A DNA stretch of 22,774 nucleotides from positions 7,006 through 29,779 of the IMG/VR virus record IMGVR_UViG_3300030117_001130. The stretch is one strand, 5' to 3'. The notes beneath the pieces are model-generated. The model searched no databases. It saw nothing but the letters and a program-made list of their open reading frames with translations, and was not told the origin of the DNA. The translations under genes were made by a program, and so were the position numbers. Shown piece after piece: positions 1-22,774 of this stretch. The first letter of the stretch is position 1, and each line of letters begins with the position of its first letter. The stretch comes from a virus.

Positions 1-2
1 CG

Positions 3-683
3 GATAATTTAAATCTATTCATGTTGCGTAAAATACTCGCACGGGTTCCGGGTAACTATGAAATAGAGGATATGTTACAAGAGCAATTTGGATTTGAGGG
101 AGCCAGACAATATGAAAGTCCAACAAAGGAAGCGCCTGTTCGTAGAGTATCACCCATTACACGACAAATGTTTGGTATTTTACGAGTAGAAAAAGACACA
201 GAATTACAAAAGGAACTAAACGATTTAAAGATAACCAGTGGTCTTTTATATCGCAGGACTCGTGTTCCAGAGGCTGATAACTATATTAGAAAATTTATGG
301 GTCCATACTTAGAGCAGCATTTAGGTAATTACATTAGAAGTCCACTATATAAAAGCATAAAAAATGCAGATTATAGAAGACAAGAATTACTTAAAATAAT
401 TGATGATTTTAAAACATCTATATACGCTCAAGCTAAAAGTTATGCTAATTCTGTAAAGGGTCCAGAGGGTTCTGCATTCTCTAAAAAAGAATACAAAGAG
501 TTGAAGGATTACGCAAAAGACTTTGCTATGTCTGAATATGAAGCACTAAAACAAAAAGACCCAAGACTTCAATCCCTTGAAGAGCGGGGTTTAATAGATT
601 ATGATTTGTTGTATGCGATGGGTAAAGCTGGTGAAAATATGGGACCAGCAGGTATATCTATGTATTTTCAAAACAAAGAATAA
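3..683 (+). CDS. C-terminal part of a large phage protein, probably structural (5' partial)
   Basis: The frame is open to the left edge, and the in-frame Met at position 21 has no clear ribosome binding site, so this is probably the end of a longer gene. The visible part (about 226 residues) is charged and mostly helical, with no catalytic motif I recognise. It is the last gene before a strong terminator and faces the replication arm. By layout it is the end of the rightward (virion) arm, so a large internal or structural virion protein is the likeliest role; that is inference from position. Its DNA is visibly AT-richer than most of the replication arm. Confidence 0.6.
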   Translation, partial: DNLNLFMLRKILARVPGNYEIEDMLQEQFGFEGARQYESPTKEAPVRRVSPITRQMFGILRVEKDTELQKELNDLKITSGLLYRRTRVPEADNYIRKFMGPYLEQHLGNYIRSPLYKSIKNADYRRQELLKIIDDFKTSIYAQAKSYANSVKGPEGSAFSKKEYKELKDYAKDFAMSEYEALKQKDPRLQSLEERGLIDYDLLYAMGKAGENMGPAGISMYFQNKE

Positions 684-688
684 ACTAA

Positions 689-717
689 AGGGGGCTTTTG
701 GCCCCCTCTTTTATTTT
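689..717 (+). terminator. Rho-independent terminator between converging genes
   Basis: A 7-bp stem (AGGGGGC at 689-695 with GCCCCCT at 701-707) is followed by a T-rich tract at 709-717. It begins 6 bases after the stop of the rightward gene. The stop of the facing leftward gene lies in the T tract, so the hairpin may serve both directions; the leftward T-run is weaker. Confidence 0.9.
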
Positions 718-1192
718 AGAACTTACCTAGCCATCGTGCTATGTGTGACACAAACGGTAACAAGGTAGCTGCCATAAACAAGTTCACACCCGTGTGTGCC
801 ATTGCAATACGCAATGTATCTCCTTTAGGCATACCATCTGACACAAACAAACCTGCCAGCCAGATTGTTCCTGTTGTGCCTATGTTCGCGCCTAACACTG
901 CAGCAATCGCTGCTGGTAAAGGCAAGGCACCAGAGGCAACCAGTGCAATAATAGCTGTAGTAGACAGGCTAGATGACTGCCACAGCAGTGTCATTATGAT
1001 ACCACCTGCAAACATATACAAGGGGTTGCCCAAGAACCATGAAAGATGTTCTATGTTGCCCATAGATTTCATGCCACCAGAGAACGTCTTCAAGCCTACG
1101 TAGAATATAATTAAACCTACTAAGGCTGTTATTACAGGGTTTCCTAAGTCCATCCTACTTACTTTCTTCCATAGTTTCTTTCCTTCCGTCAC
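716..1192 (-). CDS. Single-repeat Na+/phosphate cotransporter (NptA/PNaS-like) membrane protein
   Basis: The 158-residue hydrophobic protein has about four or five membrane segments (roughly 18-38, 56-72, 77-100, 104-116, 128-150). It carries the two signatures of the Na/Pi cotransporter repeat: QSSS at 72-75 and GANIGTT at 101-107, then the family's late R-x-A-x-AH element with N137. Full-size family members have two such repeats in inverted topology; here there is only one, so a working transporter would need to dimerise. The start is GTG at 1192, overlapping the MazG stop, with AGGTGA upstream; ATG at 1153 is an alternative. It is the last gene of the leftward operon. Sodium-driven phosphate uptake during infection is inferred. 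Confidence 0.85.
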   Translation of the reverse strand: MTEGKKLWKKVSRMDLGNPVITALVGLIIFYVGLKTFSGGMKSMGNIEHLSWFLGNPLYMFAGGIIMTLLWQSSSLSTTAIIALVASGALPLPAAIAAVLGANIGTTGTIWLAGLFVSDGMPKGDTLRIAMAHTGVNLFMAATLLPFVSHIARWLGKF

Positions 1193-1572
1193 CTGTTGTC
1201 ACCTGACCCTGCCAGAGTGCCACGCTTCTTCCTATCAGCTAGTTTCTCCAAGTTCTTCTCCATAATGTGTCCAAGGTCCATGTCAAGTTCTTCAGCAAGG
1301 ACAGCACAGTACCACATTACATCCCCAATCTCGTACGCAATCTGAATCTTTCTTGCCTCATATTCATCCGGGGGTGCGCCGTCGCGTATAAACTTCTTAA
1401 CCTTATTTGCTATCTCACCTGCCTCTCCCGTAAGGCCAAGAGTAAGATACTCCATAGCCTTGTTCTTTGGGAAGATTGCAGTGTCACACGCTGCTATTTG
1501 ATATGCTGTGCCGGTTATACCGTACATGTATTTCTCCTTCATCCAAGTTTTAGCTTCTTGCTCCAAGTCCAT
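1189..1572 (-). CDS. MazG-like nucleotide pyrophosphohydrolase
   Basis: The 127-residue all-helical protein has the MazG metal-binding pattern E50-x-x-E53, 27 residues, then E81-x-x-D84. Family members hydrolyse (d)NTPs or modified nucleotides to monophosphates. In marine phages MazG has been proposed to clean the nucleotide pool or adjust host (p)ppGpp; which applies here cannot be read from sequence. I chose ATG 1572 over the longer frame beginning at 1653 because GGAGA lies 8 bases upstream and the extra N-terminus would run through the preceding gene. It overlaps the RMF-like gene end by 23 bases and the transporter start by 4, indicating coupled translation. Confidence 0.85.
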   Translation of the reverse strand: MDLEQEAKTWMKEKYMYGITGTAYQIAACDTAIFPKNKAMEYLTLGLTGEAGEIANKVKKFIRDGAPPDEYEARKIQIAYEIGDVMWYCAVLAEELDMDLGHIMEKNLEKLADRKKRGTLAGSGDNR

Positions 1573-1774
1573 TCTGTTTCTCCAAATTCTTAAAGTATGC
1601 AGCGTTCCACCCACGCTGCCACTCACGATGTGCAGAGTGTGTATACTTGCCATTGGCCTTCAACGGGTTTGCTTTCTGATGATAGATAATACCACGCTTT
1701 CTACGCCTGACTTCATCCACCTCGCTGAAGGCATCAAACCCATCTTGAAAGTGTTGTGCTAATACTTCATTCAT
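1550..1774 (-). CDS. Small RMF/CrpP-like protein
   Basis: The 74-residue basic protein matches the ribosome modulation factor/CrpP pattern: an early Gly-rich helix (DGFDAF, 11-16), NPL at 36-38, and a closing EW-x-x-GWN-x-A helix (51-58). RMF dimerises 70S ribosomes during hibernation; phage members are uncharacterised. I use ATG 1774 because AAGGAG lies 7 bases upstream, whereas the GTG at 1780 would sit against the ribosome site. It overlaps the preceding gene by 8 bases. Ribosome binding is an inference from a short motif. Confidence 0.6.
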   Translation of the reverse strand: MNEVLAQHFQDGFDAFSEVDEVRRRKRGIIYHQKANPLKANGKYTHSAHREWQRGWNAAYFKNLEKQNGLGARS

Positions 1775-2201
1775 TACCACTCTCCTTAAATGATTTAATT
1801 ACGTCAGATGAAAACAGCTTCTGCAGATTCAGAAGATACATGCGGGACGCATTGTTGTCACCGCCAGATACTGTCTTCTTATAGTCAAGGTTGTCGATGA
1901 TGCGCTTGAGACTGTTCACATCAAACACAAGTGTAGCAAACACCTCGTCACCTACACAAAGATTGTGGAACCAGTAGTCTGACTCTGTTGCATTTATGCC
2001 ACTAGGCTTGCCATAACACTCGTACTCAATGGCAATGTTGCCTGTGCGCATCCACACGTCACGCTCTGACTTCACCTCAATCTTTTTGTCCTGCAGCATT
2101 TCAGCCACCATCTTTTCTCGCACCTTTCCATACGAGAGGTCAATGTCAAACTTCTTGCGGTCTTGTTTGTTAGGCTCAAGTTTCACTACGTTGTCAGTCA
2201 T
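1767..2201 (-). CDS. PD-(D/E)XK nuclease-like phage protein
   Basis: In this 144-residue protein a conserved block carries an E42-V-K44 pair, then TGNIAIEYE (53-61), GKPSGI (64-69) and an SDYW segment (74-77). The E-x-K pair following a helix and followed by a strand with E59 fits the PD-(D/E)XK fold, as in Holliday-junction resolvases and restriction-like nucleases. I cannot identify the substrate. Start ATG 2201 has AAGGAG 7-8 bases upstream and follows the previous stop by one base. A DNA-processing role is inferred. Confidence 0.6.
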   Translation of the reverse strand: MTDNVVKLEPNKQDRKKFDIDLSYGKVREKMVAEMLQDKKIEVKSERDVWMRTGNIAIEYECYGKPSGINATESDYWFHNLCVGDEVFATLVFDVNSLKRIIDNLDYKKTVSGGDNNASRMYLLNLQKLFSSDVIKSFKESGNE

Positions 2202-2202
2202 C

Positions 2203-2409
2203 TTATTCTCCTTCAGGCCAGTTGTTTAGAATTGCGAGACGGTCTTCATGCACAGCCATTTTATCTAGTTCAGCCTGTACAGCTTCCATGATGTCAGAGT
2301 GTTCTCCAATACCCGCAGGGTTTTTGAAGTATGCCTCAATATTCATCATGTGTAAATGCACATTTGCCTGTGCATGATTTTTTAAAACGCTAATCATCTT
2401 TTCTTTCAT
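2203..2409 (-). CDS. Small conserved phage protein of unknown function
   Basis: The 68-residue helical, mildly acidic protein has a central segment, NPAGIGEHSD (30-39), that I associate with small proteins widespread in marine myo- and podoviruses. No catalytic residues or membrane segment are visible. It lies inside the leftward operon, overlapping the tiny gene before it (2390-2518) by 20 bases and followed one base later by the PD-(D/E)XK gene. Function unknown. Confidence 0.75.
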   Translation of the reverse strand: MKEKMISVLKNHAQANVHLHMMNIEAYFKNPAGIGEHSDIMEAVQAELDKMAVHEDRLAILNNWPEGE

Positions 2410-2518
2410 TCTCTTTTTCCTTTCTCTTTACCCATTCTTCGTAACAAGGGTGATGTCTAGGCGGTTCGTATTGTACCCAGCCATCACCCTGTTTCCATAT
2501 TGGCCTATCCTTTTTCAT
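2390..2518 (-). CDS. 42-residue charged small protein
   Basis: A short frame fills the space before the 68-residue gene. It starts ATG 2518, stops TAG 2390-2392 and begins MKKDRPIWKQGDGWVQYE. It is rich in Lys, Glu and Trp and ends in a charged helix. AAGG lies about 7 bases before the start. It overlaps both neighbours (14 and 20 bases), as in the rest of this operon, which supports it being real. Function unknown; Trp/Tyr-rich short phage proteins of this kind occur beside reductase genes, but I know no role. Confidence 0.55.
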   Translation of the reverse strand: MKKDRPIWKQGDGWVQYEPPRHHPCYEEWVKRKEKENERKDD

Positions 2519-2642
2519 CTGTCAACCTTTTTTGTCTGAACCTGTGCTTGAAGAATACAACCACATTGATAGCGGTGTTGACAGTGATGGCGAATAACAA
2601 CCACCACTGCCACCAGTTAGGCATGTCTGTACCCTCTATCAT
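2505..2642 (-). CDS. 45-residue single-span membrane protein
   Basis: The start ATG shares four bases with the reductase stop (ATGA at 2639-2642), the classic translational coupling arrangement. The product has a Trp-rich interface (NWWQWW, 9-14), one hydrophobic span (about 15-31) and a basic tail (KHRFRQKR), predicting N-out, C-in topology. It is too short to assign. A host-membrane protein made together with the reductase is possible; a lysis role is unlikely from its early-arm position. Length and coupling are seen directly, function is unknown. Confidence 0.6.
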   Translation of the reverse strand: MIEGTDMPNWWQWWLLFAITVNTAINVVVFFKHRFRQKRLTDEKG

Positions 2643-4600
2643 GCCGCCTCAATGTCCACAACTTCACACACACCGGCAGAGCAAGCCAACTCTCGTCCAC
2701 CAGAAGTGTGGTCTTCTTTCTCAAACTCTTGCAGCTTGACCCAATCAATAAACTTGGGCATGAAAGAAAGTGCCTCTTCATATTCTTCTTTGCTGATGTC
2801 CTGATATACAGCCTGTTGATACACGTAGTCACTAAACGGCAAGAAACTGATACCAGACACTTCATCAAAGTGTTCATATACCCATGCACCCACTTCCATC
2901 CACTCATGTTCTTTGACCGTGATAGTTACGGACGGCTTATGCTCACACCAGTGTTGCTGATAAGTCAACCACAACTCTAGCTGCTCAATAGCAGACATGT
3001 CTTCACGGCAGACTGCACCTGTGGGTGCCTTCATGGGGAAGCTAAACACAGTTGTGCTATCCGGCTTGGTGACATCAGGCTCTGCTGGAATGCCCTGCGA
3101 AATCATAAACTGTGTAATCGGGTCTTTGTTGTCGCCACGCACCGTGCGAATGTAGTACGGGTTGTGACGAGCGTGGATGCCAGAGGCACTATCAACAAGC
3201 TGTGAGACTGTGCCTGACGGTTTTACACAAGTGATGGCTGTCGAAATAGGGATATTCAACTCCGACGCCATAGCAGCGTTAGTAGTGACTGCCTGTACAC
3301 GCAGAGCGTTCAGTGTAGCCCCTATGTTTTTACCAAGGTGCGCTGACTTACCGGACATCATGGCATTGTCCATGATACCTGTCAGTGATACACCAAGCAG
3401 CCGCTCTTCTTCCGTATTGTTTCTCCATATCTTACGCAGGTATTTGAAGTCAGTCAGCGTGGATTGGAACGTGCCAAGGATGGTGGCAAGGCGAACCTTC
3501 TCTGTAAGAGTTTGCTGCGTGTCAGATGCACGAACAACAACCTCTGACAAGTTACAGAACTGATACGGACGCAAGATAATTTCACTACAAGGATTAGTTC
3601 CGAAATCTTGTTCTGCATCCCGGCGACCATTCTTAGCAGCTTGCTTTTGTGCAGACTGACGATTGAAGATGCCACGCTCACCAGAGCCTGACTCGTACAA
3701 CGACAGCCACTCACGCATAAATGTACCCATCTGTGGCTTTTCTTTGTAAGCGACACTGTTGTTGGCGAGTGCGCGTTGGCCTTCCCTGTAGATGTTTTTC
3801 TGTGGCTCGTCCCACCACTGACCTGACTTTGCATGTGCCATCTGGTCATCGTTAAGATTAGACAGGCTAATCAAAGCAGAACGACGGACACCACCAACAA
3901 CTACAACCTCACCGATTTTGCACATGATGTCATGGCATTCGATAGGGTAGAGGCGACGGCCAGCAGCACCTTTGAACTTCTTGATGCAGAAGTTAAACAG
4001 GTTTTCCAGAGGGGCTGGGCCACTAGCGCGACCCCCAAACGTCTTCAGACGCGCACCAGCGGGGCGTACCTCACTGGTATCCCACTTTGGGATTTGCCCT
4101 GCGTAGAGGAGCGAAATTAATTCACGCAGGGATTTGGCCCAGCCCGGACGAGAATCGCCAACTTTGATGACAGTATCTGTGTCATGCATAGTCTCGTTGA
4201 CGATTGGCAGCTTCTCAACATTGTGGCGTTCCACAGAGAAGCCTACACCAGTGCCGCACATGAGGATATACATCGTCTCGTCAAAGGCACGAGGGCTATC
4301 CACTGGTACGTAGGAGCAGTTGTAACCGCCGACGTGACAACGGTCAAGCGCGGGACCGGCGGTCATTAATGCTCTCATGCTTGGCATGATGTCTTGGTTA
4401 AGCACAGCCTCTTCAAGTTCTGCGCGTAATTCTTCAGGCATGGCATAGTTATGCTTTTGCCCAAGATGTTTTTCCATGTAGTCAAAGTATCGCTCGACTG
4501 TCTCACCCCAAGTCTCACGACGCTGTTCATCTTCCTTCCAACGGGCGTACCGGGAAAGGGCTATAAAGTTCTGATAGTCTGTGGGTAGGTGGTTGTTCAT
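2639..4600 (-). CDS. nrdJ: Adenosylcobalamin-dependent (class II) ribonucleotide reductase
   Basis: The 653-residue protein converts ribonucleotides to deoxyribonucleotides using a cobalamin-generated thiyl radical, and needs no oxygen or small subunit. Key residues line up with the monomeric Lactobacillus leichmannii type: NPCSE with radical Cys338 and Glu340, partner Cys349 (same 11-residue spacing as C408/C419) and likely Cys95 (C119 equivalent). A C-terminal C640-x4-C645 pair would reload the active site from thioredoxin. PSGTVS (461-466) is also typical. It is shorter than the 739-residue reference. The start has GGAG 7 bases upstream and lies 4 bases after the preceding 52-residue gene. 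It depends on host or environmental B12. Confidence 0.95.
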   Translation of the reverse strand: MNNHLPTDYQNFIALSRYARWKEDEQRRETWGETVERYFDYMEKHLGQKHNYAMPEELRAELEEAVLNQDIMPSMRALMTAGPALDRCHVGGYNCSYVPVDSPRAFDETMYILMCGTGVGFSVERHNVEKLPIVNETMHDTDTVIKVGDSRPGWAKSLRELISLLYAGQIPKWDTSEVRPAGARLKTFGGRASGPAPLENLFNFCIKKFKGAAGRRLYPIECHDIMCKIGEVVVVGGVRRSALISLSNLNDDQMAHAKSGQWWDEPQKNIYREGQRALANNSVAYKEKPQMGTFMREWLSLYESGSGERGIFNRQSAQKQAAKNGRRDAEQDFGTNPCSEIILRPYQFCNLSEVVVRASDTQQTLTEKVRLATILGTFQSTLTDFKYLRKIWRNNTEEERLLGVSLTGIMDNAMMSGKSAHLGKNIGATLNALRVQAVTTNAAMASELNIPISTAITCVKPSGTVSQLVDSASGIHARHNPYYIRTVRGDNKDPITQFMISQGIPAEPDVTKPDSTTVFSFPMKAPTGAVCREDMSAIEQLELWLTYQQHWCEHKPSVTITVKEHEWMEVGAWVYEHFDEVSGISFLPFSDYVYQQAVYQDISKEEYEEALSFMPKFIDWVKLQEFEKEDHTSGGRELACSAGVCEVVDIEAA

Positions 4601-4604
4601 CTCG

Positions 4605-4763
4605 TCACTCCGTTAATGTTTTTATATGTTTGATTTCGGCCCCGTCAACATCATAAAAGTATTCACGTATACCATCCTCAATCTCAATACCGACATCCCC
4701 ATCGGCAGGTATAGGATATTCATCCGGGTCTATCTCTATTGTAATGAAGACTTTAACTCTCAT
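4605..4763 (-). CDS. 52-residue acidic small protein
   Basis: A short frame (ATG 4763, TGA 4605-4607) begins MRVKVFITIEIDPDEYPIP and continues as an alternating strand/turn protein rich in Asp and Glu (D/E at roughly one residue in four). It overlaps the DUF3310 gene end by 11 bases and ends 4 bases before the reductase start, so the reductase ribosome site lies in its last codons. I recognise it only as a type of small protein recurring in marine phage replication operons. Function unknown. Codon-by-codon continuity and both overlaps make it likely to be real. Confidence 0.65.
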   Translation of the reverse strand: MRVKVFITIEIDPDEYPIPADGDVGIEIEDGIREYFYDVDGAEIKHIKTLTE

Positions 4764-5046
4764 CGTAGCAGCCTTCTATTTCCTCTACTAGCTTTTCCAG
4801 ATACCACTGTGCTTTTCTGAGGTCTTCTGTACCATTCTTGTAGCGATAACGCCACAGGTACTTCATAATATTACCCTGTAGGTAGTACTCGTAGCCATCC
4901 CCTGTAGCAGCGCGGATGCCCTCAATACACTCTACCCCTGCTTTGTTATAGTGAGGCGGGTTGTTGACCATATCCACATTGCCATAGGCTTCTTTACCTG
5001 CTTGCTCTAGTTCAGCAGCGCGTCTCATGTATGCTTCATGTCTCAT
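4753..5046 (-). CDS. DUF3310 family phage protein
   Basis: This 97-residue protein has the family core: NPPHY at 29-33, an ECIEGI helix, GNIMKYLWRY at 58-67 and EDLRKAQWYL at 74-83. The family is common in phage replication regions and is sometimes labelled nucleotide kinase, but it lacks a P-loop here and its activity is not established. The start shares a base with the previous stop (TAATG), and AAGGGA lies 7 bases upstream. Its place among nucleotide-metabolism genes is consistent with a nucleotide or DNA-related role; that is inference. Confidence 0.9.
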   Translation of the reverse strand: MRHEAYMRRAAELEQAGKEAYGNVDMVNNPPHYNKAGVECIEGIRAATGDGYEYYLQGNIMKYLWRYRYKNGTEDLRKAQWYLEKLVEEIEGCYDES

Positions 5047-5390
5047 TATGCGTTCCCTTTTGTCTTACTGCCAAAACTAAGATGCACTACATTGCCATCT
5101 TCTTTTGTGATTATCACACCTTCATCATCTTCTACCACATCGTCATCGTCTCTGTCAACTACTTCCATGACATAGTTGTGTACGAGGGTACGAAGATTCT
5201 CGTCCATCTCCATGAGTGGAATGCTAGCGCACATCATCTTGCAAAAGTGCATGACCTGTGTATATCCTTCGTCGTTGAGAGGGTTACCAGCTTGAGATAT
5301 AATAGAGATATCTACTTCACCTGTCCACTCTCCATCTACCTCTGATGGCCGGATACGAATTACGAAGTCACCGTCATCAATTGATTCCAT
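5046..5390 (-). CDS. Conserved phage protein, unknown function
   Basis: The 114-residue acidic protein has an N-terminal beta-rich half (GEWTGEVDISII), a helical centre with a Cys/Met-rich stretch (FCKMMCASIPLMEM) and a run of aspartates at about 78-89. I chose ATG 5390 over the longer frame from 5468 because AGGAGAT precedes it by 7 bases and it then follows the endonuclease stop cleanly. I do not recognise a named family, though similar proteins occur next to endonuclease I or DUF3310 genes in marine phages. Function unknown. Confidence 0.7.
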   Translation of the reverse strand: MESIDDGDFVIRIRPSEVDGEWTGEVDISIISQAGNPLNDEGYTQVMHFCKMMCASIPLMEMDENLRTLVHNYVMEVVDRDDDDVVEDDEGVIITKEDGNVVHLSFGSKTKGNA

Positions 5391-5392
5391 CT

Positions 5393-5848
5393 TTATCTCC
5401 TTTTCACTTTGGTTCCGTTGAACTTGATAAACTTGGGATGCCTGTTCTTCCCTTTTTCTTTTAGCCAATCTTCTGGAATGATGCGGTCATAGTATTTGAA
5501 ACCATATCTTATACACCACTCCGCATAAGTTGACTTAGCACCCTTACGTAGCTTTTTCCTACTATTCTCGAAAACAAAACGAATGTCAAGCCTTGGATGT
5601 TGCCTCTTGATGGCTAAGTGTTTGCGCCTGTCAGCAGCAGTAAACATGCCCTTCGTTTCGATAATGATACCATTGCACAGCACGAAGTCTGGTGTATAGG
5701 TGCGGTACGCAAGGTCTTCCCACTCAATCTTAACTTTCTCGTAGTCGTAAGACACTTTGAGTTCGTCAAGGTAGATAGACAGCTTGTGTTCTAGCCCACT
5801 CCTATAACCATACTTTCGTGCTGCGCGAAATGCTGCGTGACTAGGCAC
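5393..5848 (-). CDS. T7-type endonuclease I (Holliday-junction resolvase)
   Basis: The 151-residue protein has the length and layout of T7 gp3. Catalytic residues are visible at nearly the T7 positions: E20 in RSGLEHKL, D54 in YTPDF, E64 and K66 in IIIETKG, then the DRRKHL, HPRLDIRFVF and EDWLKE blocks. In T7 the enzyme resolves branched DNA and helps degrade host DNA. The start is GTG 5848 with a weak ribosome site, 3 bases after the previous stop; no in-frame ATG precedes E20. Its cleavage of branched replication intermediates fits the surrounding replication genes. Confidence 0.92.
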   Translation of the reverse strand: MPSHAAFRAARKYGYRSGLEHKLSIYLDELKVSYDYEKVKIEWEDLAYRTYTPDFVLCNGIIIETKGMFTAADRRKHLAIKRQHPRLDIRFVFENSRKKLRKGAKSTYAEWCIRYGFKYYDRIIPEDWLKEKGKNRHPKFIKFNGTKVKRR

Positions 5849-5851
5849 AGT

Positions 5852-6082
5852 TTAGTTGCTTCGCCATAGCGGAATGCCAAAGGACGTTCTGCTTGTTTGA
5901 TAAGCTGTACCTAATGCTTTCATCTCCTCACGGATGAGAGCATCTGCCTCATTACGTGCCTCTATTGCGGCCCGTAGTCCAGCAGTTTTACGTTCACGAT
6001 ACTCTTTACGTAAGTCGTCAAGTTTCTGCTCAGTAAGTTTAATTTCCTCTGCTAGAGCATCTATTTCAATCGTTTCATCCAT
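5852..6082 (-). CDS. Small coiled-coil protein
   Basis: The 76-residue protein is almost entirely helical, with a heptad-like charged helix from about 5 to 57 (ALAEEIKLTEQKLDDL and onward) and a short conserved-looking tail ending in PLWRSN. The strong ribosome site AAAGGAG lies 7 bases before ATG 6082. It lies between two nuclease genes and may be a DNA- or protein-binding accessory, but no family is recognised and that is only context. Confidence 0.7.
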   Translation of the reverse strand: MDETIEIDALAEEIKLTEQKLDDLRKEYRERKTAGLRAAIEARNEADALIREEMKALGTAYQTSRTSFGIPLWRSN

Positions 6083-6095
6083 TTAGTTCTCCTTT

Positions 6096-6839
6096 CTATT
6101 TCCATATTTTCTTAGCTTCTTCTTTCATTTTACTACCCCATGTCCATGAATCAAAATTAGGGTAGACTAAAGAAGCCAACTCATACTTATCATTGCTAAT
6201 AGATAAAAATCGTTGTATCGTGTGTGCAACTTTTTCTAGTTGCTTTTTATACTCCGACAAATTATCTAGCGTAAATTTCCTATGATCTTTGGGGGAAGCA
6301 AAGAATAAGTCTATCTTGTTATTTGGATAGGCCATAGAATATAGTGCCATCTGTCTTTTTTGCGCCTCTGTTGGTTCTGCTGGCATCCTAGTTGTTGTCT
6401 TTAAGTCCACTATTCTGTCCTTAAACCTAAAGTCTATGTAGCCAAGTATTGGTATGGACACATCATTAAGTTTAACTTCGACCTTTTCCTGATAAGTTTC
6501 TAGATTATCATAGTCAAACGATTTGTCAATGACTTCTCCAAAACTATTTAGCGTCTTCATTTCTTTTTGAGCAGACTTAGTATCCAAAGCAATCATAGAT
6601 TCAGCGCAGAGGGTCATAAACTTTGCCTCTAAATTAGCGTAATCCATCTCCCCTTCCGAAAACTTTTTTTCCAACGCGAACTCTAAGGCATTACCTCTGA
6701 CTGCCGCCGCGCCACTAGGTGATTTTACTTTGAACAGATATCTCAAGACCCACATAGGTGGGTCATTGATATATGTGTTTATGCTACTTGGAGACAGCCA
6801 GTTTATACCATGTGCATTGAATGGATCATTGCTTAACAT
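6096..6839 (-). CDS. RecB/Cas4-like PD-(D/E)XK exonuclease
   Basis: The 247-residue protein shows the RecB-type nuclease motifs in order: LSPSSINTY (15-23), RGNALE (48-53), GYIDFRF with D136, IVDLKTT with D145 and K147, and QMALY with Q163 and Y167. Such proteins are metal-dependent exonucleases; in phages they often act as the recombination exonuclease beside an ssDNA-binding protein, which fits the preceding gene. The start directly abuts the previous stop (TAA-ATG). The gene is AT-richer than its neighbours: 22 of 60 G/C at 6241-6300 against 31 of 60 at 7321-7380, suggesting a different origin. Confidence 0.88.
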   Translation of the reverse strand: MLSNDPFNAHGINWLSPSSINTYINDPPMWVLRYLFKVKSPSGAAAVRGNALEFALEKKFSEGEMDYANLEAKFMTLCAESMIALDTKSAQKEMKTLNSFGEVIDKSFDYDNLETYQEKVEVKLNDVSIPILGYIDFRFKDRIVDLKTTTRMPAEPTEAQKRQMALYSMAYPNNKIDLFFASPKDHRKFTLDNLSEYKKQLEKVAHTIQRFLSISNDKYELASLVYPNFDSWTWGSKMKEEAKKIWK

Positions 6840-7739
6840 TTAAGCGACCACTTCGTCATCTTCAATGTCAATCATATCCGAAAGGCTGTCGGTGATAGCC
6901 ACATCATCTTCATCGTTGTGCAGGTTAGCTTTCTCTGCGTACGTATTGATGACGTACTCATTGTAGTTCTGCACCCATGCCATGAAGTCTGTGAACAACT
7001 GTTGATCAGACGGCTCAATGTCCACGACATTGGTCAGATTGACAGTGGTCACCGGCACGAAGAAGCTATTACCATTAGGCAGCTTACGCTCCTCTGTTGC
7101 AGAGTCTACCTTATGCTGAATGGGTAACCGCTTCTGCTTGGCAAAGGTGGAGAACACATCTCCCCAACCTTTGAAAGCATCACGATTGTCCACTTCCCAG
7201 ATAAAGGGCGTACTACCCAACTCTACTGCATTACCCTGATCGTCTGTAGGATTGACCAGTTCAACGGTGCCGAATATCACACGCACCCGTTTGATTTGCT
7301 TGATCAGTTCCTGCGTCTTCTCAGGCAAAGACTTGAAGTCTTGGATGTACCCAGCAGGTTTGCCGCAGTTGAAGCCACCATCATTATCTTTAAGATCAAT
7401 GTTAAGGTTATCGGCCATGACAGTTTTCACGTACCTATTAGGCGAAGTGCCTGACGCCATGACGAAACGCTTGTACATAAAGCGTTGCATGTACGGACGG
7501 ATACGTGCGGAAGAGGCGTAGTAGGTAGGACCATCTGGAATCTCCAGCTTGTACTGTCCACCCTCGACAACCTCGACGTTTACTTTCTTACCTTTTACTT
7601 CGGCAAGCCCCATGATGGGAGTGTGATGGATACGTAGACGTGCCAGAGTGTTAGACCCTTTGCTTGTACCCTCATTAGCTATGCCCATAGCTTTTGCCAT
7701 AGCCGCATAGTTGTTTGTATCTATAGTTGTCAGTTCCAT
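6840..7739 (-). CDS. Candidate ssDNA-binding protein with acidic tail
   Basis: No named family is certain for this 299-residue protein. It has a basic, beta-rich body, a cluster of Arg/Lys/Tyr around 79-92 (RIRPYMQRFMYKRF), and a strongly acidic C-terminal tail (about 275-299) ending in hydrophobic residues. That is the arrangement of phage ssDNA-binding proteins such as T7 gp2.5, whose tail recruits polymerase. It lies between the DNA polymerase and a RecB-type exonuclease, as expected for such a protein. It has its own strong promoter at 7775-7803, consistent with a need for high levels. Function is inferred from architecture and context. Confidence 0.6.
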   Translation of the reverse strand: MELTTIDTNNYAAMAKAMGIANEGTSKGSNTLARLRIHHTPIMGLAEVKGKKVNVEVVEGGQYKLEIPDGPTYYASSARIRPYMQRFMYKRFVMASGTSPNRYVKTVMADNLNIDLKDNDGGFNCGKPAGYIQDFKSLPEKTQELIKQIKRVRVIFGTVELVNPTDDQGNAVELGSTPFIWEVDNRDAFKGWGDVFSTFAKQKRLPIQHKVDSATEERKLPNGNSFFVPVTTVNLTNVVDIEPSDQQLFTDFMAWVQNYNEYVINTYAEKANLHNDEDDVAITDSLSDMIDIEDDEVVA

Positions 7740-7774
7740 GTATATGTACTCCTTCTTTTAGTTAGAAAGTCATA

Positions 7775-7803
7775 GTTATATCACGACACATCTTTCGTGT
7801 CAA
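7775..7803 (-). promoter_or_regulatory. Sigma70-type promoter before the candidate SSB gene
   Basis: Leftward -35 TTGACA (798-803 of this kilobase), 17-base spacer, -10 TATAAC (7775-7780). It lies at the end of the DNA polymerase gene, so the SSB gene can be made independently; the expected start is about 30 bases before its ATG. The same box pair recurs at 14693 and 16279. Confidence 0.8.
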
Positions 7804-9826
7804 GCCAGTTGGGGCCGATTTTTGCCTCTAGTTCTAGAGGAACATTGAACACCAATCCCCAACGTAGGGTGATCAAGTCAGGCAGCACCTTGTTAGTATC
7901 CTGAATTATCTGTATAACTCCTTGCTCTTCATCAGGATGAACGTCAATCACGATGCTATCGTGAACTGTGTTTACCACACATGACTGCATGTTGTCAAGC
8001 AGCTTTTCAATGTGCAGCAGTGCAATCGGTACGATATCTGCCGTTGCAAAGGACTGCACTGGATAGTTTTTGATTTGGGTAAAATGAGACACACGACCAC
8101 TTGCTTTGCGGACGACATCAGGAAAGGCAAACTGCCTACCTGACGGGGTGGTAATGCACCCTGTGTTTATAGCTTCTTTAGCCAATCGGGTGTGCCATAC
8201 CCCGATCCCTTTGTACTTCTCCGTGAAGTGTGTGTAATACTCTGCTTCCGCTGGAGTTCTCCCAAAGCCCGTTGCTCCATAAAGCGGCGCGAACGTATGC
8301 GCCTTTGCTTCTTGGCGACTTGTCGGTTGACCAGCATCAGTAATAACCTTACTGGTATACGCATGTACATCAAATCCCGTAGATACTTCATCTATTGCTA
8401 CTCCATCTTGTGACAGGAAAGCTGCTGCGCGAAACTCTAGCTGTGCAAAGTCAGCTTCCATAATCTTACCACCTTCCCATCGGGACACAAACACCTTCTT
8501 CACAGGGAAGGTGCCGCCGCGTGGCATGTTCTGCATGTTAGGCTCTGCACCTGACAGTCGACCAGTTGCAGTGCGGTGCTGTAGCAGACGCACGTGCAGC
8601 TTGCCATCCTGCTTGGTGAACATCTTGATGCCCTCGACAAAAGAGGACAGATAGGTTTCTACCGCCGACAACCGTCTGATCTTAGACAAGAAGTCAACCG
8701 TGTCCTCTGATCCTTTCTTCTTGGCAGCGTTCTCTAGTATAGCTAGATTATTCTTGCTCGTGCTAAAGCCATTGGCGCTTGCCCACTTTGCAGATGGTGG
8801 CTTGAATCTCAGCCCAGCCACGGCATTGGATGGTGATAGAAGATAACCAGCAGTATCACAAGTAGGGCAGCGATTAGGTTTCGCAAACGGCTCTCCATTC
8901 TTCTTGACCTTTCTCACATAGCCTGTGCCATTACAGGTCTTGCATTGCATTGCTCTGGTCTTAGCCAGCTTAGTGGTATGGGCATTGACTAGCCTACGGA
9001 AGTCATCATCCGACATGTAGGGGTCAATCTGTGTAGCCCAGAACTGCTTGTCGTTTACCTTACGGCTGTAGATTACCCAAGACAGTTGCTCCGGGCTGTT
9101 GAGATTGATAGGAGTATCACCCATCAGTCTGCGCACATGGCGTTGCAGATCGACGGTAAGTTCATCCCGCTCTTTCTCAAACTCTACCCGTACTTCTTCT
9201 AGTGTATCCCTGTCCACAGTAAAGCCACGCTGGTAGATGCGTGACAAGCACACGGCGACCTGATTAGTGAGGTCCACTGTACCCATAAGACCGCTGTCCT
9301 TGGGTGTGTTGAGACGATACATGAGCTTGTCTGCCAGTTGCTGTGTAGCATGTAGGTCAGCAGACAGATACTCTGACAGTTCATCTATAGGAATGGTGCG
9401 TGTGCTGTAACCACGCTTGAAGTATTCCTTCAAGGTGTCTTGCTTCTTGGTGTCAAGATCATAGCGTTCAGCACACGCTTGCAATGAAAGCGGCTCCTTG
9501 ATGCCACGTTGCAGGACATACTCAGCAAGCATCGTGTCGAACACAGGCCCGTCGTAACGGAAGCCGGACTCCCACAGCCACAGCAGATCGTGCGCTGCGT
9601 TGTGGCAGATAAGCACAGTGGCCTCGTCAAGATAGCTTTGTACCAAGTCAAACGACTGCTGATCCGCAGGTGCTGCCTCTTCGTGATCAAACACAACGAG
9701 TGTCTCGTCGTCCTGATCAGTCAGCATACCCACCATAGTCAAGCTATTGTTAGGCTCGAATGGATCAAGGTGCATCTTGCCGTCACGGTGCGTGACTGTA
9801 TTCTCTACATCAAGTGTCAGTTTCAT
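7781..9826 (-). CDS. Family-A DNA polymerase with DnaJ-like zinc insertion
   Basis: The 681-residue replicative polymerase has an N-terminal DEDDy proofreading exonuclease: D6/E8, D80 (HNAAHD), and Y153/D157. A four-cysteine insertion follows (C295-x2-C298-x-G-x-G, then C320-x2-C323), resembling the DnaJ zinc finger. The polymerase domain has TGRLSG (421-426), palm D459, the O-helix R504-x3-K508-x3-F512-x3-Y516-G, and VHDS with D623. F512 corresponds to E. coli Pol I Phe762, the nucleotide-discrimination position used in viral ecology. A DnaJ-type finger between exonuclease and polymerase is a described trait of HMO-2011-type phages. AAGGA lies 7-8 bases before the ATG. Confidence 0.95.
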   Translation of the reverse strand: MKLTLDVENTVTHRDGKMHLDPFEPNNSLTMVGMLTDQDDETLVVFDHEEAAPADQQSFDLVQSYLDEATVLICHNAAHDLLWLWESGFRYDGPVFDTMLAEYVLQRGIKEPLSLQACAERYDLDTKKQDTLKEYFKRGYSTRTIPIDELSEYLSADLHATQQLADKLMYRLNTPKDSGLMGTVDLTNQVAVCLSRIYQRGFTVDRDTLEEVRVEFEKERDELTVDLQRHVRRLMGDTPINLNSPEQLSWVIYSRKVNDKQFWATQIDPYMSDDDFRRLVNAHTTKLAKTRAMQCKTCNGTGYVRKVKKNGEPFAKPNRCPTCDTAGYLLSPSNAVAGLRFKPPSAKWASANGFSTSKNNLAILENAAKKKGSEDTVDFLSKIRRLSAVETYLSSFVEGIKMFTKQDGKLHVRLLQHRTATGRLSGAEPNMQNMPRGGTFPVKKVFVSRWEGGKIMEADFAQLEFRAAAFLSQDGVAIDEVSTGFDVHAYTSKVITDAGQPTSRQEAKAHTFAPLYGATGFGRTPAEAEYYTHFTEKYKGIGVWHTRLAKEAINTGCITTPSGRQFAFPDVVRKASGRVSHFTQIKNYPVQSFATADIVPIALLHIEKLLDNMQSCVVNTVHDSIVIDVHPDEEQGVIQIIQDTNKVLPDLITLRWGLVFNVPLELEAKIGPNWLDTKDVS

Positions 9827-9828
9827 AT

Positions 9829-10017
9829 CTAGTCCTTCCTCATACTAAAGTATACTTTACCATTCGCAGCAATGTGCGGAATGTTGGGATCAGCATCGTG
9901 CTTACCCGTATACTCAAACCGATATCCTTCGTTGCGCTTCTGCTCGACATCCTTGATAAACTCAGCGTTATCTTGTGCGAACATGGCGACTGCAAAAGTT
10001 GCGATCAATCCAAGCAT
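9829..10017 (-). CDS. Small protein with N-terminal signal/anchor
   Basis: The 62-residue product starts with a hydrophobic stretch (MLGLIATFAVAMFAQ) that would act as a short signal peptide or membrane anchor. A hydrophilic domain with GYRFEY and GKVYFSMRKD follows. GAGGGGTGA serves as ribosome site. It sits between helicase and polymerase, but an exported protein is unlikely to work in replication. Function unknown. Confidence 0.65.
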   Translation of the reverse strand: MLGLIATFAVAMFAQDNAEFIKDVEQKRNEGYRFEYTGKHDADPNIPHIAANGKVYFSMRKD

Positions 10018-10047
10018 TGTATATCACCCCTCGTATCTTGCTGTCAA
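10018..10047 (-). promoter_or_regulatory. Possible promoter ahead of DNA polymerase
   Basis: Leftward TTGACA (10042-10047), 18-base spacer and TATACA (10018-10023), with the TGA-TATA context seen at other promoters here. The -10 abuts the ATG of the 62-residue gene, so the transcript would start within that gene and mainly serve the polymerase. It overlaps the helicase end, so chance is possible. Confidence 0.4.
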
Positions 10048-11247
10048 GTAGTCAAGTTCACAGTTGACCATACCGTGCCAACCATTCAGCTTGTTCTTGA
10101 CAATGTTCATATGCCTCAATGGGCTATCCTCTTCCTGTCCCTCGACAGTAGGAGACTTTCCGATCAGGATCATCAGGTCTGCCTCTGCGGCTTTACCTGT
10201 GCGTGATCCTTCCATCATGCTCTGATTCAACTGTGACCTACCCTCTGCTTCAGCAGAAAGCTGTGACATGTAGAATACAGCGCAGTCATATGCCTTGGCG
10301 ATCTGCCTCGCATGGATGGCACAGGCTTTGAGTGCTTCGTCCTGTCGGGCAAAGCCACCCTCTGCCTTGAACTTGTCACCCATGTCAAGCACGAGAACGT
10401 CAGGCCGGTATGTCTTGGCAACACTCTCCACCCAATTCATGTCACGACCTGACGCCTCTTTGATCTTGATGTTGTTCATCACAGGCGCATACAGTGACTT
10501 GGCTTTCGACATGTTCTCTTTCACCTCACGTGCCGACATACCTGCGGCGGCAGTGAGATATCTTGCACCTACCCTGTGGGTAGGCTCTTCGTTACACAGC
10601 ACGATGCATTTGGCACCCTGATGTGCAAACCCATTAGGCGCTGCAATCAAGCTGGCATGGAACGATGTCTTGCCAGTGTTAGGACGCGCACCCACTTCGA
10701 TAAGCTGACCAGCACTGACACCCTCTATCTTTCGGGCAACAGTGGGGATGTTGAAAGACCAACGTGCTTCAAGTTCAGCCTTTGCCATCAGGTTCTCAAT
10801 CGTGATGTCATCCCATTCGATGTTTAGGTTTGGGGTGAAGTCATCACCGTACCGCTCAAGCAGATTGCGCAGCGTCTCCATCGTACCGCCTGTGCCACTT
10901 ACCATGTCGAAGCCAATGTTAGCGATGTCCTCGCCCACTACCTTCTGGAATAGTTTAGACAACACCTCTTGCGCAACGTCGTTACCCATCGGTGCTTCCC
11001 GCTTGAGTTGCACAAACAATCCGTCGAAGCCCTGCTTCTGCGCAGTGGTCATGGTAGGATTGTCAGACAGGAACAAGGCTTGCACCTCGTCGGGTGTGAC
11101 ACTACGATTGTAGTGATCCATAGCCCTGTCGATAGTCTGCTTGATCTTACGATTGTCAGAACTGAACAGCCTGTCAGGACACTTGGCACCACGATGGTCA
11201 TCGTAGAACCCCTTGTCCATCAGACTTCTTAGCATTGATACTTCCAT
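10024..11247 (-). CDS. DnaB-type replicative helicase
   Basis: The 407-residue RecA-fold ATPase has Walker A GARPNTGKTS (186-195), catalytic Glu in NEEP (E220-E221), Walker B VLVLDMGD (D288), the sensor-like SQLS (Q329) and a late KNKLNGW segment (384-390). The N-terminal 150 residues are helical, as in DnaB/T7 gp4 helicase linkers. It unwinds DNA ahead of the polymerase. The start overlaps the primase stop (TAATG) with GGAG upstream. In T7, primase and helicase are one protein; here they are two adjacent, translationally coupled genes. Confidence 0.93.
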   Translation of the reverse strand: MEVSMLRSLMDKGFYDDHRGAKCPDRLFSSDNRKIKQTIDRAMDHYNRSVTPDEVQALFLSDNPTMTTAQKQGFDGLFVQLKREAPMGNDVAQEVLSKLFQKVVGEDIANIGFDMVSGTGGTMETLRNLLERYGDDFTPNLNIEWDDITIENLMAKAELEARWSFNIPTVARKIEGVSAGQLIEVGARPNTGKTSFHASLIAAPNGFAHQGAKCIVLCNEEPTHRVGARYLTAAAGMSAREVKENMSKAKSLYAPVMNNIKIKEASGRDMNWVESVAKTYRPDVLVLDMGDKFKAEGGFARQDEALKACAIHARQIAKAYDCAVFYMSQLSAEAEGRSQLNQSMMEGSRTGKAAEADLMILIGKSPTVEGQEEDSPLRHMNIVKNKLNGWHGMVNCELDYLTARYEG

Positions 11248-12014
11248 TATCTTTCTCCTATGTCGGCTAGGTTATTCATGTCAGTTGGATTACGATACTT
11301 CAAATCGTCCGTCAAGTACAGGACACGGACATTCTCCACATGTCCTCGTAACTCTTTTGCCATCAGCAAAGTCTTGCGCACTGCGTCGGGGTCAAGCGCA
11401 ATGACGGCTGTTGAGAACTGCGCGAGATACTTCTTGTGTGCATCGGACAAGGATGTCCCTAGCACAGCAACCCCGACAAAGTTACCGCCACCAACCACGG
11501 CGGCACTCACGCAGTCCTCAACAACTACGGCGACTTTACCACAACCAGATACATATGGCAAGCCACTCTTTCCATACCTGCGCCACTTAGGCAAACGCTT
11601 ACCAAGCGCACGGCCTGTAGCGTCCACGACTTTACCGTCGTGCTTGATGGGGAACACCACACGGTGTTCACGCACATCGTATAGCAAACCTAACTCCTCT
11701 GAGTCAAGCCCATACAGTTCGTAAGCCCACTCGCGTACATCGTAATTGCACGGCACGAGGTATTCCGGCAGGTCAAAGTCATACCCATTAGCAAAACGCT
11801 CCACATCGGATAGCTGTGTACGTATATCATCAGCGGACATACGCACACGGGTGCCACCCTTTAGATTGCAGGACATACGGAAGCAATTCCATACAAGTGA
11901 TCCCATGTTATTGGTCACTGTGAATGTACGCTGACCACAACTAGGACACTTAGTCCTAACTGTATTACCTACAGGTACATTCATATCACTTATAATGTTA
12001 TATATATTATCCAT
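11247..12014 (-). CDS. DNA primase with zinc finger and TOPRIM domain
   Basis: The 255-residue protein has a zinc-binding domain (C23-x2-C26, C44-x4-C49) and a TOPRIM fold with VVVEDCVS (E166) and ALDPDA (D208/D210). This is the layout of the primase half of T7 gp4, which makes short RNA primers. I chose ATG 12014 over the longer frame (12053) because AGGAG lies 8 bases upstream and this avoids overlap with the integrase. An embedded TTGACA/TAAAAG pair (12044-12072) could give it a weak promoter. It is coupled to the helicase. Confidence 0.9.
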   Translation of the reverse strand: MDNIYNIISDMNVPVGNTVRTKCPSCGQRTFTVTNNMGSLVWNCFRMSCNLKGGTRVRMSADDIRTQLSDVERFANGYDFDLPEYLVPCNYDVREWAYELYGLDSEELGLLYDVREHRVVFPIKHDGKVVDATGRALGKRLPKWRRYGKSGLPYVSGCGKVAVVVEDCVSAAVVGGGNFVGVAVLGTSLSDAHKKYLAQFSTAVIALDPDAVRKTLLMAKELRGHVENVRVLYLTDDLKYRNPTDMNNLADIGER

Positions 12015-12036
12015 ATATCTCTCTCCTGTTCGGCAG

Positions 12037-12933
12037 TTAGATGCTTTTACCATGTATTTTACGTGCTGTCAAGGCTGTGTTAGCACTCTCATACGTATTC
12101 TTCATGTATGGTTTGACTGACTGCGGGTTAGCATGTCCTGTTACCGACATGATCTGTCCTATACTTACACCTGCTTCTACCATCTCTGTTGTGCCAGTAC
12201 GACGCAGGTCAGATAGTCGCAGTTCTTTTGACAGACCTGCTTGATCCATCAGCTTACGTGCGTGTAGAGGTAGCTTATACTCACTGTATGGTATGTACTC
12301 ACCACCCACAGGCTGTGGCCGTGGCGCTACCCACTGCTGGAATCCAAAGTCCTCATGCTGCTGCTGTAGCATCTCAAGCAAGTCGTCGTCTATGGGCAAG
12401 AATACTTCTGCCCTACGCTTCGACTGTTCAATATGTACACGAGCCTTATCAAATTGTATAGATTCCCATGTCAGCATACGCATGTCACCGACACGCTGAC
12501 ACCAAGCATATGCCATGTGTGCGATCAACCCTATGTTACGGGTGCTAAAATCCCCGTAGGCCACGTCTAGCAGCTTGACTATATCTTCCCTACCCCACAC
12601 AACCTTGCGCGGCTGTGTGCTGCGTCTACGGACGATTGAGAAGGGGTTCAGGTTGCAATGCTCCATGCGCACTGCGTAGTTGTACAAGATACGGGTAGCT
12701 GCCATGACATGATTGGCAAACGAGATGCCACGATCACACCATAGATCATACGCCAGCTTGGCTTGCTTGGTGCTGACATCAGCAAGATTGAGAGAACCAA
12801 GACGCTGACCATCTATCTCTGTGTCAAACATGACACGCTGAAAGTATTGATACTGCGTCTTAGTTTCGTCTCGTAAGTTCTTGAAGTCATGGGAAGAGTA
12901 ATACTCATCCGCAAGTGCTTGTATAGATAACAT
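12037..12933 (-). CDS. int: Tyrosine-family integrase
   Basis: The 298-residue protein has a SAM-like N-terminal core-binding domain (about 1-100) and a catalytic domain with R147 (WCQRVGD), K172, R244 (SDLRRTG), H267 (TGHAN) and nucleophile Y276, at the usual 9-residue H-to-Y spacing. The first His of the H-x-x-R box is Ser241, a tolerated deviation in many tyrosine recombinases. It would integrate phage DNA into the host chromosome, implying a temperate lifestyle. It sits within the replication operon between the hydrolase and primase, not beside a recognisable attachment site. No excisionase was recognised nearby. Confidence 0.93.
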   Translation of the reverse strand: MLSIQALADEYYSSHDFKNLRDETKTQYQYFQRVMFDTEIDGQRLGSLNLADVSTKQAKLAYDLWCDRGISFANHVMAATRILYNYAVRMEHCNLNPFSIVRRRSTQPRKVVWGREDIVKLLDVAYGDFSTRNIGLIAHMAYAWCQRVGDMRMLTWESIQFDKARVHIEQSKRRAEVFLPIDDDLLEMLQQQHEDFGFQQWVAPRPQPVGGEYIPYSEYKLPLHARKLMDQAGLSKELRLSDLRRTGTTEMVEAGVSIGQIMSVTGHANPQSVKPYMKNTYESANTALTARKIHGKSI

Positions 12934-12934
12934 A

Positions 12935-13786
12935 CTATCTCCTTCCCATGCTCCACAGTGCAGTGGATGTCTCTATCAACTCGTCATGCCACATGACATT
13001 CTTTCTGAACTCATGTGGGATACCACAGTATCCGTAGTGTGTGCCAGCAATCATACCGGCAACCGCACCCACCGTGTCACTGTCGTGACCGCGATTGACT
13101 GCTTTGATAACACAGTCCTCAAAGGTATCCGTAGTTTGGAATGCCCACATAGCTGCCATGTATGTCTCGACAACGTAGCCGCCTGACATCACCTCTTTGC
13201 GAGGTATATCCAGACTATGCCTGAACTTTTGATACTTGTCAAGTGGGCCACAGTAGTACAGTTCTTCTGCCAACATTGTGCCATACTGTACACATATTGG
13301 TGCCGCATGTGTCAGCAGTGTCTGCTGCGTAGCAAGTTGTATAAGTTCTTGCCTGTTCATAGCGGCCAAGACTACGGCAGCAGTTCGCATCAGCGCACCG
13401 TTGCCAGCAGACTTAGGGCTAGTGTCTCCCTTATATGGGCTAGTTGGATGTTGAATGTAACGCTCCAACGCACGGACAGTTGTTGTGCCAATGTCAAAGC
13501 ACTCACCACGAGGGATGAACTTACCATCCCTGTACCATGCCACGAAGTTATCCATGATAGCGTTAGGATCAAAGCCACCCTTGTCAAGTATTGCTTTGCA
13601 CATGGCGAGTGTCATGGCTGTATCGTCAGTCCACTCACCAATGTCTACATCATGGAACCCGCCCTTGTGGTACTTGGTTATGTAGTCTTCTGGTTCTCTG
13701 GCGTCTAGGAACTCTAGAGGTGCGCCAAGCGCATCCCCTATTGCAAGTCCGATCATCATACCATTAGCTTGATCTATTGATTGCAT
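12935..13786 (-). CDS. ADP-ribosylglycohydrolase (DraG/ARH family)
   Basis: The 283-residue protein has the family landmarks in order: GLAIGDALGAPLEF (13-26), WTDDTAM with T53-D54-D55, SAGNGALMR (126-134), H160, and GHDSDTVGAVAG with D235/D237/T238. The three acidic clusters bind two Mg2+ ions. Family members remove ADP-ribose from arginine, serine or nucleic acids, or cleave related metabolites. In a phage it may reverse ADP-ribosylation by host toxins or tune host proteins such as nitrogenase reductase; the target is not readable. It lies two bases before the integrase start, in the same operon. Confidence 0.93.
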   Translation of the reverse strand: MQSIDQANGMMIGLAIGDALGAPLEFLDAREPEDYITKYHKGGFHDVDIGEWTDDTAMTLAMCKAILDKGGFDPNAIMDNFVAWYRDGKFIPRGECFDIGTTTVRALERYIQHPTSPYKGDTSPKSAGNGALMRTAAVVLAAMNRQELIQLATQQTLLTHAAPICVQYGTMLAEELYYCGPLDKYQKFRHSLDIPRKEVMSGGYVVETYMAAMWAFQTTDTFEDCVIKAVNRGHDSDTVGAVAGMIAGTHYGYCGIPHEFRKNVMWHDELIETSTALWSMGRR

Positions 13787-13802
13787 GGCGCACCCCCTTT
13801 CT

Positions 13803-14660
13803 TTAAGCGTTTACAACGAGTTGCCGGAACTGTGGTGTATTCGCCCACCGTGCCACATCATACTCGCGTTCTAGCATTGTCTTAGCTTGCGTATCGTTAC
13901 CTGTATCACGCATCTTGAAACCATTGCGCTCGTCGGCATAGGTTGCATAGTTGGTGAAGGCAGAGTACAGGGACCACAGGTTTTGACCGCGTGTCGTCAC
14001 CTCTTCACGATACAGGGCAAACATCTTCTCAGCCTGCTTGTCGTTCTTCATAATGCTTTCAAGCAGAGCCTTAACATCTACATGCACAAGTGAACTTACC
14101 GCCCACCGTTGCATCTGTTCTGTCTTAGCGTAGAAGTTGTCTTTGGATTTGCCAAGTCTACGGATGAACGCATCCATGTCAAAGCCGCTGGTGTTCTTCC
14201 GCTTCACCTTGTCGTGATCGCCAGTGATCATACCATTGAGGCAGAAGAAATCAATAGCCCCAAAGATAGCCACGTTAGAGCAGGTTCCGTTGACACCATG
14301 CAGAGCAATGATGCGCTGTTGCACCTCAGTTTCATGGCGGTTAGTCCTGATCTTGGCAGACACGTTAGGCAGACGAACATCCATGATGCCCATGCCATTG
14401 TTGTAGGCGTCCTTCCATGACACCTTTGCACCCTCAATCTCATGTGGTTGAAGATGTTCAGTCATGGTGGCACTCACCTTTCGGAAGAAGTCGCCGTGGT
14501 TCTCACACTTGAACCCACTGCCGACGATGCCAATGTATTCATCAGTGTTACCATTGACGACATACTTCTGGCCTTCCATCTTTGTATCCTCATATTTCAC
14601 AGGGAAATCAAGGTTCTCTGGTACATCCACGATGGATGTGTTTGCAAAATCTAACGGCAT
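13803..14660 (-). CDS. DUF932 family protein
   Basis: This 285-residue phage/plasmid protein has the DUF932-like core: an N-terminal beta region with GIVGSGFKCENHGDFF (48-63), then IRTNRHET, a CSN-x-AIFGAIDFFCLNGMI segment (about 132-146), and a late NLWSLYSAFTNYATY helix. The family is frequent in phages and plasmids; no activity is established, though an association with DNA metabolism or plasmid maintenance is often assumed. It has its own strong promoter 33 bases upstream and is the first gene of a transcription unit leading into the hydrolase, integrase and primase. Confidence 0.8.
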   Translation of the reverse strand: MPLDFANTSIVDVPENLDFPVKYEDTKMEGQKYVVNGNTDEYIGIVGSGFKCENHGDFFRKVSATMTEHLQPHEIEGAKVSWKDAYNNGMGIMDVRLPNVSAKIRTNRHETEVQQRIIALHGVNGTCSNVAIFGAIDFFCLNGMITGDHDKVKRKNTSGFDMDAFIRRLGKSKDNFYAKTEQMQRWAVSSLVHVDVKALLESIMKNDKQAEKMFALYREEVTTRGQNLWSLYSAFTNYATYADERNGFKMRDTGNDTQAKTMLEREYDVARWANTPQFRQLVVNA

Positions 14661-14692
14661 ATCTGTCTCCTTTGTCCGTTAAGTGATGTCAT

Positions 14693-14721
14693 GTTATATC
14701 AGGTTGCTGACGCAATGTCAA
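14693..14721 (-). promoter_or_regulatory. Strong sigma70-type promoter before DUF932
   Basis: Leftward TTGACA (14716-14721), exactly 17 bases, TATAAC (14693-14698), in an intergenic gap. The predicted transcript starts about 26 bases before the ATG. It would drive DUF932 through the integrase and replication genes. Confidence 0.88.
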
Positions 14722-14734
14722 GCTCCCTACAGGA

Positions 14735-15136
14735 TTAGCTGGCCTGATCCTTACCATTGTTCACCTCCTCTGCCCACATACTAGGCTTTCCGTTGTTCGT
14801 ACCCATAGTTGCTACATACGCTTGTAGCACAGGCTCCTGTGTCTTGGCAAACACAAAAGTATCATTCCTGTACGGATTGTATGTCACTTTCTGTGCCTTT
14901 GGAAATCTAGCAAGACCATTGCGGTGACCAAAGTATCCCACAACAAATGCGTGTACATTCTTCCTGCCCTCTTGCCTCACCTTATTCTGTCCAGCCTTGC
15001 GGATGACAAATTTAGGATCAGCCAATGTCAAAGCAGTCTTGTGTGCAATGACACGCCCTGTCTTGCATGACTGCACAGAGTAACATTTCTTGTGCAGGTT
15101 CCAATAGACACGCACCTTTTGATTATCTTCAATCAT
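14735..15136 (-). CDS. Conserved phage protein, unknown function
   Basis: The 133-residue basic protein has an N-terminal VRVYWNLHKKCYSVQ segment, GRVIAHKTAL and a distinctive RKNVHAFVVGY block (58-68). I recognise this combination only as a small family recurring in phage genomes, without known function. AGGAG lies 8-9 bases before ATG 15136. It is followed by the DUF932 promoter, so it ends the cluster of short genes. The basic composition would suit nucleic-acid binding, which is a guess. Confidence 0.72.
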   Translation of the reverse strand: MIEDNQKVRVYWNLHKKCYSVQSCKTGRVIAHKTALTLADPKFVIRKAGQNKVRQEGRKNVHAFVVGYFGHRNGLARFPKAQKVTYNPYRNDTFVFAKTQEPVLQAYVATMGTNNGKPSMWAEEVNNGKDQAS

Positions 15137-15145
15137 AACATTCTC

Positions 15146-15292
15146 CTACTCGTCTGTGAAAGTTACAATCAGTTGCCATTGAAAGTCTAGGATATCACCA
15201 TATCCCATGTCAATCAAGTCGTCGCGTATTGCATCTACAATAGCGTCTGCTGTTTGCTTGTCCATTGTTTCAGTCATGTCAAGTTCCATCAT
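15146..15292 (-). CDS. 48-residue acidic small protein
   Basis: A short frame (ATG 15292, TAG 15146-15148) begins MMELDMTETMDKQTADAI and is rich in Asp (about one residue in five). AGGAG lies 7 bases before the start, and the ATG overlaps the stop of the preceding 41-residue gene (ATGATG/TGA). Acidic, Met-rich tiny proteins like this can be DNA mimics or protein inhibitors; nothing in the sequence decides. Ribosome site and overlap make it likely to be real. Confidence 0.6.
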   Translation of the reverse strand: MMELDMTETMDKQTADAIVDAIRDDLIDMGYGDILDFQWQLIVTFTDE

Positions 15293-15414
15293 GGATATCT
15301 CCTGTTCATATGATGTGCCACTGCCTGTTGTTCTGGCTCGTCATCGAACCAATAGTCAAGCAGGGTGTACTTGGTACGCTTGGCAATATACCGGCGCACC
15401 TCTACCTCAGTCAT
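15289..15414 (-). CDS. 41-residue small protein
   Basis: A short frame (ATG 15414, TGA 15289-15291) begins MTEVEVRRYIAKRTKYTLL and has an aromatic acidic middle (DYWFDDEPEQ). Its start lies within the end of the 56-residue gene, and its stop overlaps the start of the 48-residue gene, so all three appear translationally coupled. It has no good ribosome site of its own. Function unknown. Confidence 0.5.
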   Translation of the reverse strand: MTEVEVRRYIAKRTKYTLLDYWFDDEPEQQAVAHHMNRRYP

Positions 15415-15577
15415 CCGTTTTTTGTTTGTCCGCTTGGTACGAAACTTGTTCTCGTTTACTCGCATCTCTGTCTCGCTTTCTGTTGTACTTGGTTTTGTCT
15501 TGTACTACTTGGGCGCGGCGTCGGTTCTGCATCATTGCCTTTGCCACAGGGTTTATTCTAGTGATACGGCTATTCAT
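15407..15577 (-). CDS. 56-residue very basic small protein
   Basis: The protein begins MNSRITRINPVAKAMMQNRR, continues with a KYNRKRDRDASKRE stretch, and has about one Lys/Arg in four residues, suggesting RNA or DNA binding. I chose ATG 15577 rather than the longer frame from 15742 because AAGGGG lies 6-8 bases upstream and the upstream extension crosses a strong hairpin (15612-15652). I recognise the MNSR..RINP..KA..QN pattern from small phage proteins of unknown role. First gene after a 288-base gap. Confidence 0.68.
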   Translation of the reverse strand: MNSRITRINPVAKAMMQNRRRAQVVQDKTKYNRKRDRDASKREQVSYQADKQKTDD

Positions 15578-15583
15578 TGTCAA
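15555..15583 (-). promoter_or_regulatory. Possible promoter overlapping the 56-residue gene start
   Basis: Leftward TTGACA (15578-15583), 17-base spacer, TAGAAT (15555-15560). The -35 lies just before the ATG and the -10 inside the gene, so it could only serve the 41- and 48-residue genes and beyond. The fit is good but the position is unusual. Confidence 0.4.
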
Positions 15584-15611
15584 CCCCTTCCATACTAGAA
15601 ACGATAAGCGC

Positions 15612-15652
15612 GGGGCGGGGAAGTCGCTCTTCCAGCAACAACCACCCGCCCC
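15612..15652 (-). ncRNA. Long GC-rich hairpin in a leader region
   Basis: An 8-bp perfect stem (GGGGCGGG 15612-15619 with CCCGCCCC 15645-15652) encloses a second stem (15623-15627 with 15635-15639) and a 7-base loop. The inner stem has a G-U pair only when read leftward (C-A on the other strand), favouring a leftward RNA. No T-run follows, so it is not a standard terminator. The gap 15578-15865 otherwise holds only a doubtful 20-codon frame (15735-15797). Confidence 0.5.
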
Positions 15653-15865
15653 ACTAACAGTGTGCTTTTGTTCTTCTTCAGACCTACTAACACACCGATC
15701 CGGTGAGCAGTTTTGCCACATGCTCAGGTGGTCTTTAGTCATTGTTACGCGGTGACATTACCGCTTGCCAGTTTTCTCGTGAAGGCGCACTGACCATTAC
15801 CTACCTGCGTCTTAATTTTATAGTCGTTACAGGCTTGACCGCGTTTATACTCGCTCGACTATAGC

Positions 15866-16057
15866 TTACACCTCTTCTACAATCTGACCGTATGCGTTGA
15901 CCATGTGTGACTTGATCCTAGCCACATACCCATTGTTGCGATACCACTCGCAGGTTTCAGTCGCGGAACGCAGTGACTTTGTTTCATATACGTTTTCCCA
16001 ATATTTTTTCATGCCTAACTGGTAGCACTCGTACTCTACTACAAAAAGCTCAGTCAT
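15866..16057 (-). CDS. Small phage protein, unknown function
   Basis: The 63-residue protein begins MTELFVVEYECYQLG and carries Tyr/Trp-rich segments (KYWENVYETKS, CEWYRNNGYVARI). The pattern of two strands, a helix and a final strand suggests a compact single domain. AAGGGGG lies 7 bases before the start, overlapping the stop of the gene before it. No family recognised. It resembles many small host-takeover proteins only in size and position near an early promoter. Confidence 0.62.
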   Translation of the reverse strand: MTELFVVEYECYQLGMKKYWENVYETKSLRSATETCEWYRNNGYVARIKSHMVNAYGQIVEEV

Positions 16058-16059
16058 GT

Positions 16060-16248
16060 CTAGTCCCCCTTGTGGGTTGTGATTGCGTTTCGTGCCTCGC
16101 CCAGCGACTTCACATACTTAAACCATGTGGTGCCAGTCTTGCGTACCTTCCAGCGTATGCCAGCAACAGTGCGTGCGGCACCAATGATCGGGGTTACAGC
16201 GTAGCCGCCATCGGCAATGTATCCTGCGTTGCCTACTTTCTTGAGCAT
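16060..16248 (-). CDS. Small basic phage protein, unknown function
   Basis: The 62-residue protein, rich in Gly, Ala and Lys, begins MLKKVGNAGYIADGGYAV and has a WKVRKTGTTWFKYVKSL segment that reads as a small beta-sheet followed by a helix. GAGGTGA lies 5-6 bases before the ATG, matching the ribosome sites of the next genes upstream. It is the first gene after the promoter at 16279-16307. Function unknown. Confidence 0.65.
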   Translation of the reverse strand: MLKKVGNAGYIADGGYAVTPIIGAARTVAGIRWKVRKTGTTWFKYVKSLGEARNAITTHKGD

Positions 16249-16278
16249 GTCGTCACCTCGTTCCGTTGCGATGATTAT

Positions 16279-16307
16279 GTTATATACAGTCCGGGTGAGG
16301 GTGTCAA
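16279..16307 (-). promoter_or_regulatory. Sigma70-type promoter before the 62-residue gene
   Basis: Leftward TTGACA (16302-16307), 17-base spacer, TATAAC (16279-16284), in the 63-base gap after the Gp88-like gene. It matches the promoters at 7775 and 14693 in both boxes and spacing. Confidence 0.85.
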
Positions 16308-16311
16308 CCCC

Positions 16312-17094
16312 CTACCCTATGACGAACCCGCTAGTGTCATGGACTGCCTTGCCCTTGGCATACAGTGCGGACACTACACCTTGCGGCTCAGTGAAGCGAA
16401 GGTCACTGTCGTCACCATCGACTACATCCATACCCATGAAAGTCTTAGGGATATCAGTACGATAGCGGAAGACTACAGCCATGCGCATACCCATAGCGAT
16501 AGCCGTCTCAGCGAACCGTTGATACTCTTTGACACCGCTGTAGCTGAATGTCAAGTCGTAGATCGACAGGTCAGGCACCATGCGGTTGGCAATCTTGGTA
16601 TAGTCGTACCATTGCACACCGTGATCACGATGGAGCGACACCATCTCATCCCATAGCTTGTTTTCCCAGCGAATGTCTGTCGTGCCATTGAGACGGACAG
16701 CACAGCGCAGATCATGCTTGGCACAATACTTGGCGTGTGTCAATACCTCAGACAACAGCATGGCCTTGAAGTCGTCCCAATGCTGGAGCATGAACAGGGT
16801 TTTGCGGAGCCGTGACATCTGGACAGACGACATGGCACCCCGCCCTGCTGTATTGAGACAGGCGTCGCCACATCCTGCGACTTTGTACATGGCGCACATA
16901 TTGACGCCGCTAGTCTCTGCCGGTGATCCATACAGCACCCCTGTGCGTATACCATACTTCTCACCTTTGACAGTCTTAGGGTTGTCCATGTTCAGCAGCT
17001 TTGTCGGAAACTCGCTGAACCATTTGGTAAACTTAGGGCTGGCATGTATCTGTGCAACAATGTCAGCAGGCACTTTTGAAAGGTCATAGATCAT
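16312..17094 (-). CDS. Gp88-like phage protein with conserved cysteines
   Basis: The 260-residue protein resembles the mycobacteriophage gene-88 family: YGIRTGVLYGSPAETSG (47-63), three clustered cysteines (C67, C75, C79), TAGRGAMS (82-89), two more cysteines (C124, C131), and RLNGTTDIRWE (134-144). A late DLTFSYSG and a FRYRTDIP stretch follow. The C-x7-C-x3-C group suggests metal or Fe-S binding, but no activity is established for the family. AGGTGA lies 5-6 bases before the ATG. Conserved Arg/Asn/Asp/Glu after the cysteines hint at an enzyme; that is inference. Confidence 0.75.
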   Translation of the reverse strand: MIYDLSKVPADIVAQIHASPKFTKWFSEFPTKLLNMDNPKTVKGEKYGIRTGVLYGSPAETSGVNMCAMYKVAGCGDACLNTAGRGAMSSVQMSRLRKTLFMLQHWDDFKAMLLSEVLTHAKYCAKHDLRCAVRLNGTTDIRWENKLWDEMVSLHRDHGVQWYDYTKIANRMVPDLSIYDLTFSYSGVKEYQRFAETAIAMGMRMAVVFRYRTDIPKTFMGMDVVDGDDSDLRFTEPQGVVSALYAKGKAVHDTSGFVIG

Positions 17095-17103
17095 AGCGTC
17101 ACC

Positions 17104-17355
17104 TCATACAAACAGGGGTTTCATCTCACGGTAAATCACATTGTATGCGTTCACCTCGTACCGGAAGCACTCAAAGAATTGATCGTCGTCATCGAATGGC
17201 GACTGTCCCATGCAGTGCCTGTCCCATTTATCCTGCATATCTTCCATTTTGTCAAGCAGGCTGTTGGTTTTCGTGATGGAAGAACCTGTCATTATTTGCA
17301 CTGCGGCATCAATGTCAAGGTCCATGTGATAGAAGGAAGGGATACGGAACATCAT
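17104..17355 (-). CDS. Small acidic protein, unknown function
   Basis: The 83-residue, largely helical protein has SPFDDDDQFF (52-61) and a YEVNAYNVIYREM helix. The ribosome site GAGGTG lies 6 bases before the ATG; a second Met follows directly. It lies between the Gp88-like gene and another unknown gene, with gaps of 9 bases on each side. A TTGACA/AATAAT-like pair inside it (17290-17318) could serve the Gp88-like gene but may be chance. No family recognised. Confidence 0.62.
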   Translation of the reverse strand: MMFRIPSFYHMDLDIDAAVQIMTGSSITKTNSLLDKMEDMQDKWDRHCMGQSPFDDDDQFFECFRYEVNAYNVIYREMKPLFV

Positions 17356-17364
17356 GTCAACACC

Positions 17365-17739
17365 TCACTGGCTGATGGTTTTACCTTTGGCACTGGCGGC
17401 TAGGGCATACACTTTCCTGTCTGCACTGCCGTCGAAGAAATCTTGTACATCGACACGGATAGCTGTGTCAAGTATATGCTGACGGAATTCCTCATTGTCT
17501 GGCAATTCCCACTCATCCATGCGTACAATGTCTGTTGGAAATTCTTTGAAGTTGATACAGTCGCAGCTAAACACTGCCATAACAAAAGCCATAGCGTCGG
17601 CACGTTTGTTAACCCCTGTTACGATATAGTCAGTGCCACCTTTAAATTTCCAGTACGCATTGCCGCTGGCAAACTTGCCGTCCTCGTCATGCGCGCCGTA
17701 GTTTTCCAGACACTGTGTAGTCACAACATATGCAGTCAT
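17365..17739 (-). CDS. Conserved phage protein, unknown function
   Basis: The 124-residue protein begins MTAYVVTTQCLENYGAH, then has YWKFKGGTDYIVTGV, a pattern I associate with phage proteins of unknown role in early regions. I use ATG 17739 because GAGGTGA lies 3-7 bases upstream; the GTG at 17748 would lie inside the ribosome site. It is preceded by a promoter-like pair at 17784-17813 and so may begin its own transcript. No catalytic motif seen. Confidence 0.7.
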   Translation of the reverse strand: MTAYVVTTQCLENYGAHDEDGKFASGNAYWKFKGGTDYIVTGVNKRADAMAFVMAVFSCDCINFKEFPTDIVRMDEWELPDNEEFRQHILDTAIRVDVQDFFDGSADRKVYALAASAKGKTISQ

Positions 17740-17783
17740 GATAGTCACCTCGTTTTTGGTTTGGTTTGGGGAAGCAATGCCCT

Positions 17784-17813
17784 AGTGTAGGACATTGCCC
17801 CCCGCAAAGTCAA
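17784..17813 (-). promoter_or_regulatory. Likely promoter before the 124-residue gene
   Basis: Leftward TTGACT (17808-17813), 18-base spacer, TACACT (17784-17789), in the gap between the 119- and 124-residue genes. It is weaker than the TATAAC promoters. Confidence 0.55.
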
Positions 17814-18169
17814 GCGGCCCAGCGGCCTTCATTTGCACAAGTCAGGTCAGCGATAACATCAGTCACGCCAAACTCTGACAGGTCGATATTATGGTTCTTG
17901 CCGTCAAGGAATTTGTCAACCCCGGTCAGCACCATCTCGAAAGTCGTGATGGAATTAGAGCCAATGCGGGTGCCAAATTCATCCTTAACCTTACGCGCAG
18001 CGACGCGGCTGGCAAGATAGCAAGCCATTTTAGAAACACGAACGCCGTGCTTGCGGATCATCTTGGCATTGACGCGATCATATTTGACCTGATTTGATTC
18101 AGACAAATTTTGACCAGTCAGGCCAGTAGATTGGAACCAGTACTTGACGTTAACAGTTTGAATGCTCAT
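17810..18169 (-). CDS. First leftward early protein, unknown function
   Basis: The 119-residue protein begins MSIQTVNVKYWFQSTGLTG and has a basic middle (RVNAKMIRKHGVRVSK) and an acidic Asp-rich end. I use ATG 18169 because GGAG lies 8 bases upstream; the longer frame from 18211 would begin inside the promoter. It is the first leftward gene after the control region, with a good promoter about 40 bases upstream. That position suggests an early-expressed host-takeover or regulatory protein, but no helix-turn-helix or other motif is clear. Confidence 0.7.
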   Translation of the reverse strand: MSIQTVNVKYWFQSTGLTGQNLSESNQVKYDRVNAKMIRKHGVRVSKMACYLASRVAARKVKDEFGTRIGSNSITTFEMVLTGVDKFLDGKNHNIDLSEFGVTDVIADLTCANEGRWAA

Positions 18170-18207
18170 TTGCAATTCTCCATTTGCGGTTGGTTGGTGT
18201 GGAAGTG

Positions 18208-18236
18208 ACATTACTTCCCCAAACGAAACCTGTCAA
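18208..18236 (-). promoter_or_regulatory. Leftward early promoter
   Basis: TTGACA (18231-18236), 17-base spacer, TAATGT (18208-18213), ahead of the first leftward gene; predicted transcript start is about 30 bases before its ribosome site. Confidence 0.8.
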
Positions 18237-18240
18237 GGTG

Positions 18241-18325
18241 TACCGGCGACAATTCTTAACTGCCTCATGGTTTTGTCTTCACGAAGAAGAGCGTCGGCCA
18301 TGCGACTAGCGAACCGTCGCCGGTA
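18241..18325 (-). ncRNA. Branched RNA fold closed by a 10-bp stem
   Basis: TACCGGCGAC (18241-18250) pairs perfectly with GTCGCCGGTA (18316-18325). Inside are two further hairpins: TCTTC/GAAGA (18276-18280, 18283-18287) and GTCG/CGAC (18293-18296, 18303-18306). A leftward promoter candidate at 18345-18373 would put this fold at the start of its transcript, ahead of the first early gene. It is a candidate small RNA or leader; the rightward strand cannot be excluded. Confidence 0.5.
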
Positions 18326-18344
18326 TGTTTTCGACTTCACATTT

Positions 18345-18373
18345 TACTTAGCTATACAGCGACAATTAGTCAA
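18345..18373 (-). promoter_or_regulatory. Possible leftward promoter upstream of the branched fold
   Basis: TTGACT (18368-18373), 17-base spacer, TAAGTA (18345-18350). The spacer contains one copy of the GCGACAATT repeat, a possible binding site for a regulator. Confidence 0.45.
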
Positions 18374-18697
18374 TCCCCTAGTGGATTAGCAGATTGCACG
18401 TTTTCAAATGTGCGGCCTGTCTATTGTTGGACCTACCCTTTTATTGGTTCGGAATGCGGAACCCGTCAGGCACGGTCCCCGCATTTACGTTTCTTTCCGC
18501 CCGTGTTTTACCTCACCCGCTAGTCCTACCTCGCCCCTGCCAATGTTACACTAGGTCGCACTGGTGGCCGTCGAGACGGTTCTCTAGCATAGAGCCGTTC
18601 GTATCTACCGTCTGCGGGATTGACCGCTGGCAGGTTCGGTATTGTCAAGAGGTCCGCACCTCGCAGGTTTTTAGGTTGCCTCGTCAACCGCCCCTTC

Positions 18698-18726
18698 ACA
18701 CTAGGGCATCGCGTCGGGCCTGTCAA
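18698..18726 (-). promoter_or_regulatory. Possible leftward promoter in structured region
   Basis: TTGACA (18721-18726), exactly 17 bases, TAGTGT (18698-18703). Confidence 0.45.
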
Positions 18727-18778
18727 GCCCCGCCAGTTTCGCGGGTTTAACCGCCCAGCACTGGCGCTGGTATCGTGC

Positions 18779-18816
18779 GTCAGGGGTTGTCTGCCGTGGC
18801 AGCGCGTCGTCCTGAC
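18779..18816. repeat. Structured repeat copy A
   Basis: Outer stem GTCAGG/CCTGAC (18779-18784, 18811-18816), internal loop GGTTGT opposite CGCGTCGT, inner stem CTGCC/GGCAG (18791-18795, 18798-18802). Copy B at 18892-18931 keeps the loops and inner stem but changes the outer stem in a paired way. Confidence 0.75.
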
Positions 18817-18862
18817 TGTCGAGGATATGTGGTTATCGGACTTGTCCGCCTCGACCTTCATC

Positions 18863-18891
18863 ACCCTAGCGACTTGCGCCGGGGCTGTCAA
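18863..18891 (-). promoter_or_regulatory. Possible leftward promoter in structured region
   Basis: TTGACA (18886-18891), exactly 17 bases, TAGGGT (18863-18868). It lies directly beside repeat copy B; a leftward transcript would start just before the GTCGAGG/CCTCGAC hairpin and then run through copy A. Confidence 0.42.
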
Positions 18892-18931
18892 GCCGGGGGT
18901 TGTCTGCCTGTTGGCAGTGCGTCGTCCCGGC
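18892..18931. repeat. Structured repeat copy B
   Basis: Outer stem GCCGGG/CCCGGC (18892-18897, 18926-18931), internal loop GGTTGT opposite TGCGTCGT, inner stem CTGCC/GGCAG (18904-18908, 18913-18917). Compared with copy A, outer-stem pairs 2 (T-A to C-G) and 4 (A-T to G-C) change on both sides while the loops are conserved. Confidence 0.75.
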
Positions 18932-19022
18932 GACAATTGAAAGATGGCAGCATCGGGGTTGAATGTCAACACCCCTAGTCAAGCTGTTGATTTTATTGAG
19001 GTTTTTTCAGGGTGATAAATCT

Positions 19023-19037
19023 GTTCCTGTTTTGTTC
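19023..19037. promoter_or_regulatory. LexA box 1 (alphaproteobacterial type)
   Basis: GTTC at 19023-19026 and 19034-19037, exactly seven bases apart: the GTTC-N7-GTTC operator recognised by LexA in Alphaproteobacteria. The N7 ends in GTTTT, as in box 2 when read on the other strand. Confidence 0.75.
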
Positions 19038-19080
19038 CTAGTTCGGTCATGGTTTGTTCCGGTATGGTAGCAGGGTAGGA

Positions 19081-19095
19081 GAACAAAACGAGAAC
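19081..19095. promoter_or_regulatory. LexA box 2, inverted relative to box 1
   Basis: GAAC at 19081-19084 and 19092-19095, seven bases apart. On the opposite strand it differs from box 1 at only two of 15 positions. A TATAAT lies 11 bases downstream at 19107-19112, so box 2 would cover the -35 zone of a rightward promoter. Confidence 0.75.
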
Positions 19096-19124
19096 GATAG
19101 ATCATATATAATAAGGTAGGGGAT

Positions 19125-19181
19125 ATGCACCGCCAGAAGATACCGGGTATCATTTTGAAATTGTTGTCTTTTTCACGGTAG
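19125..19181 (+). CDS. Doubtful 18-residue hydrophobic peptide
   Basis: A short frame, MHRQKIPGIILKLLSFSR, begins 13 bases after the TATAAT that follows LexA box 2 and has AAGG 8 bases before its ATG. Its basic ends and hydrophobic middle resemble small SOS-induced membrane toxins in general character only. So short a frame could be chance. Confidence 0.2.
   Translation: MHRQKIPGIILKLLSFSR
19139..19151. repeat. Short palindrome
   Basis: GATACC-G-GGTATC, a 6-bp perfect inverted repeat with a single central base, in the control region just after LexA box 2. Possible operator. The remaining sequence from 19182 to 19390 holds a further 7-bp inverted repeat (CCCGCCG 19289-19295, CGGCGGG 19332-19338) and nothing I can identify as a gene. 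Confidence 0.35.
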
Positions 19182-19393
19182 CTGGTGGCGTCAAATGATA
19201 GTCAGTCACTAGACTTTGCTTTGATTGTTGCGTCAAGCCATTGTTATCATTAAAGAATCAGGCGATACGCCAGCAATACTGCCCCAATCCCGCCGCCTCG
19301 CCCCCGCATTGCGCGACAATTCAAAGGTGTACGGCGGGTGCCACCCCCCCGTTAGTAGTATATATGTATGTAGAAGCACACAGATTAGGAAAA

Positions 19394-19619
19394 TTAAGTG
19401 TTAACCACAGAAACAACTGAAAACATTTATGCACAAAGGATGTGCAATGTGCTTAATTTTTAGGCAATGATAAATTAAATCGCGGGAATCTACACTTTAG
19501 GTATTGACACGGTATCTAGATTGTGATATAATTATATAAACTAAACGAACAGACACTTTAAGTGATCACTTAAATGTTATTTATTAAAATATAAATACAC
19601 TTAAATGTACAATTAAGTG
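19394..19619. promoter_or_regulatory. Operator-like array of TTAAGTG sites
   Basis: TTAAGTG or its complement occurs at 19394-19400, 19558-19564, 19567-19573, 19598-19604 and 19613-19619. The second and third form a perfect 18-bp palindrome, TTTAAGTGATCACTTAAA (19557-19574). The last two form an inverted pair with an 8-base gap. The near match CACTTTA occurs at 19494 and 19554. The array surrounds the rightward promoter, as operators of a repressor or replication initiator would. Confidence 0.65.
19504..19532 (+). promoter_or_regulatory. Perfect consensus rightward promoter
   Basis: TTGACA (19504-19509), 17-base spacer, TATAAT (19527-19532): exact sigma70 consensus in both boxes and spacing. 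Predicted start is near 19539, about 18 bases before the 18-bp palindrome, so a bound repressor could block it. It drives the rightward arm. Confidence 0.9.
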
Positions 19620-19634
19620 AGATGGACTGTCACC

Positions 19635-19736
19635 ATGAAGTATCTAATGTATGTTCTTGTAGCTATCATATGTGCGTATGTTGCGTACATTATGGGTGTG
19701 GCACTCGTACATACAGTTTGTGATTGTTTAAAATAA
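19635..19736 (+). CDS. 33-residue single-span membrane peptide
   Basis: A short frame (ATG 19635, TAA 19734-19736) begins MKYLMYVLVAIICAYVAYI and is nearly all membrane span, with two Cys near the end (CDCLK). The ribosome site is weak (GAGATGG 9-15 bases upstream). It is the first possible gene after the rightward promoter. A hydrophobic frame of this kind is unlikely but not impossible by chance in AT-rich DNA. Confidence 0.45.
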   Translation: MKYLMYVLVAIICAYVAYIMGVALVHTVCDCLK

Positions 19737-19755
19737 TGAAAGTTTTTTCTTGACA

Positions 19756-19965
19756 ATGGCTAAAAAATCTGTAAAACTATACACAGACAATGTGCTTGAT
19801 GCATTCTATAATGCTATCCGTACTAACTCACTAGACAAACTTCATATCCCCCACAGTGATGTATTCTACGTGCGTCAGGCTGTAGAAGCGCATTATGGTA
19901 GACCCTTTACCCTAAAGCATGTGGAAGATGCAATGAGGGCTGAAGGATGGTCGGAGGATAAGTGA
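19756..19965 (+). CDS. Small phage protein, unknown function
   Basis: The 69-residue protein starts MAKKSVKLYTDNVLDAFY and ends with a TLKHVEDAMRAEGW helix. The helix-strand-helix pattern could be a small winged-helix or adaptor domain but no family is clear. I prefer ATG 19756 over the TTG at 19750. The ribosome site is weak. It is followed directly by the next ATG, showing the genes are co-translated. Confidence 0.65.
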   Translation: MAKKSVKLYTDNVLDAFYNAIRTNSLDKLHIPHSDVFYVRQAVEAHYGRPFTLKHVEDAMRAEGWSEDK

Positions 19966-20178
19966 ATGTTTGAAGCTATCGTATTGTTCTGTGCTATTGG
20001 TATTACAGACCCTAACCAATGTGTAACAGCAGAAGACACGCGAGGACCGTATGAAACTCGTGAAGAGTGTCGCGCACGTATAGACCAAATGGTGCAGGGT
20101 ATTTCATACATGATACCTGCGCCACTAAATTTTTATTTTAAGTGCAGTAAACCGGAGCCTGAAGGTCTAACACTATGA
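19966..20178 (+). CDS. Small Cys-containing, possibly exported protein
   Basis: The 70-residue protein has a short hydrophobic N-terminus (MFEAIVLFCAIGI), then NQCVTAEDTRGPYETREECRARID and a final FKCSKPEP. Spaced cysteines (C19, C34, C59) after a hydrophobic start suggest a disulfide-stabilised exported domain. I have seen the EDxRGPYxTxEEC pattern in small marine phage proteins without assigned function. It directly follows the previous stop and overlaps the next start (ATGA). Confidence 0.68.
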   Translation: MFEAIVLFCAIGITDPNQCVTAEDTRGPYETREECRARIDQMVQGISYMIPAPLNFYFKCSKPEPEGLTL

Positions 20179-20477
20179 GCGTGAAGTATCGTGGCATTAC
20201 ATTTCCCGGTTACAACCGGCCCATTGCTTCTAACCGTGAAGGTAAGAAGAAAATGGTGCTGGCTAAAAAGGGTGACAAAGTAAAACTAATTCATTTCGGT
20301 GCAAAAGGGTACGGACACAACTATAGTGCAGCCGCCCGTAAATCATTTAGAGCCAGACACAAGTGTGACACCGCCACTGATATCCTGTCTGCTCGTTATT
20401 GGGCATGTCGCACCTTGTGGGGTGGGGCAGGTAAACCTAAACAGTCCAGCCCCAAATCTAGAAAAGGAAAGTACTGA
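20175..20477 (+). CDS. Basic conserved phage protein
   Basis: The 100-residue basic protein has the core MVLAKKGDKVKLIHFGAK (27-44), GYGHNY, then SFRARHKC (57-64) and SARYWACRTLW (72-82), and a Lys-rich tail. The combination F-G-x-K-G-Y, R-x-R-H-K-C and YWAC occurs in a family of small phage and large DNA virus proteins whose role is unknown. Cys/His spacing could bind a metal. The start overlaps the preceding stop, and its stop overlaps the next start by one base. Confidence 0.72.
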   Translation: MSVKYRGITFPGYNRPIASNREGKKKMVLAKKGDKVKLIHFGAKGYGHNYSAAARKSFRARHKCDTATDILSARYWACRTLWGGAGKPKQSSPKSRKGKY

Positions 20478-21694
20478 TGGCTGCAAAAAAGTTTAAATTT
20501 AAAAACCCCAACACTGGGATAGTTGAAGAACGCCCTGATACTCCGTATTTCCGTAATCTAGCAAAAAAGATGCAGGAAAAATACAACAAGCTATCAGATA
20601 AAGAGAAGGCTGCTATTAAGGCTCGTATACAAAAACGACAAGCAAGGCAGGCTGACACGGATAAGAAAAAACAAGAAGTCAAAGAAGGTAGGGCTGCTGG
20701 ACTTACCATGACAGAGATTCGTGCAAAGCGCATGAACATATCTGCTGATGAGTTAAAGAAAAGACAAATTGCTACTCTGCTTGGTATGGCAGAGGGCATG
20801 TCTTTGTTTATTCCCGGTGGTGTAGCAATCAAAGCAGGACAGCTTGCATTCCGTGGTAAAAAAGGCGCGGATGCAGTTAAAGCCATTAAGAATATAGTTA
20901 AGGGTAAGCAACCTGCATCTAAGACAGCACCGAAAGCAGCACCCAAGCCAGCAGCTAAAAAGGCTGCACCTAAAGCAGCACCAAAGCCAGCAGCTAAACC
21001 TACAAAGGAAGGTGCAGCATCAAAGCGTATGCCAAAAGCAGCGGCTCCCAAAGCTGCACCTAAAGCGGCAGCTAAAAAGGCAGCACCAAAGGCTGCAGCT
21101 AAGAAAGCTCCACCTAAGACAGCGACTAAACCCCAAACAAAAACGCAGGCTAAAACGGCTGCTAAAAAGGCTGCACCTAAGACAGCGGCAAAGCCTAAAT
21201 CTAAAAGGCGTCAGCTTATTGAAAAGGTAGGTCCGTTGGTTGCGGCTGGTACTATTCTTGGCGGCGGTGTTGCTGTTCAAAAACTAATAGACGGTAAAGC
21301 AAAAGCGGGTACTCCACCTCTAGGTGGTCCTAGTGATGGTCGCAAAAAGGGACCACCTAAAGGTCGTCCACCTTTGGGTGGGCCTAGTGATGGTCGCAAG
21401 AAGGGACCGTCTAAAGGTCGTCCTCCGTTGGGTGGTCCTAGCGATGGTCGCAAAAAGGGACCGTCTAAAGGTCGTCCACCTTTGGGTGGGCCTAGCGATG
21501 GTCGTAAGAAAAGAACTAACATTACTGCTGGTCCAAATACAGGCTTTGGTCCGAAGGGTAACATCTTCCCGAAGAACGCGGAAGATCGCGCACGGCTAAT
21601 GAAGCTGTATGGTGGCACTGGTAGTGCTGCTGCTAAAGCTGCTGCGGCTGGTACACAAGGCGCACTCAAGAGGGGAAAAAATAATGGCAGCTAA
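20477..21694 (+). CDS. Histone-H1-like Lys/Ala/Pro-rich protein with 18-residue repeats
   Basis: This 405-residue, extremely basic protein has a helical Lys/Arg-rich N-terminus (1-95), a hydrophobic segment (about 100-118) and a long Ala/Lys/Pro tract (144-244) with PKAA/AAKK motifs like the tails of histone H1 or AlgP. A second hydrophobic segment follows (251-268), then four tandem repeats of PPLGGPSDGRKKGPSKGR (280-327 and on), and an Ala-rich end. Such tails bind DNA by charge, so DNA condensation or packaging is plausible but inferred. Two hydrophobic segments are unusual for a free DNA-binding protein and suggest membrane or capsid contact. Confidence 0.75.
   Translation: MAAKKFKFKNPNTGIVEERPDTPYFRNLAKKMQEKYNKLSDKEKAAIKARIQKRQARQADTDKKKQEVKEGRAAGLTMTEIRAKRMNISADELKKRQIATLLGMAEGMSLFIPGGVAIKAGQLAFRGKKGADAVKAIKNIVKGKQPASKTAPKAAPKPAAKKAAPKAAPKPAAKPTKEGAASKRMPKAAAPKAAPKAAAKKAAPKAAAKKAPPKTATKPQTKTQAKTAAKKAAPKTAAKPKSKRRQLIEKVGPLVAAGTILGGGVAVQKLIDGKAKAGTPPLGGPSDGRKKGPPKGRPPLGGPSDGRKKGPSKGRPPLGGPSDGRKKGPSKGRPPLGGPSDGRKKRTNITAGPNTGFGPKGNIFPKNAEDRARLMKLYGGTGSAAAKAAAAGTQGALKRGKNNGS
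21314..21511 (+). repeat. Four tandem 54-base repeats inside the H1-like gene
   Basis: Units begin at 21314, 21368, 21422 and 21476 (the last is cut to 36 bases). Each encodes PPLGGPSDGRKKGPSKGR or a one-residue variant. Most base differences between units are silent (for example cta, ttg and ttg for Leu), so the peptide is conserved while DNA drifts. Confidence 0.9.
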
Positions 21695-21905
21695 AAAAGT
21701 TCCTGTGATTTCAATCTCCGTGGGCATGGCTAAAATGCCTAAAGGTAAAAAGGGACCAATGAAAATGGTACATGGTGGGATGGCTCATGGTAAACCGCAC
21801 ATGTATCTCTCTAATGGCGGCTCAGTCACAGACTTGAATCCCGGCTTGCAGGCCTTGCAAAAAGAGCGTCCCGATGTAGTGGCGAAGATTCTAAAGAAAA
21901 AGTAA
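21684..21905 (+). CDS. Small basic Gly/Met/Lys-rich protein
   Basis: The 73-residue protein begins MAAKKVPVISISVGMAKMPK and has a flexible Lys/Gly/Met/His middle, then YLSNGGSVTDLNPGLQAL and a basic end (ILKKK). I chose ATG 21684 (AGGGG 9 bases upstream) over the frame from 21609, which lies within the preceding gene. It overlaps that gene by 11 bases and the next by one. Function unknown; the disordered composition matches its neighbours. Confidence 0.65.
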   Translation: MAAKKVPVISISVGMAKMPKGKKGPMKMVHGGMAHGKPHMYLSNGGSVTDLNPGLQALQKERPDVVAKILKKK

Positions 21906-22210
21906 TGGCACCTAGAGTTCCACGCAAAAAGGGGCAACCTGCAGGTTCTAAAAAACATAGTGACTTATACACAGATGAAAACCCAAAAGGCACAATTCAT
22001 GGTCTTAGATTTGCTACGGTCAAGGATGCACAATTATCCGTTAAAAAAATTAAAGCATCTGGTAGGTCACATGCACACAAAACACAAGCAGCAATCGCAA
22101 TGGAACAACGCGCTAAAGCAGCGGGTAAAAAAGCGGCTGCAGCAGTGTTTAGAAAATTTATAGAAGCCCAAAAGCGAAAGACCAAACAACGTGCATCCGG
22201 TAGAGCGTGA
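21905..22210 (+). CDS. Small basic conserved viral protein
   Basis: The 101-residue protein has a conserved-looking core: SKKHSDLYTDENPKGTIHGL (15-34), then VKKIKASGRSHAHKTQAAIA and AMEQRAKAAGKKAAAAVFRK. I associate this HSDLYTDENPKGT pattern with small basic proteins shared by phages and large algal viruses; no activity is known to me. His/Lys-rich helices suggest DNA binding. The start overlaps the previous stop by one base, its end overlaps the next gene by 20 bases. Confidence 0.68.
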   Translation: MAPRVPRKKGQPAGSKKHSDLYTDENPKGTIHGLRFATVKDAQLSVKKIKASGRSHAHKTQAAIAMEQRAKAAGKKAAAAVFRKFIEAQKRKTKQRASGRA

Positions 22211-22727
22211 CATACGTACTTGGTCAAAGGACTTTTTAGAAGTACCCAATGCTAAACTAAATGGTCTACCCCCTTGCCCCTACGCCAGAAAGGCGTGGGC
22301 TGATGACAAGGTGGTGTTCAGTATCAATACAGGACTAGACGGGCTGATGGAAGAGGTCCGTAAGTTTAATGACCACGACTACGACATCGTAGTGTGGGCA
22401 GAAGAAGATTTGCCAGACATGGAATACCTTGATGGGTATTGTGATGGCATTAATGAGTTGGCGTCCGTGGCCGGTATGGATTTGCACCTGATGGTGTTCC
22501 ATCCTGACTACGACGCTACAGAGGCTGGTCTTGATTTCCTTGTCGATGATGACGTAACGGACGACAGCCTGTCATACTGCATGGTCTTTGTTCAGTTGTT
22601 ATCTAAACTAGACGATGCAGCCTTGTATCTGGAAAAGTCTAATTACTATGAACACTTTCCAGAAGACGTGTACGATGCTTTAGTGCTTGACAGAAGGAGA
22701 TTACGAGATGGCAATGGGCAAAGCTAA
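22191..22727 (+). CDS. Acidic phage protein with PPCPYARKAW motif
   Basis: The 178-residue acidic protein contrasts with its basic neighbours. It begins MHPVERDIRTWSKDFLEVPN and has the block LNGLPPCPYARKAW (23-36) and later YCMVFVQLLSKLDDAALYLE and NYYEHFPEDV. The W-x(n)-LxGLPPCPYAR element with a single conserved Cys recurs in marine phage and bacterial proteins of unknown function; a redox or ligand-binding Cys is a possibility. No recognised catalytic set. The start has no strong ribosome site and probably depends on coupling to the preceding gene. Confidence 0.65.
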   Translation: MHPVERDIRTWSKDFLEVPNAKLNGLPPCPYARKAWADDKVVFSINTGLDGLMEEVRKFNDHDYDIVVWAEEDLPDMEYLDGYCDGINELASVAGMDLHLMVFHPDYDATEAGLDFLVDDDVTDDSLSYCMVFVQLLSKLDDAALYLEKSNYYEHFPEDVYDALVLDRRRLRDGNGQS

Positions 22728-22774
22728 AATGGCTAAGAAGAAGATGCGCGGCGGTGGAATGACTCGTATGCGTG
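22708..22774 (+). CDS. Start of a basic Met/Lys/Gly protein (3' partial)
   Basis: Only the first 22 codons are visible, beginning MAMGKAKMAKKKMRGGGMTR. GGAG lies 9 bases before ATG 22708. The composition matches the small basic proteins before it. Overlaps the preceding gene by 20 bases and runs off the window. Confidence 0.55.
   Translation, partial: MAMGKAKMAKKKMRGGGMTRMR

Follow-up and report, generated by a model that had tools for sequence, protein, structure and literature searches.

A half-size Na+/phosphate cotransporter homologue kept by selection in marine phages

A gene that encodes one complete repeat of the Na+/phosphate cotransporter family is kept intact by selection in at least two kinds of marine phage. 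It was studied in a stretch of 22,774 nucleotides, referred to here as the window, which is part of the virus record IMGVR_UViG_3300030117_001130. The best explanation seems to be that copies of the short chain assemble with each other, probably in antiparallel pairs, and form a phosphate carrier coupled to Na+. We infer the self-assembly, the arrangement, the coupling, the substrate and the direction of transport, and this explanation is put forward tentatively, with a confidence that stays a little short of even.

Identity of the gene and of its repeat

The protein encoded near the left end of the window (Table 1) matches the Pfam profile PF02690 (Na_Pi_cotrans) over residues 29-140, with 58 bits against a cut-off of 29.1 (E 1.3e-15). 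The profile score lies above the curated cut-off and the QSSS and G(A/S)NIGTT segments are both present, which makes the protein a member of this domain family. The sequence-only reading had taken QSSS and GANIGTT as marks of a Na/Pi cotransporter repeat, and the profile match together with the two motifs bears this out. With the NCBIfam model NF037997 the score is slightly below the cut-off (48.2 bits versus 50). In the PDB, a phmmer search matches SLC34A2a (9z60, E 5.1e-18), of which two stretches, one from the first and one from the second repeat, align to overlapping parts of the phage protein. The protein is one complete Na_Pi_cotrans repeat with QSSS and GANIGTT, and the two inverted repeats per chain of the SLC34 / NptA type are not found in its 158 aa. 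This length is close to that of a single repeat of NaPi-IIa, in which RU2 spans residues 335-489 (PMC6325988), and the shortest bacterial frame with two repeats, of 302 aa, is about twice as long.

The TGA of the mazG gene directly upstream overlaps the GTG start of the transporter gene, the two sharing the letters GTGA. The letters of this junction are alike in 17 of the 20 loci of group 1, the closest relatives of the window described below, while L065, L072 and L073 differ. For mazG itself, the ATG at 1572 is probably the start rather than the listed ORF start at 1653, because several relatives seem to carry a stop within the extra N-terminal part.

Table 1. Position of the half-size transporter gene, its predicted parts and mazG in the window
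Feature	Position	Strand	Basis
Half-size (single-repeat) Na/Pi cotransporter homologue, 158 aa, GTG start	716..1192	-	ORF list; PF02690 E 1.3e-15; AF2 model pLDDT 85.6
TM1 (residues 19-44)	1061..1138	-	AF2 model helix
Putative re-entrant hairpin HPa/HPb (residues 57-86)	935..1024	-	AF2 helices 57-71 and 74-86 with a break at QSSS; hairpin by analogy with the NaPi-II model described in PMC6325988
QSSS motif (residues 72-75), hairpin tip	968..979	-	Sequence; 174/175 different complete proteins
TM2 (residues 92-117)	842..919	-	AF2 model helix
GANIGTT motif (residues 101-107), within TM2	872..892	-	Sequence; GANxGTT 175/175
TM3 (residues 125-156)	725..820	-	AF2 model helix
mazG, directly upstream of the transporter gene	1189..1572	-	PF03819 E 3.1e-8; phrog_229

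An AlphaFold2 monomer model built from 90 alignment rows (pLDDT 85.6, pTM 0.74; an earlier model from 20 rows was poor, with pLDDT 68.5) contains the helices listed in Table 1. Their order agrees, in the model, with TM1, hairpin, TM2 and TM3 of one NaPi-II repeat as laid out in PMC6325988, and the break between residues 71 and 74 coincides with QSSS. Three long helices and a helix pair broken at QSSS point to an odd number of membrane crossings, which suits an inverted pair. With this model as query, no hit with E below 0.001 was obtained by Foldseek in PDB or BFVD, and no VIA-align score exceeded Z 6.2; an isolated repeat may be too small, or its packing too open, to be compared in this way. 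Since neither program gave a meaningful match, the assignment to the fold rests on sequence.

The human NaPi-IIa numbering used for the site residues is in part presumed. In a hand reading of the SLC34A2a alignment, QSSS and the threonine pair of GTTGT (T106/T109) align with Q417, S418, S419, T451 and T454, the residues given for the Na3 site of NaPi-IIa (PMC6325988). N137 also aligns with a residue named for NaPi-IIa in the same paper, and at the positions of the Na1 residues T200 and Q206 an ungapped reading by hand places W111 and V117.

Search for a second repeat

A PF02690 search of the record to which the window belongs (34,858 bases, perhaps incomplete) returns a single match. The same search over whole virus records at E <= 10 gives exactly one match in 22/22, 16/16 and 18/18 records, that is, in 56/56 records of up to 177 kb, none of them classed as at least 90% complete. 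Only one of the two usual repeats is present, as the sequence-only reading had it, and this is a true single-repeat form; a second repeat elsewhere in the genome, which had been named as evidence to the contrary, was not found in these 56 records. No second PF02690 copy was found in any of the 315 viral-type loci that were fetched either. The other hydrophobic ORFs of the window, picked by crude hydropathy in the search for a second repeat, are all antisense to or inside likelier genes.

That the search finds second repeats where they are present is shown by bacterial genes, which give two matches. Two phyla were covered by these controls; the expected hosts, Proteobacteria and Bacteroidota, lie outside the sample. 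In the first, the phylum of the L082 genome, 19 of 101 genomes have a PF02690 match, in frames of 355-721 aa in every genome except one (L082, see below), which holds the only short frame in this set. In the second, the phylum of G039, 48 of 61 genomes have matches, nearly all of them paired, in frames of 302-634 aa. The two short exceptions in this second set are damaged genes: in G166 the match stops 60 bases short of the contig end, so that the gene is cut, and in G170 the frame is broken.

The absence of a second repeat in the phages is therefore strongly indicated, and it is not final because no searched record is classed as at least 90% complete. This completeness, and the size of the window's own record (34.9 kb), leave room for the idea that the phage has a second repeat at another place in its genome, either too divergent to be recognized or located in the missing part of incomplete records. 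We consider this improbable in view of the single match in 56/56 records at so permissive a threshold, of the bacterial second repeats that the same search detects, and of the positions of the other hydrophobic ORFs of the window.

The exceptional short frame L082 belongs to a Chloroflexi MAG and is counted among the 315 viral-type loci. Its neighbours look phage-like, and it is probably a phage contig that was binned with a bacterium. Its half-size transporter gene (5962-6456) adjoins a GMP reductase-like gene, as does that of the large viral contig L086.

Spread, selection and phage types

A scan of viral contigs with the window protein showed that 549 of 567 candidate stretches encode a relative, and the best 80 were fetched. 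Three more scans with more distant members yielded 504/548, 103/151 and 553/571 stretches in overlapping sets, from each of which again the best 80 were taken. Complete frames were found in 307 of the 315 loci, some of which repeat a contig, and they encode 175 different proteins, with lengths of 142-199 aa and a median of 160. All are single-repeat proteins, a single repeat being the rule in this family. The window protein has no match in 50,697 records of isolate phages (tblastn). A protein of group 3, a more distant set of relatives, gives weak matches in 12 of these records (below 40% identity, best 4e-5), which are named after Staphylococcus, Listeria or faecal phages. Among plasmids, the window protein has no match at E <= 10, and the group-3 protein matches nine records, of which the two that were opened have genes of 540-554 codons.

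The half-size repeat is a working gene under selection, as is evident from its low dN/dS and from the two motifs that are kept. For 141 pairs of group-1 genes with dS > 0.05, the median dN/dS is 0.042 and the maximum 0.10. QSSS is kept in 174 and GANxGTT in all 175 of the different complete proteins, and the loss of ion-binding residues in relatives, against which the sequence-only reading had warned, is not observed in these motifs. A truncated host gene or a pseudogene, acquired by chance, might be suspected from the presence of a single repeat only. The chance of this is negligible, and it is refuted by the selection (dN/dS 0.042) and by the spread of the gene over hundreds of viral stretches, with frames that are complete in 307 of 315 loci.

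The window record is that of an HMO-2011-type podovirus. The criterion for this type is a family A DNA polymerase with a partial DnaJ central domain (PMC9038755). The polymerase in the window has a DnaJ-like insert (PF00684, E 2.3e-5) at residues 289-329, between the exonuclease and polymerase matches; its score of 25 bits is under the cut-off of 32.7 bits, and the CXXCXGXG motif is visible in the translation. Helicase, primase-like protein, integrase, class II ribonucleotide reductase, MazG, endonuclease I and ADP-ribosyl hydrolase are all present, a gene set that fits the published description (PMC9038755). The gene is phage-encoded, as had been supposed, in view of the record type and the DnaJ insert. 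Several window genes (mazG, the reductase, the polymerase and others) are shared by 20 of the first 80 loci, which are of the same HMO-2011 type and constitute group 1.

The remaining 60 of the first 80 loci, as well as the 80 loci of the first of the three further scans, have few or no genes in common with the window. A sample of their neighbours (10 proteins from five loci) is T4-like and comprises the major head protein (phrog_138), the tail sheath (phrog_23), a UvsX-like recombinase, an SbcC-like protein and an NrdA-like reductase, and a family B DNA polymerase is also found among the sampled neighbours. Judged by these neighbours, the half-size gene is also present in T4-like myoviruses. 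Eight further loci with a more distant version of the gene carry a ribonucleotide reductase 57-65% identical to that of the window, which makes more than one transfer of the half-size gene between phage types probable.

Of the 25 families that occur most often as neighbours within 6 kb, not one is shared by the three groups of loci. No conserved phage partner is visible, since the neighbours differ between podoviruses and T4-like myoviruses. In group 1, the transporter gene adjoins mazG and lies near genes of nucleotide metabolism. Nor is a general set of phosphate-stress genes apparent, since PhoH occurs in 2 of 29 virus records and PBP_like_2 (PstS type) in none of the 29.

Some other genes in these surroundings may be mentioned in their own right. 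An ADP-ribosylglycohydrolase gene lies at 12935-13786 (-) of the window (phrog_6572, E 1.2e-62), and an ADP-ribosyl hydrolase is reported for five HMO-2011 subgroup I genomes (PMC9038755). At 20477-21694 (+), the window encodes a protein of 405 aa with a high content of Ala, Lys and Pro, in which a stretch like PPLGGPSDGRKKGPSKGR occurs about four times in nearly identical form and for which a profile search gave no strong family match. In a T4-like contig (L028:2850-4838), the match of the NrdA-like reductase is followed, in the same frame, by a thioredoxin-like match (phrog_22).

Possible assembly, origin and relation to known systems

The two repeats of NaPi-II are inverted relative to each other, with the substrate site close to the axis of symmetry between them (PMC6325988), and in bacteria and animals RU1 and RU2 form a pseudo-twofold site within one chain. 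The phage protein would correspond to one such inverted-topology repeat of the Na+/phosphate cotransporter fold, consisting of TM1, a re-entrant hairpin with QSSS at its tip, TM2 with GANIGTT, and TM3. As one repeat has three crossings, two opposite copies could rebuild a NaPi-II-like site. The chain would thus join itself in the inner membrane of the host, two copies in opposite orientations would restore the pseudo-twofold site, and the assembled carrier would move phosphate, or a similar anion, together with Na+ during infection. The failure to find a second repeat in these phages makes it seem most likely that the chain joins itself. Phosphate transport we infer from homology; the family member YjbB of E. 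coli is annotated as a putative phosphate exporter.

The distribution of charges bears on the orientation of the chain. The window protein has seven Lys/Arg residues on the N-terminal side and four on the other (bias +3), and leans towards N-in. The bias is positive in 168 of the 175 proteins. The other seven (L230, L231, L246, L257, L260, L262 and L265) lean the opposite way (-2 to -4) and all lack a basic N-terminal tail; they offer natural material for tests of membrane orientation. When 22 bacterial two-repeat proteins are counted in the same way, the means are -1.6 (RU1) and +0.6 (RU2) and the values overlap widely; as a topology test the count was rejected, since it does not cleanly separate the two repeats of these proteins. 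Among Fluc proteins, dual-topology singletons are balanced in charge (PMC3755343). The charge count is unhelpful to the antiparallel idea and, not being calibrated, it is inconclusive.

Two readings in which the chain keeps one orientation draw on this bias. In one of them, copies in the same orientation would form a homo-oligomer that acts as an anion or cation leak, or has another role in infection such as the exclusion of rival phages or the timing of lysis, and not in coupled phosphate transport. The scarcity of other phosphate genes alongside (2/29 and 0/29 records) would be in line with this as well. We regard it as unlikely: the conservation of QSSS and GANxGTT points rather to the binding site of a transporter, and the group-1 gene adjoins mazG, near genes of nucleotide metabolism. 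In the other reading, which we likewise take to be rather unlikely, the protein would pair with a membrane protein of the host, for example its two-repeat Na/Pi transporter, and alter or block it, a role for which the lack of a visible phage partner also speaks. However, podoviruses and T4-like myoviruses, with their different neighbours, would presumably not encounter one common partner throughout, and a plain blocker would not need ion-site motifs that are kept almost without exception. The self-assembled carrier is preferred to both.

With regard to origin, the half-size form could be a lineage older than the duplication or the product of the loss of one half. In a tree of 42 rows, the viral repeats (100/99), the bacterial first repeats (99/91) and the bacterial second repeats (99/91) constitute three separate groups. 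In a tree of 56 rows, which includes SLC34 and more bacteria, the viral repeats are placed with SLC34 repeat 2 at weak support (91/63) and the second repeats no longer form one group. Duplicates (L166, L171, L172, L173) and the split gene L179 were omitted from both trees, and the larger one also omits L184, because of its long branch, and L190, L192 and L194, with fewer than two usable repeat matches. With their long branches and a narrow bacterial sample, the trees give no verdict between these two origins. It is conceivable, and we suggest it with reserve, that the Na/Pi fold, which is of the elevator type and contains hairpins, exists in marine podoviruses and T4-like myoviruses as a natural transporter with a single repeat, active as an antiparallel homodimer, and that the lineage of this form may even predate the duplication.

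If the short protein works alone, widespread ocean phages would bring into their hosts a phosphate or anion carrier of their own, half the usual size. Inverted-repeat transporters are thought to have arisen from small genes, the products of which formed upside-down pairs before fusion took place (PMC3755343; PMC6805155). A single half for which no second half is found suggests that copies join, and makes this long-standing idea on transporter evolution testable. If the half-size protein works alone, the fusion step itself could be tested directly, by comparing one repeat and two repeats with the same motifs.

We know of no earlier description of a natural half-size form of the Na/Pi fold. A literature search by title and abstract, with most subscription journals and preprints outside its scope, found no paper on the half-size form or on its occurrence in T4-like phages. 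The gene itself has been noted before, and what is described here is a new structural variant of a known family. In 2022, a PF02690 gene, named as a Na/Pi cotransporter, was described for eight genomes of HMO-2011 subgroup I (PMC9038755). It is very probably the same gene, as it belongs to the same phage group, some members of which have an ADP-ribosyl hydrolase. In the part of that report available to us its half size is not remarked on, and the occurrence in T4-like myoviruses is an addition of the present work. Of the description as an unusual auxiliary gene, given from the sequence, one half stands, 'unusual' being at odds with this earlier report and with the presence in hundreds of viral stretches (549 of 567 candidates).

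Viruses of algae also encode sodium/phosphate symporters, but these have 459-534 aa and 9-10 TM segments, resemble algal phosphate permeases and, as described in PMC6163359, are not half-size. The Fluc channels and SMR transporters, dual-topology homodimers (PMC3755343), resemble the phage protein in that a short chain from a single gene makes up half of an inverted-repeat arrangement. They have other folds, however, and Fluc singletons are charge-balanced while the phage family mostly is not, and the phage dimer is only proposed. The closest likeness is to the Na/Pi cotransporter family itself (PF02690; SLC34 / NaPi-II, NptA, YjbB), with which the phage protein shares the sequence of the repeat, the QSSS and G(A/S)NIGTT segments, the length of one repeat and the match to both repeats of SLC34A2a. 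It differs from this family in having one repeat per chain instead of two and no PhoU domain, and in forming a clade apart from the RU1 and RU2 of the sampled bacteria.

Follow-up and report, generated by a model that had tools for sequence, protein, structure and literature searches.

Conserved RNA structure in the divergent-operon gap of an HMO-2011-type phage and its relatives

The gap between two divergent phage operons holds a conserved secondary structure, which lies on the minus strand, occupies a fixed place in related phages and does not code for protein. We think it probable that the element is a gene for a structured non-coding RNA, read leftward as a unit of its own, acting early and in trans, and replacing a gp74-like protein in the slot.

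A conserved secondary structure on the minus strand

The DNA analyzed here, called the window throughout (22,774 nt), comprises bases 7006-29779 of a 34,858-base IMG/VR virus record. Judged by sequence, its source is a marine phage of the HMO-2011 type, so far uncultured; full-length comparison of the DNA polymerase gives 76% identity to the enzyme of Puniceispirillum phage HMO-2011, and the next closest polymerases are those of Roseobacter phages CRP-345 and CRP-1. Genes run leftward up to 18211 and rightward from about 19636, in divergent operons separated by a non-coding gap of ~1.4 kb (18212-19640) that contains a GC-rich block.

An earlier note had proposed this block, at 18395-18960, as a candidate large phage RNA. 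Its G+C figures agreed with our recomputed values of 63.3% at 18721-18780 and 18.3% at 19561-19620, the latter being the AT-rich promoter zone of the rightward operon; G+C is 59.0% across 18395-18960 versus 47.0% for the whole window. By comparison of open frames the block is non-coding, with no frame staying open through it in the window and its two closest counterparts (L054 and L073); the conserved protein frame that the note had named as a refutation was thus looked for and not found. The at least nine perfect short stems that the note had offered carry no weight as evidence of an RNA, as any GC-rich half-kilobase gives as many. Compared with dinucleotide shuffles, the fold energy of 18381-18990 gave z = -1.34 on the minus strand (2 of 20 shuffles as good) and -0.59 on the plus strand (5 of 20), and 150-nt tiles across the block ranged from -3.0 to +0.7. 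Thermodynamic stability, being near chance, was dropped as evidence; stem density alone is no proof of an RNA, and the evidence must come from relatives.

Relatives were gathered via a small conserved protein encoded across the gap (19756-19965), which gave 80 IMG/VR loci. The window's block is present in L054 and L073 at about 83-88% nucleotide identity. A more distant version, forming a second group, occupies the same place in L011, L013, L047, L055, L065, L069, L078 and L081, and was found through DNA patterns in L087, L095-L097, L100, L105-L108, L110 and L112. Within the close trio (window, L054, L073), paired changes convert AUGCGG/CCGCAU to AUGAUG/CAUCAU and GCGG/CCGC to GGUG/CACC. The trio alone cannot fix the strand, because its fold shows 13 double-changed pairs whichever strand is taken. 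For 15 members of the second group, folding gave a minus-strand consensus of 50 pairs (18 double-changed) at -47.7 kcal/mol; the plus-strand consensus had 34 pairs (15 double-changed) at -30.4 kcal/mol. The minus-strand fold of the 15 relatives contains 84 G-U cells versus 3 A-C cells. An RNA from the plus strand was therefore rejected, on its weaker consensus fold and on these counts.

A covariation test used an alignment of the 15 relatives that was not fitted to structure, over the 174-nt 3' domain. There, 99.7% of 583 cells are paired across 39 pairs. Double changes occur in 12 of the 39 pairs (57 cells), values reached by none of 500 shuffles, and slid versions of the structure are only 28-38% paired. 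The number of further pair types was not above that in shuffles (21 versus 23.4). When 22 distinct rows were fitted to the model, 98.3% of cells were paired, with double changes in 20 of the 39 pairs (93 cells). At the other end of the RNA, the relatives' equivalent of 18674-18689 is a hairpin with a covarying loop-to-tail pairing (12 relatives). This hairpin and pseudoknot are 100% paired in those 12 relatives (7 distinct rows), with 6 of 9 pairs double-changed; covariation in the pseudoknot itself comes from one pair, which switches between G-C and C-G.

These data bear on a reading at the DNA level, in which a replication origin, packaging site or operator array carries repeats and palindromes that mimic RNA stems. 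The divergent intergenic position would suit such an element, as would the cumulative GC skew minimum found here, the four copies of GCGACAATT, the GTTC-type inverted repeat at 19023-19095 and the symmetry-keeping palindrome at P7. Yet DNA symmetry does not predict an excess of G-U over A-C (84 versus 3), nor does it predict nested multi-helix covariation and a pseudoknot, and we regard this reading as very unlikely.

To place the window in the family, we used a covariance model of the 3' domain (R1), trained on the 15 relatives with the window, L054 and L073 left out. A search of 75 sources (586 kb) gave 20 matches, not all of them independent, as they include the 15 training rows by construction and L087 is nearly identical to L096. 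Independent matches were L067 (46 bits), the window (43), L054 (38) and L073 (32). The window match lies on the minus strand at 18240-18403 and scores 43.1 bits (E = 5.6e-8 in 586 kb, a rough value given the short calibration); with filters off on 1641 bases, it scored 43.2 bits (E = 1.5e-10). Across a set of 24 sources R1 matched 23, and in the remaining one, L102, the sequence ends within the RNA. Thus, the window's element is a member of the RNA family defined by R1. Together with the covariation among relatives, this match supports the earlier note's central suggestion, a large structured phage RNA. The interval given there captured part of the element and gave no strand; the real element reaches ~18236 on the left, and most of the best-conserved 3' domain (18240-18403) falls outside that interval. 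Support for the half of the RNA inside it comes mainly from the three close relatives (window, L054, L073).

The middle of the RNA is variable. A second model (R2), of a mid-module (GGGCGUAA...AGACUAGUUUUGU...), had no match in the slot of the window, L054 or L073. Used to widen the family, it gave confident matches only in L095 and L072, both with RNA modules known before that search; other matches had E of 0.05 or worse. A joint, gap-rich alignment of seven cores (window, L054, L073, L065, L069, L078, L097) has 53 pairs, 22 of them double-changed. Beyond these loci, no match to the RNA was found among isolate phages (query: the L078 slot), in a plasmid search, or in bacterial genomes searched with one exact pattern, and a query with the window's gap matched HMO-2011 in the promoter zone only.

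Map of the RNA and its candidate promoters

Features of the gap are collected in Table 1. From sequence we infer the promoters, the 5' and 3' ends, the early timing and a separate transcript; the element looks like a transcription unit of its own, about 450-570 nt long, and extra repeated modules appear to reach to about 18970, upstream of the core RNA.

Table 1. Mapped and predicted features in and beside the gap (window coordinates)
Feature	Position	Strand	Remarks
First protein gene, leftward operon	17810-18211	-	133 aa; no Pfam or PHROG match
Palindrome GGAAGT-AATGTC-ACTTCC over P7 -10	18201-18218	.	Symmetry kept, letters differ in relatives
P7, predicted leftward operon promoter, TTGACA-N17-TAATGT	18208-18236	-	3 nt after RNA 3' end
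Core structured RNA, ~450 nt	18240-18690	-	5' end placed from P3 -10; 3' end = end hairpin (R1 match)
Conserved 3' domain	18240-18403	-	R1 match
End hairpin TACCGGCGAC...GTCGCCGGTA, inner GCUAG...CAGUUA part	18241-18325	-	Arms = inverted repeat
Hairpin AUGCGGG...CCGCAU	18454-18484	-	AUGAUG/CAUCAU in L054, L073; two double changes, no broken pair
Hairpin ACGG (18576-18579) with CCGT (18595-18598)	18576-18598	-	Invariant in window, L054, L073
Hairpin GCGG/CCGC	18614-18627	-	GGUG/CACC in L054; two double changes
Hairpin GAGGU/ACCUC	18649-18662	-	Relatives: letters changed, pairing kept; three double changes
5' core hairpin GGUUG-ACGAGG-CAACC	18674-18689	-	Window structure
P3, candidate core-RNA promoter, TTGACA-N17-TAGTGT	18698-18726	-	Equivalent in 22/23 members
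Upstream module M1, copy 2: stem around GACGACGC / CUGCC..GGCAG / ACAACC	18779-18816	-	Direct repeat D5/D2
P2, candidate promoter, TTGACA-N17-TAGGGT	18863-18891	-	Also in L054, L073
Upstream module M1, copy 1	18892-18931	-	Direct repeat
P1, weak candidate promoter, TTGACA-N17-CATCTT	18941-18969	-	TAGCTT in L054, L073; window copy by eye
Predicted rightward operon promoter, TTGACA-N17-TATAAT	19504-19532	+	Consensus scan, 12/12 matches

In relatives, the end hairpin arms CCGGCGAC/GTCGCCGG are replaced by GGGGTGAC/GTCACCCC. The earlier note had described two mutually exclusive pairings of ACGG, and it placed ACGG at 18576-18579 and its CCGT partners at 18568-18571 and 18595-18598 correctly. The pairing with 18595-18598 persists in the trio; the other CCGT is not kept, its place being taken by TTTT in L054 and TGT in L073. 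Four copies of GCGACAATT, all on one strand, lie in the gap (18246, 18359, 18930, 19313). In an alternative fold, the 5' arm of the end hairpin might instead pair with the copy at 18930. By eye, an M1-like motif is also visible in L078.

Of 23 members, 22 have a promoter pattern, TTGAC[ACT]-N17/18-TANNNT, 484-609 nt upstream of the RNA 3' end, and 22 have the operon promoter (TAATGT) starting 2-9 nt past that end; L067 is the exception in both cases. The corresponding offsets in the window are -487 and +3. Over 14 related, and hence not independent, regions, a strict form of this site was found 37 times leftward and 5 times rightward, versus ~3.1 expected from shuffles. A standard consensus scan gave 6 sites (2.6 +/- 1.6 expected) and missed P2, P3 and P7 because their -10 boxes are weak (3 of 6 letters). 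No terminator was found past the end hairpin, and transcripts may therefore extend into the operon.

The same observations allow the element to be viewed as an extended, structured leader at the 5' end of the leftward early operon, with tandem promoters and a role in cis, such as antitermination of the HK022 put type, attenuation or mRNA protection. The RNA does sit immediately before the operon, in the same orientation and with no terminator found between them, and several leftward promoter-like sites are inside the element. However, the predicted operon promoter 2-9 nt past the RNA in nearly all members would make operon mRNA possible without the RNA. In addition, ~450 nt is far above the size of put sites (about 65 nt), and relatives that lack the RNA keep the operon, with a protein in the RNA's place. 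We consider a leader unlikely. Because P7 begins 3 nt past the RNA end and is predicted to drive the operon, the RNA would be its own unit rather than an mRNA leader.

It is highly improbable, in our estimation, that the region is instead an array of small separate RNAs with one promoter each. Such an array would account for the promoter-like sites at 18969, 18891, 18726 and 18236, for a weaker one seen by eye at ~18373, and for the repeated M1 modules. But in most relatives a single promoter precedes about 450-570 nt of covarying structure, within which no further strict site occurs.

The palindrome over the P7 -10 has arms GGAAGT/ACTTCC, GGGTGT/ACACCC or GGATG/CATCC across relatives. It was rejected as a hairpin of the RNA, since it is also present in L010, L076 and L085, all without an R1 match; it is probably an operator with phage-specific repressor specificity.

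Other features were observed in and near the gap. The inverted repeat of GTTC/GAAC motifs at 19023-19095, alignable in L046, L079, L072 and L078, is likely a regulator binding array. A conserved element with GTTAACCACAGAAACAACTGA lies ahead of the rightward promoter (19358-19467) and aligns with HMO-2011 and with the majority of the 80 loci. Farther right, a 405-aa open frame (20477-21694) has histone-H1-like KAAPK repeats and four PPLGGPSDGRKKGP-type repeats. To the left, the intergenic stretch 15765-15862 is 99% identical in L089 and 85-89% identical in L065, L069 and L100, with less conserved flanks; the surrounding 15137-15865, a possible second RNA, can be aligned across relatives and has a partly open frame.

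The slot and its protein counterpart

In HMO-2011, CRP-345 and CRP-1, a gp74-like protein is encoded near the start of the leftward operon. Using 15 such proteins in tblastn, we detected it in 25 loci but in none of 40 RNA-type entries, all of which are partial contigs, some listed under two ids. No gp74-like protein turned up when the window's own record was searched with a profile. Similar searches of 10 RNA-type contigs gave only matches of 13-22 bits, in 6 of the 10, which are due to an unrelated protein row (L010) in the profile alignment. That row is absent from the tblastn set, and present in the alignment behind both the profile searches and the fold model. Pfam and PHROGs returned nothing for HMO-2011 gp74 and the three relatives tested. 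The AlphaFold model of the gp74-like protein, built from the alignment with the unrelated row, is mostly helical (pLDDT 77, pTM 0.54), and a PDB search with the predicted fold gave no match at E<=0.001.

Protein and RNA thus share a slot, as first unit of the leftward operon, and differ in kind; the former is a protein of about 190-210 aa with no homology to the RNA. Their alternation at one place may represent functional replacement or just different phage clades, and the exclusivity seen may reflect one phage clade and partial contigs.

Other occupants of the slot were noted. Long, seemingly non-coding stretches are found in L012, L017, L018/L020/L022/L024/L029, L019, L030, L033, L042, L053, L071, L075 and L082, with no R1 or R2 match at low E where searched; these are possibly other, unrelated RNAs. 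By eye, a short structured-looking leader plus a lysine/arginine-rich ORF of ~70 aa replaces the RNA in L046, L079 and L076.

For the structured RNA gene that we favor, the following scheme can be drawn. Transcription by host RNA polymerase would begin at P3 (18726-18698) and yield a core RNA of ~450 nt ending at the hairpin 18325-18241. Farther upstream, the two copies of the repeated module, preceded by the promoter-like sites P1 and P2, would add up to ~280 nt, and P7 would drive the protein operon separately. Made early by host polymerase, the RNA would act in trans, perhaps folding as a large scaffold to which a host or phage factor binds, for host takeover or counter-defence. It would occupy the place, and might also take over the role, that the gp74-like protein has in other HMO-2011-type phages, though a function as an early trans-acting stand-in for that protein is a guess. 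Variable 5' modules and a constant 3' domain would fit a constant anchor with changeable recognition parts. More tentatively, the RNA could belong to a new class of large, modular, early phage RNAs that do a replaced protein's job in trans, with exchangeable 5' modules that change the target; we see this as possible rather than probable.

To our knowledge, few large structured phage RNAs are known. The family described here adds one in the HMO-2011-type group, with strand, promoter, ends and slot defined, the promoter and ends as predictions. The job of a large phage RNA becomes a concrete question of swap or deletion, as relatives, including cultured isolates, carry the slot protein. The abstract of the HMO-2011-type genome paper (PMC9038755) describes the group as dominant and broadly distributed in the sea, and a search within that paper brought up two passages, neither of them on such an RNA. 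Nor did our literature search, outside which lay subscription journals and supplements, find a report of one. The RNA may be listed in some automatic catalogue of candidate RNAs.

Comparison with known structured RNAs

Searched against Rfam 15, the window had no match at gathering score, and no tRNA or tmRNA was identified in it. The earlier note had named GOLLD and ROOL as RNAs that the region might resemble, without matching it to either; neither was listed up to E of 5 on the window and relatives (up to 0.5 in one search of relatives). Permissive searches of short stretches gave only chance matches to unrelated families, scoring far under the gathering cut-offs, besides tRNAs at other places in relatives; L054, L078 and L013 each have a single tRNA about 1.3-2.1 kb away from the RNA.

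According to passages of PMC12286853, GOLLD has a conserved 3' region and a variable 5' region; ROOL is a phage or prophage RNA of about 600 nt whose complex fold includes pseudoknots; and both, of unknown function, are often found near tRNA islands. The element resembles GOLLD in its conserved 3' domain and variable 5' domain, and GOLLD members are partly marine, as is the element's phage. It differs in having no sequence or covariance-model match to GOLLD, in size (many GOLLD exceed 800 nt, versus about 450-570 nt for the element's core) and in its early-operon slot, with no tRNA found in the window. With ROOL, as those passages portray it, the element shares a phage home, large size and a complex fold with pseudoknots; here too there is no Rfam match, and no tRNA island adjoins the element in the window. 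If the element were a divergent form of GOLLD, ROOL or some other large RNA already catalogued, its phage setting and large size would fit, as would its conserved 3' and variable 5' regions, which those passages report for GOLLD (PMC12286853). But without a match at gathering score, and with both families unlisted even at permissive E, such membership is extremely improbable. The likeness that the earlier note had sensed holds only at the level of general style, in size, in a conserved 3' domain and in 5' modules that vary, and membership is rejected.

A different kind of parallel is offered by the put RNA of phage HK022. Put sites, of ~65 nt, give structured RNAs just downstream of early phage promoters, and the element likewise appears as structured RNA just past predicted early promoters. 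In contrast to put, the element is much larger, and its operon has its own predicted promoter after the RNA.

Follow-up and report, generated by a model that had tools for sequence, protein, structure and literature searches.

The window analysed here is a stretch of 22,774 nucleotides (positions 7,006 to 29,779) of the 34,858-bp virus record IMGVR_UViG_3300030117_001130, a relative of Puniceispirillum phage HMO-2011. Phages of the HMO-2011 type belong to the viral groups that dominate in the sea (PMC9038755). The left arm of the genome is read leftward and the right arm rightward, and a stretch without genes that is flanked by these two arms harbors the hairpins called M (Table 1). When the window's stretch around the M hairpins is compared with cultured phages, its match to HMO-2011 is restricted to the AT-rich right part. 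This AT-rich region (18990-19640) contains the repeats GTTCGTTCC / GAACAAAACGAGAAC as well as CACTTAAGTG palindromes, with ATTGATTTTATTGA-like iterons in relatives, and a conserved block at 19370-19600 carries a TTGACA / TATAAT-like rightward promoter; the region is both origin- and operator-like. Further into the right arm, 20477-21694 (+) encodes a protein rich in lysine, alanine, and proline, in which KKAAPK and PPLGGPSDGRKKG units are repeated. In the left arm, the start of the long open reading frame at 15407-15742 (-) probably runs through the non-coding RNA downstream of domain X, a pseudoknot described below, and the gene proper may begin close to 15574 (MNSRITRINPVAKAM...), as in the locus L187.

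M is composed of an outer stem, an asymmetric internal loop, and an inner stem. On the plus strand, copy 1 reads GTCAGG-GGTTGT-CTGCC-GT-GGCAG-CGCGTCGT-CCTGAC and copy 2 reads GCCGGG-GGTTGT-CTGCC-TGTT-GGCAG-TGCGTCGT-CCCGGC, with 75 nt between them. The original prediction had placed two copies with the common inner stem CTGCC/GGCAG and an asymmetric internal loop at these positions, and had described compensatory changes in the outer stem from copy 1 to copy 2 (T-A to C-G and A-T to G-C); both statements agree exactly with the sequence. When read on the minus strand, copy 2 has the stem GCCGGG/CCCGGC, the internal loop AC-GACGCAC / GACAA-CC, and the inner stem CTGCC/GGCAG. As a description of the whole unit the prediction holds for these two copies and is incomplete beyond them, as it lacked a third copy, the 0.7-kb element to which they belong, and the minus strand as the most likely one. 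The third, weaker copy was found with a held-out covariance model (R2, see below) at an E-value of 0.049 in the window, and it has homologues in the related loci L151 (E-value of 0.024 with the same model) and L132.

Table 1. Predicted features of the structured element and its surroundings (window coordinates)
Feature	Position	Strand	Basis
Whole structured non-coding element, predicted RNA of ~0.7 kb, CTAG-rich	18241..18934	-	Covariation, indels, base composition
M hairpin copy 2, predicted to form the 5' end of the leftward RNA	18892..18931	-	Sequence, alignment, covariance search
M hairpin copy 1, with GTCAGG/CCTGAC as its stem when read on the minus strand	18779..18816	-	Sequence, alignment, covariance search
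M hairpin, third weaker copy, outer stem CATGG/CCATG, within the H1 loop	18265..18303	-	Alignment and covariance search
Hairpin domain GTCGAGG/CCTCGAC, after M copy 1	18818..18855	-	Present here, absent at the same place in L132 and L151
Hairpin Y, outer stem CGCCAGT/ACTGGCG, inner stem GCGG/CCGC, loop GTTTAA	18731..18766	-	Sequence
Internal hairpin of the element with a covarying stem, AATGCGG/CCGCATT (AATGATG/CATCATT in L151)	18453..18485	-	Alignment
H1, left-end hairpin, TACCGGCGAC/GTCGCCGGTA	18241..18325	-	Covariation in relatives
-35 (TTGACA) of predicted leftward promoter P_nc	18964..18969	-	Sequence and promoter scoring
-10 (CATCTT) of P_nc, 17-bp spacer	18941..18946	-	Sequence and promoter scoring
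-35 (TTGACA) of P_L, second, proximal leftward promoter	18231..18236	-	By eye in relatives, unscored
-10 (TAATGT) of P_L, 17-bp spacer	18208..18213	-	By eye in relatives, unscored
Domain X, pseudoknot of two interleaved helices, stand-alone here	15767..15863	-	Comparison with relatives

Relatives were sampled with the small conserved gene at 19756-19962 as an anchor, which delivered at least 80 loci with upstream DNA (L numbers), all of them on uncultured virus contigs and including incomplete ones, so that the true distribution of the element is wider than the one seen here. M-like hairpins are found in several of these relatives, each time at the same place and with differing outer stems, namely GCCGGAA/TTCCGGC plus a GTCAGG copy in L151, TATCGG/CCGATA in L068, L088, and L109, ATCGAG/CTCGAT in L145 and L142, and ATCAAG/CTTGAT in L137, L150, and L117; further M-like hairpins occur in L251 and L256. 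The core UUGUC..CGUC is conserved inside these varying outer stems. In an alignment of 12 M copies, all six outer-stem pairs have undergone changes on both sides, 98.6% of the cells are standard pairs, and the covariation score amounts to 0.673 compared with 0.203 after shuffling (0/500), and slid versions do not exceed 0.18. Not one of the 72 cells shows a one-sided change, which the original prediction had named as an observation that would speak against it. The standard pairs in these 72 cells also include neither G-U nor A-C despite the widely differing stems, which is odd for an RNA helix.

Because a first covariance model (R1) had been trained on the aligned M copies, the held-out model R2 was made from the two window copies alone, as had been suggested at the outset. 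When 57 other loci (487 kb) were searched with R2, 14 matches with E-values up to 2 were obtained, 13 of which lie within the same element and one elsewhere. The E-values range from 6e-4 to 1e-12 where M occupies the corresponding locus of other phages and from 0.02 to 1 for weaker copies, and M was recovered at the syntenic place in L132, L151, L142/L145, L150, L156, L137, L117, and L068. The existence of homologues with covarying outer stems supports the earlier reading of M as a selected RNA structure. The idea that M is a mobile palindrome was rejected, as R1 found no M outside of the element in 56 further loci. A strict M pattern gave 42 matches in 84,980 genomes, which is about the chance expectation, and none of them had a convincing stem and context.

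The covariation is not limited to M: the aligned relatives contain covarying helices along the entire region of 0.3-0.9 kb. Helices with at least one compensatory change number 91, compared with 39±5 in column-shuffled alignments (top of 20 shuffles: 48), and compensatory pairs number 128 compared with 46±6 after column shuffling; since the comparisons among relatives are not mutually independent, these counts stand for an excess of helices and not for its exact size. Examples are GGCGAC/GTCGCC changing to GGTGAC/GTCACC, CCCGAT/GTCGGG to CTCAAT/ATTGAG, AGTCGG/CCGACT to AGTTGC/GCAACT, and GACCAG/CTGGTC to GGCTAG/CTAGCC. The open reading frames that overlap the element have each suffered two to six frame-breaking indels relative to the two closest relatives, the codon-position pattern is inconsistent, and no conserved reading frame is found (the control gene chosen for the coding comparison was too diverged to be useful here). 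Judged by covariation and indels, the element thus carries a selected secondary structure over about 0.7 kb and is non-coding. It follows that a chance duplication, or a repeated protein-coding segment as the overlapping open frames might suggest, has a practically negligible probability in view of the held-out homologues, the covariation, the frame-breaking indels, and the offset of 113 between the copies, which had already been taken to argue against a common protein reading. On this comparative basis, M is a unit that recurs within a long RNA, hitherto undescribed and predicted to be folded and non-coding, next to the point where the genome diverges in a group of marine phages.

At the left end of the element, the H1 stem covaries in relatives (TGGGGTGAC/GTCACCCCA), and H1 ends about 5 nt ahead of the -35 of the proximal leftward promoter P_L. 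A Y-like hairpin with other stem letters was seen by eye in L088 and L068. The tetramer CTAG occurs 134 times in the elements compared with 48 expected (z 12.5), making it the most enriched of the 256 tetramers and the sole enriched palindrome; the count within window positions 18243-18990 is 8. The tetramers that are next enriched in the window (18241-18990) and in relatives are GTCA, AGTC, and TCAA, and UUGACAG hairpin loops are recurrent there on the minus strand.

It is probable, with rather good confidence, that the RNA corresponds to the minus strand and is thus directed leftward. In H1 and two further helices compared over 12 relatives, 210 pairs are Watson-Crick, six are plus-strand A-C (equal to minus-strand G-U; the six were counted as about four separate events), and none is plus-strand G-U. 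Pair 33-55 of domain X is found as U-G, U-A, or C-G only in the minus-strand reading, with 208/208 cells paired; moreover, domain X is co-oriented with the adjoining tRNA genes in L177, L181, L188, L189, L191, and L083, and lies ahead of a start codon in L173 and L179. Among the bases predicted to be unpaired, A prevails on the minus strand (mean A 0.47, U 0.19) and U on the plus strand. An automatic count over all helices gave no strand preference (41 G-U vs 36 A-C), and because about 40% of the automatically counted helices are due to chance, the small set of secure helices was used for the strand instead. The same structured RNA might also be a rightward, plus-strand transcript that has M at the 3' end: the folding-energy z-scores slightly favor this orientation (-1.16 for the plus vs -0.57 for the minus strand), and the two positions flanking the M outer stem suit plus-strand wobble better, being plus-strand G-U in most copies. 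Promoter position, the pairing in domain X, the bias of the unpaired bases, and the wobble in secure helices nevertheless all favor the minus strand, and the sequence left of H1 showed no sign of a conserved promoter directed rightward, which makes a rightward RNA distinctly improbable.

P_nc would place the start of the RNA near 18934, where M copy 2 has its base, and M would then form the 5' end of the RNA. In many loci, the minus strand carries promoter-like sequences 6-9 nt ahead of M, taking forms such as TTGTGT/TTTACA and TCTAAT/TATTTA elsewhere, and these sequences score 8.2 on average compared with 7.1 at nearby positions; the match is weak or missing in L156, L145, L137, L150, and L084. 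The left boundary of the element is formed by P_L, whose -10 is covered by the palindrome GGAAGTGACATTACTTCC (18200-18219; GGGTGTGACATTACACCC in relatives), and the arms of this palindrome covary while its center is fixed, which is operator-like. No intrinsic terminator was recognized at H1.

With the predicted start at the base of M, adjoining P_nc, and with no terminator seen from the element to the left-arm genes, M could also act in cis from the 5' terminus of an early transcript that runs leftward, either by modifying RNA polymerase like the put RNA of phage HK022 or by protecting the mRNA end, with the rest of the element being the leader of the left-arm operon. HK022 putL lies directly downstream of PL, comprises two stem-loops in ~70 nt, and acts with no dedicated protein, and the two systems have in common that a leftward promoter is directly followed by a hairpin of the phage RNA, with a second copy further on (PMC9378689). 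The comparison is one of layout: put consists of two adjacent stem-loops at the start of an early transcript, whereas M is a single hairpin whose internal loop is long, has its copies 1 and 2 at a distance of 75 nt, and is followed by a 0.7-kb structure. For a put-like site, another 0.7 kb under selection for structure would be unnecessary, as would a third copy ~630 nt downstream, and the second promoter P_L is located between the element and the genes. A leader that acts in cis is therefore considered unlikely.

Another possibility is that the hairpins are formed by single-stranded DNA and serve replication, for example as sites next to the AT-rich, origin-like region whose loops TTGTC and GCGTC expose GTC, the triplet used by T7-type primases. 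The site between divergent arms, adjoining a repeat-containing AT-rich region, would suit this role, as would the M outer stem without wobble pairs and the abundance of plus-strand GTC in the element (26 vs 14.9 expected). However, the strand-specific wobble in H1, h2, h3, and X is not predicted for DNA, and the A-richness of the unpaired bases on one strand and the occurrence of domain X beside tRNA genes also speak against it, so that DNA hairpins are very unlikely. A T7-like primary replication origin is made up of a transcript and AT-rich DNA, and it resembles the present locus in that promoter and AT-rich repeats are found together between divergent arms; it differs in that the predicted RNA is here directed away from the AT-rich region. 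An RNA primer for replication into the AT-rich region was dropped as a candidate when the RNA was assigned leftward, since an RNA that runs away from this region cannot prime there.

The alignments further show that the domains of the element duplicate and swap between related phages. The third M is inserted into the H1 loop in the window, L132, and L151, whereas L007, L156, and L125 have no insert and a short loop instead; L132 contains about 100 extra nt ahead of M1, and the GTCGAGG/CCTCGAC domain represents an insertion or loss relative to L132 and L151. Domain X is part of the ori-side element in L088, L068, L084, and L190, and is stand-alone in the window and in some 20 other phage contigs. 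In the window, L083, and L173-L195, it is a highly conserved, predicted pseudoknotted RNA of 65-100 nt with the near-invariant unpaired stretches AUAAAC, GGUYAAGCC, CGACUAUAAA, and GGURGG; its neighbors in about 24 phage contigs are tRNA-Trp, tRNA-Gly, tRNA clusters, or a gene directly after X, and a permissive Rfam search of one such region (L191) gave no match. Other domains are common to otherwise different elements, such as one of the TTTGCCACTTCC...CCAGTGAC type in L091 and L150, and L092 and L132 have in common the domain CCTCACTGCG...CTAAGCCTNACAGGCTTGG, whose closing stem covaries.

The Rfam models include those of the large RNAs GOLLD, ROOL, and OLE (PMC12286853). At the gathering threshold, Rfam 15 including these three gave no match in the window, in line with the earlier statement that the motif was not recognized from known classes; only tRNAs were found on 18 related loci, and a permissive search of 18200-19700 yielded only chance-level matches to miRNA and IRES models. 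Searching 50,697 phage records by blastn with the L091 and L145 elements and with domain X yielded no relatives, and neither did a search of 72,556 plasmid records with the window element. Inspection by eye of the corresponding region of the cultured phages HMO-2011, CRP-1, and CRP-345 revealed no such element. A literature search gave no report of this RNA, and the main comparative genome paper on HMO-2011-type phages (PMC9038755) is silent on non-coding RNA, on intergenic regions, and on promoters.

Taken as a whole, the element likely works as a large structured RNA. The leftward sigma-70-type promoter P_nc would start this RNA at the base of M copy 2, which would become its 5' end while the other two M copies would be internal, and the RNA would extend to H1, ending just ahead of P_L. 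We favor, with moderate confidence, the reading that the M hairpins are repeated domains of one long phage RNA that acts as a large folded particle comparable to ROOL and GOLLD, in which M with its invariant internal loop (GACGC..GACAA) would be a docking site used two or three times. The docking partner might be a protein, another part of the RNA, or another copy of the RNA.

ROOL and GOLLD are large ornate RNAs of phages and prophages, the function of which is unknown and which are often located near tRNA islands (PMC12286853). They are the nearest kind, although the element is not a member of either by covariance model. ROOL and GOLLD are phage-encoded, measure ~0.65 to >0.8 kb, and have an elaborate covarying structure (PMC12286853), and the transcript predicted here is likewise a phage non-coding RNA of several hundred nucleotides with extensive covarying structure. 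In GOLLD one part is conserved and another variable, as in the element, and the location of ROOL and GOLLD near phage tRNA genes is paralleled by that of domain X (PMC12286853). A ROOL- or GOLLD-like RNA would be expected to form a homo-multimeric particle via loop-loop contacts, for which the element offers only the CTAG enrichment as a possible hint. It is unlike both of them in having no Rfam match, and, to our knowledge, neither a position beside the divergence point nor an exchange of entire hairpin domains among close relatives is known for ROOL or GOLLD. We tentatively propose, as an idea with somewhat less than even chances, a large phage RNA of a new class, assembled from domains that fold independently and can be exchanged (M, X, Y, H1, and others) and that would be inserted, lost, and re-used between phages and genome sites (beside an origin-like region, in intergenic gaps, and beside tRNA genes) and would possibly assemble via palindromic CUAG. 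The domain shuffling of the element could be traced across many genomes, and the element would offer a concrete target for the question of what role large phage RNAs play. A selected RNA of 0.7 kb would add a new class of large phage RNA to the few that are known, with ROOL and GOLLD as its closest counterparts.

Follow-up and report, generated by a model that had tools for sequence, protein, structure and literature searches.

Predicted LexA operators between the divergent gene arms of an HMO-2011-type podovirus with an integrase

Results

The divergent control region of an integrase-bearing podovirus of the HMO-2011 type probably carries a composite operator for host LexA, at which LexA would repress transcription and from which it would be released by the SOS response. 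The sites, a tandem array of overlapping LexA-type boxes and a single box facing it, lie in a window of 22,774 nt (the whole stretch of DNA analysed; positions 7006-29779 in a virus record 34,858 bases long). They are improbable in shuffled sequence, conserved in diverged relatives and identical to alphaproteobacterial SOS operators. The features discussed below are listed in Table 1.

Table 1. Features in and around the control region (coordinates of the window)
Feature	Coordinates	Strand	Remarks
Tyrosine integrase, 298 aa, upstream of primase	12037-12933	-	phrog_1, E 1.3e-32; PF00589 only
First early-arm gene, 133 aa	17810-18211	-	Usually present beside boxes
Candidate -35 (TTGACA) for a leftward promoter of the early arm	18964-18969	-	Weak -10 (3/6); putative
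IHF-like site AATCAACAGCTTG, left of the array	18980-18992	-	Fits WATCAANNNNTTR; function putative
Left LexA-type box GTTCCTGTTTTGTTC	19023-19037	+	Exact GTTC-N7-GTTC match
Tandem array, four GTTC half-sites in 11-bp steps, forming overlapping LexA-type boxes	19023-19059	+	15/16 match
Right LexA-type box GTTCTCGTTTTGTTC	19081-19095	-	Exact GTTC-N7-GTTC match; faces the array; kept in HMO-type relatives
TATAAT, candidate -10 of a rightward promoter	19107-19112	+	6/6; starts 11 bp past the right box
Perfect sigma-70 promoter (TTGACA-17-TATAAT) ahead of the structural arm	19504-19532	+	12/12; no overlap with a LexA box
First right-arm gene, 69 aa from ATG	19756-19965	+	HMO-type subgroup I; anchor gene; 88-100% identical in 80 loci

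The phage and its genes

The DNA polymerase of the phage is 76% identical (over 100%) to that of Puniceispirillum phage HMO-2011, followed by several roseophages at 56-68%. It contains the CXXCXGXG (DnaJ-like) insert that, with the common gene order, marks the phage as an HMO-2011-type podovirus, with an integrase and two divergent gene arms. In its polymerase, DnaJ-like insert, integrase position and divergent layout it resembles subgroup I of these phages (PMC9038755, PMC6918029), but the cultured members of that subgroup examined here have other palindromes instead of LexA boxes. HMO-2011-type phages are one of the dominant marine viral groups (PMC9038755), and CRP-3 is the sole member for which integration has been proven (PMC6918029). 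All hosts known for the group (SAR116, roseobacters and Pelagibacter) are Alphaproteobacteria, which fits the host class that a first-pass annotation of the DNA had read from the boxes.

That annotation had also seen no CI-like gene nearby, and our searches agree: no S24 or HTH_3 repressor (PF00717, PF01381) was found in 24 records with boxes (hereafter boxed), though the present record lacks about 20 kb of a complete genome. A search for lysogens in bacterial genomes returned only phage contigs binned in metagenome-assembled genomes, and a search for attB with the intergenic region against 385 alphaproteobacterial genomes gave only short, weak matches. A gene at 12935-13786, labelled ADP-ribosylglycohydrolase-like by eye, is present in three of eight boxed and none of eight boxless genomes compared.

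Operator sites in the control region

GTTC-N7-GTTC occurs only twice in the window, as the left and right boxes, and the first-pass annotation had placed both correctly by position and strand; aligned as inverted repeats they are identical at 13 of 15 positions. The number of occurrences is weak evidence by itself: 0.61 are expected for the whole window, and 13 of 100 shuffles of that window gave two or more. The close opposition of the boxes is another matter. When the intergenic region (18212-19755, 1,544 bp) was shuffled 20,000 times with its dinucleotides preserved, only one shuffle produced an opposed pair no more than 100 bp apart. The description of the region as two inverted boxes proved incomplete: the boxes are indeed opposed, but the left one is the first unit of an 11-bp array that had been overlooked, and the actual layout is a four-half-site array (starting at 19023 GTTC, 19034 GTTC, 19045 GGTC and 19056 GTTC) plus one opposed box. 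No array of this period at 15/16 appeared in 20,000 shuffles of the same region.

The TATAAT element to the right of the right box had likewise been missed. If it is a -10 element, the right box would cover the -35 region of this candidate promoter. Overlap with a predicted promoter, as expected of an operator, extends to most relatives, in which the right box lies 9-13 bp before a TATAAT-like element scoring 4-6 of 6. No TTGACA-like -35 hexamer is found at the expected place for the TATAAT at 19107, an absence that would equally suit an activator. On the other side of the array, the IHF-like site, which has counterparts in 6 of 19 non-redundant boxed relatives (0.5% of shuffles), and the minus-strand TTGACA may belong to a leftward early promoter. 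The perfect sigma-70 promoter before the structural arm, readable in HMO-2011 too, lies downstream of the boxes, and LexA therefore need not tightly control the right (structural) arm.

Other elements were noted around the boxes. The stretch 18394-18972, whose conservation in L114, L136, L149 and L249 extends over several reading frames simultaneously, has internal repeats (TGTCTGCC, GGCAGCGCGTCGTC) and is probably a non-coding element. In L217, L233, L254, L273 and HMO-2011 an inverted repeat whose arms vary by phage (AACTGATACCATAACAGTT, AAGTGATAGTCAATCACTT, GTTAGTCTGTGCTAAC) lies about 100-200 bp to the right of the boxes and is possibly an attP core. An Rfam search of the control region gave three sub-threshold matches, which we regard as chance.

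The same motif in alphaproteobacterial genomes

GTTC-N7-GTTC, the direct repeat that both boxes form, is the published LexA motif of Alphaproteobacteria (PMC3323433). Most of 32 alphaproteobacterial lexA loci carry it ahead of lexA, and one host lexA locus (L305) and one recA locus (L357) have two boxes each, overlapping at 11 bp. A stricter core, GTTCNNGTTTTGTTC, is present in 87 of 289 alphaproteobacterial genomes, with 124 listed sites compared with 33 for a control consisting of the pattern read backwards (hand counts). The identical 15-mer of the left box has 22 listed sites in the 289 genomes (hand count). The core precedes lexA (L395), imuA-like genes scoring below the family cut-off (L370, L371 and L386), PA0069-type radical SAM genes (L392 and L397) and S24 genes (L374 and L375). 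This enrichment, with the placement before lexA and imuA-like genes, points to control of SOS genes by the same sequence in Alphaproteobacteria. Other core sites adjoin no recognisable SOS gene, and the core alone is therefore not proof case by case.

The phage thus shares with the alphaproteobacterial SOS regulon (PMC3323433) the motif and its spacer core, as well as the overlapping boxes that precede a lexA gene and a recA gene of hosts. Boxes at host genes number one or two, however, whereas the convergent layout of array and box belongs to the phages examined. The published motif, the core before lexA and imuA and the recurrence of the boxes at this position in about 20 diverged relatives bear out the earlier assignment of the boxes as operators of the alphaproteobacterial LexA type. 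As predicted LexA operators they are well supported, the LexA of the phage's own host being their presumed ligand.

HMO-type relatives with and without boxes

The comparison covered this window and 80 viral-contig loci that encode the first right-arm gene; box pairs lie 590-735 bp upstream of that gene in a minority of them. About 20 environmental HMO-type relatives with differing flanks keep an array or box, an opposed box and a TATA element in the same slot. Arrays like that of the present phage are found in L021, L022, L249, L254, L259, L262, L267 and L273, while a second form (L208, L213 and L229) has one box on each side and lacks the long array. In L247 and L248 the boxes run in the same direction.

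The first-pass annotation had proposed looking for the boxes in related phages, and the outcome is divided. The environmental relatives carry them, whereas no box pair is present in HMO-2011, CRP-1, CRP-345, CRP-603, CRP-207 or CRP-3, and the integrase-bearing isolates HMO-2011, CRP-1 and CRP-345 show the same architecture with no LexA boxes in that slot. By the annotation's own criterion, absence from close relatives of like architecture, the boxes thus amount to an exchangeable variant and not to a trait of the group. Several boxless cultured relatives have other palindromes in the region (e.g. AGTCCGCTGTCGGACT and TGTGATCACA), which are perhaps operators of other regulators. Repeated palindromes (AGTCCGCTGTCGGACT; TGTGATCACA; GTCCAACGTTGGAC) were noted in or near the control region of boxless L001, L002 and L233 and of L003-L006 and L281.

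We also considered that the boxes might track the presence of integrase. An integrase is encoded in all boxed HMO-type records in which the early arm was found and in nearly all boxless ones too, so the group offers no contrast and the idea was dropped. Two degraded integrases were seen: that of boxless L202 (record G462), whose primase is 91% identical to that of this phage, is split into two frames, and that of L252 (G480) is a remnant full of stops.

Box pairs in other phage types

Among viral contigs, convergent pairs were found in 108 stretches, compared with 5 for a control motif with an equal number of fixed bases and 15 for divergent pairs, although these controls are imperfect mirrors of the convergent pattern, whose two arms fix TT one base apart. 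Same-direction pairs also occur among the viral-contig matches listed, so the convergent arrangement is not the sole one. At positions left free by the pattern, the 57 non-redundant pairs never have G at position 5, have C or T at position 6 in 86% and G or C at position 7 in 90%, and have only T or C at position 11. The gap between the boxes, which the search fixed at 20-50 bp, clusters near 21, 30 and 42 bp with a best period of 9.4-9.9 rather than 10.5, so that phasing of the gap is suggestive only.

Most of the 108 stretches are not of the HMO type. In four records of a different podovirus type (L104, L167, L183 and L187) the convergent pair adjoins the small terminase gene and, where visible, early or replication genes lie on its opposite side. 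A tyrosine integrase search of 26 records with pairs gave one match, in the distantly HMO-like L143; the 25 non-HMO records, of which six are 53-79 kb long and some are fragments, gave none of the tyrosine type.

Discussion

In an undamaged host, we infer, LexA would occupy the right box over the -35 region of the rightward promoter as well as the opposite 11-bp array of overlapping boxes, and would thereby silence transcription starting in the control region. DNA damage would stimulate LexA self-cleavage through RecA, empty the sites and switch the region on, such that the phage would employ the SOS repressor of its host in place of a self-cleaving repressor of its own. LexA binding, repression, SOS induction and any part in maintaining lysogeny are predictions from the sites and their context. 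Because many uncultured relatives keep the arrangement, the phage is predicted to sense the damage alarm of its host directly.

The first-pass annotation went further and had LexA directly gate the choice between lysis and lysogeny. A LexA-driven switch of this kind is no more than a plausible prediction for this integrase-bearing phage, and because other phage types that gave no tyrosine integrase match carry similar pairs, lysogeny cannot be their sole use. LexA might bind for another purpose, by delaying or tuning early lytic transcription or by being titrated by decoy sites that raise the SOS response. We give this possibility appreciable weight, though clearly less than LexA repression with SOS release. 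The convergent pairs at the junction of terminase and early genes in the other podovirus type speak for it, as does the failure to find a tyrosine integrase in the 25 non-HMO records, a result confined to that integrase type. For HTVC027P, a lytic pelagiphage, an increase in recA, lexA and umuDC transcripts has been reported (PMC12753301), but HTVC027P has no box pair. Against this possibility, the phage analysed here has an intact integrase, as do all the boxed HMO-type records in which the early arm was found, and a decoy needs no promoter-fixed spacing to a TATA box.

The sites might instead serve a regulator encoded by the phage itself whose recognition sequence resembles that of LexA by coincidence, an explanation we consider unlikely. 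One candidate would be the 133-aa protein of the first early-arm gene (17810-18211). Among loci with 2.5 kb or more of upstream sequence, an adjacent homologue accompanies the boxes in 14 of 19 cases and is found at none of the 40 boxless loci, a strong association that takes no account of relatedness. The other palindromes in the slot of boxless relatives would also be expected if each phage had its own regulator. Yet the boxed close relatives L249 and L268 have no homologue of this protein and L242 has one without boxes, so the protein is not strictly required. This pattern, together with fold searches that gave no match at E <= 0.001, led us to reject it as the box-binding protein. No HTH family was found in it, and its AlphaFold model is helical with moderate confidence (pLDDT 71.5), a fold of low similarity to others. 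Homologues were found by tblastn on the fetched loci, and back-translated patterns returned none. In the genomes compared, none of this record's genes is shared by every boxed genome and missing from every boxless one. An unrecognised DNA-binding protein could be among the early-arm proteins. The exact core of the boxes, finally, is an SOS operator in hosts.

It is very improbable that the 11-bp array and its opposed copy are arm-type sites of the integrase or replication iterons, although tandem repeats of 10-11 bp look like either and the IHF-like site adjoins the array. Family searches and alignment recognised no arm-binding domain in the integrase, whose 298 aa match the catalytic family alone; an N-terminal domain of that kind would be expected with lambda-type attP arm sites. 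Similar pairs were also seen in phages that yielded no tyrosine integrase, the repeats are missing from phages whose integrase is related, and the repeat unit coincides with a LexA operator. The domain content of the integrase and the first of these observations led to the rejection of lambda-type arm sites and iterons. A chance resemblance to LexA boxes is hardly credible, since shuffles that reach two matches per 22.8 kb in 13% of cases fail to reproduce the pair spacing or the array, and pair and array recur in the same slot of diverged relatives.

Direct involvement of LexA in phage control has precedents. In CTXphi and coliphage 186, which have the gammaproteobacterial motif, LexA acts together with a phage repressor or on its antirepressor, whereas no phage repressor was found here. 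In the temperate Bacillus thuringiensis phage GIL01, host LexA acts on dinBox1/1b of promoter P1, and the phage protein gp7 is a LexA partner (PMC4551915, PMC6182141). GIL01 and, by prediction, the present phage are alike in having LexA sites at a phage promoter, one strong with an adjacent partial one, and no evident CI-type repressor. They differ in that LexA binding has been proven for GIL01, an unrelated Gram-positive phage with a motif of the GAAC-N4-GTTC type, whereas the sites described here are known from sequence; in addition, GIL01 has no 11-bp array facing an opposed box. By this analogy the predicted control logic is that of GIL01, in an unrelated phage with an alphaproteobacterial motif. 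No homologue of gp7 was recognised; the 133-aa protein could be a LexA partner like gp7, or could merely be linked to the boxes. A more elaborate proposal, which we find rather doubtful, is that abundant marine podoviruses, some of them without a detected tyrosine integrase, exchange a host-LexA control cassette as a module, and that LexA dimers on the array and the convergent box, roughly helix-phased, assemble into a single higher-order repressor complex, in which the 133-aa protein may be a gp7-like partner.

No repressor that could set the choice between lysis and lysogeny was recognised in this HMO-2011-type phage. Should LexA bind these sites, damage to DNA, through sunlight for instance, would have a direct effect on such phages, and a single promoter fragment and a single host protein would suffice to test how they make that choice. 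The similar sites in phages that gave no tyrosine integrase match would widen control by host LexA beyond classical lysogeny.

We found no report of LexA sites in HMO-2011-type phages in the open literature, most subscription papers falling outside this scope. The box pair is also absent from the cultured phages HTVC027P, HTVC103P (first 50 kb) and CRP-804. Pelagibacter phage HTVC103P, with no box pair in the 50 kb read, encodes an 85-aa protein annotated as a putative LexA repressor (gp30; L549, 7863-8120). Roseobacter phage CRP-804 has a single GTTC-N7-GTTC (L550, 1723-1737) in a gap that precedes an early gene, with a MarR-type gene and an integrase lying downstream of the motif.
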